Assembly: GCF_002843425.1 (NCBI RefSeq)
Contig: NZ_NKXO01000031.1
Coordinates: 1 to 42,810, forward strand
Source of the DNA: Raineya orbicola
GTDB lineage: Bacteria; Bacteroidota; Bacteroidia; Cytophagales; Thermonemataceae
DNA length: 42,810 nt
Direction of reading: 5' to 3'
The translations under genes and the position numbers were made by a program. Positions 1 to 42,810 of this stretch are shown here, in pieces. Position 1 is the first letter of the stretch. Every line of letters starts with the position of its first letter. Below the pieces are notes generated by a model, which was given only the letters and a program-made list of their open reading frames with translations, was not told where the DNA came from and searched no databases.

Positions 1-120
1 GTCAATTTGTGGTCTGGAATTATTGCCTACAAATTCCTAGATAAAAAGCCCACTATTAGAGATTTTCAAGAAAAAAATCTACTTACAAATTTTGAACTTT
101 TTCAAGATATTGCCGCTTAA
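1..120 (+). CDS. Probable IS transposase, C-terminal end only (partial)
   Basis: An open frame enters from the left edge and stops at 118-120, giving 39 residues with the signature NLWSGIIAYKFLDKKPTI. This resembles the C-terminal end of IS transposases (I think of IS982-like proteins, from memory). The rest of the gene lies outside the window. Immediately after the stop, the DNA reads in frame into a PKD-type surface protein that lacks its own beginning, so the insertion sequence probably ends within a few bases of 120. The family assignment is weak because only the tail is visible; the insertion interpretation is stronger. Confidence 0.45.
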   Translation, partial: VNLWSGIIAYKFLDKKPTIRDFQEKNLLTNFELFQDIAA

Positions 121-197
121 CTCACGTTAAATTTAGGTATACCGACTCGCAAGGTTGTACAGGAGAAAGCCCTGTAAAACAATTTTTCTTAGACCCA

Positions 198-3100
198 ATG
201 CCAATACCTACTTTCACGGGTTTGCAAGCTAATTATTGCGAAGGAAATGCCACACTTAATCTCACTCCTTCTTTCAATATTACTGATGAAATTTTCAATC
301 CTAACAATGGCTTTTTTGAGGTTTTAGATGCATCTAATAATGTAGTACGTATTTTTCCGAATGGAGTAAATACGCTAAATCTGAATAGCCCTCCTCTAAC
401 TCCTAATGATGGTTACCGAGTGAGATACACCTATCAAACAAATAGAGGTTGTACAGCTCAAAGCACTACACAAATTTTTAATATAAAGTCTCTACCTATT
501 GTAACTTTTACAGGGATCAATGACGGAGATGAATTTTGCCGAAATGCACCTAACGTAACTTTACAGGGAGTTGTAAATGGTACTCCTAACTCGGGTGGGG
601 TATTCAGAATTAGACGTGTATCACCTTCGCCTACTGCTTTTGAAAATTTATATGTAGATAGAACATTCCGACCTACACAGCCATTGCCTTCGCAGACAGG
701 TTCTTCGCCAGGACTTTATGAGATAGAATACCGATTTAGTCAAGACTACCCAGGACCCATCTCTTGTGAAAATGTTACTTCCAAACAGGTGGTTATTCAC
801 GATTTACCTATACCAAACTTTGAGTTTCCTGCCGCTTATCAGACAAGTTCTACAACTGCTTCTATTTGTAGGGACCAAAATACTATTACGCTTATTCCTT
901 CGGTAAATGGCTTACCTCCCACTATACCTATGAATGGAAGATTCAGGATAACTCGCATAGCACCCACACTGCAAGCTCCTTTTGATATGGCTTTTGGCTT
1001 GAATATCATAGATTTTGCTTCCCCGCAATTCAATATTCCTACTTTTACCACAGACGCTTATGTGTATGAAATTCAGTATTCTTACACAGATGCAAATACC
1101 TGTAACGATATTTCAACTCAAAAAACACTTACCGTAAATCCTAGTCCAACACTTACGCTTGCTAATATTCAAATCTCCAACCGATGTTTAGGCGAAACAA
1201 CGCAATTTGTTGTTACCTCTCCGCTTCCTATTAGCACCTATGAATGGTCGGGAACTGAAATTTCTCTGACTACGACCACTTCCAATGCCTTTTCATTCGC
1301 TTATAGTTCTACGGGTACCAAAAACGTGACCCTTGTAGTAACCAATGCTCAGGGCTGTAAGCAAACGCTTAATTTCAGCATAGAAATTAAAAACAAACCT
1401 AATGCTAATTTTAACTTTATAGGTCAGTGTTTGGGTTCTCCTACGCAATTTACCGACCAAACAACCATTCTGCCCGGTGGCGACCCCATTGTAAGCTGGC
1501 TTTGGAATTTTGGGGATAGCAATACTTCTACCTTGCAAAATCCTACTCATACTTATACTGCCCCAGGCGTGTATAATGTTTCTCTTACCGTACAGACCAG
1601 CAGTAATCCCGATTTGAGCTGTCCTGTAACTATCAGCAAACAAATTACTATTTTTCCGCAGTATGTTGTAACTAATGCAAGCCCATACACCGAAAATTTT
1701 AATGTTACTAATGGCTCTTGGATTGTTGGAAAAACCAACCCTACTGCTCCTTCTTGGCAATGGGGTACAATGACAGCAACAGGTGGCAAAATCACTCCTA
1801 CCGATGGGGCTTATTGGCGAACTTTCAAGGGGGTAAGCAATATTGAGCAATACAATGGCAATGAACAGTCGTTTTTAGAAACACCTTGCTTTGATATTAG
1901 CAACTTGGATAGACCTGTTATCAATTTTGATTATTGGGTAGATACTCGCCCCGACCAAGATGGTATTTCTGTACTTTACACTACCAATGATGGTATGTCT
2001 TGGAAACTTCTTGGAAACGTCAATCAAGGGTTAGAATGGTTCAATTCTGCGGGAATTACAGGCTTGCCCGGTACAGGAACACCTGGGCTCATCAACGGTA
2101 CCGTAAGGGGCTGGTCAGGCGATACCCAAACTGCTTGGAAAACAGCACGCTTTATTCTTGACCAAGTAAAGCAAGAAGCGGGAGCAGGTGGAAGAGTACG
2201 TTTCCGTTTTGTACTTGGAAGCCTTAATTTTCCCATAGATAATACCGACAAATATGATGGTTTTGCCATTGATAATTTCCAAATTAAAAGCAGAAATCGC
2301 AGAATTTTACTTGAACATTTTACCAATGCAGGGGCTCCTAATGCAAGTGCCGAAGACGCTTTCATCAATAATATTGCTACGCTTCGTCCCGAAAGCGTTA
2401 ATATTCGTTTTCATACCAGTTTTCCTAATGCCAATGACCCTCTGAATAAAGACAATACCGTAGACCCCAGTGCCAGAGCTTTTCATTATGGCATTTCTCA
2501 AACACCTCGTACTACTCGCGATGGGGCGGTGTTTCCTAATCTTTATTCTGTCATAGACCCTACATTGCTTGAATACGACAAACGCTCTTTGGTGCCTTCA
2601 CCTTTTGAAATACAAGTAGTATTCGGCAATAATCCTCCTGAACTGCTGAATATAGGGGCAATTATCAGAGCAGTAGAAAACTTGAATAGACCTGTTTTGG
2701 TACAAATAGCTATTATAGAAAAAGAAGTACAAGGTAATGTAATTGGCTTGCCCGGAAATACTTACTACAATGTTGTAAAAAGACTTTTACCTGATGCGGC
2801 AGGTACGCGTATCAACACGAATTGGATAAAAAATGTTACACAAGCTACCATTAATCAATCGTACAACCCCACGAATTTCTATGACATCAATAAAATTGCT
2901 GTGGTAGTTTTTGTACAGGACGAGGAAACCAAAGAAATCTATCAAAGTATTTACATAGAACCTACAACCATACCTAGTGGCATTACTGCTTTGCACAACG
3001 ATTTATCAGGTGCTATTACTCTTTATCCAAATCCAGCCCAAAATGTGGTATTCATAGAACTTCCCAATACGTTGAATGAGCTCAACTACGAGTTATTTGA

Positions 3101-3248
3101 TGCTTTGGGTAAAAGCCTACTAACTGGAAAGGCAAAAATTGGTAAAAATGAGTTATCTACTCAAAACCTTTCCGAGGGAATGTACTTGCTCAAGTTTTAC
3201 AACGAACAAGGAAAAGTGGGATACAAAAAATTTATTATTCAGCGATAG
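198..3248 (+). CDS. PKD-domain surface/secreted protein with T9SS type A sorting domain, 5'-truncated by an insertion
   Basis: The frame is open from position 96. Homologous protein sequence is visible from about 121 (FRYTDSQGC, matching the internal repeat YRVRYTYQTNRGC), so the ATG at 198 is only a convenient internal start and no signal peptide is present. Visible parts, numbered from 198: Cys-containing repeat modules at about 1-395, a PKD domain at about 400-487 (WLWNFGDSNTSTLQNPTHTY), a jelly-roll/MAM-like region at about 530-695, an Omp28-like segment from about 700 (ILLEHFTNAGAPNAS), and a C-terminal T9SS type A sorting domain at about 941-1016 (LYPNPAQN to KKFIIQ). The intact protein would be exported through the T9SS and anchored or released at the cell surface. 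This copy is probably non-functional unless its 5' part is restored upstream of the insertion. The next gene starts 18 bases downstream. Confidence 0.8.
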   Translation: MPIPTFTGLQANYCEGNATLNLTPSFNITDEIFNPNNGFFEVLDASNNVVRIFPNGVNTLNLNSPPLTPNDGYRVRYTYQTNRGCTAQSTTQIFNIKSLPIVTFTGINDGDEFCRNAPNVTLQGVVNGTPNSGGVFRIRRVSPSPTAFENLYVDRTFRPTQPLPSQTGSSPGLYEIEYRFSQDYPGPISCENVTSKQVVIHDLPIPNFEFPAAYQTSSTTASICRDQNTITLIPSVNGLPPTIPMNGRFRITRIAPTLQAPFDMAFGLNIIDFASPQFNIPTFTTDAYVYEIQYSYTDANTCNDISTQKTLTVNPSPTLTLANIQISNRCLGETTQFVVTSPLPISTYEWSGTEISLTTTTSNAFSFAYSSTGTKNVTLVVTNAQGCKQTLNFSIEIKNKPNANFNFIGQCLGSPTQFTDQTTILPGGDPIVSWLWNFGDSNTSTLQNPTHTYTAPGVYNVSLTVQTSSNPDLSCPVTISKQITIFPQYVVTNASPYTENFNVTNGSWIVGKTNPTAPSWQWGTMTATGGKITPTDGAYWRTFKGVSNIEQYNGNEQSFLETPCFDISNLDRPVINFDYWVDTRPDQDGISVLYTTNDGMSWKLLGNVNQGLEWFNSAGITGLPGTGTPGLINGTVRGWSGDTQTAWKTARFILDQVKQEAGAGGRVRFRFVLGSLNFPIDNTDKYDGFAIDNFQIKSRNRRILLEHFTNAGAPNASAEDAFINNIATLRPESVNIRFHTSFPNANDPLNKDNTVDPSARAFHYGISQTPRTTRDGAVFPNLYSVIDPTLLEYDKRSLVPSPFEIQVVFGNNPPELLNIGAIIRAVENLNRPVLVQIAIIEKEVQGNVIGLPGNTYYNVVKRLLPDAAGTRINTNWIKNVTQATINQSYNPTNFYDINKIAVVVFVQDEETKEIYQSIYIEPTTIPSGITALHNDLSGAITLYPNPAQNVVFIELPNTLNELNYELFDALGKSLLTGKAKIGKNELSTQNLSEGMYLLKFYNEQGKVGYKKFIIQR

Positions 3249-3266
3249 GCTAAACAAGAGGCTATT

Positions 3267-6200
3267 ATGCAAGCAAGTATTTTAGAGAATTACACCGCTA
3301 CCGAAACCGCATTTAATCCCTTTCCCGGTCTTAGACCTTTTACGATTGAAGAGAGTCATCTTTTCTTTGGGCGAGAAGGGCAAAGTGATGAAGTTTTGAT
3401 GAAACTATACGAAAATCGCTTTGTTGCGGTGGTAGGTCCTTCGGGAAGTGGTAAGTCTTCGTTTATTTATTGCGGGGTAATCCCTATTCTCTATGGAGGC
3501 TTTGTGGCAAATAAAACCTCTAATTGGAATGTAGTAGTGGCTCGTCCGGGTGCTTCGCCTATTGAGAACTTGGCAGAAGCCATTTTCAAGAAAATGCACA
3601 CGCAAGATTTGAATGAAGAAGACAAAATTATTCGTAAAAAAATTATTGCCACCTTACTGCGTAGTAGTTCTTTGGGGCTGATTGAAGTGATACTGAACAC
3701 CCCTGAATTTTCTGAGCAAAATACGCTTATTCTCATTGACCAATTTGAAGAACTTTTCCGTTTTCGCAAACAAGATGATGCAGAGGCTATTAACGAGGCT
3801 CTCAATTTCGTAAATTTACTGATGGAAGCTATCAGGTACGAAGGTCTGCCTATTTATGTAGCAATTACGATGCGTTCTGATTTTATTGGGGAGTGTGCTT
3901 TTTTCCCCGATTTAACCAAAGCCATCAACAATAGCTACTATATGATACCACAAATGACACGCGAGCAGAAGCGTATGGCTATCATAGGACCTGTAGCAGT
4001 AGGCGGTGCTGAAATCACACCTCGCTTGGTACAACGCTTGCTGAATGACTTGGGCGATAATCCTGACCAACTACCCATTCTGCAACATTCACTAATGCGT
4101 ACTTGGGATTATTGGATTAGGCATAAAGAGACAAATGAGCCCCTTGATGTACATCATTACGAAGCTATTGGCACAATGAAAGAAGCTCTTTCCTTACACG
4201 CCAATGAGGCTTATGATGAACTTACAGAAGCTCAAAAGCGAGTTTGTGAAAAACTTTTCAAAACTATTACAGAAAAAGGAGGAGACCAAAACCAAGGTAT
4301 ACGAAGACCCACTGCTCTCGGAGAAATTACGGCTATTATTGGAGCAAGACAAGAGGATATTATCACCGTTATTGATAAATTCAGAGAACCCGGACGCTCT
4401 CTTGTTACTCCTGCTTATGGTATTCCATTACACGCCAACTCTATTATTGATATTTCTCACGAAAGTTTGATGAGAATTTGGACGAGGCTCAAAAACTGGG
4501 TAGATGATGAAGCCGAAGCAGTGCAAATGTATCTCAGACTTTCGGAAGCTTCGGCTATGTACCAAGTAGGAAAGGCAGGTTTATGGAGACCTCCCGACTT
4601 GCAACTGGCTCTCAATTGGCGTGAAAAACATAAACCCACTTTGCTTTGGGCTCAAAGGCATAACCCCGCCTTTGAAAGAGCTATGGTTTTCTTGGATTAT
4701 AGCCAAAAAGAGTACGAAGCCGAACAACGCATCAAGGAAATGTTACAAAAAAGAACCTTGAAGCGTACTCGTATGACTGCTATTATTTTAGGGCTTTTTA
4801 CACTTGTAGCTATTGCTTTTTTGATTTACGCTTTGGCAAAAAGAGTGGAAGCAGACCAACAACGAGCCCGTGCCGAAGAGCAAAAATTGCTGGCTATTAA
4901 GCAAGAAAAATTAGCGAAAGAAAATGCCAAAGAGGCTATCAGACAAAAAGAAGAGGCTGAAAAAGCCCGTGAAGAAGCAGAAATACAAAAAAATCGTGCA
5001 GAAATAGCTAAAATTGAAGCAGAACAGCAAAGAGAAGAAGCTGAAAAGCAAAGAGAAATTGCCGAAAATCAAAGAAGAGAGGCTATCAAAGCCAAAGACG
5101 AAGCCAAAGCCAGTGAAGAGCGAGCCAAAGAAAATGCCAAAATCGCCGAAGAACGCCGCAAAGAAGCTGAAGCCGCTACCAAAGAAGCCAATCTGCAAAA
5201 AAATAGAGCTAAAAATCAGCGTTTGCTCTCTATTGCTCAAGCTATGGCTCTCAAATCCAAGCAACTTTCCGAAGACCCCGAGCTACAAGCCCTCAATGCT
5301 CAACAAGCCTACAAGTTTCATAGCGATAATGGCGGAAGCAAGTTCCACCCCGATATTTATCAAGGACTTTATTATGCTATCCGTACTTACGAAGGAGAAG
5401 ATTTTAATAAGCTAAAAGGACATACAGATTTTGTCAGAGCTATTGTGCCAGCCCAAACGGGCAAGTACGTATATTCGGCAGGCAGTGCTGGTGAGGTGCT
5501 TCGCTTTGATTTGGAAAATACTAAAAAGCAGGGTGAAGTTATTACTAAAAATAGTTATGTCAATAAAACTATGGCTATCAGCTATGACGGGCAATTTCTG
5601 GCAGTAGCGGGTAATGCTAATAAAATTCAAATTTTTGATGTAAAAGGTGAAAGCAAACGCTTGCAAAATAATATTGTTTTACCGCCTGAAATATCTGTTT
5701 GGTTCTTGGCGTATCCTTCTCGCTCCAACGAAGGGCTGGCTATTCTGGCTTCCAATAAAAAGATTTATTTTTACAATGGGAGAGAAGTAAAAACAATCGG
5801 TTCGCCCAAAGAACAAGTTACTTGTTTGGCTATTACTGCCGATGGAAAGCATATCATCACAGGTGATGCCAAAGGACAAGTGATATTTTGGAATATTCAA
5901 AACAACGAAGAAAAAATCTTTCTGACCGATAATCAGCCCATATCTGCTCTACGCGTCAGTCATAATGGTAAATGGCTTGCTGTGGGTAACGAGCAAGGAA
6001 AATTACGCTTGTATAACTTACAAAAAGAGAATGCCAAACCTATCAACCTTTTCGGACATAGCAGGCAAATTACAGATATTGTTTTTAGCAATGATGATGC
6101 TCAAATGGCTTCAGCCAGTATGGACAAAACCGTCAGGGTTTGGAATATGAACAATCTCAATAGCGAGCCAATGGTATTCAATGACTACAACACTTGGGTT

Positions 6201-6416
6201 ACTACGCTGAGTTTCAATGCAGATGGCTCTAAACTTATCGCAGGTACGCGTGATAAAGTGGTAAGATTTTGGTACACAGAAATCAGCAAGATGAGTGATT
6301 ATCTATGTGGTAAAATCAAAAAGAATATGAGTGATGAAGAATGGAAACGCTATGTAGCTGATGATGATGATGTACCTTATGAAAAAACTTGTGGCGATTT
6401 ACCTAAACGAGAGTAA
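3267..6416 (+). CDS. nSTAND-type NTPase with transmembrane helix, coiled coil and WD40 propeller
   Basis: A 1049-residue multidomain protein. The N-terminus is a STAND/AAA-like NTPase: the entry motif NPFPGLRPF is followed by HLFFGRE, Walker A GPSGSGKSS (K63) and Walker B TLILIDQFEELF at about 153-164. One transmembrane helix lies at about 503-524. It is followed by a long charged coiled coil (about 525-650, KAREEAEIQKN type) and then at least five WD40 repeats from about 715 to the end (for example DKTVRVWN, DGKHIITGDAKGQVIFWN). STAND proteins are signal-sensing ATPase switches and the WD40 part is normally the sensor or scaffold. The membrane helix would place the two halves on opposite sides of the inner membrane or anchor them to it. 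It follows the truncated surface protein by 18 bases. The ligand and output are unknown. Confidence 0.85.
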   Translation: MQASILENYTATETAFNPFPGLRPFTIEESHLFFGREGQSDEVLMKLYENRFVAVVGPSGSGKSSFIYCGVIPILYGGFVANKTSNWNVVVARPGASPIENLAEAIFKKMHTQDLNEEDKIIRKKIIATLLRSSSLGLIEVILNTPEFSEQNTLILIDQFEELFRFRKQDDAEAINEALNFVNLLMEAIRYEGLPIYVAITMRSDFIGECAFFPDLTKAINNSYYMIPQMTREQKRMAIIGPVAVGGAEITPRLVQRLLNDLGDNPDQLPILQHSLMRTWDYWIRHKETNEPLDVHHYEAIGTMKEALSLHANEAYDELTEAQKRVCEKLFKTITEKGGDQNQGIRRPTALGEITAIIGARQEDIITVIDKFREPGRSLVTPAYGIPLHANSIIDISHESLMRIWTRLKNWVDDEAEAVQMYLRLSEASAMYQVGKAGLWRPPDLQLALNWREKHKPTLLWAQRHNPAFERAMVFLDYSQKEYEAEQRIKEMLQKRTLKRTRMTAIILGLFTLVAIAFLIYALAKRVEADQQRARAEEQKLLAIKQEKLAKENAKEAIRQKEEAEKAREEAEIQKNRAEIAKIEAEQQREEAEKQREIAENQRREAIKAKDEAKASEERAKENAKIAEERRKEAEAATKEANLQKNRAKNQRLLSIAQAMALKSKQLSEDPELQALNAQQAYKFHSDNGGSKFHPDIYQGLYYAIRTYEGEDFNKLKGHTDFVRAIVPAQTGKYVYSAGSAGEVLRFDLENTKKQGEVITKNSYVNKTMAISYDGQFLAVAGNANKIQIFDVKGESKRLQNNIVLPPEISVWFLAYPSRSNEGLAILASNKKIYFYNGREVKTIGSPKEQVTCLAITADGKHIITGDAKGQVIFWNIQNNEEKIFLTDNQPISALRVSHNGKWLAVGNEQGKLRLYNLQKENAKPINLFGHSRQITDIVFSNDDAQMASASMDKTVRVWNMNNLNSEPMVFNDYNTWVTTLSFNADGSKLIAGTRDKVVRFWYTEISKMSDYLCGKIKKNMSDEEWKRYVADDDDVPYEKTCGDLPKRE

Positions 6417-6572
6417 AAATCCTGTAATTTTTTGATTTCAATTGAATGAATTGTAAGCAAAAAATAAAAATTTTTGAATGGTGGTAAATGTAATGGCTTT
6501 TGAACTTTTTTGAGCCTGCTGAATTTTTTGAGTCCAGATAACAAAGTTTTAACCCAAACAAGTCTAACACAA

Positions 6573-7697
6573 ATGAATAAATATTATTGGCGATACTTAC
6601 TACTATTAGGATTGTTTTTTACTGCTTGGCGGGTTTCGGCTCAGCAAGAGGGGCAGAGCGACTGCTCTATTAAATTGCAAGAAAGCGAGAACGCTTTTGA
6701 TGATGGTTCTTTGAGTAATTCTATCTTGCTATTAAAAGATTGTTTGGAAAAAGGCGATTTTAATCAGGAAGAACGTGTAAGGGCATACAGGTTGCTTACT
6801 ATTATCCATTTGTATCGTAATCAGGATAAAGAAGCAGAGGAATTTATGCACCAACTCCTGCGAACTAATCCTGAGTATCGCTTGCGTCCGAATGACCCCA
6901 CTGAATTTGCAGAACTTTACAGGAAATTTCGTATTCGTCCTTATTTAATTGTTGGTGGTAATGCAGGGGCTAATCTCTCTCAAATCAGAGTAACACAACT
7001 TTTCAGCACAGATAACCCCGCTAATCAAGAGATGCTTTACACTAATTTACTTGGTTTTCAGTTCGGTGGAATTATCTCTCGTCCTATTACCAACTTTATA
7101 GAAATTTTATTACAGCCCAATCTCGTATCTTATCGTTATCGCTTTGAGGCACAATATTTTGGTTTTGCAAGACTGCTTGCTACTGAAGCTCAAACTCGCT
7201 TTGATTTGCCCCTCATTCTCAAATATAACTTCAAAAATAAGTATAATTTCAATTTACTTGGTGTCAATCCATATGTTATGGCAGGAGCAACGCCCCATTT
7301 TTTAATATCTGCTTCTTTGAATGCCCAACGCAACGACATCAATCAAGATGGGGACGTGGAGCGTTCTGTAGAGGGGAAAGCTATTTCAATGAAAGAGTTA
7401 CGCAACTCTTTGACTTTTTCTGTTTTGGCTGGAATGGGCGTAGAATACAAAATAGGTTTAGGACATCTTTTTGTAGAATTGCGTTACCAAGCAGGTTTGA
7501 ATAATATGGTAAAGTCAGTCAATCGTTATATTTTACAAGAAGAAATTGCTCGGTATGGTTTTTTAGATAACGACTACACTTTAAGTGCCATAATGCTTTC
7601 GCTTGGGTATAATTACCCTCTATACAACCCAAAAATTCAAAAAAGAAAGCTAAAAAAAGTTTCCGAAGATATAAAAATTGAAAATCTTGATAAATAA
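6573..7697 (+). CDS. Outer-membrane beta-barrel protein with N-terminal TPR-like segment
   Basis: The start is set at the ATG at 6573, not the TTG at 6510, because it gives a clean signal peptide (MNKYYWRYLLLLGLFF...VSAQQ). Residues about 25-120 are helical, with a TPR-like pattern (LKDCLEKGDFNQEERVRAYRLLTIIHLYRNQDKEAEEF). From about 130 the protein alternates aromatic and glycine residues typical of the PorT/OMP_b-brl families (PYLIVGGNAGANLSQIRV, LAGMGVEYKIGLGHLFVELRY). The role is unknown; in Bacteroidota such genes often encode small outer-membrane barrels. It sits 156 bases after the STAND-WD40 gene and may belong to the same surface-related cluster. Confidence 0.7.
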   Translation: MNKYYWRYLLLLGLFFTAWRVSAQQEGQSDCSIKLQESENAFDDGSLSNSILLLKDCLEKGDFNQEERVRAYRLLTIIHLYRNQDKEAEEFMHQLLRTNPEYRLRPNDPTEFAELYRKFRIRPYLIVGGNAGANLSQIRVTQLFSTDNPANQEMLYTNLLGFQFGGIISRPITNFIEILLQPNLVSYRYRFEAQYFGFARLLATEAQTRFDLPLILKYNFKNKYNFNLLGVNPYVMAGATPHFLISASLNAQRNDINQDGDVERSVEGKAISMKELRNSLTFSVLAGMGVEYKIGLGHLFVELRYQAGLNNMVKSVNRYILQEEIARYGFLDNDYTLSAIMLSLGYNYPLYNPKIQKRKLKKVSEDIKIENLDK

Positions 7698-7855
7698 AAT
7701 ATTGTCTAATTTGAGTCAGTAATGAAACAAAATTGATTTTGGTAAGAAAAAGCCCAGAAGCACCCCCTTATTTCTTTGAGTTAAGGAGGGGTAAGGTAAA
7801 ACCAAATAATTTTGAATATTGATAGATTTTGACAAAAAGCTGAAAACTTTCGTTT
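7698..7855. repeat. Intergenic spacer with a degenerate palindromic repeat
   Basis: The 158-base gap contains a C-rich/G-rich imperfect inverted repeat near 7762-7795 (ccccctta ... taaggagggg) followed by gtaaaaccaaataattttg. A similar block, aaaggagggg followed by gtaaaatcaagtaataattttg, occurs in the gap at about 22170-22215. The shared order of motifs suggests two decayed copies of one intergenic repeat family. The first copy could also act as a weak terminator for the preceding gene. Confidence 0.35.
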
Positions 7856-9175
7856 ATGCAAAAAATATTACAAAAACTGCAAAATTTTTATCCTATAACT
7901 ATTGTTTGGGGCTTTAGCTTTTTTCTGATGATCCCAATAGCTTGCAAATTTAAGCCCAAAGTAAATCTTGACAATTCAGGAACATTTTACAAAATGTTAG
8001 GGGCTTTTGAAGGTGCAGAAGCCTATGATGTAGTTGAAAACTCTGATGGAACTTTGCTCGTTGCGGGTTCTGTGAATGTCAAAGATTTTGCTGATGATGG
8101 AAGTGAGTTTATTCGCACTATTGGCTATTTAGCCAAAACAGATGCTTTTGGAAATCTTTTGTGGGAAAAAAAACTAAATGCCAGAGCCGCCAAAGCCATT
8201 TACCCCGCAAGTTCGGGAGGCTGGTATGTAGGCATTGATAGCTCTTTTCAGGTAGGAAATACTTCTTATACCAACTTTGCTTTGATGAAAATAGATAATG
8301 ATGGAAATGTGCAGTGGGCAAAGAAATATCCTAATAACACTCGTTTTGAAAGGCTCAAAGGGATAGTCGTTTTTGAAGATATTGGTAATATTTATTTGTT
8401 TGGCGATTTTTCAGTTGCAGAAAATACTACGCAGGCAAAAATTTATTTAATAATCACTGACATAAATGGAAATTTTATCAATCAAAGCGAGTATGGGACT
8501 TTCGGCGTGGTAACACCAACAACGCCCGGTCCTAATCTTATTGGAAATGCTATGAGTGATAAATTCAGTAATAACTACCAAATCCTTGTTAGTGGTACTA
8601 CGGAGTTTTCGGGAGATAAAAAATTGGACATTAGAGTATTAAGAATGAGATTTACAGGCGGTAGTTTAGTTGCTACTGCTGATTTGACTAACTTGTTTGG
8701 TGGAATAGGGGACGATTTCGGTGAGCAGGTAATAACCACATCAGATAAAAACTTGCTTATTACTGGAACTATCAGTGCAGGAGAAAATGGAGGTAAAGAT
8801 ATATATGTGTCTAAAATTAGAGTTGTCAGAGAATTTGGCGATATATGGTCAGGCTGGGATATAGAGTGGGAAAAAAACCTAGGTGGAGGTGGAGATGACG
8901 AAGGTAAAACTATTACCCAAATGGACAATGGGGAATTTTTAGTAGCAGGAAACGTAGCTACCATAGGAAATGCAAAAGACATTTTACTCTATAAACTTGA
9001 TTTTTTTGGCAATGTAGTTTGGGAAAAGCAATTCGGTGGAACAAAAGACGATAAAGCACGCCGCATCAAGCAACTCGCCAATGGCGATATACTGATTTTA
9101 GGAACAATTGGTTTTGAGCAAGTAAATATGATTGCCCTTATCAGAACTGATAGAAATGGAAATTTAGTGAGATAA
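7856..9175 (+). CDS. Probable lipoprotein with beta-propeller-like repeats
   Basis: 439 residues. The N-terminus has a hydrophobic segment ending in IPIACK, which could be a lipoprotein signal although the -3 position is atypical. The body has repeated units of the form 'GGxxDD...GxxLVAGxxxxxGNAKDILLYKLDFFGNVVWEKQFGG', as in Bacteroidota proteins annotated as delta-60/SBBP repeat or beta-propeller lipoproteins. Such proteins are extracytoplasmic and their functions are mostly undefined. It ends 7 bases from a convergent gene. No enzymatic motif was seen. Confidence 0.65.
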   Translation: MQKILQKLQNFYPITIVWGFSFFLMIPIACKFKPKVNLDNSGTFYKMLGAFEGAEAYDVVENSDGTLLVAGSVNVKDFADDGSEFIRTIGYLAKTDAFGNLLWEKKLNARAAKAIYPASSGGWYVGIDSSFQVGNTSYTNFALMKIDNDGNVQWAKKYPNNTRFERLKGIVVFEDIGNIYLFGDFSVAENTTQAKIYLIITDINGNFINQSEYGTFGVVTPTTPGPNLIGNAMSDKFSNNYQILVSGTTEFSGDKKLDIRVLRMRFTGGSLVATADLTNLFGGIGDDFGEQVITTSDKNLLITGTISAGENGGKDIYVSKIRVVREFGDIWSGWDIEWEKNLGGGGDDEGKTITQMDNGEFLVAGNVATIGNAKDILLYKLDFFGNVVWEKQFGGTKDDKARRIKQLANGDILILGTIGFEQVNMIALIRTDRNGNLVR

Positions 9176-9182
9176 AAGTCTC

Positions 9183-10262
9183 TTACCGAATAGAAGCATA
9201 CCATTTCAATATTTCAGCTACTAAAAGCGTAGCAATTGCTTGTACTCCTAAAATCACCCAAGAAGGAGTAAGATATTCCCAAATTCTTTCAGGGCGAGCA
9301 TACAGACGAAAATGAGCAAAAGACCACCAACAATGCCATTCTGATGCACAAGGTTTGCAACCGTAGCAGTATTTTGTATCATAATCAAAAAAAAGTTTAA
9401 GCCAAAAATACGCAGGCACAAGCACCAAAATAGTGGCTATTAGCACCCAATTATTTCTTTGTTTGGCTTTTTCGTGAGCTTTGGAAGCCGAAAGCAAATC
9501 ATCGGGAATAACACTATGCCTGACTATCCAAACTCCTACAAGCGTTGCAATGCTGGCACTGATGTAAAAAAGATGCTCAAAAGTCCAAGATTTTTGAAGC
9601 CATTTTTGCTCCATTGCGTAAGGGGTGAGCCAAGTAATATTTGCCCAACTTGCTAGCCAATTACACCAAGCAAAAATCACTAAAAACAACAACAAACGTG
9701 CAAACCAACGTTTGCGAAGCGTAGGAGCAAAAAATTCTGCATAAATATCCTTGAAAAAGCCCCAAACGCTTTGTCCTGCTTCATAGATTTTGTACCAAAG
9801 TTGCTTTGAAAATCCAAATTTGGGCAAATCGTTCAGTTCGTAGCGTTTGCGACCTTGTGAGCTATGCTCGGACTTGAAAAAAATTTCACGCCTGCCCGAA
9901 GTTACCCAAATGTAAGGAGCATACAGATGATTATCATACGAAAAAGCCTGTTCTATGGCTTCCTCAAAGGTACTTTCGCCGATACTGCTTTTTTTACACT
10001 CTACAATACAAAAAGGTTTTTGCGTATCGTCTAAAATGAGAATATCTACTCTTTTGTAGCTTGAACCCATTTTTACGGGGTATTCAAAGGCTATTCTTTC
10101 GGCGGGATAGCGGTAATGGTATAAAATTTTTGCATATATTTCGGCTCTTACTTGCTCTTCGGGGGTAAGTGGAAAGCCTACACCGCTAGCAGAATAAAAA
10201 ATTTCGTTATTGTAAAAACGGACAGTTCCTTCTTTTTGTGCTTGCGAAAGATAATTGTTCAT
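9183..10262 (-). CDS. HsdR_N-type nuclease-like domain fused to four transmembrane helices
   Basis: 359 residues. Residues about 25-145 match the type I restriction enzyme R N-terminal (HSDR_N_2) fold: LTPEEQVRAEIYAKIL, FEYPVKMGSSYKRVDILILDD, then CIVECKK. The D...ExK arrangement (VDILI...VECKK) is the PD-(D/E)XK nuclease core. The C-terminal half is very different, with four hydrophobic helices (about 166-192, 230-252, 272-294, 330-355) and a Cys/Trp-rich loop between helices 3 and 4 (YCYGCKPCASEWHCWW). It is the last gene of a minus-strand group, 15 bases after the BioF-like gene. It could be a membrane-bound nuclease, a defence effector, or a non-catalytic relic of the fold; I cannot tell which. 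Confidence 0.7.
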   Translation of the reverse strand: MNNYLSQAQKEGTVRFYNNEIFYSASGVGFPLTPEEQVRAEIYAKILYHYRYPAERIAFEYPVKMGSSYKRVDILILDDTQKPFCIVECKKSSIGESTFEEAIEQAFSYDNHLYAPYIWVTSGRREIFFKSEHSSQGRKRYELNDLPKFGFSKQLWYKIYEAGQSVWGFFKDIYAEFFAPTLRKRWFARLLLFLVIFAWCNWLASWANITWLTPYAMEQKWLQKSWTFEHLFYISASIATLVGVWIVRHSVIPDDLLSASKAHEKAKQRNNWVLIATILVLVPAYFWLKLFFDYDTKYCYGCKPCASEWHCWWSFAHFRLYARPERIWEYLTPSWVILGVQAIATLLVAEILKWYASIR

Positions 10263-10277
10263 TGATTTCCGATAGAC

Positions 10278-11429
10278 TTATATTTCCTTTGCCAAAATAA
10301 GTATATTTCGGCAAAGTTCTGCAATTTCTTGCTCTGTATTGAAAGCGTGCAGGCAGATGCGAATAATCTCTTCGCCTGCTTTTACCGTAGGCGAAAGAAC
10401 AGGACGCACATCAAAGCCTTTTTCTTGCAGTTTTTGGGCAAAAAGTTTGGTTCTTTCGTTGCCGCCAATTTTGAGAATTTGAATAGGCGTAAAACTTTCT
10501 TTAAGTTGAATATGGGATAAATTTTGCAGAGCAGTCTTGAAAAGGGTAATTTTTTGGTACAAATTTTCTTGTAAATAGATGTTTTCGGCAATATGCTCAA
10601 AGGCTTTGCGTATATGTATGTAACTATGTAAGGGTAGGGCAGTGGTATAGATGAAAGCTCTTGCAAAATTGATAAGATACTCTATGAGTATTTTTGAACC
10701 TGTTATGCAAGCTCCGTGTCCGCCGATGGCTTTGCCAAAGGTGTAAATTCTTGCAAAAATATCTTGATGTAGATTTTGGCTAATGCAATATCCTTCGCCC
10801 TGCTTGCCGTAAATGCCTGTGCTATGGGCTTCATCTACAATCAAATAAGCCCCATATTGCTTGCATAAGTTAATGATTTCGGGCAAAGGGGCTATGTCGC
10901 CGTCCATAGAATACACGCTTTCTACTACCACAAAAATATGGCTATGTGGTTTTTCTTGGAATTTTTGAAGTTTTTTTTCTAAATCTTCTAAATCGCTATG
11001 CCGAAAGTAATAGCTTTGAGCAAGGCTTAGGTTTTTACCTTCGCGAAGGCTGGCGTGAATGAGTTCATCACAAAGAATAACATCATTTTTTTGAGGAATA
11101 GTGGCTAAAATAGCCGTATTGAGCTGATAACCAGAATTGAAAATCAAACAGGCTTCCGCTTGAAAAATTTTGGCTAAAAAGGTTTCCAGTTCCAATACGT
11201 AAGGGTGAGTACCCGAAAGCAAACGAGAGCCTGTTGCTCCTAAATGCGGTTGAGGTAGTTTTTGGAGTTCTTTTTCAATGTTTATTTGCAAAATTTCATT
11301 GCGGGCTAGTCCCAAATAATCGTTAGAGCTAAAATCAACGAGGGAACTTTGAGGTTTTAATGCCCGAAAGTTCCCTTCTTGTTTGCGTTTTTGAAGTTTT
11401 TCGTGGAGTGTTTCTAAAAGTTGGTTCAT
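10278..11429 (-). CDS. bioF: 8-amino-7-oxononanoate synthase-like PLP enzyme (alpha-oxoamine synthase family)
   Basis: 383 residues, normal length for the alpha-oxoamine synthase family. Motifs: SSNDYLGLA near 34, ATGSRLLSGTHP at about 65-76, VDEAHSTGIYG with the PLP-ring Asp (D198), and TFGKAIGGHG with the likely Schiff-base lysine K233. BioF condenses pimeloyl-ACP or pimeloyl-CoA with alanine in biotin synthesis. Close relatives (Kbl, serine palmitoyltransferase) use other acyl donors, so substrate identity is an inference from the short N-terminus and the overall sequence. It starts 4 bases after the nfu stop, indicating a two-gene transcriptional unit. No other bio genes are in the window. 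Confidence 0.8.
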   Translation of the reverse strand: MNQLLETLHEKLQKRKQEGNFRALKPQSSLVDFSSNDYLGLARNEILQINIEKELQKLPQPHLGATGSRLLSGTHPYVLELETFLAKIFQAEACLIFNSGYQLNTAILATIPQKNDVILCDELIHASLREGKNLSLAQSYYFRHSDLEDLEKKLQKFQEKPHSHIFVVVESVYSMDGDIAPLPEIINLCKQYGAYLIVDEAHSTGIYGKQGEGYCISQNLHQDIFARIYTFGKAIGGHGACITGSKILIEYLINFARAFIYTTALPLHSYIHIRKAFEHIAENIYLQENLYQKITLFKTALQNLSHIQLKESFTPIQILKIGGNERTKLFAQKLQEKGFDVRPVLSPTVKAGEEIIRICLHAFNTEQEIAELCRNILILAKEI

Positions 11430-11433
11430 ACTT

Positions 11434-12039
11434 TTACATACTTTCTGCTACCACTTCTTGCACTTGTGGAATCATACGTTTCAAGAGGTTTTCTATACCA
11501 GATTTTAGTGTAATGGTTGAAGAAGGACAGCCACTGCAAGAGCCTTTCAAAGTTAGTGTTACTTTACCTGTGGTTTCATCAAAACTATGAAAATGAATAG
11601 CACCGCCATCGGTTTCTACGGCGGGTTTTACGTATTCTTCTAATACTTTCTTGATTTGTTTTACGACTTCGGTATCATTTTCACTTGCTTGCAAATTAGC
11701 ATTTTCTTGCAAAAGTTCTACGCTAAAAATAGGCTTTTCTTGCTCCAAATACTCTTGAATGTGCAATTTGACTTCGCGAGCTATGTCCAGCCAATCGTAA
11801 CCTTCTTTTTTAGTTACGGTAATAAAGTTATTCATTACGAAAACTCTTTCTACAAATGGGAATTTTTCAAAAAGTTCGGTGGCAAGTGGGGATTTTTCGG
11901 CAGTGGTGCGGTCGGGGAAATCAAAACTTTCGTTTTCAGGCGTAAGCATATAATTAAGGACAAACTTCAAAGAAGCGGGGTTAGGACTTGCCTCCGTATA
12001 AACGTTCAGATAACGTTTGGGCTTTACTACTTGTTCCAT
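11434..12039 (-). CDS. NifU-like (Nfu) Fe-S cluster carrier protein
   Basis: 201 residues with the two-domain Nfu layout. The N-terminal Nfu_N domain spans about 8-95 (TEASPNPASLKFVLN). The C-terminal NifU domain spans about 125-200 (VKPAVETDGGAIHF) and carries the cluster-binding CxxC as GSCSGCPSS (C168, C171). Nfu proteins receive Fe-S clusters from the assembly machinery and pass them to apo-proteins. Biotin synthase is an Fe-S client, so pairing with a BioF-like gene makes sense, but that link is inference. Transcribed from the divergent region shared with the HMG-CoA reductase gene. Confidence 0.9.
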   Translation of the reverse strand: MEQVVKPKRYLNVYTEASPNPASLKFVLNYMLTPENESFDFPDRTTAEKSPLATELFEKFPFVERVFVMNNFITVTKKEGYDWLDIAREVKLHIQEYLEQEKPIFSVELLQENANLQASENDTEVVKQIKKVLEEYVKPAVETDGGAIHFHSFDETTGKVTLTLKGSCSGCPSSTITLKSGIENLLKRMIPQVQEVVAESM

Positions 12040-12189
12040 AACTTAAAAGTTCAAAGGTTAAGGATTGAAATTATTGCATTGTACTATTTCATAACCATTT
12101 TACCTGTCAATCTGTTCCTTATCGGTACATTTTTTAGCAAAATTTCGCTAATTTTTTTTGGTAATTCTAAAAAAATGCTTAAAATGCGA

Positions 12190-12220
12190 TTGAGTAATGT
12201 AAGTTTTAACGTTAAATTTG
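12190..12220 (+). promoter_or_regulatory. Candidate promoter for HMG-CoA reductase, possibly leaderless
   Basis: TTG at 12190-12192, then 20 bases, then TAAATTTG at 12213-12220, a match to the Bacteroidota -7 box TAnnTTTG. The ATG is at 12228, so transcription would start at or just before the start codon. Not tested; AT-rich DNA gives chance matches. Confidence 0.35.
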
Positions 12221-12227
12221 AAAAGTT

Positions 12228-13799
12228 ATGAATTTCATTCCCAGTATGCTATTAAAGCAACTCTACACACGTGGCAGTTTGCGTAACGCAAGCGATGGAG
12301 TTGTATTTTCGGTGAAAAATCGTTTGAGCGATGCCAAGCTCGTAGCCTTGAAAAAGGTTGAAATAGGCGACAAAAACATTCCTCTGAAAGATGTATTTGT
12401 AGATTTAGGTGATAATCGTATTCTTGCCGCCGAGCAAATTTCAGAAAGCAATCCCATTGAGTTTCCCCTGCGTAGAGCTATTAACGTTATTACCAAACAA
12501 GCTCCTTTACCCGAAGGGAAATACAAGGTGAAGATAGAATTTAAGGCGAGTCCTTTTGGTAACTTGGAAATTAAGGTAGAAGATGCTATTGCGAAAGAGG
12601 ATACGAACATAGCGAAAATTCCTCGCAATGATTTGGACGATTATTCAGAAGATGCTATCAAAGCAAGGCATAAGTTTATCAATGAATTTGTAAAAAAGAA
12701 TGTAAATCCTGATTTTGAGGGGGTAAATCACATTACCAAATATTCTTTTGACCCTCATATTACACAAGGTAACTGCGAGCATTTTGTAGGGGTTGCCCAA
12801 GTACCGATGGGTATTGCAGGACCTCTCAAAATCAATGGCGAACACGCCAAAGGTGAATTTCTGATACCACTGGCTACTGCAGAAGGAACACTCGTAGCCT
12901 CCTACAATCGTGGTATGAAGGTTATCAATTTGAGTGGCGGGGCAACTTGTACCGTCATTGGCGATGCTATGCAAAGGGCACCTGTTTTTGTGTTTGAAAA
13001 TGCTCGTGAGGCTCGTGAATTTGAAAAATGGGTACAAGCGAATTTCAAAAAAATCGCAGAGGAAGCCGAAGCTACTTCCAGTGTCGCTAAATTGCAATAC
13101 ATTGATAGCTATCTTTCCAATAAGTTTGCTTATTTGCGTTTCAATTACTCCACAGGTGATGCCGCAGGGCAAAATATGGTGGGACGTGCTACTTTTGCCG
13201 CTTGCAGTTGGATTTTAGATGCTTATCCACAAGGTAAAATCAAAAACTTTTACTTAGAGTCTAATTTTGCTACGGATAAAAAAGCATCGCAAATCAACGT
13301 GATGCGTACGCGTGGAAAGCGTGTAGTAGCAGAATGTACTATCAAGCGGGAAGTACTTACACAAATTATGCGTGTAGAACCCGAACAATTGGTGTATCAT
13401 TATCACGTTGCCAACGTGGGGGCAATTCTTTCAGGAGCTAATAATAACGGCTTACATTCTGCTAATGGTATTACGGCAATGTTTATTGCCACAGGGCAAG
13501 ATGTAGCCAATGTTTCAGAGTCTTCTGCGGGTATTATGTACTCCGAACTTACTCCCGAAGGCGATTTGTATATGAATATCACTATTCCTTCGCTGATTGT
13601 TGCTACTCACGGAGGAGGTATCAAACTGGCTACGCAAAATGAATGTTTGCGTATGCTTGGTTGCGTGGGGCGTGGCTCTGTGAATAAATTTGCTGAAATT
13701 GTAGCAGGAGTGGTGCTGGCAGGGGAAATTTCGTTGGCTTCTGCGATTTCTTCTTCCGATTGGGTTTCAAGCCACGAACAATACGGCAGAAATAGGTAG
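12228..13799 (+). CDS. Hydroxymethylglutaryl-CoA reductase
   Basis: 523 residues. It catalyses reduction of HMG-CoA to mevalonate, the committed step of the mevalonate route to isoprenoids. Signature blocks: CEHFVGVAQVPMGIAGPL, PLATAEGTLVASYNRG with the catalytic Glu (E219), MVGRATFAA, TRGKRVVAECTI, HVANVGAILSGANNNGLHSANG, and ATGQDVANVSESSAG with the catalytic Asp. GGGIKLATQNECLRMLG follows, and a C-terminal SSHEQYG supplies a candidate catalytic His. About 130 residues precede the catalytic core and do not look like the membrane domain of eukaryotic enzymes, since no helices are visible. A perfect hairpin follows at 13826-13860. Confidence 0.92.
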   Translation: MNFIPSMLLKQLYTRGSLRNASDGVVFSVKNRLSDAKLVALKKVEIGDKNIPLKDVFVDLGDNRILAAEQISESNPIEFPLRRAINVITKQAPLPEGKYKVKIEFKASPFGNLEIKVEDAIAKEDTNIAKIPRNDLDDYSEDAIKARHKFINEFVKKNVNPDFEGVNHITKYSFDPHITQGNCEHFVGVAQVPMGIAGPLKINGEHAKGEFLIPLATAEGTLVASYNRGMKVINLSGGATCTVIGDAMQRAPVFVFENAREAREFEKWVQANFKKIAEEAEATSSVAKLQYIDSYLSNKFAYLRFNYSTGDAAGQNMVGRATFAACSWILDAYPQGKIKNFYLESNFATDKKASQINVMRTRGKRVVAECTIKREVLTQIMRVEPEQLVYHYHVANVGAILSGANNNGLHSANGITAMFIATGQDVANVSESSAGIMYSELTPEGDLYMNITIPSLIVATHGGGIKLATQNECLRMLGCVGRGSVNKFAEIVAGVVLAGEISLASAISSSDWVSSHEQYGRNR

Positions 13800-13825
13800 C
13801 GGAAAGTTTGGGATTTGAATTTTTT

Positions 13826-13860
13826 AGGGCGAAGCCCTCGCTTTGCGAGGGCTTCGCCCT
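13826..13860. repeat. Perfect 16-bp inverted repeat with 3-base loop between convergent genes
   Basis: The left arm agggcgaagccctcgc (13826-13841), loop ttt, and right arm (13845-13860) pair perfectly. Each arm contains its own small palindrome (gggc-gaa-gccc). It lies between the stop codons of HMG-CoA reductase and hemF. No T-run follows on either strand, so it is not a textbook intrinsic terminator, although a stem this strong could still stop transcription from both sides. A REP-like element is the alternative. Confidence 0.75.
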
Positions 13861-13863
13861 GTA

Positions 13864-14799
13864 CTATAACCAATTTATTCCTTTTTTCAGCAGAGCAAGT
13901 GTTTCAGCTTCTTTGGAATGAGGTTCGGGAGTGAAGCAATAATGCCATTCGGCTTGTTTGGGCAAGCTCATCAAAATAGATTCTATTCTGCCATTAGTCT
14001 CCAAGCCAAATTTTGTACCTACATCATACACCAAGTTAAATTCAACGTAACGCCCTCTGCGGATAAGTTGCCATTGTTTTTCTTTTTCGCCAAATGGTAA
14101 ATTTTTATTTTTGGCAATCAAGTGGCTGTAAATAGGAGCAAAACTTTTACCGACTTCAAGCACAAAATCAAATAGTTTTTCTTTGCTAATTTCTTCATTT
14201 TCTTGCAATCTATCAAAGAAAATACCACCAATGCCACGTGTTTCGTTGCGGTGTTTGATGAAAAAATAATCATCTGCCCACTGCTTGAAACGAGGATAAA
14301 AATCGGGGTGATACTTATCGCAAACTTCTTTGAGTTTTTGATGAAAAAAGCGAGCATCATCTTTATCAATATAATGTGGCGTAAGGTCAATGCCGCCACC
14401 AAACCAATAAATGAGCTTGTTGTCGGCGGTCTGTACTTCAAAATAACGCACATTCATATGAATAATAGGCACCATAGGGCTTTCGGGGTGCATTACAATG
14501 GAAACCCCTGTGGCAAGAAATTCACCTTCGGGCATTTGCAATTTGCTTGCCATTTGCGGAGTAGGTGTGCCAAATACTTTGGAAAAATTTACCCCTGCTT
14601 TTTCCAAAACATTTCCATTTTGTAAAATTCGTGTCAATCCGCCACCGCCTTCGGCTCTTTGCCATTCATCTTTGGAAAAAATCCCTTTGCCATCAGCTTT
14701 TTCTATGGCAGAACAAATCTCGCTTTGCAACTGCTGAAAGGCAGTTACTACTTCATCTTGAAAGGTTTTATTTTGTGAAGATACCATAAAGAATTTCAT
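13864..14799 (-). CDS. hemF: Oxygen-dependent coproporphyrinogen III oxidase
   Basis: 311 residues, the usual length. HemF decarboxylates coproporphyrinogen III to protoporphyrinogen IX using O2 in haem synthesis. Diagnostic blocks are WQRAEGGGGLTRIL, GVNFSKVFG, WFGGGIDLTPHYI, the stretch after KHRNETRGIGGIFFD, and RYVEFNLVYDVGTKFGLETN (split here for length), followed by the terminal PEPHSKEAE. Presence of HemF implies growth with oxygen. The gene is the last of a minus-strand group containing ccmE and a ccmD-like gene, which ties haem supply to cytochrome c maturation. A 66-base gap separates it from the upstream methyltransferase. Confidence 0.95.
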   Translation of the reverse strand: MKFFMVSSQNKTFQDEVVTAFQQLQSEICSAIEKADGKGIFSKDEWQRAEGGGGLTRILQNGNVLEKAGVNFSKVFGTPTPQMASKLQMPEGEFLATGVSIVMHPESPMVPIIHMNVRYFEVQTADNKLIYWFGGGIDLTPHYIDKDDARFFHQKLKEVCDKYHPDFYPRFKQWADDYFFIKHRNETRGIGGIFFDRLQENEEISKEKLFDFVLEVGKSFAPIYSHLIAKNKNLPFGEKEKQWQLIRRGRYVEFNLVYDVGTKFGLETNGRIESILMSLPKQAEWHYCFTPEPHSKEAETLALLKKGINWL

Positions 14800-14865
14800 T
14801 TTTTGAGCAATTTAGGCGTTCAAAAGAAACAAGACCTTGACTTTTATCAATGCTACTAATGATTT

Positions 14866-15747
14866 TCATTGCAGTTTTATCACATAAATCAAACTAGAAG
14901 TATTTTGCTTGCCTGCTTTCCAGTTAGAAAGAAAACCCTGCCAAAAAGCCCTTACAAATTGCGTTTTGCCTGTTTGATAAAGGATACTCATCAAACTAAT
15001 GTAATAAGCATCAAAAGGCATTGGCAAAATTTCTTGAATTTGCAAATGATGCTTTTGGCAAAGGGCTTGCATATCGTTTTTGCTAAAATGCCAAAGATGC
15101 CGAGGTACATCATACGCCGCCCAAAAAGCTCCAAATACTTGGGCATCATAGCTGTCACGATTGGGTACGGCTACTATGAGCTTTCCCGTAGGTTTGAGCA
15201 ATGATTTAAGAGCAGAAAGAGTTTCGTTGAGGTCAGGAATATGCTCTAAAACGTGCCAAAGTGTGATAATATCAAATTGCGTGTTTTTGATTTCTTGCAA
15301 AGAAGCGAAAATAGGCTTATTGGTATTGTTGGAGGCTATTTTGCGGGCATTCTCATCGGGTTCAACGCCTTCGGCTTGCCAACCTGCTTGCAAGCAAGTT
15401 TTAAGAAAATAGCCCGTTCCACAGCCAAAATCTAAAACGCTACCTTTCTGAAAATGATTGATTTTTTCAATAAGACGTAATTTGCGTTTCAGGGTAATTT
15501 TTCTTACCCAATGATACATTTTATTGATAAGCCCTTTTTGTGTATCGGAGTGAGAAACGTAGCTTTCAGATTTGTAATAATTACCCAAAAATTTTTGCAA
15601 AGGACGAGGCGAAGTAACCACAAAACCACAATTGGAGCATTTTTGCAAGCTGAATGTTTCGCCACTTACGGTGTAATCTTTGCAAGTAAGAAAAGCCTCA
15701 AAGGAAGTATTTTCGCAAATAGGGCAGACCTCAATATTTTCTAACAT
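14866..15747 (-). CDS. Class I SAM-dependent methyltransferase with N-terminal zinc-ribbon-like segment
   Basis: The start is placed at 15747 (MLENIEVCPICENT), not at the longer in-frame start at 15858, because the extra residues are low-quality and run deeply into the neighbouring gene. This gives 293 residues. The N-terminus has two Cys pairs (CPIC, CSNC) like a small zinc ribbon. The SAM site is VLDFGCGTGYF, with LWHVLEHIPD as motif post II, and VPRHLWHFS follows. This layout is common in Bacteroidota Methyltransf_23/UbiG-like proteins of unknown substrate. It overlaps the upstream gene by 7 bases, which suggests translational coupling. Confidence 0.8.
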   Translation of the reverse strand: MLENIEVCPICENTSFEAFLTCKDYTVSGETFSLQKCSNCGFVVTSPRPLQKFLGNYYKSESYVSHSDTQKGLINKMYHWVRKITLKRKLRLIEKINHFQKGSVLDFGCGTGYFLKTCLQAGWQAEGVEPDENARKIASNNTNKPIFASLQEIKNTQFDIITLWHVLEHIPDLNETLSALKSLLKPTGKLIVAVPNRDSYDAQVFGAFWAAYDVPRHLWHFSKNDMQALCQKHHLQIQEILPMPFDAYYISLMSILYQTGKTQFVRAFWQGFLSNWKAGKQNTSSLIYVIKLQ

Positions 15748-16388
15748 AAACGCACTAAAAGGAGATATACAACTAATCCGACTAAAAATGCTATCAGAAG
15801 CCCCCAAAAAATAAAACTGCCCGCCAAAGAAATGCCTAAAAGAGCCAAAATCCCCCAATAAATCAGAAAGCTAATCGCTCCGCTAATAAAAATGAAGGTT
15901 ATCAGTCCTACAACTCCGCCCAAAATAAAAGCCGTAATAATTGCAAAAAGCGGCACAATGTAAATAACATACAAAATTATAGCAAAAGCACTTTTAGGGG
16001 GCTTGGTAAGTTCAAAAAGTTCTACGCCCAACGAAATTAGTTGTAAAGGTTCTTTCAAAAAACAGCCTAAACGCTGAAAAAATGGTTTTTGTTTGGGTAA
16101 GCTATCAGTGGCTTGTACAACCTTTCCGAGTTTGAGATTTTTTTTTAGCCTTGTATATTGGAAACTTGGAGAAATTTGTGAAAGCTCTTTTTTATCAATT
16201 ATTTCTGACTTTTTTTGAATAGCATTTACATAATAAACATTGTTTGTTTTTGATATTTCTGCATTTAATTTAGGCTCTGCCCGTAGCTCTTCCGAAATAT
16301 CCATTCTAATTTGTGCTTCGGGATTTTGGGCTTTTGCAAATGAAAAAACCAGAAAAAAAATCAAAGGAATGATAGTTTGTTGTTTCAT
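15741..16388 (-). CDS. Membrane protein with signal peptide, unknown function
   Basis: 215 residues. An N-terminal signal peptide (MKQQTIIPLIFFLVFSFAKAQ) is followed by a polar region of about 110 residues and then a strongly hydrophobic C-terminal half with three or four membrane helices (about 133-215, rich in G/I/L/F). I do not recognise a family. It lies between ccmE and the methyltransferase, with close spacing on both sides, so it is probably co-transcribed with the haem/cytochrome group. Confidence 0.65.
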   Translation of the reverse strand: MKQQTIIPLIFFLVFSFAKAQNPEAQIRMDISEELRAEPKLNAEISKTNNVYYVNAIQKKSEIIDKKELSQISPSFQYTRLKKNLKLGKVVQATDSLPKQKPFFQRLGCFLKEPLQLISLGVELFELTKPPKSAFAIILYVIYIVPLFAIITAFILGGVVGLITFIFISGAISFLIYWGILALLGISLAGSFIFWGLLIAFLVGLVVYLLLVRLC

Positions 16389-16411
16389 TGTGTAAAACTA
16401 TTGGCAAAGAT

Positions 16412-16825
16412 TTATATTTTTTTCTGCTCGCCTTCGTATTTAGAAGGGCATTTCATCAGGATTTGCTTGGCAATAAACTTTTTTTCTTTGTTGTAAGAGC
16501 CGATGATTACGATTTGTTCGGAACGCTCAAAATCTTGCGGTTTGGCATCATTGTAATATACTTTTTCCTTAACTCCCTTGTTATCAATCATTTCAAAAAT
16601 AAATAAATTCGGATTGAGCCGAGGCTCATACTGCATACCTACTACTTTGCCCGAATTATCTTTGGGGAGCGTTCCTACAATATGCAAACTTTTATCTTTT
16701 CCTTTGTTGTACATTTCTTGAGCCGTAGCGAAATCTACATACTCCGTAACACTACCCATAGAGCTTATCAGCACTCCTACGGCGATGGCAATAACTACAA
16801 TAGCAACTATATGTGTGGGTTTCAT
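16412..16825 (-). CDS. ccmE: Cytochrome c maturation haem chaperone CcmE, CxxxY variant
   Basis: 137 residues. One N-terminal membrane anchor (about 5-24) is followed by an OB-fold domain exposed to the periplasm (LHIVGTLPKD, FIFEMIDNKG, QIVIIGSYNKEKKFIAKQIL). CcmE binds haem covalently and hands it to CcmF for attachment to cytochrome c. The usual haem-binding motif HxxxY is here CPSKY (C126, Y130), the CxxxY form known from some archaea and sulfate reducers. The upstream ccmD-like gene is 32 bases away. ccmA, B, C, F, G and H are not in the window. Confidence 0.85.
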   Translation of the reverse strand: MKPTHIVAIVVIAIAVGVLISSMGSVTEYVDFATAQEMYNKGKDKSLHIVGTLPKDNSGKVVGMQYEPRLNPNLFIFEMIDNKGVKEKVYYNDAKPQDFERSEQIVIIGSYNKEKKFIAKQILMKCPSKYEGEQKKI

Positions 16826-16857
16826 TTTTTTAGCTTTTTAGTTAGGTACTGAAAAAA

Positions 16858-17109
16858 TTATTGCTTTTTTTCTTGCGAAAGTGAATTGTTTTCACCGAAA
16901 ATTTGCTTTTCCAGCTTTTGCGTTTTTCTATCCAAATAAATCACATATCCCAAAAGTCCTATCATCACGATAGCAAGCACGGCTACTACAACATAAAATT
17001 TACTTTCGGTGCGGAAAAATTTTTCTATGTTGTTTTCATTGCTTTGAGCAAAAAGATTTCCACAAGCAAGCAAAAACGTAAATATAAGGCTGAAAATACG
17101 TTGTTTCAT
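16858..17109 (-). CDS. CcmD-like small membrane protein
   Basis: 83 residues. A signal-peptide-like N-terminus (MKQRIFSLIFTFLLACGNLFAQ) and one membrane helix (about 39-58, FYVVVAVLAIVMIGLLGYVIYL) are followed by the basic tail DRKTQKLEKQ. This is the pattern of Bacteroidota CcmD-family proteins. CcmD helps release haem-loaded CcmE from the CcmABC transporter. Placement directly upstream of ccmE supports the call; sequence conservation in so short a protein is limited. Confidence 0.7.
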   Translation of the reverse strand: MKQRIFSLIFTFLLACGNLFAQSNENNIEKFFRTESKFYVVVAVLAIVMIGLLGYVIYLDRKTQKLEKQIFGENNSLSQEKKQ

Positions 17110-17171
17110 TGTTTTTTGATTGAAATTTCTGCAAAGTTACAACAAAAACCCTCAAAAATCAATGATTTCCG

Positions 17172-17360
17172 TCAAGGTTTTTCATTTTGTTTTTTGAAAC
17201 CATAAGGACAATGTTTGCAACCGCTCTGGCAACAATACCCCCGTTTGAGATGATATTTTTCCGTAAAAACCATAAGTCCTTGTTCGTTGTAGTAGTAGTC
17301 GTCTGCTTCAAGCGTAGGTAGATTGTTTGTTTTTTTCTTTCCGAAGTATGAAAACTCCAT
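17172..17360 (-). CDS. DUF5522 family small Cys-rich protein
   Basis: 62 residues with the family's hallmark: DYYYNEQGLMVFTEKYHLKR, then GYCCQSGCKHCPYGF. The four cysteines (CC...C..C) look like a small metal site, but no function is established as far as I know. An overlapping frame in the same region is not supported. The gene may head the minus-strand haem/cytochrome group, 62 bases upstream of the ccmD-like gene. Confidence 0.8.
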   Translation of the reverse strand: MEFSYFGKKKTNNLPTLEADDYYYNEQGLMVFTEKYHLKRGYCCQSGCKHCPYGFKKQNEKP

Positions 17361-17447
17361 AATTTTTGATAATTTTGCAAAAATATCAGTGTAACTCGTT
17401 TCAAACTTTCTTAATGAACATAATGTAATACCAAAAAGTTTAATTTT

Positions 17448-18683
17448 ATGACAACTACCACGCTCATTTCAACGCAAGAGGCTATCGCATTAGAGGAACG
17501 TTATGGAGCTCACAACTATCACCCCATTCCTGTGGTACTGGCACGCGGGGAAGGCATTTTTCTTTGGGACGTTGAGGGCAAAAAATATTTTGATTTTCTT
17601 TCAGCATATAGTGCTGTCAATCAGGGGCATTGCCACCCTCGTATTATATCAGCTCTTATTGAACAGGCTCAAACGCTTACGCTTACTTCAAGGGCTTTTC
17701 ATAACGATAAATTGGGCTTGTGTGAAAAGTATATGGCAGAGTATTTCGGCTACGATAAAGTGCTAATGATGAACTCAGGAGCCGAAGCCAACGAAACTGC
17801 TCTCAAACTTGCTCGTAAGTGGGGCTATCAGAAAAAAGGTATTCCTGAAAATCAGGCGGTTATTGTAGCCGTACAACGCAATTTCCACGGCAGAACACTT
17901 GCAATTGTTTCGGCTTCTACCGATAAAACAGCTACTCGCGATTTTGGTCCTTTTATGCCCGGTTATCAGATTATTCCTTACAACGATACCGAGGCTTTGG
18001 AAAAAGCCCTTCAAAATCCGAATGTATGCGGCTTTTGGGTAGAACCTATTCAAGGCGAGGCAGGCGTGTTTGTGCCTGATGAAGGCTATCTTGCCAAATC
18101 TGCCGAACTTTGCAAAAAATACAACGTACTACTAATGATAGACGAAGTACAAACAGGTATGGGCAGAACAGGCAAATTGCTTGCTTCACATCACGAAAAT
18201 GTGCGTCCTGATATACTTATTTTGGGCAAAGCTCTTTCTGGCGGGGTGTATCCTATTTCGGCGGTGCTCGCTGATGATGAAGTAATGCTTTGCATAAAAC
18301 CGGGCGAACACGGCTCTACTTTCGGCGGAAATCCGCTGGCTTGTGCCATAGCAATGACTGCCTTGCAGGTTATTAAAGATGAAAAACTACCCGAAAATGC
18401 CGAAAAAATGGGTATCATCTTCCGCAAGCGTATGCAAGAACTGATGCAACGTTACCCCGAAAAAATTAGTGCTGTACGGGGCAAAGGGCTTCTCAATGCA
18501 GTAGATATCAAAGAAAAAGACGGCAAAACCGCTTGGGATTTGTGCATCTTGATGAAAGAAAAAGGTGTCCTTGCCAAACCCACTCACGGCGATAAAATTC
18601 GCTTTGCTCCTCCGCTCATTATCAATGAAGAGCAAATGAATGAGGCTTGCGATATTATTGCCGAAGCAGTAGCAGAATATTGA
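17448..18683 (+). CDS. rocD: Ornithine--oxo-acid aminotransferase
   Basis: 411 residues, class III PLP aminotransferase. Motifs: [56 protein letters not shown], the [11 protein letters not shown] loop, and [10 protein letters not shown] with the PLP lysine K261, then [13 protein letters not shown]. Ornithine aminotransferase converts ornithine and 2-oxoglutarate to glutamate semialdehyde and glutamate, linking arginine breakdown to proline and glutamate. The [12 protein letters not shown] block and length favour RocD over acetylornithine aminotransferase. It is monocistronic, or read into the restriction-modification genes 43 bases downstream. Confidence 0.92.
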
Positions 18684-18726
18684 AATTAAACAATCCTTGT
18701 TTGCTATTTCTATTTGCCTAAACTAT

Positions 18727-20352
18727 ATGCAGACAAATATATTTGGTGAAGTAGAATTAAAAAAATTAACTCTTGAACAAGCCGCAAGAAAAGCAAAAGT
18801 TTCAACAGCAACTATTCGTAATTGGATTAAGGCAGGCTATTTGGCAGTAGTTGGTAAAAGTCTAATTTCACAAGATTCGTTGGAAATCTTTTTGTCGGAG
18901 GTGGTAGGCAAAGAGAAATTAAATGCAAGAGCCAATAAGTTATCAAAAGACAAAAACATCTACACAATTGCAAAGGATATAAATTTCATAATTCAAAACA
19001 AACAAGGAGAGAGTATGGGCAAAGAATATGAAAATTCTTTGTCCGACTCTTACAGAAACAAAGAAGGCATCTATTATACGCCATCTTGGGTAGTGCAAGA
19101 TATGTTCAAGGGTATAAAAATACAGCAAAATTTTACTTTTTTAGACCCTTGTTGTGGCTCGGGTAATTTTATTGTGGAAGCAATCAGACAAGGTATCCGC
19201 CCCGAAAATGTTTATGGATTTGATACAGATGAAAACGCTGTTCTAATCACCAAACAGAGAATTAAAGAAGAATTTGGCTACGAGGCTACTAATATCAGAG
19301 TTGCAGATTTTTTGCAAGAAGCTCATTCATTGAGCAGAGAAAAAATAAGTTTTGACCTTATCTTTACCAATCCGCCTTGGGGAAAAAAAATTGAAAAAAA
19401 TAAAAAGGAAATATACGCCTCAATGTTTGAGTGCGGAAATAGCTTAGATACTACATCTTTATTTTTAGGAGCAAGCCTATTGCTATTAAAACCCAATGGT
19501 TGTTTAGGTTTTTTAACCCAAGAAGCATTTTTCAACATAGCTAACTTTGAGGACATCAGAAGGAAGGTTTTAACTAAAAAAATATTGCGATTGGTAGATT
19601 ATGGAAAAGTGTTCAAAGGATTGCTGACAAAAGCCCAAGCCATAATCCTTGAAAATAGCCCTTCGGATAATAACAATTTAATTGAATGTTGTAATGAAGA
19701 TAAAAACTTTCAAAGAACACAAAAATCCTTTACAATAACCCCTAAAAAGATATTTAATTTTTGGATTACCGAACAAGAAGCTCATCTGATAGAGCATTTA
19801 TATGCTATTACGCATATTACGCTGAAAAATAGAGCCGTTTGGGCGTTAGGGATTGTTACAGGTAATAACAAAAAATTTTGTACCAACCAACCCCAAGAAG
19901 GTTACATTCCTATCTACAAAGGTTCGGATATTACTAAAAAAGGCTTAAAAAGACCTACTACTTATATTTTGAACGATTTTTCTAAATTTCAACAAGTTGC
20001 CCCTTTGGAGTTGTATCAGGCACCAGAAAAAATTATTTATAGGTTTATCTCTACTGACTTGTGTTTTTATTGCGATACAGAGCAAAGTTATATTCTCAAT
20101 AGTGCCAATTTATTCATTCCGAAAGATATGCCTATCAATGCTCGCCAACTTACAGAGTTGCTAAATAGCGAAATGATCAACTGGCTTTTTAAGAAAATGT
20201 TTGCAACGCACAAAATTCTGCGTGGAGATTTAGAATTACTACCTATTCATTACGAGTATTTTTCAAAATATTCTGTTTTCTCCGAAAAATCTTACCTTGA
20301 TTACTTGCAAATTGCTAAAACCCCCAATGGAACTTACCAGCTTAAAAAATAG
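18727..20352 (+). CDS. Adenine-specific DNA methyltransferase with N-terminal helix-turn-helix (type II restriction-modification)
   Basis: The start is taken at the ATG at 18727 rather than the upstream TTG at 18697, giving 541 residues. The N-terminus (about 10-60) is an excisionase/MerR-like helix-turn-helix: LTLEQAARKAKVSTATIRNWIKAGYL. The methyltransferase core has motif X/Y-like GIYYTPSWVV, motif I DPCCGSGNF (about 140-148) and motif IV NPPW (N215-W218), typical of gamma-class N6-adenine methylases (TaqI/Eco57I-like). The last 200 residues are probably the target-recognition domain. Its 3' end overlaps the next gene, a candidate nuclease, by 26 bases. The HTH may let it regulate its own operon. 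Confidence 0.85.
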   Translation: MQTNIFGEVELKKLTLEQAARKAKVSTATIRNWIKAGYLAVVGKSLISQDSLEIFLSEVVGKEKLNARANKLSKDKNIYTIAKDINFIIQNKQGESMGKEYENSLSDSYRNKEGIYYTPSWVVQDMFKGIKIQQNFTFLDPCCGSGNFIVEAIRQGIRPENVYGFDTDENAVLITKQRIKEEFGYEATNIRVADFLQEAHSLSREKISFDLIFTNPPWGKKIEKNKKEIYASMFECGNSLDTTSLFLGASLLLLKPNGCLGFLTQEAFFNIANFEDIRRKVLTKKILRLVDYGKVFKGLLTKAQAIILENSPSDNNNLIECCNEDKNFQRTQKSFTITPKKIFNFWITEQEAHLIEHLYAITHITLKNRAVWALGIVTGNNKKFCTNQPQEGYIPIYKGSDITKKGLKRPTTYILNDFSKFQQVAPLELYQAPEKIIYRFISTDLCFYCDTEQSYILNSANLFIPKDMPINARQLTELLNSEMINWLFKKMFATHKILRGDLELLPIHYEYFSKYSVFSEKSYLDYLQIAKTPNGTYQLKK

Positions 20353-21061
20353 AATTATAGAAACTTTTACAGGCTCAATGCAAGAACTTGAAGATGTATT
20401 GCTAATGCTTGAAAATGATAAGGCTATTTTTCCATTCAACGAATACGAACTCTTAATTTGTACTCTAATTGAAAAAGGCGGGCTGACTCACCAACAATAT
20501 ATGGATTTGAGAACAGAATACATAAATGCTAATCCCAATTTATGGATTTTTGAAATAACTGCCCCCCGAGATTTTGGCGAAAAGTTTGCTCAAACGTATA
20601 TTCAAGGAATTTGCCCCAAACTGAAAAAACCCGATAAACAACTTGACCCCAACTACTCGGGAGACTACGATTTTTACTTAGATGGAATAAGGGTTGAGGT
20701 TAAGGCTTCAAGAGCTGTGGATAGTGATAGCCAAGAGCCTCTTTATATGAAAGCCCTTTCAAGAAACACTGAGAAAAACTTTTTAATGAACTTTCAGCAA
20801 TTGAAACCAGCTTGCTGTGATGTATTTGTGTGGCTTGCTGTTTTTAGAGACCAAATCGTTTTATGGGTAATGAGTAGTAAAGAGGTTATGGAAAGTCCGT
20901 TTTATTCCAAAGGACAACACAGAGGAAATAAAGGCAATGAAGGACAACTCCATATCCGCCAAGATAACATTCATTTCTTTAAGCAGTATGAACTCATAGA
21001 AGAGAGTTTAGAGAAAGCTATCAGAAAAGCCGCAGAAAGAAACCAAAGCAATCACCGATGA
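20327..21061 (+). CDS. Candidate type II restriction endonuclease (PD-(D/E)XK)
   Basis: The start is at the ATG at 20327 inside the methyltransferase 3' end; the TTG at 20297 is less likely. 244 residues. The middle carries a PD-(D/E)XK-like core: SGDYDFYLDGIRVEVKAS, with D113/D115 as the acidic position and E124-x-K126 as the ExK. Overlap with the DNA methyltransferase, same strand and comparable size all fit the cognate restriction enzyme. I cannot name a known enzyme or the recognition site from the sequence. The C-terminal half (WLAVFRDQIVLWVM) continues the beta-sheet pattern of such folds. Confidence 0.7.
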   Translation: MELTSLKNRIIETFTGSMQELEDVLLMLENDKAIFPFNEYELLICTLIEKGGLTHQQYMDLRTEYINANPNLWIFEITAPRDFGEKFAQTYIQGICPKLKKPDKQLDPNYSGDYDFYLDGIRVEVKASRAVDSDSQEPLYMKALSRNTEKNFLMNFQQLKPACCDVFVWLAVFRDQIVLWVMSSKEVMESPFYSKGQHRGNKGNEGQLHIRQDNIHFFKQYELIEESLEKAIRKAAERNQSNHR

Positions 21062-21085
21062 GGGAAATAAAACCTTTCAATCCTT

Positions 21086-22135
21086 ATGCCGAATAAAAAT
21101 CAACTGCTTCGTTATCTGATTATTGATGAACTTTTGCGTAACCGACAGCATTTATTCCCTACCAAAGAGCATATTCTCGCTACTATCCAAGAACGCACCG
21201 ATGCCACTTATTCGGTTTCTGCTTTTGAAAAAGACCTCAAAATTATGCGTGAGCAGTTCGGGGCTCCAATTGAATTTCATCATTTAGAAAGAGGTTACTT
21301 TTATGGCTACAAGCAAAAAGATAAAAAAGGACAAATCAGCTATGAGTTGGATAAGGAGTATCGTTTTATGTCTATTAGTCTTTCGCAAAAAGACCTTGTA
21401 GCCCTTAATTTCGCCGAATCTATTTTGCAAAGTTTCAAAAACAGCCAAATTTTTGAGGATTTCTCTGATGCCATCAACAAAGTATTAGATGCCGTAGAAG
21501 TGGGCAAACAACTCAAAGATACTACCCGCAAAATGCACAATTTTATTCAACCTGAAAACGCCGCTTACCCCGAAGGTAGAAAGTGGCTTGCAGATATTTT
21601 GTGGGCTATCAAGAATTACAAACAAATTCAATTTGACTACCAAAAGTTCTCTCAAAACGAAGCTGAAACACGAACTTTACACCCCTATTTGCTGAAAGAA
21701 TTTAAGGGGCGTTGGTATGTAATTGGCTACAACCCCGATAAAGAACGAATAGCTACTTTTGCTTTGGATAGAATAAAAACTCTGAAAATTAGCGATTTTA
21801 GTGTTCTTTATCCTGAAAAATTAGGCTTTGAGGCAGAAGATTTTTATCAAAACTGCTATGGAATTACTCGCTTGCCAAATGAGAAAATTGAGAAAATTGT
21901 ACTTTCTTTTTCGCCTTGGGTAGGGCATTACCTTAAAAGCAAGCCTTTGCATCACACGCAAAAAATTTTGATAGATACTGAACAGGAATTTTGCATTAGC
22001 CTGAAGCTGATTATCAACCCTGACTTGGTGAGCGAACTTTTGAGCTTTGGAAAAAACGTAAAGGTACTTGCTCCTGAAAGGCTACAAGCGATGATTAAAG
22101 AGGAGTTACAAAATACAATGGCATATTACTTTTGA
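21086..22135 (+). CDS. WYL-domain transcriptional regulator
   Basis: 349 residues. An N-terminal winged helix (about 5-60, RYLIIDELLRNRQHLFPTKEHILATI is the first half) is followed by a WYL domain at about 175-245 (IQFDYQKF, HPYLLKEFKGRWYVIGYN) and a C-terminal WCX-like extension. WYL regulators (BrxR/CapW type) commonly repress neighbouring defence genes and respond to nucleic-acid or nucleotide signals. It starts 24 bases after the candidate restriction endonuclease, so it is probably the controller of the restriction-modification genes. Its target is inferred from position only. Confidence 0.85.
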   Translation: MPNKNQLLRYLIIDELLRNRQHLFPTKEHILATIQERTDATYSVSAFEKDLKIMREQFGAPIEFHHLERGYFYGYKQKDKKGQISYELDKEYRFMSISLSQKDLVALNFAESILQSFKNSQIFEDFSDAINKVLDAVEVGKQLKDTTRKMHNFIQPENAAYPEGRKWLADILWAIKNYKQIQFDYQKFSQNEAETRTLHPYLLKEFKGRWYVIGYNPDKERIATFALDRIKTLKISDFSVLYPEKLGFEAEDFYQNCYGITRLPNEKIEKIVLSFSPWVGHYLKSKPLHHTQKILIDTEQEFCISLKLIINPDLVSELLSFGKNVKVLAPERLQAMIKEELQNTMAYYF

Positions 22136-22365
22136 ATAAAATGGCAAAAAACAACCAAAGAACCTTTTGTCCCTACTTGGAAAGGAGGGGGGAGTAAAAT
22201 CAAGTAATAATTTTGCGTATAAGTGAGTGGATAGTTTGTCATTTTTTCACTCTTGTAAGATTTATCAAATCTTTCAGAGGGCTAATACTTTCTATGTATG
22301 GTCTTTTAACTTTTGTATTTTCTTATCAACTTTATCCTATTTCTTTTCTCCTGCTTCTTAATTCC
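22136..22365. other. Non-coding gap between WYL regulator and CRISPR array
   Basis: 230 bases with no credible gene. It holds a G-rich block (aaaggaggggggagtaaaat, about 22179-22198) resembling the repeat at 7762-7795, then T/C-rich sequence running into the degenerate distal end of the array. No promoter or terminator was clearly recognised. Confidence 0.5.
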
Positions 22366-25300
22366 ATTTCAATTCCACAATGGTACGATATAAGAGTTGG
22401 TAGATAGTAATTAGTAGATAGTAGATAGATTTTAATTCTACAATAGTACGATTAAAAGCTACTCTCTACTCCCTACTATCATTTCAATTCCACAATGGTA
22501 AGACCAAAAGTCCTGTCTCCTGTCTCCTGCCTCTCCACAAATCCACATTTCAATTCCACAATGGTACGATTAAAAGTTTTACGGGCTTAACTTGTATAAA
22601 TTCCAAACTGATTTCAATTCCACAATGGTACGATTAAAAGAATCATATTACCTGCTCGGAAACTCTCATTTAAGAGATTTCAATTCCACAATGGTACGAT
22701 TAAAAGTACAGATTTAGGATAAAGGGGCAAACGACTTATTATGAAATTTCAATTCCACAATGGTACGATTAAAAGTAGAATTTATCTAAATAACAAAAAT
22801 TGATTTTCATTTCAATTCCACAATGGTACGATTAAAAGCAAAGAAAGTGGTAAGCACTAAAACAGACTTTGCAAAATTTCAATTCCACAATGGTACGATT
22901 AAAAGTGGAATATTATTAAATAACTGTCTTTGACTTTCGGATTTCAATTCCACAATGGTACGATTAAAAGTCCAAAGTAGTGTAATGCCTACAATAAAAT
23001 TTGAATTTCAATTCCACAATGGTACGATTAAAAGAGAAAAAAATTGATACAGCGCAACGATTCTTTTTGGTATTTCAATTCCACAATGGTACGATTAAAA
23101 GTACTGTAACTATGAATTTTCGTTTCTCAAACTTTATTTCAATTCCACAATGGTACGATTAAAAGATGCGTTTTTGCTTTTTAATTTTCGTATTTGAATA
23201 TTTCAATTCCACAATGGTACGATTAAAAGAACGCAAAAGTACAAGAGCTAATTGTTAAGCAAGAGCATTTCAATTCCACAATGGTACGATTAAAAGTGTG
23301 CCGTGTAAAGCCTCGTAAAGAGCTTTGTTTATTTCAATTCCACAATGGTACGATTAAAAGCAAAAAACAAAAGAAGCTATTAAATACGCTTACTAATTTC
23401 AATTCCACAATGGTACGATTAAAAGTTACAAGTATAAGCAAAACGCAGACGGCAAAATTTATTTCAATTCCACAATGGTACGATTAAAAGAGCACGTTAG
23501 TTTCTACCTCCAACTTTCCGTCTAAATTTCAATTCCACAATGGTACGATTAAAAGCACCACGCTCGCCCAAACCAAAAACCTGCCACAATATTTCAATTC
23601 CACAATGGTACGATTAAAAGTCTTTTTTAAGAACGCATAAACACCGTTTAAGCCTTTTATTTCAATTCCACAATGGTACGATTAAAAGGAAATGAGTTGG
23701 CTTTTGTACGAATTGCAAGAAAAGATTTCAATTCCACAATGGTACGATTAAAAGAGAGGATTGCATTTTGGACACAAAAGAAAAAATAATTTCAATTCCA
23801 CAATGGTACGATTAAAAGTGTTTGCATAAGAAAAATAGAGAATGAATATTTTAATTTCAATTCCACAATGGTACGATTAAAAGAGAACGCCGTTTCGGCT
23901 CTTTTGCACGCCGAAACGTTATTTCAATTCCACAATGGTACGATTAAAAGGATTCAAAAGGGATGGCTCATCCCATTTGTATCATTGGGTATTTCAATTC
24001 CACAATGGTACGATTAAAAGCTTGCACATTTGTTTCTGCGACGTTTTCTGTTTCTGATTTCAATTCCACAATGGTACGATTAAAAGCTGCCCCCGCTCTG
24101 TTAAAAACAGACGCCTGCAAAATAACATTTCAATTCCACAATGGTACGATTAAAAGTAGAAAAACTCTACAAATGTCTCTTCATATCCGAGAAAATTTCA
24201 ATTCCACAATGGTACGATTAAAAGTATTTAACAAATTAAAAAATACTCCTCGTTTCAAAGATTTCAATTCCACAATGGTACGATTAAAAGGAAAGCATCT
24301 ACGAAATTAACGACACGATTGAAAAAATATTTCAATTCCACAATGGTACGATTAAAAGGCAAAATAGAGATGACGTCTCTAATATGAAACAAGTCAAATT
24401 TCAATTCCACAATGGTACGATTAAAAGTAATGTTCCACGTAAAAAATATAAAAAAACAAGTTAATTTCAATTCCACAATGGTACGATTAAAAGCCTACCA
24501 CTTCATCTCATCAACGTACAAAATAGAGATTTCAATTCCACAATGGTACGATTAAAAGACAAAGATGACGTGTCTAGGATGAGACAAGTAAAATTTCAAT
24601 TCCACAATGGTACGATTAAAAGAGCTTCTAAAATTCCGACAATATTCGCATCTTTCGTATTTCAATTCCACAATGGTACGATTAAAAGGAGGATACGTAG
24701 TACAGGTTGATGTAGTTATGTAATTTCAATTCCACAATGGTACGATTAAAAGGCTTGTGCGTTGCTTCGCTTACGCAAAAAAAAGTAATTTCAATTCCAC
24801 AATGGTACGATTAAAAGAAGGCAAGGCAGAAAAATTTCATTTGAAATATTATATTTCAATTCCACAATGGTACGATTAAAAGAAGGCACGTGGCAAGATT
24901 ACGTGTTAGAGGTTAGAACATTTCAATTCCACAATGGTACGATTAAAAGCCAAGAAGCCAAATCAATTCAAAACGAAATAAAAATTTCAATTCCACAATG
25001 GTACGATTAAAAGTATTGGAGCAATGAGAATGATGCCAAAAAAAAGGACATTTCAATTCCACAATGGTACGATTAAAAGCCCCATTTCAAGTGAAAGTCC
25101 TTCGCCCCGCTAACGATTTCAATTCCACAATGGTACGATTAAAAGCGTTTGCACTTTCCGGTTGACCTACTGAAAACAGATTTCAATTCCACAATGGTAC
25201 GATTAAAAGTAAAATCAAGTTTGTCGTGGTTTAGTTCTTTTTGTTGATTTCAATTCCACAATGGTACGATTAAAAGCAAAGTTGGAGATAATAGACGTTG

Positions 25301-25866
25301 AACATAACCAAAAATTTCAATTCCACAATGGTACGATTAAAAGAGCCTTTAGGGATTAAAAATATGGACTTGAAAAAAATTTCAATTCCACAATGGTACG
25401 ATTAAAAGAATTGCTTCACTAGGTAAGCAATAACTTCAACGTCATTTCAATTCCACAATGGTACGATTAAAAGTAAACGTCCCGTTTTGAGTAAATCCGA
25501 TTACATCATTTCAATTCCACAATGGTACGATTAAAAGTTTTGCCAATTGTCCTTACTAAAATTATATATACCATTATTTCAATTCCACAATGGTACGATT
25601 AAAAGCAAATACCGCCGACGACTTTGTCAAAATTTGTCAAATTTCAATTCCACAATGGTACGATTAAAAGCAATAAACGTCCCGTTTTGAGTAAATCCGA
25701 TTATATCATTTCAATTCCACAATGGTACGATTAAAAGATAAAGACAATGGCTCAACTGATTTGACACGGACAATTTCAATTCCACAATGGTACGATTAAA
25801 AGAATAATTAAGCTAACCCCATACCTTTTTAGCGTAATTTCAATTCCACAATGGTACGATTAAAAG
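22366..25866 (-). CRISPR. CRISPR array, 54 repeats of 30 bp and 53 spacers, transcribed right to left
   Basis: On the plus strand each repeat begins atttcaattccacaatggt and ends acgattaaaag. The reverse complement ends in ATTGAAAT, the usual 3' tag of type I-B/III repeats, so the array should be transcribed on the minus strand. The first repeats at the left (22366-22395, 22429-22458, 22481-22510) are mutated; repeats from 22547 to the last (25837-25866) look uniform. Most spacers are 33-40 bp; the one at 22459-22480 is only 22. Degenerate repeats at the left and a leader at the right agree with this orientation. Same-strand neighbours are csx20, card1 and the csm genes. Confidence 0.98.
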
Positions 25867-25881
25867 GCGTTATTTTCGTTG

Positions 25882-25913
25882 TAAAGGTATGCGAAAGAAA
25901 TGAAATTTCCAAA
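25882..25913 (-). promoter_or_regulatory. Candidate array promoter
   Basis: Read on the minus strand: TTTG at 25913-25910, 20 bases, then TACCTTTA at 25889-25882, one base off the Bacteroidota -7 consensus TAnnTTTG. Transcription would begin near 25876, about 10 bases before the first repeat. Spacing and place are good; not tested. Confidence 0.5.
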
Positions 25914-25940
25914 TTTTTTTTGAAAAATTTTTACAAAAAA

Positions 25941-25984
25941 GTCGTCGATCTCCAATCATAGGATTTTCCCTGGAGATCGACGAC
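25941..25984. repeat. Leader inverted repeat, 14-bp perfect arms
   Basis: Arms gtcgtcgatctcca (25941-25954) and its exact complement (25971-25984) flank a 16-base loop. The outer octamer TCGACGAC recurs as a direct copy at 26067-26074 (tcgacgacttgc versus tcgacgactcgc). It could form a cruciform or RNA hairpin, or bind a dimeric protein such as a regulator or an integration factor. Confidence 0.8.
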
Positions 25985-26099
25985 TCGCTGAAAATCAGGA
26001 TATTAAGCCATTTTTAGGGCTAAAATTAGCTATACTAAATAAGCACAGTATACTTCTGAACAGTGTTCGACGACTTGCAAATAATTAAGCATCTCATTA

Positions 26100-26498
26100 T
26101 CAGTGATTTATTAATTTTTCATATTTTCTAAACCTACAATGTCTAAAAATTCGTTCAACCCTGATGTGTTCCCCTTCTCGTGTCTCTTGGGCTACTCTTT
26201 GCGTAGTGCCATACAAAGGTATTAGCCCTTTTTTCCAACACCATTGCACCACCAAAACTACTGCCCCATAATCGCCCTGTACTAAAACATAATCGTTTGG
26301 CGTAGCATTTTTCTGCAAAAAATCAAAAATAACCTCCAGACTTTCCCTAATTTGGATAACTTCGGGATTAACATTGCTCCAAATAGTTTGTAAATTATCA
26401 GGCAAATACCATATTTCCCTGATGCCCCAATCTTTTCGTAGCTCTGTTTCTTGTTGCTCGGTGAGCTTGTGCGAAAAAAGCAAAAATATTTTAGCCAT
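26100..26498 (-). CDS. csx20: CRISPR-associated protein Csx20 (predicted ring nuclease)
   Basis: 132 residues. The sequence MAKIFLLFSHKLTEQQE, WYLPDNLQTIWSNVNP, NDYVLVQGDYGAVVLVVQW and LIPLYGTTQRVAQETREG fits the Csx20 family, a small protein with a CARF-like Rossmann fold found beside type III CRISPR systems. Csx20 has been proposed to degrade cyclic oligoadenylate and so switch off CARF effectors. The start codon lies inside the 3' end of card1 (8-base overlap), so the two proteins are probably made together. Substrate and catalytic residues are not evident from sequence alone. Confidence 0.8.
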   Translation of the reverse strand: MAKIFLLFSHKLTEQQETELRKDWGIREIWYLPDNLQTIWSNVNPEVIQIRESLEVIFDFLQKNATPNDYVLVQGDYGAVVLVVQWCWKKGLIPLYGTTQRVAQETREGEHIRVERIFRHCRFRKYEKLINH

Positions 26499-27612
26499 TT
26501 GCTAAATTATTTAGCCAACCTTCAAAAGACTTCGTATTTTCTATATTAACTTGCTCTTTGGTAAGCAGTGTAATTCGGTGAAATTTGAGCCTATCTTTGA
26601 GTATATTTTTGGGGTTATCATCGGTAGGCAAACTCCCCAACGTATAAATAAAAGCCTGCGAAAATAAGCCAAATTCTTTCTGCAAAGCATCTAATTTGTA
26701 AATAAACTCATTGAGTTTATTTTCTTTGTTTATTTTATGCGAGGTTTTACACTCCACAATGTACAGCTCATTTTTCAAAATAAACATTACATCAAAATCG
26801 TTTTCAGTTTTTTCAATGCCTTTTTTTTGCAGATATAATCCTATGGCAATTGTGTTTTCGTTTAATTGTAGTTTTTCTTTGATTCGGTAGTAAGTCCATT
26901 CTTCCAACCATTTTCCTGTAAGGTATTCGGCATCTTTGCGAGAAATTTGACCCCGATGCTGCAAGTCAATGGCTTGTAACAACTCAGATAGGTTTTCAAA
27001 ATCAGTTACGTTTATTTCTTTTATTTTTTTGTCCTCTTGAATTTTATCTCTTAATTTTTGCAAGCAGTCTATATTAGCCTGTTTGGCTTGTATAAATTCC
27101 TGATACATTGCCTTGGCTAATTCAAAGGTTTTCATAGGTACTTTCTGACTGCTCTCTTTGACTTTGATGCCATAACTTGTCAGATATTCATACAGCGTAA
27201 TTTTTTGTTGTAAGGTTTCTTTGTGGCTATTTTGCGTGAGGTTCAGAAATTCATTTTTTCTGCCTGTGAGGTAGTAAATAGTGGCATTGGTTTTCTCTCT
27301 GAAAAAGTCATATACGGCAATGCTCATCAATTTCGTACCTCCTGTAATATTGACAAGATAGCTATTTTCGCTTTGATAGCGATCTTTTAACTTTTCGGTG
27401 ATATTTTGCAAGCTAAATTCATTAACAAGAATCTTCTGAACGTTTTCTTTCGGAAGTTGGAGAGTTTCGCATATCCATTCTGAACAGCCCTTGTTTTCCA
27501 TACTTTCGGTAGTAATGAACCAATACGTACCGATTTTTTCGGAAAATTCTTTGATAAATTGAACGTTCTGGATAGTTTGGTCGCTGATAATCAGAACAGC
27601 TACGTTTTTCAT
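26491..27612 (-). CDS. card1: Card1/Can2-type CARF nuclease
   Basis: 373 residues. The N-terminal CARF domain (about 1-150) contains the ligand loop VNITGGTKLMS (87-97). The C-terminal PD-(D/E)XK nuclease (about 225-373) carries LTGKWLEEW, then NDFDVMFILKNELYIVECKT with D272/D274 and E287-x-K289. This matches the Card1/Can2 group (DUF1887-like), which is activated by cyclic tetra-adenylate and cuts single-stranded RNA and/or DNA or nicks DNA. It takes the place that csm6 has in many type III-A loci; no HEPN RNase is present. It is 58 bases downstream of csm5 and overlaps csx20 by 8 bases. Confidence 0.88.
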   Translation of the reverse strand: MKNVAVLIISDQTIQNVQFIKEFSEKIGTYWFITTESMENKGCSEWICETLQLPKENVQKILVNEFSLQNITEKLKDRYQSENSYLVNITGGTKLMSIAVYDFFREKTNATIYYLTGRKNEFLNLTQNSHKETLQQKITLYEYLTSYGIKVKESSQKVPMKTFELAKAMYQEFIQAKQANIDCLQKLRDKIQEDKKIKEINVTDFENLSELLQAIDLQHRGQISRKDAEYLTGKWLEEWTYYRIKEKLQLNENTIAIGLYLQKKGIEKTENDFDVMFILKNELYIVECKTSHKINKENKLNEFIYKLDALQKEFGLFSQAFIYTLGSLPTDDNPKNILKDRLKFHRITLLTKEQVNIENTKSFEGWLNNLANG

Positions 27613-27670
27613 AAAATTTAGGTTTTATTTAGTAGTTTTTTTCAACTCTTGCCGTTTTCTTGCCTTAAAG

Positions 27671-29080
27671 TTACTTTAACTTCTTAAAAATTACGTCCAA
27701 AATTTGATTTTTCTTTTCGTTGTATTCTATGGTAACAATTACAATTTTACCTTCCTCTAACGGACTGCTGTAACCTTTGAGGTCAAAAATAGGTTCATTA
27801 TTAGGGGCAATCATCAGTTTTACTTTGTTGGGCTTACCCGATTGCACCACTATGGCGTCAAGCATAGTACCTTTTTTGAGTTTGGTACTTGTTTTGAGAT
27901 ACTCGGCACGGATTTCTTGCTTTATTTGCTCCTTTTTTTCTTGGCTTTCGTGAATTAGCTCAAAAGGTAAGCCAATTTCAAGTGAAACAAATTGAGGAAT
28001 TTTGGCAATAGGTTTTGTATCTACTTGCACCCAACCCCAAGGTGAAAAATCATCTGCATCTACCACTTTGGTCAAAGGGAATTCATTGTGGTTTTTGATA
28101 GGTTTAGAGGCGGGGTGAAAAAATTGAAGAAATTTGCCAAAATGTTCTTTTGCCTGATAGTACACTGCCAAGCCAATTGACTGAAAAAAATAACCTTTGC
28201 CCGAACCTATTTTGAAGCAAATTTTGCCATCAGTAAGTTTTTCTTGGATATGGTAGTAAAAATTCAGCAGTTGCTCGGTTTCGGGACTTTTATGGCGGGC
28301 ATTTTCTAAAATCTCAATATCTCGTTGGTTGGCATCTTGGCTGAGTTGCACAAGAGCCTGAAATACTTTTGTAGGCTCATTTTCTTTAGAGCGAAATTCG
28401 GTTTGGAAAGTATTTTCAGGGGCGATGGCTTCTACGAATTGTGGTGTCCCTTTATCTTTTGCCTGATGAATATGAAAGCGAATAGTTTTGTAAATATGTA
28501 TAGCTTCACGGGCTAAACAGGAACTATCGGCGAAGGCTACTTGAATATTTGTATATGCTCGTTGAAGGTCTTGGGTTTTATTTTTGATTAAATCTTTGTT
28601 GTTTTTTGAAAGAACATCTAAAAGCTCTTTTAGCCACGTTTTGCCTTCGGAGTGATTTTTGAGCCAATCATACAGCAAAGCTCCTTTGCAAGCTCCTTTG
28701 AGGGAGCTACCCGGAATATATGGCTGAAAATGAGGATTTTTGATAATTTCGCTAATCAGTATTTTTCCTTTCACCGAAGGCGAGGCTTGGTGTTTGCGTA
28801 AAGTTACCTCACTCAAAGGAACTTTTAGAGTATTAGTGATGTATTGTTTGAGTTCAAAATGGCTTCGGTTGTTATCCATACCTGTGGCAATACCTGCTAC
28901 GTATAGGTCGATAAGTTCATCAAAGTTGGGTTTGGAGCGAATAATGGCTTTGATTTTTTCTTTATCAATGAAATGCACAAAGTTTTTTTCTATCACAAAA
29001 TCGCTATATGGGGAAAATTTTTCTCCCGTGCCTACCGAAACAGGGCTTAATGTTTTGAAATATAACGTATAGTTTGCCAT
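27671..29080 (-). CDS. csm5: Type III-A RAMP protein Csm5
   Basis: 469 residues, somewhat long for Csm5. N-terminal RAMP features: YTLYFKTLSPVSVGTGEKFSPYSDFVI, then YIPGSSLKGACKGALLYDWL (about 119-138). Csm5 caps the 3' end of the crRNA in the Csm complex and helps recruit maturation nucleases. Its C-terminal 60 residues (KLKKGTMLDAIVVQSGKPNKVKL is split here) form an additional beta-rich segment, which may explain the length. Position between csm4 and the card1/csx20 pair and the 18-base gap to csm4 support the call. Confidence 0.85.
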   Translation of the reverse strand: MANYTLYFKTLSPVSVGTGEKFSPYSDFVIEKNFVHFIDKEKIKAIIRSKPNFDELIDLYVAGIATGMDNNRSHFELKQYITNTLKVPLSEVTLRKHQASPSVKGKILISEIIKNPHFQPYIPGSSLKGACKGALLYDWLKNHSEGKTWLKELLDVLSKNNKDLIKNKTQDLQRAYTNIQVAFADSSCLAREAIHIYKTIRFHIHQAKDKGTPQFVEAIAPENTFQTEFRSKENEPTKVFQALVQLSQDANQRDIEILENARHKSPETEQLLNFYYHIQEKLTDGKICFKIGSGKGYFFQSIGLAVYYQAKEHFGKFLQFFHPASKPIKNHNEFPLTKVVDADDFSPWGWVQVDTKPIAKIPQFVSLEIGLPFELIHESQEKKEQIKQEIRAEYLKTSTKLKKGTMLDAIVVQSGKPNKVKLMIAPNNEPIFDLKGYSSPLEEGKIVIVTIEYNEKKNQILDVIFKKLK

Positions 29081-29098
29081 AAGCTGTAAATTTTTGCT

Positions 29099-30124
29099 TT
29101 AACTTTCGGTGAAAGCGTATTTTTCGGGCAGTGCGGCGGCGAAATTGATGCCATATCGCAATTTGTTTTCGCCAATTTCTACGATATTGCCTTGAATTTC
29201 TTGTGTTTGGATAGCTCCTTCCAAGATGCTTTGCACCACTTTGAGCCGATAATTTTCTGCCAAAAATGTACCTCCTCGCAATTTGCTCTGATACAAAAGC
29301 AGATGAGCAATTTCATTTTTTTGCGGGATAGTGAGCGAAAAATTGACTTTTTGAGAGCTTTCTTGTTGCAAAAAATTTGTGTCTGTTTCTGCTGAACTGA
29401 TATGCGTAATTTTTCCTGCTCCTGTGCTACGTTCTCCGCCGATGCCTACTTTTATGACATTCTGCCAAACCTGCTGATAAATCTCATTATCTTGTGCAGA
29501 GAGCAGATTTTTTTCTAAAAAATACCAATGCACTTGCCAATTTTTATTTCCAAGCAAAAACAAATCAGTTTGAGAGTAAAGATTGCCTGTTTCTTCGGTA
29601 GTATGCAAACGCACTTTGAGCGTATCGTCTTTGGCAAATATTCGGAGGTCGGCTAAATCTTGGGGGCTAATTTCATTGGCAAGCACTACAAATTTGCCGT
29701 CTATGATATGGCAAAGTTCTGAATTGAGCCAATCTTGTGGCATAAGGGCTTTTTGCCAAACTTTCCAAGAAAGAAATTGAATACTTTTCAGTTTTTTGTG
29801 TTGGCTTTCGCCTTTGCTATCAATCACTTCAATAAGATTAAGACTGACGGGCTTGGGCAAGAAAAAGATTTTGCTTTGATTGTTACGATTTTCAAGAAAA
29901 TAAAAAGCCGAAGAAAATTGTATTTGCTTGTTACGAAAAAGTTCTATAAAATGAGGAACTTTTTCGGGATATAGATAGGCTAATTGGTACAAAAATGCCC
30001 CGAAAAGCACATCAGAATGTATGTAAATAGCTGTATCGGTAAGTGTGGTACTTCTTACCTCGCTAATTTCTCCTAAATGAAAACGACTTCCAGGTGGGCA
30101 GTATAAGATTTTAACTTGCATCAC
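29099..30124 (-). CDS. csm4: Type III-A RAMP protein Csm4
   Basis: 341 residues. The N-terminus, KILYCPPGSRFHLGE, then IYIHSDVLFGAFLYQLAYLY, is the Csm4 pattern (Cas5-like RAMP), and VGIGGERSTGAGKITHI at about 228-244 is the glycine-rich loop that contacts the crRNA 5' tag. Csm4 pairs with Cas10 at the base of the complex. It lies between csm3 (20-base gap) and csm5 (18-base gap). Confidence 0.87.
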   Translation of the reverse strand: MMQVKILYCPPGSRFHLGEISEVRSTTLTDTAIYIHSDVLFGAFLYQLAYLYPEKVPHFIELFRNKQIQFSSAFYFLENRNNQSKIFFLPKPVSLNLIEVIDSKGESQHKKLKSIQFLSWKVWQKALMPQDWLNSELCHIIDGKFVVLANEISPQDLADLRIFAKDDTLKVRLHTTEETGNLYSQTDLFLLGNKNWQVHWYFLEKNLLSAQDNEIYQQVWQNVIKVGIGGERSTGAGKITHISSAETDTNFLQQESSQKVNFSLTIPQKNEIAHLLLYQSKLRGGTFLAENYRLKVVQSILEGAIQTQEIQGNIVEIGENKLRYGINFAAALPEKYAFTES

Positions 30125-30144
30125 GAGTTTTGATTTTCAAGTTT

Positions 30145-30792
30145 TCAGTTTTCTGGAAATTTTCGGTTGCTTTCTTCATCAAATTCCATTTTCACTTTGC
30201 CGTAACCACGTGTGCCGCTGCCGCCGAGGTAGTCGTTGTTGAGCAGTTCTACGCCTTCTTTGAGCTTTGCAAGAATTTCTTTGGCTTCGCTATCGTTATA
30301 TTTATCCAAGACAATTTCAAAATGAAAAACTGCTCCTGCGGGTACGCGTTCTATGGTTCGGGGGTGTTGAGCTGTACCATTTTTGCGGTTTATGGTATTT
30401 TCGGTTTTAATTTCGGTAAAATCAGTTTCTAATTTGACTGCATTTTTAGGAAAAGCCACCTTGAATGCCTCTTCATCAAGGTAAGCATCACGAAAAATAA
30501 GCCTTGTGATTTCTTGGGGTTTTTCTTTAGTTTCTACACCTCCGAACATTTTACGTAAAATAATGCTATCTTCCTTTACATCATTGGAATCTTCTTTTTT
30601 TGCCAAAAGGCTTCTAATTTTGCCTTTGAGCGAGCTACCCGGAATGTAAGGCACACCTTTGGGCGTTTTGATAACAGGTAAATCCAAACCGCCAATATCC
30701 AAAGAAGTTTTAGCACCGCCAATGTGTAAGCCTGTCAGTAGGGTGATAGTGCCTTTCAAGACGATTTTTTCTTGCAGAATCATTTTTTCCAT
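30145..30792 (-). CDS. csm3: Type III-A RAMP backbone and target-RNA nuclease Csm3
   Basis: 215 residues. Csm3 forms the filament backbone and cuts target RNA every six bases. The catalytic Asp is kept as D37 in GGLDLPVI, next to PYIPGSSLKGKIRSLL. The C-terminal G-rich loop is GGSGTRGYGKV. Either M1 (30792) or M4 (30783) could be the start. Because D37 is present, the complex should still slice RNA although Cas10 lacks its HD domain. It is 15 bases after csm2. Confidence 0.92.
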   Translation of the reverse strand: MEKMILQEKIVLKGTITLLTGLHIGGAKTSLDIGGLDLPVIKTPKGVPYIPGSSLKGKIRSLLAKKEDSNDVKEDSIILRKMFGGVETKEKPQEITRLIFRDAYLDEEAFKVAFPKNAVKLETDFTEIKTENTINRKNGTAQHPRTIERVPAGAVFHFEIVLDKYNDSEAKEILAKLKEGVELLNNDYLGGSGTRGYGKVKMEFDEESNRKFPEN

Positions 30793-30807
30793 AGATTTAT
30801 ATTTTTT

Positions 30808-31251
30808 CTACTTTGAGCTGTAAAATTTATGATACGCCACCACTGCTTCCATAAAATCCTTGAAATTTTCTAGTTTTTCTTTGCTATCTACTTCCCTGAT
30901 AAGGGCATCAACAAAGGCTACGAATTCTTTACCCTCACCTTTATCCAATCTTCCTGCAATGTAGGCTAAATTGGGGCGTAGGAGTTTCAGGTCTAATACT
31001 TCGTTTGCCTTTTTAATTTCTTGGTAGATATTTCGCAATTGATGAGCCGTAATGCTTTGGCTATAATTTTTAACAAACTCTTCTGTTTTGTTAAAGACTT
31101 CATCAATTTTGGAGCTTTTCTGAAAGTTGAGCAGTTCGTTTTTCAACTCACCGAAGTGTTCTAATCCCTTTTCGGCAAGTTCGGCAAAGGTTTTATTTTT
31201 TTTACCTTGTTCTTGCCCTTTGTTTTGATTTGGATTTTTACTTCCGTGCAT
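30808..31251 (-). CDS. csm2: Type III-A small subunit Csm2
   Basis: 147 residues, mostly alpha-helical, with a disordered Asn/Lys-rich N-terminus (MHGSKNPNQNKGQEQGKK). The core VKNYSQSITAHQLRNIYQEI, then LLRPNLAYIAGR and ENFKDFMEAVVAYHKFY, is the Csm2 pattern. Csm2 binds the target RNA along the belly of the complex. Genes on both sides (cas10, csm3) are within 16 bases. Confidence 0.88.
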   Translation of the reverse strand: MHGSKNPNQNKGQEQGKKNKTFAELAEKGLEHFGELKNELLNFQKSSKIDEVFNKTEEFVKNYSQSITAHQLRNIYQEIKKANEVLDLKLLRPNLAYIAGRLDKGEGKEFVAFVDALIREVDSKEKLENFKDFMEAVVAYHKFYSSK

Positions 31252-31263
31252 AATTTTTTATGT

Positions 31264-32679
31264 TTAGTTTTCCGTATTTGCCGATTTTGTGAGCAGTTCA
31301 GCCCAACGAGCCGCTACTACATACAAAGCGGGGTTAGGGGCGTTGGGCTTTTTTAGGAAATGCGTTAAAAGAGCATTTTTGTAGTTTTCAAACAATTGTT
31401 CTAAATAAGAGCGAGCAGGTGTATCTTTATCTATGTTTCGCAAATAGTACTTTAAGCGATGTACGCGTGGGAAATTGATTTTACCTGCTTTCTGTTCTTG
31501 AAGGCTGGTAAAACCTAATTCTGATGACTGCAAGCGGTGGAGTATGTTACGGGATAGCTCTTTAGCTTCTACAAACTTTTTTAGTTCGCAGGCGATTTTA
31601 TAGGCTTGCTCAAATTCATTCCATCGGAGTACTTCTCCAAAGATGCAAATAGCATTTTTGCCGTTGCTTTTGGCAGTTTTGAGGGCATTTTCAGCCTCTT
31701 CTGCCATACGAACCATAGGAAATCGGGGGGAAACTATCACCACGCCTGCCGAAAGCGTATTGGGCAGATTTTTGTTTTTGGCAAAGTTTTGAAAATTATT
31801 CTGTATCAGGCGAGCAATTTCTAAAATTTTGTCCCAAGCCCCTACTAAAAAGCAATCATCGCCTCCTGAAAAGACAGGGTAAATGTAATGCTCTTGAATA
31901 TGGGTTTTTAGGAGGTTGTAAATTTCTTTTTCAAAGAAACTTGTTAAGTTTTGGGAATTCAGTTTGTAGTCGTTTTCTTCTTTATCTCTGAAAAGTGAGC
32001 CTAAATTATCCACATCCATAGCAAGGGCGGCAAGTTTTTTATCGCCTGTGGCTTTTTGAGCAATTTCATCAAATTCTACAATACCTCTCTTTCCAATAGG
32101 CATTTTATTGAGAATTTTTCCTTCAAATTGCAAGGCATCTTTTTCCCGAAGTTCAAAAGTAAAACCTGCCTTGCTAAAAGGGTTATTTTTTTGAAATTCG
32201 CTTTTAATTACATACCCGTTACTTCTGACTAAATATTGGGTAAATTCTTCCCATTTTTCGCTTTTTATAGGGGAATAGTCATATGCTTCGCAGTACAGAG
32301 GTTTTTGAAATTTTGTAGTATTTGCTTTTTGGGCAATTTGTTTCATATCCTCCTTAAATTCGCCCTTACTTTCTATAAAGGCAAAGGCAGGAAAGATGTT
32401 TTCTTGCAAAAATTCTTTTTGAAAGTTTTGGATAGCTTCGCCGAGTTTTTCTTTTTCTGTTTCAAAATAGGCAAAGAAATTACCCCCACCTTTATAAATG
32501 AGTTGAGGGGGAGCTACTTTTTGGGTGAAATATTCGTAGGCAATTTCTGTAAGAGCAAAAACGTAAAAAGAACGAGCTTTGAGCTGTCGGGCGGCACCAT
32601 CGCTGGGAACATCAAAAATAAACCCCTGTATGCCTGAAATATCACATTTCAAGAGAAATTTTTGAGGCATAGCATTCAA
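31264..32679 (-). CDS. cas10: Type III-A Cas10/Csm1 without HD domain
   Basis: 471 residues against about 750-850 for typical Csm1. The protein begins directly with the first palm domain (FLLKCDISGIQGFIF). The second palm has ALAMDVDNLGSLF (about 228-240) and FSGGDDCFLVG, with the cyclase motif GGDD at 272-275. A C-terminal helical domain follows. The N-terminal HD nuclease is missing and no HD fragment fits in the 86 bases before cas2. The zinc-finger cysteines between the palms are also largely gone (PLYCEAYDY). Expected role: make cyclic oligoadenylate when the Csm complex binds target RNA, thereby activating Card1. Confidence 0.92.
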   Translation of the reverse strand: MNAMPQKFLLKCDISGIQGFIFDVPSDGAARQLKARSFYVFALTEIAYEYFTQKVAPPQLIYKGGGNFFAYFETEKEKLGEAIQNFQKEFLQENIFPAFAFIESKGEFKEDMKQIAQKANTTKFQKPLYCEAYDYSPIKSEKWEEFTQYLVRSNGYVIKSEFQKNNPFSKAGFTFELREKDALQFEGKILNKMPIGKRGIVEFDEIAQKATGDKKLAALAMDVDNLGSLFRDKEENDYKLNSQNLTSFFEKEIYNLLKTHIQEHYIYPVFSGGDDCFLVGAWDKILEIARLIQNNFQNFAKNKNLPNTLSAGVVIVSPRFPMVRMAEEAENALKTAKSNGKNAICIFGEVLRWNEFEQAYKIACELKKFVEAKELSRNILHRLQSSELGFTSLQEQKAGKINFPRVHRLKYYLRNIDKDTPARSYLEQLFENYKNALLTHFLKKPNAPNPALYVVAARWAELLTKSANTEN

Positions 32680-32765
32680 TTTTAAGCAAAGCTATCAGAA
32701 TTTATGAAAACTCCAAAAGATTATGAGAAAATTTTCGCTGAAATTTGATTAAACATAATGAGAAT

Positions 32766-33029
32766 TTACAAAAAATTATCGGTGCTGTTTTTTTCTTTAC
32801 CGATAATTTCTTTATCCAACCACTTTTGGTCGCGACTTTTGAAAATAATCAGACTATCGGTATCGGTGTCCATAATTCGAGAAGCCCTGCCGAGCAGTTC
32901 ATTGAGTTTTACTTCGCTAATTTCTCCCTCAAAAACCGAATTTTGTATCCAATGCAGATACTGCCTGCAAAGTTTGAGCATCTTGCCTACCCTTTGCTCA
33001 CCACAATCATATACCAAAATAACGTACAT
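32766..33029 (-). CDS. cas2: CRISPR adaptation protein Cas2
   Basis: 87 residues, normal length. The N-terminus MYVILVYDCGEQRVGKMLKL gives the conserved first-strand Asp (D8), and HWIQNSVFEGEIS is the typical middle motif. Cas2 forms the dimer that bridges two Cas1 dimers during spacer integration. It lies 52 bases after cas1 and 86 bases before cas10 on the same strand. Confidence 0.93.
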   Translation of the reverse strand: MYVILVYDCGEQRVGKMLKLCRQYLHWIQNSVFEGEISEVKLNELLGRASRIMDTDTDSLIIFKSRDQKWLDKEIIGKEKNSTDNFL

Positions 33030-33081
33030 AGGTGTTTCTTTTGCTAACTTTTCAACCCTTCAAGGGATAATGTTTTTTATT

Positions 33082-34092
33082 CTACCACCAAATTTTGAAA
33101 GGTTTATACACTTCCATTTCCAAAATGTGCTTAATGAGTTTGTAACACTCCAAACGCACCAGATATTTATAGCTTACGTGTTTATTGAGTGTTCGGTGCT
33201 GTATAGTTTCTTTGAGTTTTTCGTCCCAAGCCTTCACAAAAGTTTTCTTGCCTGTTTCTTTCAAAACACAATAATTTAGATTTTTGTCAAAATCTTTCTG
33301 TTGAATTTGTTTTTTGTTCAAAAGCGAAAAAATCAGCCTATCTACGAGAATAGGCTTGAATACTTCGGCTAAATCCAGAGCTAAAGAGTATCGTCTTTCA
33401 CCCGGTTCGTGCAAAAAGCTAATCGTTGGGTTGAGTTGGGTATGGTAAATTTGGTCGAGGCAAAGCGTGTAACACATCATATTGCCGAAGGAAATCAAGG
33501 CATTGATTTCGTTTTGTGGGGGTTGTTTGGAACGCCCTTCCATAATGAAATCGTTGATAATAGTATCAAAAGCACTATAATACACCTGACGGATATTTCC
33601 TTCCAGAGCCATCATTTGTGGGATATTTAACGAAGCGTTATATTCTAAATCATCAGCCCATTGCTGAATTTGAGCAATTTGAACAGAACAGTCTTTCTGC
33701 CGAGCTTGATAATAATGCAAATTTTTTAAGATATTGCTGATAGCTCCCTCTAAAATTTTGCGAGCTATGAGCAACCTTTTTTCAGTAATCAAGTAGTTTT
33801 GAGTTTGAGCAATCTGCACCTTGCCTGAAAACAAATATTCTTTGGCTACAAATGAACCTGTGTAATGCTCGTAATAGTCAAAGAAATGGACATTAATGTT
33901 ATTTTTACCCAAAAAATTGAGCAAGGCACTATTTACTTCCAAACTTCCAAAAGCATAGAGATTATCTACGTCTTCAATGGGTAAGTATTTGGGTTGGGCT
34001 TCGTTACCCTCTTCGTCTATGGGTGTAAATTTGAGCGTATTATCTTTTCGGCTCAATCTGCCCGCATTGAATAAATAGTAAGTTTTTTTCAT
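33082..34092 (-). CDS. cas1: CRISPR integrase Cas1 (type I-B-like)
   Basis: The start is set at 34092 ([13 protein letters not shown]); the longer in-frame start at 34161 adds residues with no homology and runs to within 11 bases of cas6. 336 residues. Metal-binding residues are E164 (MALEGN), H228 (FLHEPGERR) and D240/E243 ([11 protein letters not shown]). The sequence style matches I-B/Hmari-type Cas1. Together with Cas2 it should serve the whole locus; no cas4, a frequent I-B partner, is seen in the window. Confidence 0.95.
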
Positions 34093-34172
34093 AGTAGCAA
34101 GGAAAAATCTTACTATAAAAACTTGCAAAATTAAGACCAAATCGTTAGTTTGGTATTGCAAAATCTGAATAT
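34093..34172. promoter_or_regulatory. Divergent control region between cas1 and cas6
   Basis: 80 bases that must hold the promoters for both cas operons. Visible: a direct repeat ttgcaaaat at 34123-34131 and 34156-34164, an inverted repeat accaaa/tttggt at 34136-34154, and a minus-strand -7-like box TAATTTTG at 34133-34126, about 27 bases after which the cas1 start codon lies. These could be operators for the WYL regulator in the cas6 operon. Confidence 0.45.
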
Positions 34173-34970
34173 ATGCGTTTTAAGTTGATACTTGCCGTAA
34201 ATACTCACCGAAATCCTATTCTGCCTTTCAATTACCAATACGAGCTTTCCAGTTGGATTTACAAAATCATCAGCAGAGCCGATGAGGAATATGCTTATTT
34301 TTTACATCAGAATGGCTACGAGAGCAATCAAAAGAGTTTTAAGTTTTTTTGTTTTTCTAATTTGCTCATTCCGAAGTATAAAATAGTAAAAGATATGGGT
34401 TTTCTGTTGCAAAGTCATCAGATAGCTTTGTACATTAGCTTTTATGTAGATAAAGCCGCTGAGAAATTTGTGGCAGGTTTGTTTCAAAACCAACGAGGTA
34501 GTATCGGAATACAAGAGACACAAATAGATTTCCGTGTTGAGCGGGTAGAAACTGCTCCTATACGTCTGAGCAAAGAAATCGTACATTTGCAAACAATTTC
34601 TCCTTTGGTGGTTGCTCAAAAAGATAAGCAAGACAAGAAAAAATATTTAAGCCCTTTGGATAGTGGTTTCAAGGAGTTATTCATCAATAATTTGTTGGAA
34701 AAGTACAAAGCCAGCGGAAAAGAGTTATCCCCTGCGTGGCAGAATTATCCTTTTAGTTTAGAAGTTGAGGAAAAGAGCATCAGAAGCAAACTGATTACCA
34801 TAAAACAAAATACTTCTAATCCTATTCAAGTGAAAGGTTATTTATTTGATTTCATACTACAAGCCCCCAAAGAGTTATTGGAAGTAGGTCTTGCGGCAGG
34901 TTTTGGCAATGAGAACGCCCAAGGGTTTGGAATGTGTGATGTACTTGAAAATTTGAACTCAAAAAACTAA
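34173..34970 (+). CDS. cas6: CRISPR pre-crRNA endoribonuclease Cas6
   Basis: 265 residues. N-terminal ferredoxin-like fold ([15 protein letters not shown]), with YFLHQNGY providing the likely catalytic His (H45), and the C-terminal glycine-rich loop [16 protein letters not shown] that defines Cas6. It should cut the array transcript within each repeat, leaving the AUUGAAAU tag on both type I and type III crRNAs, as there is only one cas6. It begins the plus-strand operon, 2 bases before the WYL regulator. Confidence 0.92.
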
Positions 34971-34972
34971 AT

Positions 34973-35872
34973 ATGCCTAAATACAAAGAGGAAAACAAAG
35001 TTGTAAGTATTTTTAGAGTGTTGCGGTACATTTTAGAAGATGCACAAGCCTATACGATTGAACAGCTAAGCCAAAAAACAGAAATCAATGCTCGTACCAT
35101 TCGCAGATACTTAGACGAAGATTTACCCAACTTGGGTTTCCCAATTGAAAAAGAGGAGAAAACGAAACGCTACAAGCTAATTTCTAAACGCGTGCCTATT
35201 TCGCTTACTTATGGTTTTTCTATGGAAGAAACGCTATTGCTCAAAGATTTGCTTGTTACCTTGCCTACTTCGCCCCTGAAACAAAGTATTTTGAGCAAGA
35301 TTTTCTACGAGTCGGAACTAAAAAATATAGCTGAAAACTTTTTTCAGAATGTCAGAGAAGGAATAATACAGAAGCTATCGTTAGCCATTGAGCAAAAGAA
35401 GCGAGCCATTCTAAAAAAGTACCATTCTATTGCAAGTCAGAGCGTAAAAGATAGGCTTGTAGAACCCATATGTTTTACGCACAATTTCACTCAAATACGG
35501 GCTTATGAGCTTGAAAAGCAAGAAGTTAGAAATTTTAGTATTCAAAGAATTGATGCAGTAGAAATAATCGACCAACCTCGTAGCTATCAAGGTGAATTGT
35601 ATCCTACTGATGCCTTTGGTTTTAGCGATAAAGAGGAATTATTTATAGTTTTAGAGCTATCGGAAAAGGCTTATTTACTCTTGCGTGAGGAGTTTCCGCT
35701 AACAGAGCCCGCCCTGAAAAAAGAACAAAACACCTATTTTTTCAGAGGCTTTGTAAGAAGCTATAAAGGTATCGGAAGGTTTATACTTAGCCTGCCCGGT
35801 GAGATAAAAGTAGTTGAAGATGAAGGACTGAAAAACTTTTTACAAAACGAAATAAAAAAATTTAAGTTTTGA
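34973..35872 (+). CDS. WYL-domain regulator embedded in the cas operon
   Basis: 299 residues. A winged helix at the N-terminus (YTIEQLSQKTEINARTIRRY, about 23-42) is followed by a WYL-like domain at about 155-215 (VEPICFTHNFTQIRAYELEK, then FSIQRIDAVEI) and a C-terminal WCX-like region. It is set tightly between cas6 (2-base gap) and cas3 (24 bases), so it very likely controls this locus. Whether it represses or activates cannot be told. It differs from the WYL regulator at 21086. Confidence 0.85.
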   Translation: MPKYKEENKVVSIFRVLRYILEDAQAYTIEQLSQKTEINARTIRRYLDEDLPNLGFPIEKEEKTKRYKLISKRVPISLTYGFSMEETLLLKDLLVTLPTSPLKQSILSKIFYESELKNIAENFFQNVREGIIQKLSLAIEQKKRAILKKYHSIASQSVKDRLVEPICFTHNFTQIRAYELEKQEVRNFSIQRIDAVEIIDQPRSYQGELYPTDAFGFSDKEELFIVLELSEKAYLLLREEFPLTEPALKKEQNTYFFRGFVRSYKGIGRFILSLPGEIKVVEDEGLKNFLQNEIKKFKF

Positions 35873-35896
35873 CAAAATTTGGAAAAATTGAAACTT

Positions 35897-38422
35897 ATGT
35901 TTGCATATGTAAAAATGATAACAAAACCTATGGAAATCTGTAATTATTACATAAAAAAACTTGGCTATCAGGCTTATTGTTATCAAATGAAGGTTGCCGA
36001 AATCTTACTTAGTGGTAAAAATGTTATTCTTGTCGTCCCCACTGGTGCGGGTAAAACTTGGGCTTCGATAATACCATTTCTGTATGCCAGAGAAAATGGA
36101 ATAGCTGATTTTCCTCAAAAAATGATTTACAGCTTACCATTACGAACACTTACAAACTCTATTTATCAAGATGTACATAAAATTACTGATGCAAGCATTC
36201 AAACTGGTGAATATGGCGAAGATAAGTTTTTTGAAAAAGATATTATTTTTTCTACCATAGACCAAACGCTAAGTAACTTTCTTTGTTTCCCTTTGCCATT
36301 ATCTCACCGACAAGCTAATATCAATGCAGGGGCACTGATTGGTAGCTATTTGGTTTTCGATGAGTTTCACTTGCTTGAACCATCACTATCGATGGGCACA
36401 ACATTGGGGATGTTACGACTTTTAGGCGATTTGAGCAGGTGTTGTATTATGACGGCTACTTTGAGCAGTTCATTTGCTGTGATGCTCAAAGAAAATTTAC
36501 CTAATTATGAAATCATCACGCTTGATGATTTCCCTGAGGACAAACAAAAAATCAAATCACTTTTGCCTAATAAAGATAAAAAGCAGATTAAGGTACTTGA
36601 TAATACTATTTCAGCACAAGCTGTTATAGAACATCATCAAAATAAAACGATTGTGATATGTAATAGGGTAGAAAACGCTCAAAGATTATATCAAGAACTT
36701 CTAACTAAAATTAAAACTCTTCAAGGGTTTCAAGCCCTTGAAGAGTTAAAGGCGGAGAACATCATTTGCCTGCACTCTCGCTTTTTTGACAGCGACCGAA
36801 AAGCCAAAGAAAATCGCCTGAAAGCACTTTTTGGGAAAAATGCCGACCCCAACGAAAACGCTATTCTAATTTCTACCCAAGTAATTGAGGCAGGTATGGA
36901 TATTTCCTGCTCGGTAATGCACACTGAAATATCACCTGTCAACTCATTTTTGCAAAGAGCAGGTCGCTGTGCAAGATTTGAAAACGAAACAGGCGAAATT
37001 TTTATCTATGATATTTTAGAAATTGAAGAACGAGAAAAAATAACACTTGAAGCAAACAATGATGATGATAAAAAAGAAATCAGGGCAATCAACAACAAGT
37101 TTTTGCCTTATCAAAAAGAGGTGGTTGAAAAATCATTCACAGAGCTAAAAAAATACCAAACATTAGATGGGGATATTCCTAAGCAGTTGGTCGAAAGTGT
37201 ATTGACTGAATTTGAAAATCAAAATATCCAAGAGCTGAAAGACAGCAATTTCAATTACGCTAAAATTTTGGAGTCTTGGCGGGATTGTCAGAAAAATAAC
37301 TATCGCAATACTATCAGAGATATTCAGAGCGTGGAAGTAGTATTGATTACGGAAAATCAGAAGGAAGAAGTAGCCAAGTTTCCATATCGCTATCAGTCGG
37401 TGGGTATGTATAAATGGAGTTTGGTGAGTTGGCTTAATAAAATTGCAAGAGGTGAAGGAGCAAAGGTTTATGATAGTGAAGAAGACACTTTAGTATGGCA
37501 GTTAGTAGAAAACAACGTAATTGATGGCTTTGGTGAAAACGATGAAGATGTGAAATACAAACTAGAGAATATTACAGACTTTTTACAATTACCTGCACAG
37601 GTCTATGTAAATGCCGATTTTTTCGGTTATCACGAGGATATAGGTTTCAATTGGCAGTTTGCAGAAACGTTTGGTACCATATCGCCCACAAGAGAATATA
37701 AAGACAAAAAAGAGGATTTTAAGCCTTTGACCAAAGACACCTTTTACCAGCACAATATGGGTTTGATACGCTGTTTTGAGCGGGAGTTTTTACCAAAACT
37801 CGATTTTGCATTTATACAACTTGCTAAAAGAATAGGAAAGTCGGAATGGACAAAAACGGAATTCGAGCAACTTATCAAACTAATGATTATCCTGCACGAC
37901 TACGGCAAGCTTAACGAAAAATGGCAAAAGCCTATGCGTTGCTACCAAGCCAAAAAAGAAGGCAAAGACCCAAAAGACTTCAAAGAAATTTTAGCCCATA
38001 CCGATTATGATAGGAATAACCCGACTGATTTGGCTTTGGAGCAAGAATGCAAACTCTATGAACGGGGCGGACACGCAGGAGTGGGGGCTTTTGTGGCAGA
38101 AACTGTGATTGAAGAATATTTTGAAAGTGAAGACTTGGCTTATGCTGTATCAATGGCAATCGCAAGGCATCATAGTCCTTTATCTGACTCTTATTCAAAG
38201 TTTAGTATTTCAGATAGTAGCTATAAAGCTATGCAAAGACTTTTAGACGAATTTGGATATGATGTTGAACTTTCCAAAGAAGAAGACTTTGAGGGCAAGA
38301 TGAATTTGAATGGGTTGGAGACAGACGAGCAAACCATAATGTATTTATTCTTGGTTCGCCTGTTAAGGCTATGCGACCAAAAAGCCACTGAAAATTTATC
38401 CGATTTTTTTACAGAAAACTAA
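35897..38422 (+). CDS. cas3: Type I Cas3 with helicase first and HD nuclease at the C-terminus
   Basis: 841 residues from the ATG at 35897; ATGs at 35915 and 35930 and a TTG at 35879 are alternatives. SF2 helicase motifs: PTGAGKT (48-54), DEFH (155-158), TATLSS, STQVIEAGMDIS and QRAGRCARF. The HD nuclease comes after the helicase: LHDYGKLNEKW (H667, D668), GGHAGVGAFVAE and AIARHHSPLS. Most Cas3 proteins carry HD at the N-terminus, so the order is reversed. Within the second RecA domain an in-frame palindrome (36715-36747) encodes TLQGFQALEEL. Cas3 unwinds and degrades DNA recruited by Cascade. Next is cas8, 10 bases away. Confidence 0.92.
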   Translation: MFAYVKMITKPMEICNYYIKKLGYQAYCYQMKVAEILLSGKNVILVVPTGAGKTWASIIPFLYARENGIADFPQKMIYSLPLRTLTNSIYQDVHKITDASIQTGEYGEDKFFEKDIIFSTIDQTLSNFLCFPLPLSHRQANINAGALIGSYLVFDEFHLLEPSLSMGTTLGMLRLLGDLSRCCIMTATLSSSFAVMLKENLPNYEIITLDDFPEDKQKIKSLLPNKDKKQIKVLDNTISAQAVIEHHQNKTIVICNRVENAQRLYQELLTKIKTLQGFQALEELKAENIICLHSRFFDSDRKAKENRLKALFGKNADPNENAILISTQVIEAGMDISCSVMHTEISPVNSFLQRAGRCARFENETGEIFIYDILEIEEREKITLEANNDDDKKEIRAINNKFLPYQKEVVEKSFTELKKYQTLDGDIPKQLVESVLTEFENQNIQELKDSNFNYAKILESWRDCQKNNYRNTIRDIQSVEVVLITENQKEEVAKFPYRYQSVGMYKWSLVSWLNKIARGEGAKVYDSEEDTLVWQLVENNVIDGFGENDEDVKYKLENITDFLQLPAQVYVNADFFGYHEDIGFNWQFAETFGTISPTREYKDKKEDFKPLTKDTFYQHNMGLIRCFEREFLPKLDFAFIQLAKRIGKSEWTKTEFEQLIKLMIILHDYGKLNEKWQKPMRCYQAKKEGKDPKDFKEILAHTDYDRNNPTDLALEQECKLYERGGHAGVGAFVAETVIEEYFESEDLAYAVSMAIARHHSPLSDSYSKFSISDSSYKAMQRLLDEFGYDVELSKEEDFEGKMNLNGLETDEQTIMYLFLVRLLRLCDQKATENLSDFFTEN
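36715..36747. repeat. Palindromic element inside cas3
   Basis: Perfect 13-bp arms aactcttcaaggg / cccttgaagagtt with a 7-base loop (tttcaag). It is translated in frame as TLQGFQALEEL within a surface loop between helicase motif IV and LHSRF. Its design matches the palindrome inside the RAYT gene, which is read as LTGFQNLSG. Confidence 0.75.
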
Positions 38423-38432
38423 TTCAACCCTT

Positions 38433-40187
38433 ATGGAGCAACCAAGAGAATACAAAGAGTTTTTCATAGATAAGAACTCTAATACCTATGCCGAAACTTT
38501 GGAGGCTTACGGTTTGGCAAATCTGATTGATGAGATTTTGTTACGAAGTAATGCCGGCAACCGAAAGGTAGAAATATTTGATAAGGGTCTATATTATCAA
38601 ATTAAACCCAGCCAAAGCATCACTGAGGAAATGCTTTTAAAATTGAGTTATTTCCAAGTCATTAAATTCCTGAAAAAGGAAGCAAATACCCAAGTACCCA
38701 ATGATATTGGAAATAACTTTTACGATTATCCTAACCAGAAGAAAGAATTTGACGAAATAAAAAAAAGAAAAAATGAAATTAGTACGGATAAAAATTTGAG
38801 TGCTGAAGAGAAAAAGGAAAAACTTCGGACATTACAAAATCAGTTTGAAAGTGAGTTTGGAAAGAAGTTAGATGAGGCTTTTGATGTATATAAAAATATG
38901 GTGGGTAATCCCTACACGGGATACGTAAAAGCTCATTCTATACTGCATAATAATCAAAAGCAATTTTCGAAACTATTAAATGAAATCTTAACCTTTTACT
39001 CAACGATACCGAATGTCGTTCAAAAAATCAATAGAGGGTTCAAAATTGATGAAAAGCTCACAGCACAACAACTTTACTCACCTAATCAGGGAAAAGGGCT
39101 TAACCAATATAAGGCTAATAATGCCAATATGACCAATTTAGATAGTTATTGGGTGCAGGAACTAATGAAAATATCCGGTGCTTTACAAATGATGATTTGC
39201 CAATATGTGAAAGTGGGGAGTAGCTATGACCTAAAAATTTTTGTGCCTGAGTATAAACACATTTTGTGGAGTAAAGCCAAAGAGCTAATGTTAGAATTTA
39301 AACGACACTTAAAGAGTGTATCACCTGTAAAATTAGATATTTTGAACATACTCAATTTCTCAGTCAATTTTATTCAGCGAAGTGAGGAGTTTACAGGAAA
39401 ATTGAAAAATACCATTAATGGAATTCATTCAGTTTACCAAAAAGATTTAGGGCAAAACAAGGCTGTTGCGAATATTGCCTTTTTGGAAGTTCCTGAATTT
39501 ATTGAAATCAATGACCGAAAATCCGCAAATGAATGGATAGAAATCCTTAACTCTCAAAAAAGTATTATTAGTTCAATTAAAGAACAAGGCGATGCTATAC
39601 AAGGCTTATTAGCTTATCGCAATTTTTTAAGCGGTGGTGATTTGCAAAGCTTTTTCAAGTTCTGTAATTGGTATTCGGTCTATCTGATGCAAGCACTGGA
39701 TAAAGACCAGTACTATATCAAACCCTTCAAAATAGAAACTTTAAATCTTTTTTATATGAATATGGATAATCAAAGTTTAAACTTATGCGAGATAATCGCT
39801 AACAAAGGTTTTGAGGCAGTAGCCCAAGCTATTCGCAAAAGTACAGTCAGCTTGCAGTACACCCCCAAAGATACTCGCAAATTTGAAATCCGCTATGGAT
39901 TAGCCCAAGAATTGCAAAACAAATCAAAATCAAAATTGGATTTGGCGACCTTCATTGGGGAGTTCATTGCTACGTATAATGCTGAAACCGCCAAAGTTGT
40001 AGAAAAGAATGGCGGAAAATCTTTCCGTGCAAACGTAAAAGACGAAGAATTGAAGGAGTTCTTCTGCTTATTAGACAAACATCCTTCTCGCCTTATAGGA
40101 GCTTTACTTGCTTCTTATGGCTTTGCCCTTAAAGCTAAAGAAGTGAAAGAGGAAGAAACAGAAGACTTAACCGAAGAAAACGAATAA
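38433..40187 (+). CDS. Type I-B-like Cascade large subunit Cas8
   Basis: 584 residues. Assigned mainly by position between cas3 and the cas7-cas5 pair; the start YKEFFIDKNSNTYAETLEAYGLANLIDEIL (split: YKEFFIDKNSNTYAET) and length fit the divergent Cas8 group seen with DevR/Cst2-type Cas7 (Cst1/Cas8a1-MYXAN-like). Cas8 recognises the PAM and opens the DNA duplex. A charged helical stretch (about 100-150, Lys/Glu rich) and an acidic tail (KEEETEDLTEENE) are visible. The subtype label (I-B versus a MYXAN-type I-A/B) is uncertain. Confidence 0.75.
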   Translation: MEQPREYKEFFIDKNSNTYAETLEAYGLANLIDEILLRSNAGNRKVEIFDKGLYYQIKPSQSITEEMLLKLSYFQVIKFLKKEANTQVPNDIGNNFYDYPNQKKEFDEIKKRKNEISTDKNLSAEEKKEKLRTLQNQFESEFGKKLDEAFDVYKNMVGNPYTGYVKAHSILHNNQKQFSKLLNEILTFYSTIPNVVQKINRGFKIDEKLTAQQLYSPNQGKGLNQYKANNANMTNLDSYWVQELMKISGALQMMICQYVKVGSSYDLKIFVPEYKHILWSKAKELMLEFKRHLKSVSPVKLDILNILNFSVNFIQRSEEFTGKLKNTINGIHSVYQKDLGQNKAVANIAFLEVPEFIEINDRKSANEWIEILNSQKSIISSIKEQGDAIQGLLAYRNFLSGGDLQSFFKFCNWYSVYLMQALDKDQYYIKPFKIETLNLFYMNMDNQSLNLCEIIANKGFEAVAQAIRKSTVSLQYTPKDTRKFEIRYGLAQELQNKSKSKLDLATFIGEFIATYNAETAKVVEKNGGKSFRANVKDEELKEFFCLLDKHPSRLIGALLASYGFALKAKEVKEEETEDLTEENE

Positions 40188-40214
40188 TTTGTAAACCTTT
40201 AAATCATCAATAAT

Positions 40215-41180
40215 ATGTCAGAAAATAAAAAAATCATCGCATCTCTTTCCATCAGTGGAGAGATTACACTCAACTTGCACTCTTTGAACAACGAAGGTGG
40301 CGAAGGTAACCAAATCATTACCCGTCAATTGACTATCATTGATAAAAATGGTGATGAACATACCGTTAACGGAATTAGTGGGGATATGTTTAAGCATATC
40401 CACGTGGGGCATTTGATTAACCTGGCAAAAGAGCAAAACTTAGATTTATGCTCAAATTGCCAAATTTTCAATCCCAATCGTCTTTCAAGTGGAGAGGATT
40501 TAGGAAATCTTAATTTGGGAGATGCTTCTGATAAGGATATTGTAGATGCTATTATCAAACTTTGCGTGGTGGATGATACTCACGGAGTTTTAGTTACTAA
40601 AATCGGCAATAAAAACAAAAATGTTCCCCGTAAATCGGTGGTTGAGTTTGCTTGGACAGTGGGTATTCCTCATAAAAACAATACGGAAAGCTATGTGCAT
40701 ACCAAATTGGTATCAGATGCAGGTGGTAAAAAGACTGACGGAGCCAATGAAGGGCAAAATATCTTCCATCGCCCTGCCAATCACGGGGTATATGCTTTTG
40801 TGTGCCATATAGATGTGTATAGAATTGGCTTCAACGATATTTCAAGGACTTATCCGGAACTTGAAAAACGTCAAGCAAGGTACAAGGCTCTGATTCAAGC
40901 CCTGCTTAGCTCATTTATCAACCCCAGAGGAGCAATGACCAGCACTCAAAAACCACACATTACTGATTTCAAAGGTGTAATAGCCATTTCTAATAAACTT
41001 ACACCTGCCCCTACCATTAGTGCCTTAAATGACGGTTATGTGGCTGAAATCAGGAAAATAGCTGAAAATATCAATAGGATAGAGCAAGATGCTATTTCGC
41101 TGGAAGAGTTTAACGGCTTGGGCGATTTATCCAAAATTTTAGCTGACCTAATGGATTACGAACCTTATAAAATTGGTTAG
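40215..41180 (+). CDS. cas7: Cascade backbone protein Cas7 (Cst2/DevR family)
   Basis: 321 residues. The N-terminus IASLSISGEITLNLHSLNNE, then VNGISGDMFKHIHVGHLINLA and CSNCQIFNPNRL, is the Cst2/DevR signature. Cas7 proteins line up along the crRNA in Cascade. It lies 27 bases after cas8 and 3 bases before cas5. It is probably the most strongly translated subunit. Confidence 0.9.
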   Translation: MSENKKIIASLSISGEITLNLHSLNNEGGEGNQIITRQLTIIDKNGDEHTVNGISGDMFKHIHVGHLINLAKEQNLDLCSNCQIFNPNRLSSGEDLGNLNLGDASDKDIVDAIIKLCVVDDTHGVLVTKIGNKNKNVPRKSVVEFAWTVGIPHKNNTESYVHTKLVSDAGGKKTDGANEGQNIFHRPANHGVYAFVCHIDVYRIGFNDISRTYPELEKRQARYKALIQALLSSFINPRGAMTSTQKPHITDFKGVIAISNKLTPAPTISALNDGYVAEIRKIAENINRIEQDAISLEEFNGLGDLSKILADLMDYEPYKIG

Positions 41181-41183
41181 AGT

Positions 41184-41933
41184 ATGGTACGATTTTCAGT
41201 TAAATATCTGCCTACTGCTTTATTTTCACTCAAAGATAGCAACGCTACCAATTCGGGGGCAAAGAGTTTGTTTTTGCCCTCGCCTTATAGCGTCAAAATG
41301 GCTTTGCTCAATCAAATTATTACGATTGAAGGAGTAGAAATATTTAATCCAAAAGAGGAGGAAACGACAAAAGGCAAAAAGAAAAAGCTACAAGAGTCAG
41401 AGATTTTTGAAGCGATTAGAGATGCTAAAATCAGCTTTTATTTACCTCAGGGTAGTAAATTTTGTGTGAATAACGCTTTTGTGAAAATCTTAAAGATTAA
41501 AGAGGATAAGAGTAGTAAAAAAGACAAAGAAGCGGGTAAGATATTTGAGCCGGGATTTCAAGAAACAATAAGTTTTAGAGAGTACATACAAATAACACAT
41601 CCTTTGGAAATAATTTTTGAGGTTTCGGACACTTCACAAGAAGTGTTTCTAAAGAACTATTTGCATAAAATCAACTACTTCGGCAAGCGAGGTTGTTTTT
41701 TTCAATTTTTAGAGTACAACGATAACCCACCAGAAGCCAATGTAGTTCCTTTTGATGTTAAAAAAGGGCTTTCGGGTATTTTGCAAAAGTATGATGATTT
41801 TGATGAGTTGGTAACTTTTGAGATGGTGAATAATTTCTCAGGTAAATCAACGAAAAGGAAAGAGGAGATTTGGGTCTTGCCTTTGAGGAGTAGAACTTCT
41901 TCCAAGTCTTATACAAGCTATGTATCAATCTAA
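41184..41933 (+). CDS. cas5: Cascade protein Cas5
   Basis: 249 residues. The start VRFSVKYLPTALFSLKDSNA is followed by FLPSPYSVKMALLNQII, and the later YFGKRGCFFQFLEY is a Cas5-type motif. Cas5 holds the crRNA 5' tag next to Cas8. Lysine-rich insertion at about 57-70. It is the last cas gene of the plus-strand operon and is followed at 41972 by a strong palindrome that may also end transcription. Confidence 0.88.
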   Translation: MVRFSVKYLPTALFSLKDSNATNSGAKSLFLPSPYSVKMALLNQIITIEGVEIFNPKEEETTKGKKKKLQESEIFEAIRDAKISFYLPQGSKFCVNNAFVKILKIKEDKSSKKDKEAGKIFEPGFQETISFREYIQITHPLEIIFEVSDTSQEVFLKNYLHKINYFGKRGCFFQFLEYNDNPPEANVVPFDVKKGLSGILQKYDDFDELVTFEMVNNFSGKSTKRKEEIWVLPLRSRTSSKSYTSYVSI

Positions 41934-41971
41934 TGACTACGAAAACCAAGTCTAAACTCCACCACCCCTCC

Positions 41972-42004
41972 ACACCTGACAGGTTTTCAAAACCTGTCAG
42001 GTGT
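41972..42004. repeat. REP-like palindrome upstream of the RAYT gene
   Basis: Two 16-bp perfect arms (left arm acacctgacaggtttt) around a central c at 41988, followed by aaaaaaac. The 29-base core is identical to the palindrome inside the RAYT gene at 42266-42298. It lies between cas5 and the RAYT start, 20 bases before the ATG. Confidence 0.85.
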
Positions 42005-42023
42005 AAAAAAACTAAAAAAACTT

Positions 42024-42641
42024 ATGGCGACTACACCTCCTCCTCTTCTCCCCGAAACGGTCTATCACGTGTACAACCACGCCAACGGAAGCGAAAATCT
42101 CTTTCGCTGCGATGAAAACTACTATTATTTTCTACGCAAGTATGCTGAGTATATTTATCCTATTGCCGATACCTATGCTTACTGCCTAATGCCCAACCAT
42201 TTTCACATAATGATTAGAATAAGAAGCGAAGAGGAAATAGTAGCATTTTTGAAGGAAAGAAATATAGACCTGACAGGTTTTCAAAACCTGTCAGGTCTGA
42301 TTTCGCAACAGTTCAGCCATTTCTTCAACGCCTACACCAAAGCATACAATAAACTATATGAGCGAAGAGGCTCTTTATTTGAACGACCTTTCAAACGCAA
42401 AGCCATCACCGACGACCAATACTTCACCCAACTGATTGCTTATATCTACCTCAACCCTGTCAAACACGGCTTTTGCAAGGATTTGCTCGATTGGCAACAT
42501 AGTTCTATTCATAGTTATTTGTCCCAAAAGCCAAGCAAAATCAATAGAACCTATTTGGAGGAGTGGTTTGGAAATCGCGAACAAATTTTGAAGTTTCATC
42601 AGGAAATTTTTATGGAAAAATTTTTATTTGATGACCTCTGA
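42024..42641 (+). CDS. REP-associated tyrosine transposase (RAYT, Y1/HUH family)
   Basis: 205 residues. HUH motif HFH at 59-61 (CLMPNHFHIMIRI), and the likely nucleophile Tyr140 in LIAYIYLNPVKHG, the RAYT signature. RAYTs are domesticated IS200/IS605-like single-strand transposases thought to spread or process REP palindromes rather than move themselves. A palindrome lies 20 bases upstream, and a second with the same core is inside the gene (codons 82-92, LTGFQNLSG). The frame is intact, so the enzyme may be active. Confidence 0.9.
   Translation: MATTPPPLLPETVYHVYNHANGSENLFRCDENYYYFLRKYAEYIYPIADTYAYCLMPNHFHIMIRIRSEEEIVAFLKERNIDLTGFQNLSGLISQQFSHFFNAYTKAYNKLYERRGSLFERPFKRKAITDDQYFTQLIAYIYLNPVKHGFCKDLLDWQHSSIHSYLSQKPSKINRTYLEEWFGNREQILKFHQEIFMEKFLFDDL
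42266..42298. repeat. REP-like palindrome inside the RAYT reading frame
   Basis: Perfect 16-bp arms (agacctgacaggtttt and its complement) around c at 42282. The inner 29 bases are identical to those at 41974-42002. It is translated in frame as DLTGFQNLSGL between the HUH half and the Tyr helix. Confidence 0.85.
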
Positions 42642-42758
42642 TTTTATTCTGATATGCCACTTACAGCAACCCATATTAACTACAACGTGAATTATAAGTC
42701 TAACTTATTGTTTTCAAGGGATTTAAATAAAAAAACTTAGGGTAATTGAAAAAATGAT

Positions 42759-42766
42759 TAACTTTG
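42759..42766 (+). promoter_or_regulatory. Candidate -7 promoter box for the gene starting at 42794
   Basis: TAACTTTG matches the Bacteroidota -7 consensus TAnnTTTG and lies 27 bases before an ATG. No clear -33 box at the right distance was found, so support is modest. Confidence 0.3.
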
Positions 42767-42793
42767 AGTTGTACTTTTTAAATATTTAATCAT

Positions 42794-42810
42794 ATGAGTC
42801 AATTACCTCT
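42794..42810 (+). CDS. Start of an unidentified gene cut by the window edge
   Basis: ATG at 42794 opens a frame reading MSQLP to the edge. It follows 150 bases of AT-rich non-coding DNA with a candidate promoter. Too short to identify. Confidence 0.3.

Follow-up and report, generated by a model that had tools for sequence, protein, structure and literature searches.

How does a palindrome come to lie inside a CRISPR gene and to be translated with it? The question is raised by the cas3 gene of Raineya orbicola, which we analysed within a window of 42,810 nucleotides, the whole stretch of DNA under study. The 3' end of the window carries a type I CRISPR operon composed of cas6 (34173-34970; TIGR01877, PF01881), a WYL-domain ORF, cas3 (35879-38422), a cas8-like ORF (38433-40187), cas7 of the DevR family (40215-41180; PF01905, TIGR01875) and a cas5-like ORF (41184-41933). 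It is followed by a gene for a REP-associated tyrosine transposase, RAYT (42024-42641; all coordinates of this locus are on the + strand). The cas8-like and cas5-like ORFs gave zero Pfam or NCBIfam matches and were named from position and gene order, and the gene order also suggests that the locus is of subtype I-B. The cas3 product, a helicase with a C-terminal HD domain, matched TIGR01587 (173.6 bits, cutoff 102.45), TIGR01596, PF22590 and PF00270, and its best Foldseek matches were Cas3 proteins.

The palindrome occupies positions 36715-36747 (+). It is 33 nt long with perfect arms of 13 bp, AACTCTTCAAGGG-TTTCAAG-CCCTTGAAGAGTT, and when it is extended to a 1-nt centre the arms reach 16 nt with 94% complementarity (15 of 16 pairs). 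From its coordinates, it runs from the third base of codon 279 to the second base of codon 290, and residues T280-L290 of Cas3, TLQGFQALEEL, are its translation. Coordinates and translation thus confirm the inverted repeat and the in-frame peptide of the original prediction. The RNA hairpin has a folding energy of -22.4 kcal/mol (z -5.37). Palindromes with a net score of at least 13 were expected 0.03 times per window (6 in total in 200 dinucleotide shuffles) and were seen 4 times, and 1 of 2000 synonymous reshuffles of cas3 attained a net score of 13. On these shuffle and reshuffle controls a chance origin was rejected. The fourth high-score palindrome (13826-13860) is a hairpin unrelated to the other three and unlike the REP family, with perfect 16-nt arms and a 3-nt loop. 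It is placed between the convergent ORFs 12228-13799 (+) and 13864-14799 (-) and is perhaps their shared terminator.

The AlphaFold model of Cas3 shows a helix (264-280), then a loop, then a strand (295-298). The mean pLDDT was 65 over residues 281-290, compared with 88 and 89 in the flanks, and the Cas3 structure 7r2k in the PDB has, by alignment, 7 residues fewer in the loop region. The helicase loop which had been proposed as the site therefore agrees with the structural model, both in its helix-loop-strand order and in its low pLDDT.

A comparable element had been pointed out in the RAYT gene. This ORF encodes a putative HuH single-strand nuclease, which matched NF047646 with 61.1 bits (under the cutoff of 80) and TnpA_REP (PDB 4er8) with an E value of 2.2e-5, and gave zero Pfam matches at 0.001. 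It has the motifs NHFH, WQ and YIYLNP (where subclass 2.4 has YIxNNP) and an inserted 33-nt palindrome at 42266-42298 (+), whose 16-nt arms are all paired. The palindrome is in frame, is read IDLTGFQNLSGL, is related to the cas3 element and shares its codon phase. Its arms recur beside RAYT in a second copy (41972-42004, +), which the original prediction lacked and which lies between the cas5-like ORF and RAYT, ending 19 nt upstream of the RAYT start codon. A blastn search with the RAYT palindrome against plasmids and phages gave no match. The arms of the cas3 element were not found elsewhere in their own genome at up to 3 mismatches, and the nearest arms, at RAYT locus L104 of another genome, were identical at 30 of 33 positions.

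Fifteen elements share the form A..CCTnnnAGGTTTTnAAAACCTn'n'n'AGG..T, where nnn is variable yet paired. The codon pattern noted earlier, CTn-nnn-GGn-TTT-CAA-nnC-CTn, turned out to be the consensus of this family in one reading phase. In a covariance-model search of its own genome the cas3 element, itself among the 15 rows of the model, scored 46.8 bits (E 2.7e-11). Its length and pairing, 33 nt and 15 of 16 pairs, are those of a RAYT-associated palindrome (20-40 nt). Judged by sequence and structure, it is a RAYT-associated palindrome, that is, a REP in the wide sense. The likeness to the palindromic elements of Rickettsia, which are longer than these 33-nt elements, does not extend to identity, since the palindromes described here are tied to RAYT transposases and belong to another lineage. 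A Rickettsia element was ruled out by lineage, with Flexithrix (L050) and Spirosoma (L062) in the order of the host.

In its own genome the covariance model found at least 16 places at E ≤ 1, three of them strong and all in the window, and 13 weaker. The palindrome was redrawn for 10 of the 13, and none of them lies inside an ORF of more than 113 aa. A genome of the same genus (G070) had at least 108 two-strand matches at E ≤ 0.5, and at E ≤ 0.001 there were at least 102 and at least 54 matches in two Runella genomes and at least 77 in Spirosoma. Since 150 candidates were scored per genome, these copy numbers are lower bounds. Zero palindromes were found within ORFs of at least 150 aa in 14 sampled stretches of G070. 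A census of 355 kb, whose density is not a genome average because it was sampled around model hits, placed 7 of 53 palindromes within such ORFs: three fall in RAYT genes (L181, L183 and L185), three in a 209-aa opposite-strand ORF overlapping the L185 RAYT, and the last where a 196-aa ORF begins. The family is multicopy and mostly intergenic in the genomes of the group, where sampled.

The phase used was stop-free in 63 of 104 family members, and the other two phases in 58 and 55. GT[AG]G or its complement stood near a foot in 14 of 104 distinct contexts and CGTC in 3; the three elements of the window, checked by eye, have neither tag. Membership in the GTAG or CGTC superfamily of REPs was therefore rejected, the terminal tetranucleotide tag being mostly missing. 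The pattern GGNTTTCAAANCC was also discarded as a family finder in the own genome, where 5 of its 7 matches were non-palindromic. Family palindromes were seen in two viral contigs (L203:769-801 and L192:2902-2934), where they are read in another phase as RPDRFSKPVRS and sit in a phage ORF, in the stretch flanked by its Mu portal and Mu F-like domains. Mid-ORF palindromes were present in 2 of 18 viral loci, both times in the same phage gene.

RAYT loci of the order have in-ORF palindromes at one protein site, between an HuH strand and the helix with FSNLFNAYTKAFNK. A scripted scan found such palindromes in 15 of 50 distinct RAYT ORFs, 11 of the 15 in the phase LxGFxxLxGL; it missed L107, L109 and L119, L106 and L111 were below its threshold, and one of the 15 matches, L124, is probably ordinary coding sequence. 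The same or nearly the same arms adjoin RAYT in L101 (the window), L102, L104, L114 and L059, and the neighbouring palindromes of the L105 and L116 RAYTs have different arms. A T stands at the palindrome centre in the 3' copy of L104 and the 5' copy of L114, and it would create a stop codon if read in the coding phase; the in-ORF copies of these two loci have C or G, and the remaining neighbours C and A. Palindromes of a different build were seen in three RAYT ORFs: those of L111 and L119 (39 and 41 nt) fall in the variable region, and that of L126 (47 nt) falls in the N-terminal portion of its open frame. Two RAYT genes beside a cas operon are apparently split over two open frames (L054:988-1906 and L056:15835-16898).

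Related cas3 loci were gathered by two short peptide patterns over 84,980 species genomes, which yielded 156 stretches and 58 loci (the L099 stretch stops inside the loop). The loop that CNRVE and ICLHS enclose has a palindrome with a net score of at least 11 in the window and in 5 of the 58 loci, and lacks one in the other 53. The five carriers are Flexithrix (L050), Sunxiuqinia (L054), a Rikenellaceae MAG (L055), Mariniphaga (L056) and Maribellus (L065), and together with the window the six elements show several arm types. By hand count, 10 residues separate the central F (I in L059) from IICLHS in all six carriers and in L059. Homologues encoding the peptide without the palindrome would point to ancestral protein sequence. 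No such homologue emerged among the 58 loci and the window: the pattern came with a palindrome in six, and two further loci, L058 and L059, look shortened or decayed. The L058 protein is 92% identical to that of L056, and its element is 18 nt shorter and reads LPGI; the L059 loop reads LSGIKNLTGL, like a ruined copy. Neither has a full palindrome and in both the cas3 frame is still open. We infer that they are remnants.

The cas3 tree had 30 rows, the window and 29 of the 58 loci (L043-L071); alignment A3 omits L048, since its chosen stretch contains a stop. L054, L055, L056, L058 and L065 grouped as a clade with support of 100/100, and an unresolved group of 12 rows contained the window, L050 and L059. 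Over the 30 rows, loops were 33-43 residues long without a palindrome and 41-45 in carriers. The window loop, at 45 residues, exceeds the 34 residues of L053, L057, L060, L063 and L066 by 11. The nearest rows are Runella, with loops only 4 residues shorter, and so a clean 33-nt insertion, for which an alignment of cas3 relatives had been suggested as a check, is not supported; the gain of 11 fits only the distant 34-residue loops. In the two REP-rich Runella genomes (at least 102 and 54 matches), cas3 is free of palindromes. Order-wide cas3 searches, with matches in 3 of 393 and 5 of 390 genomes and the own genome in both, gave zero new carriers. Most additions were repeats: L206 is in the genome of L060, and the loops of L209 and L207 equal those of L044 and L061. 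Among the loci gathered, L049 lies on a contig labelled as a Nanoarchaeota MAG and has a Bacteroidota-type cas3 (59% identity); the label is probably a binning error. Downstream of the Maribellus cas genes (L065:18300-22457) there are repeated translated units, ISIPAWYDCE / FNSSLVRLR, which are probably a CRISPR array.

RAYT was found in the examined flank of 5 of the 8 carrier or remnant loci (window, L054, L056, L058 and L059) and of 1 of the 20 other L043-L071 loci (L067), with L069 and L070 set aside. The association has a Fisher p of 0.003, which ignores kinship and unequal flank lengths and was obtained with a RAYT profile whose source set included the RAYTs of L054, L056, L058 and L059. 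A six-row profile found no RAYT in the Flexithrix genome (G194) at E ≤ 1e-10, and over its 9.5 Mb no further copy of the palindrome reached E ≤ 0.001 (150 of 8956 candidates scored). Since its cas3 copy stands there with neither a detected RAYT nor another strong copy, arrival together with the cas locus is suggested. The genome of L055, a MAG, likewise gave no RAYT match.

An inherited palindrome that was mended where it stood should leave orthologous elements more alike than random ones. This was not the case. The mean identity of the six cas3 elements was 22.67/33, compared with 21.07 for random REPs (2926 pairs from 77 non-cas3 members), and 33% of draws of six random members reached the cas3 mean (P = 0.33; n=6). 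There is therefore no orthology signal. The window element, at 30/33 to the L104 palindrome, reached at most 22/33 to any other cas3 element, and the L055 element matched a Maribellus palindrome, located outside long ORFs, at 32 of 33 positions. For five of the six elements a closer palindrome was found elsewhere than in cas3 (30 v 22, 31 v 28, 26 v 24, 32 v 28 and 33 v 32), and for L065 the two tied at 32. The pool elsewhere held 247 places with three shifts each and the cas3 side five or six elements without shifts. Since pool size and shifts favour matches elsewhere, we placed the weight on the random-REP test and on identities of cas3 windows. Against an average of 23.6 for 33-nt cas3 windows, 0.9% of which reach 32, the L056 and L065 elements are 32/33 identical. 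To its nearer kin the L065 element is 25/33 (L055) and 23/33 (L054) identical; 22.5% and 6.8% of cas3 windows, respectively, are equally low, and neither value is extreme. Changes on both sides were seen at 7 of 15 pairs among the six elements, with 96.7% of cells paired. Such paired changes would be expected from replacement, and equally from template switching or selection.

We consider it probable that selfish palindromes were repeatedly inserted or exchanged in one flexible loop of the Cas3 helicase. What the analysis shows is family membership, one site shared by six cas3 genes, arms of several types and the lack of an orthology signal. The alternative of one ancient palindrome, in which template switching copies changes from arm to arm so that concerted drift looks like swapping, is unlikely. 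Template switching is able to make and mend hairpins (excerpts of PMC8794818), and the both-sided changes, the constant 10-residue spacing and the palindrome retained in Flexithrix with no detected RAYT or other copy all fit it. It would explain compensated arms without selection, but it gives no reason to expect near identity to REPs elsewhere. Three adjacent changed pairs separate L055 from its sister L065, the L055 element matches a Maribellus palindrome at 32 of 33 positions, L056 and L065 share 32/33 although the gene is far more diverged, and the cas3 elements carry no orthology signal.

A function of the hairpin in cas3, either slowing translation or serving as a RAYT-bound site that couples CRISPR expression to the transposase, appears very unlikely. 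The strong RNA hairpin, the compensated changes and the frequency of RAYT in carrier flanks would agree with it. However, the loop has no palindrome of net score at least 11 in 53 of 58 loci, L058 and L059 have an open cas3 frame and no full palindrome, and the flank association counts related loci with unequal flank lengths. The recurring peptide pattern could also mean that the peptide itself is useful and its codons palindromic by accident, a reading to which we give practically no credence, given the rarity of the score among synonymous reshuffles and the same palindromes lying mostly outside long ORFs where sampled. Repeated insertion or exchange of selfish palindromes has its own difficulties: no movement was observed, the cas3 arms are absent elsewhere in their genome at up to 3 mismatches, the Flexithrix and L055 genomes gave no RAYT match while REP-rich Runella have no cas3 palindrome, the segment is no clean 33-nt gain over the nearest cas3, and most family members have neither GTAG nor CGTC tag.

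In-frame REPs in genes have been described before. Excerpts of Quentin et al. 2018 (PMC6006769) report in-frame REP insertions in tnpA_REP (RAYT) genes belonging to subclass 2.4, which have NH[IFV]H, WQ and YIxNNP motifs and a REP inserted in the gene, as the window RAYT has its in-frame palindrome. The RAYT half of our finding is therefore already known. One of the two REP types described there has a double GT[AG]G foot, which our elements mostly do not have, and these excerpts make no mention of cas3. The excerpts of PMC3733652 describe intragenic REPs of the GTAG and CGTC kinds that are translated as part of other genes, many of which serve DNA repair, and recB of two Xanthomonas species, with different REPs at about one site, is a precedent for the recurrence seen in cas3. 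Those REPs differ from ours in belonging to other terminal-tag superfamilies and sitting in other genes, and over half of the inserts consist of dimers or groups. The Rickettsia palindromic element (RPE), read in frame in unrelated genes, is likewise an in-frame palindrome of another lineage according to the same source. Cas3 as a host of REPs or palindromes was named in no title or abstract opening found in the REP, RAYT and RPE literature, in which subscription journals were thinly covered. What the cas3 elements add is a host gene that is probably new and a clear example of one site being used recurrently.

In the mechanism that we propose, a length of 33 nt and a stop-free phase would let the element be tolerated as 11 codons of coding sequence. 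The site is a length-tolerant loop in the second RecA domain, framed by the helix that follows CNRVE and by the ICLHS strand, where the peptide of the palindrome is probably harmless. Differing versions share this site in some relatives, so that the loop seems to have received or exchanged palindromes on several occasions. Different arm types may thus have entered the same place in different Bacteroidota, and copies could later decay or shrink. As the family link suggests, the mover would be the RAYT single-strand transposase rather than recombination between palindromes. The original idea of a selfish in-frame palindrome is upheld in its selfish look, the tolerant loop, the RAYT family and the differing arms in cas3 orthologs; the neutrality of the peptide is a presumption.

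The analysis pinpoints a Cas3 loop of widely varying length and sequence (33 to 45 residues over 30 rows). It also offers a natural replicate experiment, in which arms of several types occur at a single codon-level site and some close relatives have probably lost the element. The gain of in-frame palindromes, by insertion or exchange, and the part of RAYT in it can be tested directly in this system. It is possible, but rather unlikely, that RAYT and its palindromes are a lasting companion of the Bacteroidota type I-B locus, with the cas3 loop as a true landing or exchange site. If so, CRISPR loci would carry and renew a palindrome in their own nuclease, perhaps affecting the expression of cas3.
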